Below are positions 1 through 24,132 of a DNA stretch of 24,132 nucleotides, one piece after another. The stretch spans positions 1 to 24,132 of the IMG/VR virus record IMGVR_UViG_3300009441_000445; one strand, 5' to 3'. The first letter of the stretch is position 1, and each line of letters opens with the position of its first letter. Made by a program: the position numbers and the translations under genes. The notes under the pieces were generated by a model, which worked only from the letters and a program-made list of their open reading frames with translations, was not told the origin of the DNA and made no database searches. The stretch comes from a virus.

Positions 1-159
1 AATAGTAGTTTTACCTAAGCCGGCACTACCACTAAGCAAGATATGCGGAATAGATCCACTATCAATCCAACCTTTAATCTGCTCTCGTTGACTCTCGTCA
101 CGGAACACATATCCGTCTATTGTTTTAGGACGATATTGTTCTACCCATAATTGCTTCAT
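1..159 (-). CDS. 44: Sliding-clamp loader ATPase, gp44-like (partial, N-terminal 53 residues)
   Basis: This is the first 53 codons of an AAA+ clamp-loader large subunit; the rest lies beyond the window's left edge. The N-terminus reads MKQLWVEQYRPKTIDGYVF, the clamp-loader 'W-x-E-x-YRP' opening, and a Walker A motif GSAGLGKT sits at residues 44-51. In T4-like phages gp44 with gp62 loads the gp45 clamp onto primer-template DNA at the replication fork. The ATG at 157-159 overlaps the TGA of the upstream aldolase gene in an ATGA arrangement, so translation is probably coupled. In T4 the gene just upstream of 44 is the clamp gene 45; here it is a metabolic gene. The identification is strong, although only the start is visible. 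Confidence 0.9.
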   Translation of the reverse strand, partial: MKQLWVEQYRPKTIDGYVFRDESQREQIKGWIDSGSIPHILLSGSAGLGKTTI

Positions 160-977
160 TCGCTTGCCTCTGTTATTTGTTTAATGTTATTGCTTATTAT
201 AGCATTAAACTCGTCCTCTGTCAAGTCATACTGTAGACTTTCTGATAACGCTCTGCTGAAGCTAGCACTTATATTATCGTTAAGACTAAGTTTGTTACAT
301 GCATGACTAGTAGTGTATCCGCCACTTAAAAATACAACCTTTTCTACATTACGCTTAGTAGTTAAGCTGTGATACAAGTTGGGGATTTCCGGAGGCGTTA
401 GTTTGAGAATAACTTTAAAGTCTTTACCGTTTAAGAACCATTCTAATTGCTCGTGCAGTTCTCGTTCGATCTCCGCCTTCTCAGGATGATCAATTGGAAC
501 TTCAGGTTCGATAATAGGCACTAGTCCGTACTCGCTGATTGTTTTTGCTAGTGTAAACTGCTGATTAAGAATGTCGTCAACCATGTCTACACTTTTAACA
601 ATACTACGCATCTTAGTACCATAGATCTGAGCACCAATAGATCCGTCTTCTGGAGTGCGTTTTGTTGCAAACTCTAACATTTGCTTTACTGGAAACTGTT
701 TGAGCATACCGTTTTCTTCACAGCCACTGTCAATTTTTAGAAACGATTCAATGCCCATGTCATCCAAGATGTTAACCATTCCACGTGTAACTGTGTCTTG
801 GTAGAGAATTGCTCCCCAGATGTTTTCATCGTTGAAGTCAGGTGAGTTGACCATTCGTAAACGCATTGCGTGTACTTTGTCCATCTTGTCTGCTTCTGTG
901 TATTCTTGTCCGTAGCGTTCTAATACGCCGCCTGTGCTTCCACCACTGTGATCCATTGCCGCAATAAATCTAGCCAT
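156..977 (-). CDS. Class I fructose-bisphosphate aldolase (bacterial FdaB type)
   Basis: The 273-residue protein should interconvert fructose-1,6-bisphosphate with glyceraldehyde-3-phosphate and dihydroxyacetone phosphate through a Schiff base. Visible family signatures, in order, are AAMDHSGGSTGG (6-17), GAILYQDT (55-62), a KID segment (81-83), GTKMRS (120-125), GLVPIIEPEV (151-160), VILKLT (189-194) with the expected Schiff-base lysine K192, LSGGYT (217-222) and ASFSRALSE (238-246). It is slightly shorter than the roughly 295 residues usual for bacterial homologues, but no core motif is missing, so it looks intact and active. A good AAGGAG ribosome site lies 7 bases before the ATG. It overlaps gene 44 by 4 bases. 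The likely role is carbon flow during infection (glycolysis, gluconeogenesis or feeding of the pentose phosphate pathway); that role is inference. Confidence 0.92.
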   Translation of the reverse strand: MARFIAAMDHSGGSTGGVLERYGQEYTEADKMDKVHAMRLRMVNSPDFNDENIWGAILYQDTVTRGMVNILDDMGIESFLKIDSGCEENGMLKQFPVKQMLEFATKRTPEDGSIGAQIYGTKMRSIVKSVDMVDDILNQQFTLAKTISEYGLVPIIEPEVPIDHPEKAEIERELHEQLEWFLNGKDFKVILKLTPPEIPNLYHSLTTKRNVEKVVFLSGGYTTSHACNKLSLNDNISASFSRALSESLQYDLTEDEFNAIISNNIKQITEASE

Positions 978-1155
978 TTAAGCTCTCCTTAATTATTTTG
1001 TCTATCTTATTAAACCATTCTGGCTCTGTCCGAGCAAGTATTTCGTCTACCACATCATCTAACTCTAATAGACTGCGTTTTTTATTCGTATGACTCGCCG
1101 GTTGCCCGGAAGAAGTTTTCACTCCAGAATGCTTTGTCGTCAATCCAGATGTCAT
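970..1155 (-). CDS. Possible small acidic protein with uncertain start
   Basis: An open frame of 61 codons ends 8 bases inside the aldolase start. Its C-terminal half is acidic and protein-like, with LLELDDVVDEILARTEPEW followed by FNKIDKIIKESLNG, and looks like a short amphipathic helical protein. The first roughly 25 codons lie inside the HAD-like gene in another frame and look unnatural (rich in Ser, Thr and Lys). The ATG at 1153-1155 has a GGGGAG 10 bases upstream, but those bases also encode part of the HAD protein. An in-frame GTG within 'DDVVDE' is an alternative start. A third possibility is frameshift fusion to the HAD protein across the A-rich tract after its stop. Function unknown. 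Confidence 0.38.
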   Translation of the reverse strand: MTSGLTTKHSGVKTSSGQPASHTNKKRSLLELDDVVDEILARTEPEWFNKIDKIIKESLNG

Positions 1156-1420
1156 AGTTTTCTTTCTCCCCTACACTTAGTTCGTGATGCTTTGCACCCC
1201 ATTCTACTAATTGGTTGTGTGTTAGTCTAAAATAGTCTACACCACTTACACAGCCACGGGCTGTCATATATTTAATTGTGTGTCCTGCTTCATATAATGC
1301 ATTTACTTTTGCAATACGCTCGGGCATTGGAATATGATTAGCGTAGTCTTTCTTTCCGCCACTGTCAGGAATAATTACTTCTTTACAGATAGTGCCGTCA
1401 ATGTCAATCACGTACTTCAA
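1082..1420 (-). CDS. HAD-like phosphatase, TTG start
   Basis: A 112-residue single-domain HAD-superfamily protein. Motif I is VIDIDGT (4-10), with nucleophile D6 and acid/base D8; motif II is the T of YMTARG (51-56); motif IV is IWIDDKAFW (91-99), with D94 and D95. Such short HAD proteins are common in T4-like marine phages and are thought to hydrolyse phosphoester bonds of sugars or nucleotides; the substrate cannot be read from the sequence. The start is TTG at 1418-1420: an in-frame TAA lies directly before it, no ATG is available, and a GGAG is 8 bases upstream. It overlaps the end of the upstream MazG-like gene by 17 bases, which fits coupled translation. The C-terminus lies within the overlap with the uncertain 61-codon frame. 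Confidence 0.82.
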   Translation of the reverse strand: MKYVIDIDGTICKEVIIPDSGGKKDYANHIPMPERIAKVNALYEAGHTIKYMTARGCVSGVDYFRLTHNQLVEWGAKHHELSVGEKENYDIWIDDKAFWSENFFRATGESYE

Positions 1421-1691
1421 TTAAATCACTCCAAATCTTTAGTTTATGGCGTTTTACATTTACTCTATCACCTAACTGTTCATTTGTTAAGATGCCATTT
1501 TCTACCATTAGTTCGATCATGCAAAGTACATCGCCTGCTTCTTCTAACAGTTTAGCACGTTGGTCTTCTTCGATTTGATCTGAGGTAGAATACTTACGAA
1601 CAATCTTTGAGCATCGTTGTGTAAGCTCTCCGCACTCTTCAGCAGTAATAATCATTAGTTGCTGTAATTTGTTTAACGGACTATTGTTCAC
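1404..1691 (-). CDS. MazG-like nucleotide pyrophosphohydrolase (first of two)
   Basis: A 95-residue, all-helical protein with the MazG/all-alpha NTP pyrophosphatase signature: E18-E19-x-x-E22 in 'AEECGEL' and E51-x-x-D54 in 'EEAGDVLC', the four acidic residues that bind magnesium. Members hydrolyse nucleoside triphosphates to monophosphates and pyrophosphate. Phage MazG proteins have been proposed to clean up unusual dNTPs or to affect the host alarmone pool; which applies here is unknown. It overlaps the preceding 59-codon gene by 11 bases and the following HAD gene by 17 bases, so the three form one tight operon. A second, distinct MazG-like gene lies at 3366-3725. Confidence 0.85.
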   Translation of the reverse strand: MNNSPLNKLQQLMIITAEECGELTQRCSKIVRKYSTSDQIEEDQRAKLLEEAGDVLCMIELMVENGILTNEQLGDRVNVKRHKLKIWSDLIEVRD

Positions 1692-1860
1692 TTTTTAAAT
1701 CCGATTCTTGCTTTTTACGACGGCCACCGTAGAAACTAGATTTAAATTCTAAGTTTTCAGTTCGGGCACCGGGTTCGCAATGGACAATTTCGCCACCATT
1801 GTCTAAAAATTCTTGTATTGCTGCATCAGTTAAGCCTTGCTCTTTTGGAATCGGGTTCAT
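1681..1860 (-). CDS. Small conserved-looking phage protein (59 aa)
   Basis: A short gene: MNPIPKEQGLTDAAIQEFL, then a 'GGEIVHCEPGAR' segment and a basic tail with GGRRKKQ. Its ATG (1858-1860) forms an ATGA overlap with the exonuclease stop, and its TAG overlaps the start of the MazG-like gene, so it exactly fills an otherwise empty gap in a tightly packed operon. This packing and the natural amino-acid composition are the case for it being real. The helix-like N-terminus and basic C-terminus would suit a nucleic-acid-binding or adaptor role, but no family was recognised and the function is unknown. Confidence 0.72.
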   Translation of the reverse strand: MNPIPKEQGLTDAAIQEFLDNGGEIVHCEPGARTENLEFKSSFYGGRRKKQESDLKSEQ

Positions 1861-2393
1861 CGTTTTAGTCCTAGTTCTTTATAAGCAATTTGAATTGCTT
1901 TAGATTGATAGTATGCATCTGCTAATGCATTGTGCAAATTATTTTGCATTGCTTTGCGTGGATCTTTTTGACAACAGCCAAAAAGTGTTCTCGAGTCGCG
2001 TATGATCCAAAAGTTCCACGGAATGTGCATTTCTGCCTTTCGAAACATATCTTCTAAAATTGTATAGTCGAAGCCATAACCTTGACCCCATAGTGTGTCA
2101 ACTCCAACAACCCATTTACTAATTTGCCGTAGTGCCTCTTCAACACTTACTGCGCCAGTTTGGTCAAAAGCCTCTTCCATAATAGCAGGGTCTTGTTTGC
2201 CCCACCATTCAATGGTACTATCACTAGCAGTCCGACCAAGTGCATCTTGTTCATCAATATTAATTTTAAGATACAACTCTGAGTGCGGTTCGCTATCATC
2301 TAGTGGGTTAAATTTAACTGCGCCTAATGATAGTACAGTTGCACTTGGACTAGTGTCAATAGTTTCTAAGTCAATTGTTCCGTGAGTTGCCAT
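1857..2393 (-). CDS. dexA: DnaQ-fold 3'-5' exonuclease (DexA / Rv2179c-like)
   Basis: A 178-residue DEDD exonuclease. The four metal ligands are recognisable: D8 and E10 in 'GTIDLET', D109 in 'WGQGYGFDYTIL', and D159 in 'HNALADAYYQ', with H154 placing it in the DEDDh class. The spacing and the 'TIEWWGKQ' and 'RDSRTLF' segments match the T4 DexA / Rv2179c-like family, which trims 3' ends of DNA or RNA. Likely roles are host DNA degradation, DNA end processing or RNA trimming; the exact substrate is not visible. The start ATG is 3 bases after the stop of the small gene upstream, and the end forms an ATGA overlap with the 59-codon gene. Confidence 0.85.
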   Translation of the reverse strand: MATHGTIDLETIDTSPSATVLSLGAVKFNPLDDSEPHSELYLKINIDEQDALGRTASDSTIEWWGKQDPAIMEEAFDQTGAVSVEEALRQISKWVVGVDTLWGQGYGFDYTILEDMFRKAEMHIPWNFWIIRDSRTLFGCCQKDPRKAMQNNLHNALADAYYQSKAIQIAYKELGLKR

Positions 2394-2396
2394 AGT

Positions 2397-2618
2397 TTAT
2401 TCCTTAGTTTTTTTGTATGCTGCCATTCTATCTGCTCGAGTAAATCCGCGATCTAAAAACCAGGGATCTTTATTTAGATTTGCAGCCATAGTAGTTGCTT
2501 CTTCTAAAGAGCGACATGTACTAACTAGATCTTCTCTAGCTAATAGTACTTTCCATCTTGGATTGCCACTTGTGTCAGTAGTTTCGACTACTGAATAGTC
2601 GTTGGTTACTTTAGCCAT
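2397..2618 (-). CDS. Hypothetical protein (73 aa)
   Basis: A small protein beginning MAKVTNDYSVVETTDTSG, with NPRWKVLLAR, then a helix-like 'SLEEATTMAANLNKDPW' stretch and a basic end. The pattern of a short beta hairpin followed by a helix is consistent with a compact alpha/beta fold. A GGAA lies 6 bases before the ATG. It ends three bases before the exonuclease gene. It follows a short untranslated gap (2619-2649) after the SGNH hydrolase gene. No family was recognised. Confidence 0.7.
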   Translation of the reverse strand: MAKVTNDYSVVETTDTSGNPRWKVLLAREDLVSTCRSLEEATTMAANLNKDPWFLDRGFTRADRMAAYKKTKE

Positions 2619-2649
2619 TTAAAAATTCCTATCTGTTACATACTATATT

Positions 2650-3366
2650 TTAGCACGTAAATGGATAAGAGTCAAGTACTTTATAATTATTTTTTGTAAT
2701 TATTTTTTCATGATAATCATTAGTAAGATCAGGAAGTTGGTTACCTTGAAAAAACTCTAAAACTCTATTTCCTAGAATTTTGTGGTTGGCTGCTGTTAAA
2801 TGATTTATCCTAGGATCCGGAGAATATTTGTCATAAAATAATTCAGCAGTGCCTTGACTATCAAACTCTTTATAACACATTTCAGCTAGTGTGCCGTTAA
2901 AGTTCGGCAAAGGATGAAACCCTGGAAGTATTAATATTTTTTTATCTAAATTATCAGCAGCAATAAAATTAAGAGCGTTGAATACCATATTATATTGTAT
3001 TATATATTTTGTAGGATTGTATAGGTATCTTAAAAAGTAATCAATTGCTTTAAGAATATTTTTGTCAACCTTATCATATTCGTCTGTCACTTTACAATGT
3101 GCTAAATTAGATACTTCAGGAACATCTTCTAATAACCAATCTCTCCAAGGAGCAGTAAGTTGAATTATTATGTGATCGCCTGCTTCCCATTTAGGTGCCG
3201 AGTCTATCACTTGTCCGTATATCCATTCGTTAGCTACGCCATACTCGGCGTAGTTAACATTTTCTAAATCTAATGCGTTAGATACAATCTCATTCCATGT
3301 ATTAGTTACACCAGTGGTTGGAGTATTTGGTATACTAAAGCTGTCTCCGTACACATGTAGTTTCAT
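2650..3366 (-). CDS. SGNH-fold (GDSL-like) hydrolase
   Basis: A 238-residue protein with the block I motif GDSF (7-10, catalytic S9) at the N-terminus, a block II-like glycine in 'EYGVANEW' (G43), and a block V-like region 'DPRINHLTAANH' (D184, H189 or H195). SGNH enzymes hydrolyse ester bonds in lipids, acetylated polysaccharides or peptidoglycan; the substrate cannot be told. There is no signal peptide or transmembrane segment. Its ATG overlaps the upstream MazG stop (TAATG). The gene is noticeably richer in A/T and in Asn, Ile and Tyr than its neighbours, which hints at separate acquisition. The family assignment is good; whether it is an active enzyme is less certain because the block III and V residues are only approximate. 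Confidence 0.72.
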   Translation of the reverse strand: MKLHVYGDSFSIPNTPTTGVTNTWNEIVSNALDLENVNYAEYGVANEWIYGQVIDSAPKWEAGDHIIIQLTAPWRDWLLEDVPEVSNLAHCKVTDEYDKVDKNILKAIDYFLRYLYNPTKYIIQYNMVFNALNFIAADNLDKKILILPGFHPLPNFNGTLAEMCYKEFDSQGTAELFYDKYSPDPRINHLTAANHKILGNRVLEFFQGNQLPDLTNDYHEKIITKNNYKVLDSYPFTC

Positions 3367-3725
3367 TACTTGTCAATAAACTGCGATAGTTGCGGGGCCA
3401 TCCAACCTTCTGGCTTTAGTACTTTGCCGTCTTCACGTTTAATTACTTTGCCTGTGTCTGGATCGATCTTTGCAAAGTTAGTGTTCATCACTTCTTTCCA
3501 AGCTGCTTCGCCGTCCCATCCTGCTGCACGAATAGCACCCATCGTAACGACTAAGATATCTACTAGTGCATCAAGTTGTTCTACCTTATCATCTGCTATT
3601 ACTGCATCTACCAGTTCGCCGTACTCTTCATCTATAAGACCAAGATACATTTTGTAGTTTTCAGGACTTGCTGGTTGATCACATGCTGTTGCAAATGTTT
3701 CAATATCTTTAAATGTATTTGTCAT
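3366..3725 (-). CDS. MazG-like / PRA-PH-like pyrophosphohydrolase (second)
   Basis: A 119-residue helical protein with the all-alpha NTP pyrophosphatase signature: E33-E34-x-x-E37 in 'DEEYGELVDA' and E49-x-x-D52-x-x-x-D56 in 'EQLDALVDILVV'. The 'DALVDIL' form resembles the phosphoribosyl-ATP pyrophosphohydrolase branch seen in many marine phages, and differs clearly from the MazG-like protein at 1404-1691. The C-terminal 'KIDPDTGKVIKREDGKVLKPEGW' region is typical of these phage proteins. It probably cleaves pyrophosphate from a nucleotide. It is followed by the SGNH gene with a one-base overlap and preceded, 8 bases away, by the GroES-like gene. Confidence 0.82.
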   Translation of the reverse strand: MTNTFKDIETFATACDQPASPENYKMYLGLIDEEYGELVDAVIADDKVEQLDALVDILVVTMGAIRAAGWDGEAAWKEVMNTNFAKIDPDTGKVIKREDGKVLKPEGWMAPQLSQFIDK

Positions 3726-3733
3726 ATTACCTC

Positions 3734-4144
3734 TTATGTGCCAGTGTTAACAAAGCTAGTAGGGTCAATGGTTGCATGTTCGCCGTCAGCGTATTCTGCA
3801 CCAATACTAATCCCGCTAGGTTTCTCTTTTGAGTATGCTAGGATACTTTCATTTTCAACTTTGCGAATTTCAATTATGATGTCATCGGTATTGATATCAA
3901 TGCCTCTAGTCCATCGTCCGTGCATTATTAAAATCCAATCACCAATATCAAATTCATCTTTGTTGTCAGGACCTTTAGAGTACACTCTAGCCCAGCGTGG
4001 GTAGATACCTCTAGTCTGTCCGTCATCACTTCCGATAATAAGACCACTTGCTGTAGTTTGTTCGCCGAAGTGCATATCTGTTACTAGTATGTCTTCGCCT
4101 TTTGCACGAGCTGTGCCTTTAATTGCATTTATATTTTGAGCCAT
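3734..4144 (-). CDS. 31: GroES-like co-chaperonin (gp31-like)
   Basis: A 136-residue beta-rich protein that fits the GroES fold. A strand 'KGEDILVTDM' is followed by a 'HFGEQTTASGLII' segment in the position of the GroEL-binding mobile loop, then 'RARVYSKGPD'-like and 'FDIGDWILIMHGRW' strands matching the GroES core (compare 'VGDxVLY'). In T4, gp31 replaces GroES on the host chaperonin so that the large capsid protein gp23 can fold. At 136 residues it is longer than T4 gp31 (111) and has an acidic C-terminal extension. The start overlaps the upstream gene stop (TAATG). The assignment to the GroES superfamily is likely; equivalence to gp31 is inference. Confidence 0.7.
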   Translation of the reverse strand: MAQNINAIKGTARAKGEDILVTDMHFGEQTTASGLIIGSDDGQTRGIYPRWARVYSKGPDNKDEFDIGDWILIMHGRWTRGIDINTDDIIIEIRKVENESILAYSKEKPSGISIGAEYADGEHATIDPTSFVNTGT

Positions 4145-4476
4145 TAATCACCTTTTTTTACAAAATTGCCGTCTTTATCTTCTACCCAGTCATCGTCTGC
4201 TACGCCTGGCTCTTCCCAGTCATCAACTAAGTCTTTGACAGGTTCACTTACTGCTTGTTGTTCTACAACACCTTTGGAGTTTTCATAATACTCTTTTACA
4301 ACGTCTTCTCGCTTGCGTACGATCTTGCCGCCTGCGCCTAGTTCATCGCCTCGAGCATTAATTTTTGCATTACCAACTGCTGGTGTGAGTTCGTTTCGTT
4401 TACGTAACATATCCATATCAACAACTTTACCTTGCATTGTTTTATAAACTTTGTTACCTTTAGTTTTTTGTACCAT
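4144..4476 (-). CDS. Hypothetical charged protein (110 aa)
   Basis: A highly charged protein with a basic N-terminal half ('MLRKRNELTPAVGNAKINAR', then 'GGKIVRKREDVVKEYYEN') and an acidic, probably disordered C-terminal half ('DDWEEPG', 'DDDWVEDKDGNF'). The N-terminal pattern resembles a protein seen in many marine T4-like phages but I cannot name a function; a scaffold or assembly role would fit the neighbouring co-chaperonin but is only a guess. A strong TAGGAG lies 7 bases before the ATG, and a TATAAT hexamer lies about 15 bases further upstream, suggesting its own promoter after the Pol III-like gene. Confidence 0.75.
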   Translation of the reverse strand: MVQKTKGNKVYKTMQGKVVDMDMLRKRNELTPAVGNAKINARGDELGAGGKIVRKREDVVKEYYENSKGVVEQQAVSEPVKDLVDDWEEPGVADDDWVEDKDGNFVKKGD

Positions 4477-4491
4477 TTTATATCTCCTAAA

Positions 4492-4497
4492 ATTATA
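4492..4497 (-). promoter_or_regulatory. Possible sigma70 -10 element upstream of the 110-aa gene
   Basis: On the minus strand this reads TATAAT, preceded by AG (AGTATAAT), in the short gap between the Pol III-like gene and the 110-codon gene. The same AGTATAAT context appears before the small membrane-protein gene near 21760. No good -35 hexamer is present at 16-18 bases, so it would have to work as an extended or activator-dependent promoter. Confidence 0.35.
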
Positions 4498-4504
4498 CTA
4501 GTAC

Positions 4505-5038
4505 TTATCTCAAGAACTCTCTCCAGTCCAGGTCATACTGGATTGAATCAATTCTGTGTACTCCTATTAAGTATAGCACATAACTTGCTACACTACTACC
4601 TCTTCCTACTCCCCAAACAATATTATTTTCTCGCATAAAATCTACAAGATAAATCATATACCGTAATAAGTCGTGCATACCACGTGCTTCGTATTCTCGT
4701 AGTTCTTCCCATATACGTTCTTGATGGGGTATTTCCTCGCAGGGTATTTCGGCTTTGCTTAATACATACTTGTATACATTGATATCTTTATATTCATCAG
4801 GCATAAACCATTCGGACTGTAGCGCATGGTCAAAGTCTGTTTGATCTACATCTAATGCAATATATTGTTTAAGTTCAGGTAAGTATTGCTCACGCATTGC
4901 TTCATTAAATTTGTCTACATCATCATTAGGATCACATAGTACAACATGACACTTATCAACATGACCGCTATAGATCATGTCAACTAAGTCTTTATTACTA
5001 AATCGTGGAATACCGAGGTTATCTGTTTTCATAAGCAT
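4505..5038 (-). CDS. Stand-alone DNA polymerase III alpha-like palm fragment
   Basis: A 177-residue protein whose last 70 residues (about 108-177) align by eye with the N-terminal palm of bacterial C-family polymerases. It has an 'RIWEELREYEARGMHDLLRY' helix, 'FMRENNIVWGVGRGSSVASY' (GRGSS at 145-149, matching the GRGSAAGS dNTP-phosphate-binding motif of Pol III alpha), and 'LYLIGVHRID' then 'YDLDWREFLR' (matching 'YLLGITDIDPLRYDLLFERFL'). It stops exactly where the family continues into the loop carrying the catalytic PD-x-D aspartates, and the bases after the TAA do not resume that sequence. The first 105 residues are not recognised; there is no clear PHP domain. It cannot be a polymerase alone. 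ATG at 5036 and 5030 are both possible; neither has a good ribosome site. Confidence 0.72.
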   Translation of the reverse strand: MLMKTDNLGIPRFSNKDLVDMIYSGHVDKCHVVLCDPNDDVDKFNEAMREQYLPELKQYIALDVDQTDFDHALQSEWFMPDEYKDINVYKYVLSKAEIPCEEIPHQERIWEELREYEARGMHDLLRYMIYLVDFMRENNIVWGVGRGSSVASYVLYLIGVHRIDSIQYDLDWREFLR

Positions 5039-5047
5039 ACACTTATT

Positions 5048-5284
5048 TTAACTGATATTTATTAAACTGTCAAGTCCTGATTCGCCATTTTCTTCATTTT
5101 GTTTAGCATATTGCTTGGCACGCCTGAAATAAGCTTCTTCTTTATACATTTCTAACATATTAGAGATCTGTACCTGAACTTGAGGATTTCGAGTTTGCCA
5201 GTATTTTCTGCCAAGTTCGATTATCTTTTGCTCTAGCTCTACTTCACTAAGTAGAGAAATATCATCTGACAAAGGATTAAACAT
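5048..5284 (-). CDS. Hypothetical helical protein (78 aa)
   Basis: A small, probably all-helical protein: 'LSEVELEQKIIELGRKYWQT' and 'VQISNMLEMYKEEAYFRRAK' would form two amphipathic helices, followed by an acidic polar tail ending 'SGLDSLINIS'. The ATG overlaps the stop of the fibre-like gene upstream (TAATG), so it is probably translated with the structural genes and could be a small virion or assembly protein. It ends 9 bases before the Pol III-like gene. No family was recognised with certainty. Confidence 0.72.
   Translation of the reverse strand: MFNPLSDDISLLSEVELEQKIIELGRKYWQTRNPQVQVQISNMLEMYKEEAYFRRAKQYAKQNEENGESGLDSLINIS
5056..5063 (-). promoter_or_regulatory. Late-promoter-like octamer before the Pol III-like gene
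   Basis: The minus strand reads AATAAATA, one base from the T4 late consensus TATAAATA, 18 bases before the first ATG of the Pol III-like gene. It lies within the last codons of the 78-codon gene. The distance to the start matches the other late-promoter candidates in the window, but the motif is short and common in AT-rich DNA. Confidence 0.35.
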
Positions 5285-5883
5285 TATGCAGTTGTAAACT
5301 CGCCAATGTATTCCATAAATAATTCACTTCCGCCGTTTATTGTCCATACGTCTATAATTTTTGGAGAACTGGTACTAGTAACAGTAAAGTCTCCTGTTGG
5401 AAAATTTGGATCAACTTTGATTGTGCCAGCACCAGCTGCTTCAAAAATAACAGTTTTAGTACCGCCGGATGATTTAATTGCTAGTCTCATTTTGCCGTAT
5501 ACGCCATTAGCTGGCCACCCGCCTAAGCTTAGTCTTGCTGATGCACTATTTGCCATTGTGATATTTTGATAATATGCATCTGACCAAAGTATATCACCGT
5601 CTGCATCATTAGTAACAGTCTTATTTAATGACTCGCCAGCGACCCCTTCTAAAACAGCATTCTTAATAATGCTACCTTGCATATCGTTATTAAGTACAGT
5701 AGTACCTAACGCTGCTTTTACAACGACTTTTGATTCTAAGTCCTTAACAGCAGTTTTTGTTGCTGTAAGACTTGATTGTATTGCTGCAAAGTTATCTCTA
5801 AAACCTTGCGAATCGTTATCTTGCCCAGCAATTGGATATTCTTCATCTATTTGTTCTGGGGTTATGTTGTCACTTGTTGCCAT
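5284..5883 (-). CDS. Fibre-like virion structural protein (199 aa)
   Basis: A 199-residue, Thr/Ala/Gly-rich protein with an N-terminal 'EEYPIAGQDNDSQGFRDNF' segment, which resembles the attachment-type N-terminus 'NDGTGD..RE.F.KVN.NF' of the two larger fibre proteins at 8759-9454 and 11206-20832. A short helix-rich stretch ('TATKTAVKDLESK') could be a trimeric coiled coil. It is followed by 'NDMQGSIIKNAVL', like the GS-repeat in the 569-residue protein, and a C-terminal beta-rich domain ('GTIKVDPNFPTGDFTVTSTS'). A late-promoter octamer and a TAGGAG ribosome site precede it. A short tail fibre or baseplate-attached protein is the best guess. Confidence 0.68.
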   Translation of the reverse strand: MATSDNITPEQIDEEYPIAGQDNDSQGFRDNFAAIQSSLTATKTAVKDLESKVVVKAALGTTVLNNDMQGSIIKNAVLEGVAGESLNKTVTNDADGDILWSDAYYQNITMANSASARLSLGGWPANGVYGKMRLAIKSSGGTKTVIFEAAGAGTIKVDPNFPTGDFTVTSTSSPKIIDVWTINGGSELFMEYIGEFTTA

Positions 5884-5902
5884 AATGTGTTTCTCCTACA
5901 CT

Positions 5903-5910
5903 TATTTATC
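5903..5910 (-). promoter_or_regulatory. Late promoter before the 199-aa fibre-like gene
   Basis: The minus strand reads GATAAATA, a single-base variant of the T4 late promoter TATAAATA, in the 31-base gap between the Ig-like gene and the 199-codon gene, 20 bases before the ATG. Transcription would start about 10 bases downstream, leaving a short leader that contains the TAGGAG. Location between genes and the match to the octamers at 11188 and 21244 support it. Confidence 0.62.
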
Positions 5911-5914
5911 TGGG

Positions 5915-8755
5915 TTATATATTGAATCGGTAATTTGCGAAAAGAATGTACTGTTCTTGACTTGTATTATCTGTACCGTCAATTATATACCTATCCATAT
6001 CCAAATTAAATATTTTAAAATTAAAATTACTTGCGTTGATTGCTGCTTTAATTATTGCACTAGTGCCCGGCTTACAATAACATAGTACTATTGACGGAGT
6101 AAATCCTAACTCATTTACACTATTTGATTGCTGGCTCCGCATCCAAAGAGGAACAAACTGTCTATTAGTGGCTCCTACAGTTCGAATATTATCTCTCATA
6201 TTATTTAAATTACTAATATAGCGCACGTTGTCGCTAGTTGCCGATACGTTAATTGCGTCAGTGTCAACTTTGATAGTATTTTCATATGCTGGACGCATCT
6301 TTGTATTCTTAACATCACCTTCTAGTATTTTTAGTAAGTTATCTTCTGTTCTTCCGTCTATTACAAGGCCGTTGGCCCATTGTAAATCAAAGCTTCCATC
6401 GTCTCTAGTACTAACTGTAAAATCTTCATCAAGTGTTACTACTAATGGACCTTTTCTAGTACTAATTGAAAAGCTTGGCTTTACGTCATAATCATAAAAC
6501 ATATCTTTTGGATTATAATTAACAGAATCAACTGTTATTTTTTTATTATTAGTTATAGTAATAGATTTATTAGTTCTTTTTGAAGTTTTAGAATCTCTTG
6601 GATCTATAACATCTAAGTATATTACTTCGTATACTACTGTGTTAGTTCCTTCTAATTTAGCTTCAGCAGTTTGTAAATCACCAACAATGTATTGAGACCT
6701 TTTGTGATTCTTTGCAGCAGCAGCTACAAAATTTTGAATTTCTGCTGACTGAATACCGTAGTATACTGGAACCCTGACATCTCGTTGTATTCCAAAGTTT
6801 TTATCTCCAGGTCTATAAATGTTCTCTGGAATAAATATTTCTGGATCTGATATAAAGTTTCTAAATGTTTGTTTAATATCTGTTTTTAAGAACGGCTTCA
6901 TACTAATATTACTATATTTTATTATCTCCGGATCTGACACCGTAATGCTAAATTCCTGTTTAGCTATACTATATTTGTATTGATCTTCGGCGTTAACTAT
7001 AAACTTAAATTTTCTATCAATTCTAGTAATATTAGCGTCGAATAAAATATTGTCTGAATTAAAAATAGTTAATCCAGTTTTACTAAAATTAAATTCTTCC
7101 CATAATGATATGTCAGTTGAAAATATTCCCGAACTTGTACTTAAATGATTGCTTTTAGTAGTATACAGCGTGCCGTTGTGTTTTACAACATCTCCTGATA
7201 CGTATGTCCTAGAACCTCTCCATAAACTTTTATATTTTTTCTCACCAAAGGAATTAACTTTCCCTGCGATTTCTCCGTCAAACGTAAGTGCTAACCCTGG
7301 TGGTAAATTTCCGCTTGCTAAACTGTAAAGTACTTGCGAGTTTGGTACAGTAGTAGTCGCCTCAACACGCAACACACTAATAGAATTAGTATTAAGTTTT
7401 CCTAAATCAGACAAAGTGACCCATTTTGTTTCTGAGTTAACTTCGCCTAATAATCTAAGTGTAAACGTCTTTAATGACGACACACTTTCTGTGACGTTAT
7501 CTGGAGTTATACGAGTCGCAATAAGCGTAAATATATATGTACTAGTAACTTTTGATTGATAAGGTACCCTGCCTGCAATTTCTCCATTCGAAAGATCTAT
7601 TGCTACACCTGGAGGAAGTATACTTGCAGTTTCTGGCACTACTACTTCCCATTCGTCAGCAGTAATTGGATTAGGGGTATTACCTATAAAGCTATCCGGA
7701 CCTCTGCCACTGTCTATAAACTTTGGCAATCTTCCTGTAATTTCATAATACCCGTTAGTTACAATTTCGCCTGTAGTTTTTAATTTGTATGTGCCTGGAT
7801 TAGTTTCTGCCACACTGTATGTAATAAAGCCTACTTGAGTATTTGTATCAATTATATCTAACTGAAGTGTTATATAGTTGTTTGCACGTTTAATTCCTAA
7901 GTCGCCGGGCGTAATCCATATAGGAGTTCTTAAATTAGTATTATCAGCAGTAAACGTTCCACTACCTACTTGTAAGAGTGTATTGTCTGCTCGAAAGAAA
8001 TCATCCCCAACAACAAAGATCTTAAACGTTCTGCGAGATACAGCATCGCCGTCTGTAACATTTACTGTAAATTGATAGTAGCGATTTAGTTTATTTGGCG
8101 CACGTTCTGTATAATTGAAATCCCATGTAGCTGTGTCATAATAAAAACTGTCAAATCCGTTAGAACTACGTATACCAAAATCAAAGCCGCCGGAAGTTAT
8201 ATCATACGGACTTGTATCATAAAAGCCGCTTGAATATATTTCGCCTCGTTCGATTGCTAGTAATGGATCTACAATACCAATAATTCTACCATCGCTAGTT
8301 AATGTGCAACCTGGAGGCAGCTCACCGTCGCCGCTGCTAATATAATATTCTAAAGTTTGGCCGGCTGCTAAGTCATCATCAGTTGCTACTAATTGAAAGT
8401 CTATTGGGCTACTATCTAGAATAAAAAATGTATTATTATTACCTACTGCTAATTGGCCTGCAAGTGTTGACCATGTTGGTAAGTCTGGACCGTTAACTGT
8501 AATTCTAAAAGTACGATCTGTTATTACTGTACCTACTGTTGCTCGTAATACAAATTTATACTCTGTAATTCTAGCAACTTCGTACGGAGTGCCGGTTAAG
8601 GTAATACCAGTTATTTTTAAACCAGGAGGTAGACTACCGCTAATAAGAGAAATTGTTGCTGTTGGGTCAACAGGTAACGGTATCAAAACTGTTACTTTTT
8701 CAACAAGTTCTCTTAAGAGAGAATTATTACTTGTGTCTGTCCATAAGTTTGCCAT
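5915..8755 (-). CDS. Large virion protein with Ig-like (He_PIG-type) repeats
   Basis: A 946-residue beta-rich structural protein. At least four copies of the putative-Ig motif can be seen: 'SGSLPPGLKITGITLTGTP' (about residues 38-56), 'ELPPGCTLTSDGRIIGIV' (about 145), 'ILPPGVAIDLSNGEIAGRV' (about 380) and 'NLPPGLALTFDGEIAGKV' (about 480). Each has the S-G-x-LPPGL...G.I.G pattern of cadherin/dystroglycan-like Ig folds. Segments such as 'YKFVLRATVGTVITDRTFRI' complete the sandwich domains. Residues from about 640 on ('KPFLKTDIKQTFRNFISDPE' onward) form a different, unrecognised domain. No signal peptide or membrane segment. Ig-like repeats on phage virions are thought to bind carbohydrates weakly. 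An AGGA ribosome site lies inside the last codons of the gene before it. Confidence 0.78.
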   Translation of the reverse strand: MANLWTDTSNNSLLRELVEKVTVLIPLPVDPTATISLISGSLPPGLKITGITLTGTPYEVARITEYKFVLRATVGTVITDRTFRITVNGPDLPTWSTLAGQLAVGNNNTFFILDSSPIDFQLVATDDDLAAGQTLEYYISSGDGELPPGCTLTSDGRIIGIVDPLLAIERGEIYSSGFYDTSPYDITSGGFDFGIRSSNGFDSFYYDTATWDFNYTERAPNKLNRYYQFTVNVTDGDAVSRRTFKIFVVGDDFFRADNTLLQVGSGTFTADNTNLRTPIWITPGDLGIKRANNYITLQLDIIDTNTQVGFITYSVAETNPGTYKLKTTGEIVTNGYYEITGRLPKFIDSGRGPDSFIGNTPNPITADEWEVVVPETASILPPGVAIDLSNGEIAGRVPYQSKVTSTYIFTLIATRITPDNVTESVSSLKTFTLRLLGEVNSETKWVTLSDLGKLNTNSISVLRVEATTTVPNSQVLYSLASGNLPPGLALTFDGEIAGKVNSFGEKKYKSLWRGSRTYVSGDVVKHNGTLYTTKSNHLSTSSGIFSTDISLWEEFNFSKTGLTIFNSDNILFDANITRIDRKFKFIVNAEDQYKYSIAKQEFSITVSDPEIIKYSNISMKPFLKTDIKQTFRNFISDPEIFIPENIYRPGDKNFGIQRDVRVPVYYGIQSAEIQNFVAAAAKNHKRSQYIVGDLQTAEAKLEGTNTVVYEVIYLDVIDPRDSKTSKRTNKSITITNNKKITVDSVNYNPKDMFYDYDVKPSFSISTRKGPLVVTLDEDFTVSTRDDGSFDLQWANGLVIDGRTEDNLLKILEGDVKNTKMRPAYENTIKVDTDAINVSATSDNVRYISNLNNMRDNIRTVGATNRQFVPLWMRSQQSNSVNELGFTPSIVLCYCKPGTSAIIKAAINASNFNFKIFNLDMDRYIIDGTDNTSQEQYILFANYRFNI

Positions 8756-8758
8756 GTT

Positions 8759-9454
8759 TTATCCTAGAAAGCCAAGGTCTACTGTATCGCCACGTTCTGG
8801 ATCAAACGGTCCAAAATCTAAATCTGTGTTTGCAATAATAAATTCTATTGCGTTAGTGTATGTATTTCTAAAAGTTCCAAAGTCAAACCCTGTTAACGAA
8901 CCAAGATTACGTACATCAATGCCGTGTACTAATCCTGTAAGTTCGCCATTAAAAGAAGTAGCAGTAATTGTGCCTGCACTAGCTATATCATATCCAGCAG
9001 CATTTAAATTTGCTGACAAAGTTGGCAATGTGTCTCTTGAAACAATGTTAGTTGTTTGTAATTCTATGTTTAATGTTTGGCCAGTTGCCGAAGTAGTAAT
9101 ACCATTTCCACCTGTAACAGACAAGCTTTGACTAGGAGCAATAGTTAATGAGCCACTGTCACTAATGATTAAAAGTTCGTCTAATGAATTTGGAACATTT
9201 AGCGTAATGTTTGTAGAAGTCTCACTAACATTAATATTCGTTCCGCCTACTATTTTCTTAAATTCATTTACGCCGTCATTCTTTCCTGAAAAAACAGAAG
9301 CACCTACTACTCCTACATTTTGAATAACAGTTTCTTCAATAACTCTAAGATCTAAATCTTCAAAGTTATCGTTGACTTTAAGAAATGCTTCACGGAGCGC
9401 ATCACCCGTGCCATCATTTGCAATTGTGCCTGTATTAATATATTCTATTGTCAT
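8759..9454 (-). CDS. Fibre-like structural protein (231 aa)
   Basis: A 231-residue protein that begins MTIEYINTGTIANDGTGDAL and continues into 'REAFLKVNDNFEDLDLR', closely matching the N-terminus of the 3208-residue fibre ('VGNDGTGDSIRESFRKVNENF'). This N-terminus is probably a shared docking segment to the baseplate or to another fibre. The remainder is Thr/Ser/Ala/Asn-rich with beta-repeat character ('GGTNINVSETSTNITLNVPN', 'TATSFNGELTG'), as in trimeric phage fibres. The bases before the ATG (GGAGCATAAC) are identical to those before the giant fibre. It ends four bases before the Ig-like gene. It could be a docking subunit or a short fibre. Confidence 0.72.
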   Translation of the reverse strand: MTIEYINTGTIANDGTGDALREAFLKVNDNFEDLDLRVIEETVIQNVGVVGASVFSGKNDGVNEFKKIVGGTNINVSETSTNITLNVPNSLDELLIISDSGSLTIAPSQSLSVTGGNGITTSATGQTLNIELQTTNIVSRDTLPTLSANLNAAGYDIASAGTITATSFNGELTGLVHGIDVRNLGSLTGFDFGTFRNTYTNAIEFIIANTDLDFGPFDPERGDTVDLGFLG

Positions 9455-9455
9455 G

Positions 9456-11165
9456 TTATGCTCCTATTGATCCACCGTTTAATGTTTTAACTAATACAGC
9501 TAATCTATCGATTGCTTCTTTTACTGTAGTCGGAAGATCACCCTGCCAACTGGTAGCAACCGCATCGAACGCTATATCACTACCGTCTAAATTTTGTATT
9601 GTTGAGTTTTCAAAGTTAATTGCTGTTAGGTCAGTTAAGTCTAAAGTTGCGCCTGTTGCAATGCCTACTGTATTACTGCTGTGTCCTAATGTAACATTGC
9701 CCGAAGTGCCATTACCAATAGCAATTGCATCGCTTGTTGTCGATATTACAACTGGCCTTGCTCCGCCCAGTATAATTCCTTCAGTAGTAGTTATTACAAG
9801 TCCTGCGTTTCCGCCTTCCTGTAGTTTTGCACCAGTTGAATTAACTGCCATTGAATAAACACCAGTGTTAACTAATGCTTCTGTGCTGTTAATATCACCG
9901 ACAATCTTTTCGTTAACACCGTCGACTAGTATTGCACTATCATCTCCAAATACACTACCTTGCATATCAGCTTGTAAAAATGTTACATTTAAATTTGTAA
10001 CAGCAGTATTAGCAAAGTCAATAGTTGCACCAGATCCAAAGTTAATTAAGCCACTTGTACTGTTTAATGTTAGATTGTCAGTTGCCGTAATTGCTATACC
10101 TGCAGATGCTGCTAAATTTACTGATGTAGCAGTTGGTATATTTAATGGACCAGCCGGTAACATTTGAATGCCTGCTGTTGAACTAATTGTTAGCAATCCA
10201 CTTGTGCGCTGTAAATTAGCACTAACTGTGTCTGCACTAATTGTATTAGTTGTAATTGCATTACTAAACATTGTGTTATTTACTGCGTCTACCATTACAG
10301 TACTATCATCAGCAAATATTGATCCTTTAATGTCAGCAGTAAGATTGTCTTCTAATGTAACACTCAGCCCTGTAACTGTAGCACCAGAAAAGTTTATGTT
10401 TCCGTTAAATCGTATAACATCTTGATCTGAAATATTTGTTCCTGAGTTATCATTATATATTTCAAACGACTGTGTTTGTATAGTAAGAAAGTCCGGAGTC
10501 TGCAAAGCAATTCTGCCCTGGGCAAGTAAGTCAAAAGTAGCAGCGGTAAGTACATTAGAATGTAGTTTAAATGCAGTAATTTCGTTAGAATGATGATCTA
10601 CCATTATTGAACTATCATCTGAAAATACACTACCGGTTAAGTTACCTGTGTTAGTAACTTCTACAGTAAGTGTACCGCCTGCAATTTGTTCATTAGTAAC
10701 AAAGTTTGGAACATTTATTAAGTCAGTAAATGATGCACTAGTTGCTAATGTTGTTAAATCAGTTACTTGGGTAGATGTGATGTTAATCTGAGCATTAGTA
10801 ACAAAATTAAGATCATTTGTTAGTTGACTTAGTTGCGTAGCGATAACAGGCTTGTTAGTCAAGTCGTTATAGCTTACTACACCAACTGCCGGAGCATTTG
10901 TTAAGTCATTATAGTTACCGCTAAACAGTGCTGGAAGATTAGTTAGATCATTATAATCATTGCTAATCGCCGCTGCGCCGATAGCACTTCCGCTTACAGC
11001 TATGTTAGTAACATTTAATGTTGGTACTGTTATTGTCCCTGTCGCTGTGATACTAACAGCATTAATTATACTACTTCCTGATAAATTTAAATTATCACCT
11101 GTTGGAAGTTCTTGTATGCTTTTAGCTGTGCCTGCATCAAAAACTAATGGAAATCTGTTTGCCAT
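9456..11165 (-). CDS. Repetitive tail-fibre-like protein (569 aa)
   Basis: A 569-residue protein of low complexity, rich in Thr, Asn, Ala and Ser, with features of trimeric beta-structured fibres. The N-terminal part has 'YNDLTNLP', 'YNDLTNAP', 'YNDLTNKP' and a degenerate 'FTDLINVP' (about residues 66-155), the common shaft repeat of phage fibres. Three copies of a 'GS-(V/I)-F-x-DDS-x-(I/V)-(M/L)-VD' repeat follow at about residues 180, 280 and 400. The C-terminal part ('LPTTVKEAIDRLAVLVKTLN') forms a predicted helix that could be a trimerising coiled coil. It is preceded by a GATAAATA late promoter. No peptidase or receptor-binding tip is recognised. Confidence 0.75.
   Translation of the reverse strand: MANRFPLVFDAGTAKSIQELPTGDNLNLSGSSIINAVSITATGTITVPTLNVTNIAVSGSAIGAAAISNDYNDLTNLPALFSGNYNDLTNAPAVGVVSYNDLTNKPVIATQLSQLTNDLNFVTNAQINITSTQVTDLTTLATSASFTDLINVPNFVTNEQIAGGTLTVEVTNTGNLTGSVFSDDSSIMVDHHSNEITAFKLHSNVLTAATFDLLAQGRIALQTPDFLTIQTQSFEIYNDNSGTNISDQDVIRFNGNINFSGATVTGLSVTLEDNLTADIKGSIFADDSTVMVDAVNNTMFSNAITTNTISADTVSANLQRTSGLLTISSTAGIQMLPAGPLNIPTATSVNLAASAGIAITATDNLTLNSTSGLINFGSGATIDFANTAVTNLNVTFLQADMQGSVFGDDSAILVDGVNEKIVGDINSTEALVNTGVYSMAVNSTGAKLQEGGNAGLVITTTEGIILGGARPVVISTTSDAIAIGNGTSGNVTLGHSSNTVGIATGATLDLTDLTAINFENSTIQNLDGSDIAFDAVATSWQGDLPTTVKEAIDRLAVLVKTLNGGSIGA
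9917..9970 (-). repeat. GS-F-DDS fibre repeat, copy 3
   Basis: This stretch encodes 'MQGSVFGDDSAILVDGVNEK' in the 569-residue protein. It aligns without gaps to the copies near 10285 and 10597. Copies are about 300-370 bases apart, suggesting a repeated domain of about 100-120 residues. Confidence 0.7.
10285..10337 (-). repeat. GS-F-DDS fibre repeat, copy 2
   Basis: Encodes 'DIKGSIFADDSTVMVDAVNN', the middle copy in the 569-residue protein. A related 'NDMQGSI' occurs in the 199-residue protein and 'VQGSVFNETSMYV' in the giant fibre. Confidence 0.7.
10597..10640 (-). repeat. GS-F-DDS fibre repeat, copy 1
   Basis: Encodes 'LTGSVFSDDSSIMVDHH', the most N-terminal copy in the 569-residue protein. 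Confidence 0.65.
10845..10965 (-). repeat. Three tandem YNDLTN-x-P shaft repeats
   Basis: Three imperfect copies, 36-45 bases apart, encode YNDLTN followed by L/A/K-P. A fourth, degenerate copy (FTDLINVP) lies near 10710-10740. Such repeats are typical of fibre shafts and are prone to copy-number change by recombination. Confidence 0.72.
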
Positions 11166-11187
11166 GTTCTATTCTTCCTGTTTTACA

Positions 11188-11195
11188 TATTTATC
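11188..11195 (-). promoter_or_regulatory. Late promoter before the 569-aa fibre gene
   Basis: The minus strand reads GATAAATA in the 40-base gap between the giant fibre gene and the 569-codon gene, 22 bases before the ATG. CAGGAAG near the start serves as ribosome site. Same octamer and similar spacing as at 5903 and 21244. Confidence 0.62.
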
Positions 11196-11205
11196 GTAAT
11201 TGTTA

Positions 11206-14200
11206 TTAACCAATAAGCACTTCAACTATGCCACGTTCGCTATCCGTCTTTTCTGTTATTGCTTTGCCTATAATAGTTCCGTATTTTGGATTATTATCTA
11301 CACATGCATATCCTGCTATTGCACTAGTAACTATAATATCACCTTTGCTTACTGCACCAACTACATTACACGGAACTCGTCCTGATAATGCAATACCTGT
11401 TACAAAGTCACCTTCTAAATCGCTGTTCATTAAGTGTGCTGGATTAGTAGTAACTACACCTGCAACTCTATGATCACCTTTAGTATTAGTAACTGTTACT
11501 TCTGCGCTGCCGCCTAGTACAAGTACTGTGCCTGGAATATACAAACCATCGCCTAAATAGTTTTCAGCTAAGTCAGCATATTTTGCAGTTGTAGAAGTGC
11601 CGCTGAATGTAGTACCATAAACAGTATTCCACTTACGACTATTAGAACCTAAGTTTCGAGTGTTGTTGCCATCAGGTATAATGTTTGTATCAACACTACC
11701 ATTCATTGATATTTTATCTGCAGAAGCATTACCTAAATCAACACTTCCATTAACAGTTAAGTTTCCGCCAGCAATAATATTACTATTAGCACTAATTGCT
11801 CCAGCACTACTAATTGTAACACCTGTGCTGCCGTAGCCTCCACCAAATGTTGCACTAGATGATACAACAAGATTTGACGAAGTACTAATTGCTCCACCTA
11901 CATTTAATGTGCCAGTGGTACCTGATCCAATTGTAGTATTACCAGTGCTGCCTGATACTAAGAATTTTGTAACAGGTGTTCCTGCACTATTTTTAATAGT
12001 AAAGTTATTTGCAGCATTAATAGTAACATCGCCTGTAAAGTCACCTGCTAGTGCTTGAAAGTTTACACTAGACCGTACTAAATTACTACTAACTAGTAAT
12101 CTTTCAACGCCGCCTGTTATTGTGTTAACTGTATCACTTGCCGAACCACTATATCCAGTTCCTGCACCTATACTAATACCAGTACTACTAGCGCCTTTTT
12201 CAGTAAGTGCTTCAATAAAGTTAGTATACACCCAACGTGCTGCTAGTGCCGACTTACCTTGGATAGTTGCGTTACCTGTTCCAGTTCCTGCTGCTGTTGC
12301 TGTAAATACAGTACCTACAGTATTATTTGCTGCACCAATTGTAGTAAAGTTAGTTGACCCTGCTACATTAATCTTATATTGTTGTCCTGCAATAATGTTA
12401 CCAGCAGTTGTAGTTGTACCTTCGCCATAAATACTAGCTGTTTGAGAGTTGCTCGGGTCTGCTGATGTACTTCCTATATCACCTACAACAATTTTGCCGC
12501 CCATTAACGAAGTTGGTCTATTATTACCTGATGCAGTAAGAATAACGCCACCGTTTGGTGTTGTAAAGCTAAGTGTGTTATCTGATTCGTCTAATACTAC
12601 ATTAGTAGATGATCCGCCTAATATGAAACTATCAGCTTGTAATGATCCTGAATCAGTTCTTCTTGCAATACTGTTGTTAGCACTACCGATACTAATTGGT
12701 GTAGTACCGTATATTCCATCATCTTGTCTAACAAGCACACTACCTGTTAAGTTTTCTGCTGTATTTACAGATGTCACTGTGCCAATAGCACCACTTATAT
12801 TACCTGCAACTGCACCGTTTGAAAAGTTAGCTGCTGCGCCATTGCCTGTATTAGTAATATTAATAACGTACATACTAGTTTCATTAAATACTGAGCCTTG
12901 TACAGTTCCGGATATATTACCTTGTGTAATAGTTTCGCCATTGCCTACAGTTATACCAGTACCAAAGTTTAATTTGTTTCCTGATAAGACTACAATGTCA
13001 CTAAGTTCAAAGTCATGATCTTCTAAACCTTCACCTTGTTTAACAATTTGATCAAAAGTAATTGCACTAGCATCGCCGGTGCCTGTTACTGATCTACCTA
13101 TTACAGTATCAGTGGGTATTTGCGCTAGTTTGTCAAATCCAACACTACGTTCTTTTAGTCCTATGTAACCACTACTAAGTACCGCTGTTACTGTTCTACT
13201 AGTATTTGTTGCAGCTTGTTCGACACCGTTAGTATACACTGCTTTAGTAATTATTGTACCGCTAGATACCCAGGTGTCAGTTGTTTTAATAACAATTAAT
13301 GTATTAGCTGTAGCTTGTACTGCCACTACACCTCTATTAGTACCTTGGTATAATATATCACCTACACTAACAGTAAGGCCACCGGATAGTGTTAAGCGTA
13401 ATTCTTCAGTGAAGTTGTTATCGTCAAATACACTAAGTCCTCTAAAACTTTGTCCAACACTATCGCCATTGCCGTATAACCCTGAACTAGTATCTTTAGT
13501 TGATGCTCTGTTCATTAATAGTTTAGTTTGAGCAATACTTGCTGTTGACGAAATTTCAGTATTTGTTACAACACCACTGCGTAGCTGTATATCAATTTCT
13601 GCTATTGCATTAGCACCGCTAGAATCTAGTACGCCGTCATTTCTTGTTAGCGTAATATTAACGTCACTAGCACTACTATTACTTGTGTTGCCTATTTCAT
13701 CAAATGGTCCTCTAAGAACAAACGAAGTAACATCTGACTTACCAGCATCACCTTTAATAGCTTCTTCAGCAAAGTCATTAACTGATGTTAAATTATAAGT
13801 TATAATCCAAACTGAATTACCTGGTTCATTTTCACCTACAATATCGTCTGTTGTTTGTACTATGTCTTTAACGACGCCAGTAACAGCACCGGAATTGTTC
13901 TTAATAATGTCACCAACTACATACGTGTCTGTTCCACTTCCGTCTGCCGGTACTGCAATTATTACTTTTCTGTAACCTGTATATGCAACAAAGTCGCCTG
14001 CTGCCTGATCGTTCTTTGATGTTTCTCTTAATACATCAAAATTATCAGTAGCAAGTACTTTAGTATCAACATATGATTTGTTAGTTGCGTCATCACCGTT
14101 ATCTGGATTGTCAAGGTTTTGTATCTTGTTCCCGCCGAGGTCTAAATCGCCTTCCATTGCCGGTGTGCCATTTAGTGGTAAAAATCCTGATACTGATCCT

Positions 14201-17200
14201 AACCCTGCTATAGTTGCGTTATTTTTATCTCTACCTAAACGTTTGTTTACATATTGAACAATAGCTTTTTCAACTGGCACTGCACTATCTGATTCATCAA
14301 CCATGTTATCATCAATCGAAAACTCATCAACAACAACGCCTTTCTTAAATCCAAATCCGTTAGCATTTGTAATTTCAAGTTCGCCTGAGAAGCTAATTGA
14401 ACCCTGCGCCTGGTCTACAGCAAAGAACTGTCCAACACGGAAGAATCCGTATTGGTCTGTACTCATCCAAAACACACGACCTTTACGTCTTTCCCAAACT
14501 TGTGACGACTCGGCCGATTCACTATCTGTGTAAAAAGGCGCAAGTGATTTTTCAGCAGCACCTAAGATAACATTTGGATAGTTCGAATCGTTAAACGAAC
14601 CAGTACCAATTTGTGTAAAGTCGTGCCCTGTTGCACGACATAGTGATATAGCAACTGTAATTTCAGCAGTTGCATCTACTTGTAGACCTGCATATAATGT
14701 ACGATCTTCGGTAAATCCAGCAGCTAATCCTGTGCCACCTGTTGCTGTAATGTCAGACATTGGAATAGCATCAATTGTTATTGAACCTGCACCTGCACCT
14801 GCATCAACAGTGTCCATAATCTGATGTGTTCTACCAGCATACGCAAATGTCATGCCGCCTGCGTAACCTGTTATTGCAATACCACTTGGTATTGTTGCTA
14901 CACCTGATTCAATTGCATCTGTAACAATATCCATAAGTGTTACGGCAGTAGTAGCAGTGCCTGATTCAGTAGTTCCACCAGTAGTATCTTGTGTATATCC
15001 GTTACCATTAGTAGCAGTCCATGCAGACTTTGTTAAGATATATTGTGTTACTATCTCTTTTGCTTTATCTTGTGCTGCAACAGTTTCAGCTTGTTGTGCA
15101 ACTGGAAGATATGAAACTGTTCCTACATAATATTTGTTTGCATTTTGGACAGAATTAGCATTGCCGCCGTATTTCAAATCGTTTGCAACTCCACGAACAA
15201 TTAGTCCAACATCTCTGTAGCACTTTCTTTGGTCGTATACAAATCCTGGGTATGTTGTATTCAACCATGCAATTACCTCTTCTTGTACAAATCTTACGTT
15301 ATTAGCAATTAAGTTATGTGCGTTAGGATTTGATGTTGCACCTGGCTGATTACCGTAAATATCTCTAGTAAGTCTTGTAAAGTCAGCAGCTTCAAGATTC
15401 TTTGAAGTAACGTCTGTGCTCACTGCAATAGTAGTATCGCCTACAGCAGTACCGTTGCCGCTGCCTGCGTTAGCAAAATCTACAGGTATTTCAATATGAT
15501 CGTATTCTAAGTTAAATGTAGTTTGTACTTGTGTATCTGATAATTCAGTACCAAAGTTATCACTGCCTGAGAACGATGTTGATCTATAAGTTATAAGATC
15601 ACTTTCATCAAAGTTAACAGCAGTACTAGGACGTTCTACGATAGTTTCTTTACTTCTAACTTTATCAAATATGTGTGTCGATCCTGCTCTATATTCAATA
15701 ACTGCACCATTTGCTATAGTAACTTGTACTGTACTAAACAAGTCGCCGTTTTCGCCAGCTGGCTTGCCTTGAAGTTGCAGTCTATAAACTAAGTCATTAT
15801 ATACGCCACCTGTTGGAGCACTTATTCCATTTGGCAATGTTGCTAATGATACAGAACCAATTCTATATCGCAGTACACCAGTAGCTCCACCATGGTCAAC
15901 TTGTACTAATGAGTTAGGCGCAGGTGGATATTTAATATCAGTAATAACTAAACTACTTTCGCCAGCTGCGTTTGTATCAGTAGAGCCGTCAGTGTAAGTA
16001 AACACTTTAGCCGGCATTGTCATGTCAGTTGCGTATGTTACTTGATCTGGAATTTCGTTTGGATCTGCACCTTCAGCAACTAAACCAAAGTTACCGTATC
16101 CATTAGACCCGTTTAGTGATCTAATTTCCGAACCGTTCTTAGCATAATATGCTGCATGGCAATAATATGTAAACATACTAACCATCTCAGAGAATGCACC
16201 GTTATTAGTAACAAGACCGTAGCCTAAATCGTTAATTTGTGTAAAGTCGTTTCCAAGCATACTTCTGTTACCAGCAGTCTGGATATACACAGTTCTAGAT
16301 ATTTGTCCAGGACGTTCAGTAAACTCAGCTTCATTAAACCCGGCACCATCATTTGATGTTGGATCTAAGTGAATTTTACACCAGCCATTAGCACGACTAT
16401 ACCGACTAATTGCGTTAACTTGATATCGTCTGCCTTCTATGTAGAACGGCGCAGGTAGTTGCGGTTCACGTAAGAACAAACCAGTTCCTTCTTCAGACTG
16501 TACCCATAATTCGTAAGCATTAGTTTTACCAGATTCTATATCTGATGCGTCACCTTCTCCTACTGGATCAATTGTTGTTGGAATATACATTGGCAAGTTA
16601 CCTGCATATGCATCAACAAACATGCCGCCGCCAAATATCTTTTGATTGCCTTTAGATTTAGAAAAACTAGAACCAGTTTGAACGTATGGAGATTTGGTTA
16701 AGATTTGACCTTCTGGATCAAGTACTAACAAGAAGCCGCCGTGGCCTTGTACAGTTATGTTACGTAAAATAGTTGCATCATTCATCATGAATACATCCAT
16801 TTCATCGTTGCGCCTTGGTGGGTTGTAATCTCTATTAAACGCAAATATCATTTTATTTACTAAGTTACCAACTATGCCAGTAGTACCAGCTTCAGCTACA
16901 CCATACTTACCGTCAAACTCCTGGTAACCTGCATCAGCAGCATTTTGCCATTCGTCTGCAAGAGTGTATGCACCTGTAAATACTCTAGTAGCAATAGTTT
17001 CAACATATTGTATTGCTTTTCTAGTAACATTTTCTTGTCCACTAAATCCACCACTGTTATACTGCTGAATATAGCTTTCAAAATATTCACCTTGAACTTC
17101 TGTTGCAAACTCATCTCCGCCTGCAACTAAATCATCTACTAGTGCGTCAACAATTAGACCAACATCTCTTTTACACTTATCTTGATTATATGTAAACAAT

Positions 17201-20200
17201 GTTACGTCATTAGCATCTAAGTGTGCTAGTGTAGCAGAGTTCATTGTAGAAACGTTACCGTCAATACTTGATTTTGCTGCTATTAAGTTTGCATCACTTA
17301 TGTCTGCTAAACTTGGCGGAACTTTTGTTCCTATGTTCAATAAGTTATTGTTATTAATTTGAGTAAAAATTAAGTTTACTTTTGAATTAACAACTCCAAC
17401 TTCAACAGACGATGCTGCTGTTCCTGATGTATCTTGTACTTGTGTGTTTCCTGTTGTTCTAGTAATAGCAGTTTCAAGTAACACTTTTTCCATAACAGTT
17501 TTGATATGTGTTAGTGTAGTTAATGTTTCTTGTCTTGTATTAATTTCAAACTTTAGTGTACCTTGTGTAAATAGGTCTGTTGCAAATTCATGACTACCAA
17601 CGTTGCCGCCATAAAACGCATCGTGAGTAACAGCATCGACAAAGTTTCTAAAGTCTGTTAAACGCACTGCTTCGTTTAGATATTTTTGCGGAGTAAGTGA
17701 CTTTAAGTATGCAAGTGCTTCTTGCGCAATAAACTCTTTGTTTGCTTGTAGTTGACTTTTTGCATTAGTAAGTCCAGCAGTTACGCCTGTGTGAGCAGTA
17801 AATGTAATTGGAAATACTGCGCCAGTATCAGTGTTTACAACGCCTGTACTAATAATAGTTATAATTGCGTCAAACCCGGCATCGGCTCGTGTGCCAACCC
17901 CTGGAAGAGCTGCTACTAACCCTTTAACGTGTGTTAACGCTTCTACCCAGATAGCTTTTAGTTTTGCATCTAAATATATGCTTTTTGATCTTTGGAATTT
18001 TAAACCTTGTAAAACTTGATTGTATGTTGTACCTAATGTAAAGTCATACGTTAATCCAGAAAGTATTTCTTCCATGTCTGCCTGGAATGCAACTTTATCA
18101 TATAGTAGATCATCAACATTTGTATTAATGTAGCTAATGATTTCTTCTTGTATAAACTTTTTATTTTCTTTAAGAGATGCAGCGGCACTACTATAACCGC
18201 CTGCGTTAGTAACTGAAACACCGGTATTCTGTGTCTTCTCAGGATTTGCTAGATAGTGGTATCCAAAGTGTCCTTGCCAACCGCCTGTTTGATTATAAAA
18301 ACGTGTACCTGCTGTAGAAACAGTCATACCGTCAAAATCATTATCTCTGTAAAAATATGTGTCAGCCCATCTAGACTGTGATACTCTGCGTTTTGGACGA
18401 ATAATTACTCGTCTAAATTCGTCACCTTTGATCGATACGTTTGCTGCAACTTTAATAGGATAGTCTTCTTCATAAAATCCTGACTCGACAAAAATTGTAA
18501 CTTGCTTTGACTTAACAAAGTTGCCATATTCTAAATCTTCGTTAGCAATGAAATCAATCGGCTTTAGTAGTTCTATTTCTGCTACATCAAAGTCTCCGCT
18601 AACATCTGGATTGTTTGCTGCATTACTTGCAAAGTAATTTACAACTCTACCTTGTGCTTTAGATATTTTACCAACTAGTACTTTGCCAGGAATGATGTCT
18701 TTGTTATTTGCAACAGCTTGATCAGTTGATAAATTACCTTCACCTGGATCAATTTTTACCAGGTACGTACGACCAGCGTTTATAACTGCGCCAGCAGTAA
18801 TGCCATCTTGTATAATCTCGCTGATTAAATTAAATTTTTCAGTAACACCGGAAATTGCAAGTGCTGCTGCGTCATTGCCTATATCAAAGCTTTGTTTGTT
18901 ATCAGTTTGATAAACAACACCTATAGTTCCGCCTGTTGTATATTCAGTAAATCCAACAGTACTAACAGCAGTAGTTAATGCTTCGTCAATAAACAATTCA
19001 AATGTGTTTGCAGATATAACTTTAGCATAATAAAATTGGTTGTTAACTTCGACCATGCCGTTAGCATTTTTAAATACTACAATATTTTTATCAACTAATC
19101 CATGCGACAATGTTGTTGTTACTAATGGAATTGCAGCTTGGGTAATACTAGTAACTGGTGTTTGTAAATATGTTCTATTTAAAAGTATAGATCCAATTAT
19201 ATCTCTTGCAGTTTCAATTGAGTCAATTGTTTCTACTACTTGGCGCTTAATTGCAATACGTCCGCTTGCATTTGAATAGTAACGCTCTGCTGCTTTTCTA
19301 GTTAAACCGTTTGCATTGTTTAATACAGTACTTGGACTTAGATTAATATCAAATGCAATTGCATCCATAATCAATCCTAAATCACGTTCACATGTAGCAA
19401 TATTATAGTCAAAGTCTGGGTATGTAAATTTTAAATATGCTGATATTTCTCTAGCAACATAATCTTTGTTTAATTCTATTAAATTTCTTGCTTGTGCAAA
19501 TTGTGGTCCAAGGCCGCCGTTATTAGAAATTGCTGTGCTTGCAACTTTAGCTGGTGATGCGCCGTCATCAATAGTAATAGTTTGAAAATACGGACCTGGC
19601 TCAGCTTCTGCTGCTTGCATCATTTCAGCTGCACGAGCTGCTGCGGCATTAATACTACTATAAGCATAATTGTAAGACGTACCTTCTTTGCCAGACGGAA
19701 CGCCACGCATTGTGTCGTCGCCTTGTGAACTAACAAATAAGTTGTCTTTTGCCGAATATGAAGTGTTGTCTACATAAAACTTTGTAGCTGCTTGTAGGTC
19801 TTCTTTGTTGTTTGTAAGACCAGTTAATTCTCCAGGACTATCATGAAGTATTAATGCACCTTCCATTGTATCGCCTTGGCGTCTTACAACACTCTTACGT
19901 GGCATTGCTTCGTCTGCCAGGAAGAATCCTTCTAGAGCTGAATCGTATGCTGTGTCGACTAGGGTATGTGCATCATCGCCGGAAATAATAGCAGTAACAA
20001 ATACCTTATTAGTGTTGGCATCATTTTGACTTTGAACAACTGCTTGCTCTTTAGTAGCATGTAAACTTAGCTGGTTTGCATTAAAATATCTTAGGTAATA
20101 TGTTTGACCGTTTGTTAGTGCCGGGGGCACAGTATCTTCAGCATTAAACAGATATGGTGTGCCGTTGATTGTTCTGTCAAATCCGTGACTGTTAACTACA

Positions 20201-20832
20201 GCGTTACCAGATGCATAACTTGCAATAGTTAGAGTATATTCAGATGCATCAGCTGGCTCGTCGCTAACACGTAATGGCAAGTCTCCCGCAACATATCTAC
20301 TATCAGCATATCCTTTAGTAATAACAAGATCGTCAATAGTAATGTTATCAATACCAACGCCGCCGTGTACTTCATTAAACCCTGTTACTGCATTTTCAGA
20401 AACAGCATTACCACTCAATGCAATACTGCGTATTTGGGCAACTTCTGCACCATCAGGCGATCTACCATCTAGTGGACCACCAAGTCTTGGAGTACTATCT
20501 TGCGATAACTCTCTAAACGCTGTAGAAAGAATAATCTTTCCGCCGATATCATAGTTTATTAATATACTATCAGTAGCTCCGCCGTTTGCAATATCACTTG
20601 CAAATGTTACTAAGTCCATTGCCGTTGCTGAATCATTAACAAATGGTACTGTACGTGGTACTAAAAATTCGTTAGAAACATCACCTAGTGTAGTAAAATC
20701 AATTGACCCGCCAGCGCCAAATATTGCATATATTTCTTTAAAGTTTTCATTTACTTTACGAAACGATTCGCGAATACTATCGCCGGTGCCGTCATTGCCT
20801 TCTACACCAATATCAACTTCTTGCTTTGCCAT
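11206..20832 (-). CDS. Giant tail-fibre / adhesin protein (3208 aa)
   Basis: One uninterrupted frame of 9.6 kb. The N-terminus has the docking segment 'GNDGTGDSIRESFRKVNENF'. About residues 450-1930 contain five imperfect copies of a helical module (listed separately) between beta-rich stretches. 'VTIFVESGFYEEDYPIKVAA' (about 773) and 'NDATILRNITVQGHGGF' (about 1345) look like coils of a right-handed beta-helix, as in pectate-lyase-type fibres. From about 2500 on the protein is Thr/Ser/Asn-rich shaft. The end, from about 3055 ('NLGSNSRKWNTVYGTTFSG', 'YADLAENYLGDG', 'HRVAGVVTTNPAHLMN'), resembles C-terminal domains of phage fibres that assist trimerisation, sometimes with self-cleavage (Peptidase_G2/S74-like); this is inference. 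GGAGCATAAC precedes the ATG, inside the end of the Fe-S carrier gene. It is probably the main receptor-binding or whisker-like fibre. Confidence 0.82.
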   Translation of the reverse strand: MAKQEVDIGVEGNDGTGDSIRESFRKVNENFKEIYAIFGAGGSIDFTTLGDVSNEFLVPRTVPFVNDSATAMDLVTFASDIANGGATDSILINYDIGGKIILSTAFRELSQDSTPRLGGPLDGRSPDGAEVAQIRSIALSGNAVSENAVTGFNEVHGGVGIDNITIDDLVITKGYADSRYVAGDLPLRVSDEPADASEYTLTIASYASGNAVVNSHGFDRTINGTPYLFNAEDTVPPALTNGQTYYLRYFNANQLSLHATKEQAVVQSQNDANTNKVFVTAIISGDDAHTLVDTAYDSALEGFFLADEAMPRKSVVRRQGDTMEGALILHDSPGELTGLTNNKEDLQAATKFYVDNTSYSAKDNLFVSSQGDDTMRGVPSGKEGTSYNYAYSSINAAAARAAEMMQAAEAEPGPYFQTITIDDGASPAKVASTAISNNGGLGPQFAQARNLIELNKDYVAREISAYLKFTYPDFDYNIATCERDLGLIMDAIAFDINLSPSTVLNNANGLTRKAAERYYSNASGRIAIKRQVVETIDSIETARDIIGSILLNRTYLQTPVTSITQAAIPLVTTTLSHGLVDKNIVVFKNANGMVEVNNQFYYAKVISANTFELFIDEALTTAVSTVGFTEYTTGGTIGVVYQTDNKQSFDIGNDAAALAISGVTEKFNLISEIIQDGITAGAVINAGRTYLVKIDPGEGNLSTDQAVANNKDIIPGKVLVGKISKAQGRVVNYFASNAANNPDVSGDFDVAEIELLKPIDFIANEDLEYGNFVKSKQVTIFVESGFYEEDYPIKVAANVSIKGDEFRRVIIRPKRRVSQSRWADTYFYRDNDFDGMTVSTAGTRFYNQTGGWQGHFGYHYLANPEKTQNTGVSVTNAGGYSSAAASLKENKKFIQEEIISYINTNVDDLLYDKVAFQADMEEILSGLTYDFTLGTTYNQVLQGLKFQRSKSIYLDAKLKAIWVEALTHVKGLVAALPGVGTRADAGFDAIITIISTGVVNTDTGAVFPITFTAHTGVTAGLTNAKSQLQANKEFIAQEALAYLKSLTPQKYLNEAVRLTDFRNFVDAVTHDAFYGGNVGSHEFATDLFTQGTLKFEINTRQETLTTLTHIKTVMEKVLLETAITRTTGNTQVQDTSGTAASSVEVGVVNSKVNLIFTQINNNNLLNIGTKVPPSLADISDANLIAAKSSIDGNVSTMNSATLAHLDANDVTLFTYNQDKCKRDVGLIVDALVDDLVAGGDEFATEVQGEYFESYIQQYNSGGFSGQENVTRKAIQYVETIATRVFTGAYTLADEWQNAADAGYQEFDGKYGVAEAGTTGIVGNLVNKMIFAFNRDYNPPRRNDEMDVFMMNDATILRNITVQGHGGFLLVLDPEGQILTKSPYVQTGSSFSKSKGNQKIFGGGMFVDAYAGNLPMYIPTTIDPVGEGDASDIESGKTNAYELWVQSEEGTGLFLREPQLPAPFYIEGRRYQVNAISRYSRANGWCKIHLDPTSNDGAGFNEAEFTERPGQISRTVYIQTAGNRSMLGNDFTQINDLGYGLVTNNGAFSEMVSMFTYYCHAAYYAKNGSEIRSLNGSNGYGNFGLVAEGADPNEIPDQVTYATDMTMPAKVFTYTDGSTDTNAAGESSLVITDIKYPPAPNSLVQVDHGGATGVLRYRIGSVSLATLPNGISAPTGGVYNDLVYRLQLQGKPAGENGDLFSTVQVTIANGAVIEYRAGSTHIFDKVRSKETIVERPSTAVNFDESDLITYRSTSFSGSDNFGTELSDTQVQTTFNLEYDHIEIPVDFANAGSGNGTAVGDTTIAVSTDVTSKNLEAADFTRLTRDIYGNQPGATSNPNAHNLIANNVRFVQEEVIAWLNTTYPGFVYDQRKCYRDVGLIVRGVANDLKYGGNANSVQNANKYYVGTVSYLPVAQQAETVAAQDKAKEIVTQYILTKSAWTATNGNGYTQDTTGGTTESGTATTAVTLMDIVTDAIESGVATIPSGIAITGYAGGMTFAYAGRTHQIMDTVDAGAGAGSITIDAIPMSDITATGGTGLAAGFTEDRTLYAGLQVDATAEITVAISLCRATGHDFTQIGTGSFNDSNYPNVILGAAEKSLAPFYTDSESAESSQVWERRKGRVFWMSTDQYGFFRVGQFFAVDQAQGSISFSGELEITNANGFGFKKGVVVDEFSIDDNMVDESDSAVPVEKAIVQYVNKRLGRDKNNATIAGLGSVSGFLPLNGTPAMEGDLDLGGNKIQNLDNPDNGDDATNKSYVDTKVLATDNFDVLRETSKNDQAAGDFVAYTGYRKVIIAVPADGSGTDTYVVGDIIKNNSGAVTGVVKDIVQTTDDIVGENEPGNSVWIITYNLTSVNDFAEEAIKGDAGKSDVTSFVLRGPFDEIGNTSNSSASDVNITLTRNDGVLDSSGANAIAEIDIQLRSGVVTNTEISSTASIAQTKLLMNRASTKDTSSGLYGNGDSVGQSFRGLSVFDDNNFTEELRLTLSGGLTVSVGDILYQGTNRGVVAVQATANTLIVIKTTDTWVSSGTIITKAVYTNGVEQAATNTSRTVTAVLSSGYIGLKERSVGFDKLAQIPTDTVIGRSVTGTGDASAITFDQIVKQGEGLEDHDFELSDIVVLSGNKLNFGTGITVGNGETITQGNISGTVQGSVFNETSMYVINITNTGNGAAANFSNGAVAGNISGAIGTVTSVNTAENLTGSVLVRQDDGIYGTTPISIGSANNSIARRTDSGSLQADSFILGGSSTNVVLDESDNTLSFTTPNGGVILTASGNNRPTSLMGGKIVVGDIGSTSADPSNSQTASIYGEGTTTTAGNIIAGQQYKINVAGSTNFTTIGAANNTVGTVFTATAAGTGTGNATIQGKSALAARWVYTNFIEALTEKGASSTGISIGAGTGYSGSASDTVNTITGGVERLLVSSNLVRSSVNFQALAGDFTGDVTINAANNFTIKNSAGTPVTKFLVSGSTGNTTIGSGTTGTLNVGGAISTSSNLVVSSSATFGGGYGSTGVTISSAGAISANSNIIAGGNLTVNGSVDLGNASADKISMNGSVDTNIIPDGNNTRNLGSNSRKWNTVYGTTFSGTSTTAKYADLAENYLGDGLYIPGTVLVLGGSAEVTVTNTKGDHRVAGVVTTNPAHLMNSDLEGDFVTGIALSGRVPCNVVGAVSKGDIIVTSAIAGYACVDNNPKYGTIIGKAITEKTDSERGIVEVLIG
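15124..15306 (-). repeat. Giant-fibre helical module, copy 5
   Basis: Encodes 'NVRFVQEEVIAWLNTTYPGF' followed by 'CYRDVGLIVRGVANDLKYGG' and 'NANKYY'. Closest to copies 1 and 4. The pattern is N-x-x-F-(I/V)-x-x-E-x-x-(A/S)-(Y/W)-(L/I), then C-x-RD-(V/L)-GLI, then D-(L/I). Confidence 0.72.
17080..17195 (-). repeat. Giant-fibre helical module, copy 4
   Basis: Encodes 'YNQDKCKRDVGLIVDALVDD' followed by 'LVAGGDEFATEVQGEYF'. The first helix of the module is degenerate; the C-K-RDVGLIVDA core is nearly identical to copy 5. Confidence 0.72.
17572..17752 (-). repeat. Giant-fibre helical module, copy 3
   Basis: Encodes 'NKEFIAQEALAYLKSLTPQK' and 'TDFRNFVDAVTHDAFYGGN', then 'HEFATDLF'. The cysteine is lost; the DAVxxD-x-x-x-GG core is kept. 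Confidence 0.65.
17980..18172 (-). repeat. Giant-fibre helical module, copy 2
   Basis: Encodes 'NKKFIQEEIISYINTNVDDL' and 'ADMEEILSGLTYDFTLGTTY'. The most divergent copy; the C-x-RD core is replaced but the length and helix spacing are kept. Confidence 0.58.
19269..19482 (-). repeat. Giant-fibre helical module, copy 1
   Basis: Encodes 'NKDYVAREISAYLKFTYPDF' and 'CERDLGLIMDAIAFDINLSP', ending 'AAERYYSN'. Aligns well with copy 5 over about 60 residues. Confidence 0.7.
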
Positions 20833-20835
20833 CTG

Positions 20836-21222
20836 TTATGCTCCAGTTATTTCTGTATATTGTGGGTTTTCATCTTGTATCTTCGCCACATCAAAGTTTA
20901 CGCTTACACCACAGCCGCATGCTGATTGTGCGTTGGGATTATTAACTTGAAAAGTTGCACCCATTATGTCTTTGACATAATCTATTTCTGTACCTATCAT
21001 GAACATTACTGCTGTTGAACCAACTACAAATTTACCTGTGTTTGAGTCAATGACTACAGAGTTATCCTCTAAATCAGCTTCTGTTGCTACAGTAGCCCAA
21101 TCGTATTCAAATCCTGCACAGCCGCCGCCTTTTAAGTTAAGACTGACTGCATAACTGTCGTTTTCTTGACATATACTATCAATTTGTGCTTTTGCGGTGT
21201 CTGTTAGTGTAACTATGTTCAT
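20836..21222 (-). CDS. HesB/IscA/ErpA-type iron-sulfur cluster carrier
   Basis: A 128-residue A-type carrier. The three cluster-ligand cysteines are present: C35 in 'GGGCAGF' and C102 and C104 in 'SACGCGVSVNF' (compare SxCGCGxSF). The 'YVKDIMGATFQVNNPNA' segment is also diagnostic of the family. Such proteins hold an iron-sulfur cluster or iron and pass it to client proteins. The family occurs in other marine T4-like phages. It starts behind a GATAAATA late promoter and an AAGGA ribosome site, and its last codons carry the ribosome site of the giant fibre gene, so it is expressed with the tail fibre. This context suggests a role in virion (fibre) metal loading or late Fe-S repair; that is inference. 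Confidence 0.9.
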   Translation of the reverse strand: MNIVTLTDTAKAQIDSICQENDSYAVSLNLKGGGCAGFEYDWATVATEADLEDNSVVIDSNTGKFVVGSTAVMFMIGTEIDYVKDIMGATFQVNNPNAQSACGCGVSVNFDVAKIQDENPQYTEITGA

Positions 21223-21243
21223 GAATTATCCTTCTTATGATAG

Positions 21244-21251
21244 TATTTATC
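21244..21251 (-). promoter_or_regulatory. Late promoter before the Fe-S carrier / giant fibre operon
   Basis: The minus strand reads GATAAATA, 22 bases before the ATG of the HesB-like gene and in the gap to the divergent plus-strand gene. It is identical to the octamers at 5903 and 11188, which supports a shared late-transcription signal. Confidence 0.62.
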
Positions 21252-21260
21252 GTTGCGTTT

Positions 21261-21266
21261 TATAAT
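21261..21266 (+). promoter_or_regulatory. Possible -10 element for the plus-strand zinc-ribbon gene
   Basis: A perfect TATAAT on the plus strand, 20 bases before the ATG at 21286. No convincing -35 is visible 16-18 bases upstream. It would give a very short leader with no Shine-Dalgarno sequence, so translation would be leaderless-like. Confidence 0.38.
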
Positions 21267-21285
21267 CTTAATGTTAAATATACTT

Positions 21286-21573
21286 ATGTTTATAAGAGAA
21301 TTTAAAAAACAAACTAGGCATGTACGTAAAAGCAAAATGGGCAAGGAACATGCCTATAAGCGTGAACAAACGTATTGTGTATTTAGGTGTGATAATTGTG
21401 ATGCAGAGTTTGAACGTACAAGAGGTAGCATGGATCCTAAACGCCTAAGTAATTCCTACTTTCACGTATGTAAGAACTGTGATAGTAAGGTTTTTGCTCA
21501 AAAGAAAGGCGTAGAACAGAAGCAAAAATGGAATATGACTGCTAGTAGTACTACGCCTATCAGTAAGCTTTAG
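21286..21573 (+). CDS. Small zinc-ribbon-like protein, plus strand (95 aa)
   Basis: A basic protein with two CxxC knuckles: C35-x-x-C38 ('FRCDNCDAEFER') and C62-x-x-C65 ('HVCKNCDSKVF'), as in zinc ribbons that bind nucleic acid or proteins. The N-terminus is very basic ('REFKKQTRHVRKSKMGK'). It is one of only two plus-strand genes in the window, running against the fibre block and divergent from the Fe-S carrier gene. Starts at 21271 (ATG) and 21286 (ATG) are both possible; the second begins MFIREFKK, typical of a genuine N-terminus. Its TAG overlaps the stop of the convergent membrane-protein gene. A regulatory role in transcription is plausible, but unproven. Confidence 0.75.
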   Translation: MFIREFKKQTRHVRKSKMGKEHAYKREQTYCVFRCDNCDAEFERTRGSMDPKRLSNSYFHVCKNCDSKVFAQKKGVEQKQKWNMTASSTTPISKL

Positions 21574-21728
21574 TCTTCAGGCTTCCATATAGTCCAGGCA
21601 CCATATGCAATCATAGCATATGCTACTAAACTAAGAGGTGCTATTAGCATCATTACTCCGCCACCAATTAACGCAGCTCCGTCTAAAGATGTACGCTCTT
21701 CTATTCTATCTCTAATCCAATTTTTCAT
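21570..21728 (-). CDS. Small membrane protein (52 aa)
   Basis: A 52-codon gene: charged N-terminus 'MKNWIRDRIEERTS', then a hydrophobic, glycine/alanine-rich stretch at residues 18-47 ('LIGGGVMMLIAPLSLVAYAM' and 'IAYGAW'), long enough for one or a hairpin of two membrane segments, then a short charged tail 'KPED'. A strong AAGGAG lies 6 bases before the ATG. It converges with the zinc-ribbon gene with stops overlapping by 4 bases and is divergent from the plus-strand gene at 21836. Function unknown; small phage membrane proteins may act in lysis control or superinfection exclusion, but nothing here shows that. Confidence 0.75.
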   Translation of the reverse strand: MKNWIRDRIEERTSLDGAALIGGGVMMLIAPLSLVAYAMIAYGAWTIWKPED

Positions 21729-21746
21729 AATATTCTCCTTGTGAAT

Positions 21747-21765
21747 TATTTAGTGCTTCATTATA
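21747..21765 (-). promoter_or_regulatory. Promoter region of the small membrane-protein gene
   Basis: The minus strand carries TATAAT (21760-21765, in context AGTATAAT) followed by CTAAATA (21747-21753), a late-promoter-like heptamer 18 bases before the ATG. The -35 region is weak. The gene could be read both early and late. This lies in the 107-base gap between two divergent genes, which otherwise holds only the plus-strand signals. Confidence 0.42.
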
Positions 21766-21807
21766 CTATATTTAACCCATTTCTAAGTTAGTAATTCTGT
21801 TATTGAA

Positions 21808-21830
21808 TTAAATACTAGTCCTTAAGGAGG
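21808..21830 (+). promoter_or_regulatory. Late-like motif and strong ribosome site for the SAP-like gene
   Basis: The plus strand reads TTAAATA at 21808-21814, a weak late-promoter variant, then AAGGAGG at 21824-21830, 5 bases before the ATG at 21836. The ribosome site is the strongest in the window; the promoter call is tentative. Confidence 0.4.
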
Positions 21831-21835
21831 ATAAT

Positions 21836-22084
21836 ATGATAAATTGGATAAAGAAAATTTTAGGTATTGGACCATCTGTTCCTGCAGCTATTGAAATAGT
21901 TACTAAAGCAGTCGAAGCAAAACCAAAACCAAAGAAAGTAACAAAGCCTAAAACAGCAGCAAAAGTTGATCTAGAGTCGATGACTAAGATTAAACTACTT
22001 GCTTATGCTAAAACTAACGGTATTAAAGTCAATTCTAGCTTGAAAAAGTCTACTATACTTGGCGTTATTAAGAACGCGAAATAG
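21836..22084 (+). CDS. Small basic SAP/Rho-N-like protein, plus strand (82 aa)
   Basis: A basic protein in two parts. Residues 1-44 form an amphipathic start ('MINWIKKILGIG') and a Lys/Pro-rich linker ('KPKPKKVTKPKTAAK'). Residues 45-82 ('LESMTKIKLLAYAKTNGIKV', then 'KKSTILGVIKNAK') have the helix-extended loop-helix pattern of SAP or Rho N-terminal domains, which bind nucleic acid. A DNA- or RNA-binding accessory role is reasonable. Its last 17 bases overlap tail-to-tail with the minus-strand gene at 22068, so the two transcripts are complementary there. The strong AAGGAGG ribosome site settles the start. Confidence 0.75.
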   Translation: MINWIKKILGIGPSVPAAIEIVTKAVEAKPKPKKVTKPKTAAKVDLESMTKIKLLAYAKTNGIKVNSSLKKSTILGVIKNAK

Positions 22085-22355
22085 TTCCCTTTAGTTGCTC
22101 AATTGCAGCTTCACAGCGAGTAAGCTTTCGTTCTAGGACGGTTATAGCTGCTCGCTGTTTTCTTGACTGATCTTCTAAACTCTGCACATAACGCTGTGTG
22201 GGTATCTTTTGCACATAGCCGTCTTCACCTAGCATTTCAAAATGATCAGCACCTTGTGCTTTTAATCCACCACTAACACGATTTGGATTCTTATCCTGTG
22301 ACGAGTTCTCTGCTGGAGTAGTCCTGCCGTACATTTTTGCTAGATAGTTGCTCAT
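22068..22355 (-). CDS. Coiled-coil small protein (95 aa) with its own late promoter
   Basis: The start is taken as the ATG at 22353-22355 (MSNYLAKMYGRTTPAENS...) because AAAGGA lies just upstream; a longer frame has no such site. Residues 1-50 are polar and probably flexible; 'DGYVQKIPTQRYVQSLEDQS' and 'RKQRAAITVLERKLTRCEAA' with 'IEQLKGTIS' form a likely coiled coil. It overlaps the 3' end of uvsE by 65 bases in another frame. A perfect T4 late octamer TATAAATA lies 18 bases before the ATG, inside uvsE. A late-expressed virion or assembly protein is suggested by this. No family was recognised. Confidence 0.75.
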   Translation of the reverse strand: MSNYLAKMYGRTTPAENSSQDKNPNRVSGGLKAQGADHFEMLGEDGYVQKIPTQRYVQSLEDQSRKQRAAITVLERKLTRCEAAIEQLKGTISRS

Positions 22356-23379
22356 TGTCTTTTCCTTTATAATATTTATACAAGTCGATACTTGCAAGGT
22401 TCTTCATCTTACTCTCACACATAATATCTGTATGTGGTAAAAAACTTAATGCCCAATCGTTTGCAATCTTGTTAGGATACCATTCACTGTGTCCACGTAA
22501 TTTGCCTTTCTTGTAGCCTGCTTCTAATAACGCAACCATATCAGGTAATGTATCGTGTGCATAGCCTTCGGGCAATTCTTCTGTTCTACTATAGCTGTAA
22601 TGTATTGCAGGACGCACACCACGCCAGCTATCAATTACACGCTTAAATCTATCGTCAGTGGGTTGAATGTATTCTTTTTCTCTGCACCAGTGATGGTGTA
22701 TGTCGAGTACAAGTGCGCAGTGGTCGACAAGCTCGAGGCTGTGTTCGATGCCCCACTTGTTTTCGTCGTTTTCAATGGTAATACAGTTTCGTGCCTCTGG
22801 AGACAATCGCTGAATTGCACTAATGATACCGGCTGGACCTTGACGTCCTGAGATGTGGACGTTACACTTGAAGTCTTGCCAAGTCTTGCCGTAGCCCATC
22901 CACCTAATGAGATCCGTATGATACTCAAATTCCTCTATGCTCCTGTCAACAATATCTGGATTATCTGACGCAAGCACAGTAAACTGACCAGGATGCATAC
23001 TAAGCCGAACATCCAAGGAACGAGCAAGTGTACCGACCCTAGCAAGGTGCGTTGCGCAGTAATTACGTACATCAGGTAGCTGCCAAAAATAAGCCCAGGT
23101 AGTATGGGTGTAAACAGGAAGACAATCGCTACCCAGTCGTACCATTCTAAGTTCATTTGGTAGTCCTCCTACATATTCAATCAAGTTGTAATACGATTGA
23201 ATGTTGTGTTCCATAATATCCCAAAGCCGCTGCTCTGCTACTTCAGTAGTTTGACGGTTAAGCCACTGTACTGTTGTACTGCGAGTATTTAGTGGACGCT
23301 GAATCTCTTCAAGAACTTTTTTCTTTTGCGTTTGATCTGGATGCATGTACTTGCATGCAAAGCCTATACGTTCTACCAT
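22291..23379 (-). CDS. uvsE: UV-damage endonuclease UvsE/UvdE-like
   Basis: A 362-residue TIM-barrel repair enzyme that nicks DNA 5' of UV photoproducts. Family features visible: 'ERIGFACK' (3-10); 'LRMVRLGSDCLP' (77-88); 'RLSMHPGQFTVL' (125-136) with H129; 'CNVHISGRQGP' (172-182) with H175; 'CITIENDENKWG' (199-210) with E203; 'LVLDIHHHWC' (223-232) with D226 and the HHH; 'AIHYSYSR' (258-265) with H260; 'LRGHSEWYPNK' (294-304) with H297; and 'DIMCESKMKNLA' (318-329) with E322 and K324. These are the likely metal ligands and active-site lysine, so the enzyme looks intact. Its last about 30 residues run past the core and overlap the next gene. A GGAAG is 9 bases before the ATG. A sigma70-type promoter lies about 115 bases upstream. 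Confidence 0.93.
   Translation of the reverse strand: MVERIGFACKYMHPDQTQKKKVLEEIQRPLNTRSTTVQWLNRQTTEVAEQRLWDIMEHNIQSYYNLIEYVGGLPNELRMVRLGSDCLPVYTHTTWAYFWQLPDVRNYCATHLARVGTLARSLDVRLSMHPGQFTVLASDNPDIVDRSIEEFEYHTDLIRWMGYGKTWQDFKCNVHISGRQGPAGIISAIQRLSPEARNCITIENDENKWGIEHSLELVDHCALVLDIHHHWCREKEYIQPTDDRFKRVIDSWRGVRPAIHYSYSRTEELPEGYAHDTLPDMVALLEAGYKKGKLRGHSEWYPNKIANDWALSFLPHTDIMCESKMKNLASIDLYKYYKGKDNEQLSSKNVRQDYSSRELVTG
22373..22380 (-). promoter_or_regulatory. Perfect T4-type late promoter inside uvsE
   Basis: The minus strand reads TATAAATA, exact match to the T4 late consensus, 18 bases before the ATG of the 95-residue gene and within the coding region of uvsE. It would let the small gene be read late, separately from uvsE. 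Confidence 0.68.
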
Positions 23380-23522
23380 ATTCTATAACTTCCGTCTAGT
23401 TCGTGTGTGCCTGAATTATAAATTGCCCATGCTATACAGTTGTACCATGCATAGTGTGGATTCTGCCTTAGTTGCTTGTACCATTGTTTAAATAGTATAA
23501 CACGTTTCTTAAACCTTGTCAA
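23373..23522 (-). CDS. Possible Trp-rich small protein (49 aa), TTG start
   Basis: Between the reductase and uvsE genes an open frame encodes 'TRFKKRVILFKQWYKQLRQN', then 'PHYAWYNCIAWAIYNSGTHE' and a 'LDGSYRIW' end. The composition (Trp, Tyr, basic residues) is protein-like and the stop TAG overlaps the uvsE ATG (ATGGTAG), as other junctions here do. The only good start in frame is TTG at 23520-23522, which overlaps the reductase stop and the -35 of a strong promoter; the ribosome site is weak. Real gene, remnant or chance are all possible. No family recognised. Confidence 0.42.
   Translation of the reverse strand: MTRFKKRVILFKQWYKQLRQNPHYAWYNCIAWAIYNSGTHELDGSYRIW
23494..23522 (-). promoter_or_regulatory. 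Strong sigma70-type promoter upstream of uvsE
   Basis: The minus strand carries a perfect -35 TTGACA (23517-23522), a 17-base spacer and a -10 TATACT (23494-23499, one mismatch). Transcription should begin near 23487 and read the uvsE region. The -35 overlaps the stop of the reductase gene. This is the best host-type promoter in the window, consistent with early expression of the UV-repair gene by host RNA polymerase. Confidence 0.72.
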
Positions 23523-24132
23523 CCTACAAACGCCCGCTCTTGCACAAATGTACCTTGTGTCTTTTTATTACCTTCACAAAATCCTAATGTACTAAAATGT
23601 TCTTTTAGGTCATTGTTAAATCCTATACTACCGCATAACATCACACGTTGGAAAGATGGATCGTTAATCTTAACAGTGCCATCCTCCATGAATATTTGAA
23701 TACGTCCTTTTAGTTCAGCATCTTCTTGTGTCACTGTACTGATGTATTCAATAGGCATTTCGTTTAAAAAGTCTCTATAACAATCCTGCTCAGCATTTAA
23801 TCTAGTTGTCCATGTCACTGTTATGTTTTCAAACAAGTCATATGTTTCGGGATCACGTAGCAAACTAATAAACGGTGCAATACCTGTGCCACTTGCCATC
23901 ATTACTAAATGACCACCTAGTTCTAAGTTAGCAAGCAATAATGTACCAGTTGGCTTCTCTCCTACTTCTAGCATATCGCCTACTTTAATATGCTGTAGTT
24001 TACTCGTAAGTGGTCCATCTGGCACTTTGATACTGTAAAATTCAATCCAGTCATCATACGGACCACTTGATATACTGTATGCTCTCATTATAGGTTTGTT
24101 CTTTTGTAGTTTTTCTGACCAGTTGTCTAACC
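23519..24132 (-). CDS. Ferredoxin/flavodoxin-NADP+ reductase, bacterial Fpr type (5' partial)
   Basis: The 5' end runs off the right edge: the frame stays open to 24132 (adding 'LDNWSEKLQKNKPI' before MRAYS), and family members need this upstream part. Motifs visible: RAYSISSGPYDDWIEFYSIK (FAD-binding RxYS; the E-F-Y-S-I-K segment typical of Fpr), 'VPDGPLTSKLQHIKVGD', 'PTGTLLL', the NADP-binding 'MASGTGIAPFISLLRDPETY', 'TWTTR', 'MLCGSIGFNNDLKEHF' (CGS-x-x-F/M near the C-terminus), and the closing 'GTFVQERAFVG' (compare YVIERAFV). The enzyme moves electrons between NADPH and ferredoxin or flavodoxin. About the N-terminal 50 residues are missing from the window, not the genome. The stop overlaps a sigma70 promoter. 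Confidence 0.9.
   Translation of the reverse strand, partial: LDNWSEKLQKNKPIMRAYSISSGPYDDWIEFYSIKVPDGPLTSKLQHIKVGDMLEVGEKPTGTLLLANLELGGHLVMMASGTGIAPFISLLRDPETYDLFENITVTWTTRLNAEQDCYRDFLNEMPIEYISTVTQEDAELKGRIQIFMEDGTVKINDPSFQRVMLCGSIGFNNDLKEHFSTLGFCEGNKKTQGTFVQERAFVG

Follow-up and report, generated by a model that had tools for sequence, protein, structure and literature searches.

An intact aldolase gene in a viral contig

The window, by which we mean the whole stretch of 24,132 nt that was analysed, carries a gene for a central carbon enzyme overlapping a gene for a replication protein. This raised the question of what such an enzyme would do for a phage, and whether the two genes belong together.

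156–977, minus strand: class I fructose-bisphosphate aldolase, FdaB type, 273 aa, with Schiff-base lysine K192 (reading frame, profiles and fold)
1–159, minus strand: N-terminal part of a gp44-type clamp loader, cut by the contig end (PHROG match)

The aldolase reading frame (977 to 156) starts with ATG and runs uninterrupted for 273 aa. AGGAG, which resembles a ribosome-binding site, lies a few bases 5' of the ATG. When IMG/VR was scanned with the protein, 81 relatives came up, and those in the 80 other viral contigs were 53–84% identical. Judged by these relatives, the frame is a genuine gene and not a chance frame. A profile scan of IMG/VR gave 223 relatives, of which the best 80 were examined. 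In PHROGs, by contrast, no family matched the aldolase.

The best NCBIfam match was NF003784/PRK05377, fructose bisphosphate aldolase (E 2e-69). The score of 234.2 bits was below the equivalog cut-off of 392 bits, which is a curation threshold and not a mechanistic trait. The protein was therefore filed as a divergent class I FdaB-type relative, not as a strict PRK05377 equivalog. It also matched Pfam PF00274 (Glycolytic) above the family cut-off (E 1.5e-6).

The AlphaFold2 model (pLDDT 93.9) predicted the class I TIM-barrel fold. In Foldseek its top match was 2IQT of Porphyromonas gingivalis, the closest solved protein (TMq 0.91, E 4.8e-24, 38% identity), followed by eukaryotic aldolases. Eight residues, D9, K81, K122, R124, E157, K192, S218 and R242, were invariant in all the 75–81 sequences that covered them, and the same eight aligned to 2IQT. 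We take their roles from knowledge of the family: a Schiff-base Lys, acid/base Asp, Glu and Lys, and phosphate-binding Ser and Arg.

The dN/dS values among the relatives were 0.04–0.32, with a median of 0.15 (2267 pairs). Together with the predicted fold and the invariant catalytic residues, these values indicated a working, selected enzyme. An earlier note on this DNA had claimed an intact class I aldolase of the FdaB type, and this held by reading frame, family profiles, fold and catalytic residues. Its claim that the core motifs were present, K192 included, was equally borne out, each being where the note had placed it. The surroundings of the gene are viral (gp44, an exonuclease and other phage genes). 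By this setting and the purifying selection, the aldolase gene is an auxiliary metabolic gene of phages.

The junction with gene 44

The 53-aa open frame after the aldolase gene matched the T4-type clamp loader phrog_168 (E 6.6e-17). The aldolase TGA (156–158) and the gp44 ATG (157–159) share a 4-base ATGA, in agreement with the 4-base overlap reported earlier. Such an overlap would permit translational coupling from the aldolase to gp44.

On the other hand, the earlier suggestion that expression of the aldolase is tied to replication genes found no conserved tie. The gp44 gene adjoined the aldolase in 7 of the 80 aldolase loci, the aldolase was present in 3 of the 80 nearest gp44 loci, and gp44 had a promoter match of its own. 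Because of these two counts we regard the pairing as incidental. Other phages with the pair, for which a search had been proposed, do exist in these loci, but the pair is uncommon.

196–224, minus strand: sigma-70-type promoter-like site, TTGACA-17-TATAAT, 12/12, TG-extended (consensus match only)

This site lies within the 3' end of the aldolase gene, 36 nt before gp44, and is a putative promoter of gp44, a consensus match not being proof. Matches of at least 10/12 occurred at this place in 44 of the 80 aldolase loci, with varied genes downstream. At nearly equal distance, a 12/12 match also preceded gp44 in the gp44 locus L253, where the gene upstream is unrelated. TTG encoded Leu252 in 29 of 30 aldolase sequences, against a background of 20%. 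Selection for a promoter inside the aldolase gene was considered and found unsupported, as nine other codon columns outranked Leu252.

1857–2393, minus strand: exonuclease (phrog_255), the conserved border of a variable slot before gp44 (PHROG match and comparison of gp44 loci)
1404–1691, minus strand: MazG-like NTP pyrophosphohydrolase, 95 aa, an accessory gene in the aldolase slot (profile matches)

The recurrent order in the gp44 loci was GroES-like, MazG-like, exonuclease and gp44. The interval between exonuclease and gp44 held either nothing recognisable or differing cargo, the aldolase included. Since its content differed between loci, the aldolase sits in a variable accessory slot of a conserved replication block.

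A variable slot, and an adjacency that differs between phages, would also be expected of a passenger or degraded gene without function. The active site was intact in all relatives, however, and purifying selection at the dN/dS given above speaks strongly against this reading, which we consider extremely unlikely.

A HAD-type partner gene

1082–1420, minus strand: capless HAD-superfamily phosphatase-like protein, 112 aa, the usual aldolase partner in relatives (motifs and reciprocal scan)

In 48 of 75 loci a HAD gene preceded the aldolase by no more than 400 nt. In the reciprocal scan, which sampled the 80 closest HAD relatives, the aldolase was found in 67 of the 68 loci having at least 800 nt downstream. 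The HAD and aldolase genes shared a strand in every case, and these loci fell into 39 separate clusters at 95% nucleotide identity. On these counts it is the HAD gene, in contrast to gp44, that is the conserved partner of the aldolase.

More distant HAD homologues (<60% identity) were present in 269 cultured-phage records, although no credible phage aldolase was found in the cultured-phage collection. This suggested that the HAD protein has roles without the aldolase, a point against the reading preferred below. The sole aldolase matches in that collection were two 'Staphylococcus phage' records, OR844989.1 and OR849896.1 (282,636 and 6,353 bases), with an unannotated FdaB at 41% identity. These are best read as host DNA, which is unproven.

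The HAD motifs were present: DxDGT as motif I, Thr as motif II, Lys as motif III and DD as motif IV, the conserved residues being D6, D8, T53, K77/K86 and D94-D95. The gene matched PHROG 1238, which is named 'phosphoheptose isomerase'. This name does not fit a protein with HAD motifs and no isomerase motifs.

The protein resembled small phosphatases of the EcbF/BcbF type, below the cut-off of that family (13.1 vs 162 bits for capsule phosphatase TIGR01689). It also matched a 'Capsule biosynthesis protein' chain of PDB 9iqw (E 5.5e-10; 1.2e-16 by profile). Foldseek with the low-confidence HAD model (pLDDT 68.8) gave no informative match. Two cyanophages carried HAD homologues in heptose/nucleotide-sugar clusters, in one case adjoining a class II aldolase/adducin gene.

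Origin and phage lineage

A tree was built from 39 phage and 43 bacterial aldolases. The two sets formed separate groups with full SH-aLRT support, and the branches between them summed to about 2 substitutions per site. By this tree the sampled phage aldolases are one fully supported phage-only clade. Identity to bacterial FdaB was 38–45%, the best being about 43% among the bacterial matches listed. The earlier note had hoped to find the donor lineage by phylogeny, and with it a clue to the host. The split was so clean and the branch so long that no donor could be named from these data, and the aldolase tree gave no host.

The phage lineage was approached through other genes. The gp44 of a close relative (L004) was nearest to those of PA5oct-type Pseudomonas, Agrobacterium and Sinorhizobium jumbo phages. 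In the 299,910-base record that carries another aldolase relative (L067), the gp23 capsid gene was closest to those of Sinorhizobium phage Phosso, Vibrio phage 2.275.O and PA5oct. These nearest relatives make an uncultured T4-related phage of the jumbo type the probable source of the window.

Proposed role of the aldolase

Our preferred reading, to which we give a probability of roughly 0.55, is that the gene encodes a functional class I fructose-1,6-bisphosphate aldolase of uncultured T4-related, probably jumbo, phages, usually with the HAD protein as a cassette, making fructose-1,6-bisphosphate toward nucleotides. The aldolase would condense dihydroxyacetone phosphate (DHAP) with glyceraldehyde-3-phosphate to fructose-1,6-bisphosphate. 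The HAD protein and/or a host FBPase would convert this to fructose-6-phosphate. The carbon would then pass through the non-oxidative pentose phosphate pathway to ribose-5-phosphate, PRPP and nucleotides.

Aldolase reactions are reversible, and sequence cannot tell their direction. The earlier note had the enzyme shifting host carbon toward or away from the pentose phosphate pathway for dNTP synthesis. Feeding of that pathway is plausible, with many nucleotide-metabolism genes among the neighbours; the direction of flux we infer, as we do the aldolase activity, the HAD substrate and the benefit to dNTP supply.

Within 8 kb of the aldolase, relatives carried genes for PRPP synthetase (5 loci), thymidylate synthase (ThyA), DHFR, GTP cyclohydrolase I and phosphoribosyltransferases. 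Of the 39 aldolase-bearing records, 13 encoded ribonucleotide reductase. Transaldolase (PF00923) was absent from these 39 records and GlpX-type FBPase from 29 aldolase-bearing records; all were fragments, so that both absences are weak evidence.

Sugar-nucleotide genes were less frequent neighbours. KdsA/KdsB-like genes followed the aldolase in three loci (L001, L002 and L006), and a nucleotidyltransferase/mannose-6-P isomerase fusion lay beside it in nine. That some relatives' aldolases adjoin such genes is a point against a role in nucleotide supply. Instead of nucleotides, the aldolase/HAD pair might be concerned with heptose, KDO or some other sugar, making or consuming DHAP-derived sugar phosphates in the chemistry of sugar nucleotides, surfaces or DNA modification. 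The KdsA-KdsB-like genes, the weak match of the HAD protein to the EcbF/BcbF group, its match to 9iqw and the cyanophage clusters are all consistent with this. Most relatives lacked such neighbours, however, and genes for exonuclease, gp44, phosphoribosyltransferase, PRPP synthetase, DHFR and ThyA were at least as frequent. We consider this alternative unlikely.

Some FBP aldolases also take sedoheptulose-1,7-bisphosphate (SBP). The phage enzyme may thus join erythrose-4-P and DHAP, with the HAD protein dephosphorylating SBP, in a transaldolase-independent pentose phosphate route. The link of HAD to aldolase would suit this substrate, as would the missing transaldolase, but the latter was sought in fragments and sequence does not reveal substrate preference. 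We find this quite improbable.

Aldolases are glycolytic in many bacteria, and with a reversible reaction host fructose-1,6-bisphosphate could be cleaved while infection proceeds, to yield ATP and NADH. Among the neighbours examined, nucleotide genes dominated and none was recognised as belonging to lower glycolysis, and a bisphosphatase partner, if the HAD protein is one, would oppose glycolysis. Such a use therefore seemed very unlikely.

The preferred reading, synthesis of fructose-1,6-bisphosphate toward nucleotides, may be extended. The aldolase and a HAD bisphosphatase could form a phage-specific module, an irreversible, transaldolase-free shunt from triose to pentose phosphate, moving as a mobile cassette among replication and nucleotide loci with a built-in promoter for the next gene. 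We regard this extension as doubtful.

Relation to known systems

The phage aldolase shares its fold (TMq 0.91) and catalytic residues with bacterial FdaB (PRK05377/NF003784; 2IQT), and both have the motifs DxSGGS, GTKMRS, EPE, LKxT, LSGGY and SFSRAL. On the other hand, the phage protein lacks about 14 N-terminal residues as well as short internal inserts, and forms a separate clade.

Among the auxiliary genes of carbon metabolism listed for ocean viromes is a virus-encoded fba (Hurwitz 2013, PMC4053976, citing Sharon 2011), and ALDO is given as an auxiliary gene in trench viruses (PMC12448302). The passages listing them gave no HAD pairing, gp44 context or phage lineage. The earlier note had said that its reading would be refuted if the gene proved common and had been reported before at this place. 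Half of this applies: the gene is widespread, and viral fba was reported (PMC4053976), but no description in this position was found. Our literature search found no paper on class I aldolase in jumbo phages. What was known before is virus-encoded fba; what this analysis adds is the phage-only class I clade, the HAD partner and the slot.

Cyanophage transaldolase TalC would likewise supply fructose-6-P and pentose phosphates for dNTPs, according to PMC4053976. TalC belongs to another enzyme family (PF00923) than the phage aldolase and was in none of the 39 aldolase-bearing records. The partner HAD was 44–49% identical to two cyanophage members of PHROG 1238. It differs from PHROG 1238 and EcbF/BcbF-like capless HAD proteins by its pairing here with an FBP aldolase.

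These results suggest that an uncultured phage lineage keeps a central carbon enzyme of its own. Phage takeover of carbon metabolism would then reach beyond cyanophage transaldolase and oxidative pentose phosphate genes. With the aldolase–HAD link, what had been a vague 'auxiliary gene' becomes a two-step pathway open to testing, and the phage 'phosphoheptose isomerase' family gains a candidate reaction.

Other genes in the window and in relatives

The other window genes recorded here are all on the minus strand. A tail/fibre-like protein of 3208 aa (11206–20832) takes up 40% of the contig. The stand-alone 177-aa protein at 4505–5038 matched the 171-position DNA polymerase family phrog_11127, whereas its matches to longer DNA polymerase families covered no more than a short part of them. 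A UvdE-type UV damage endonuclease is encoded at 22291–23379 (PF03851, E 2.2e-38), and 23519–24130, truncated by the contig end, encodes a protein with an oxidoreductase NAD-binding domain. The gene at 20836–21222 encodes an iron-sulphur cluster biosynthesis protein (PF01521, E 1e-15); in one relative (L046) a protein resembling it (cluster 79) stands directly before PRPP synthetase.

Several relatives had a ferredoxin gene near gp44. In the record of L012 (G004), the match to the large subunit of ribonucleotide reductase (C1:7533–8882) was broken into three parts in one frame, separated by short gaps, within an open frame of 557 aa.
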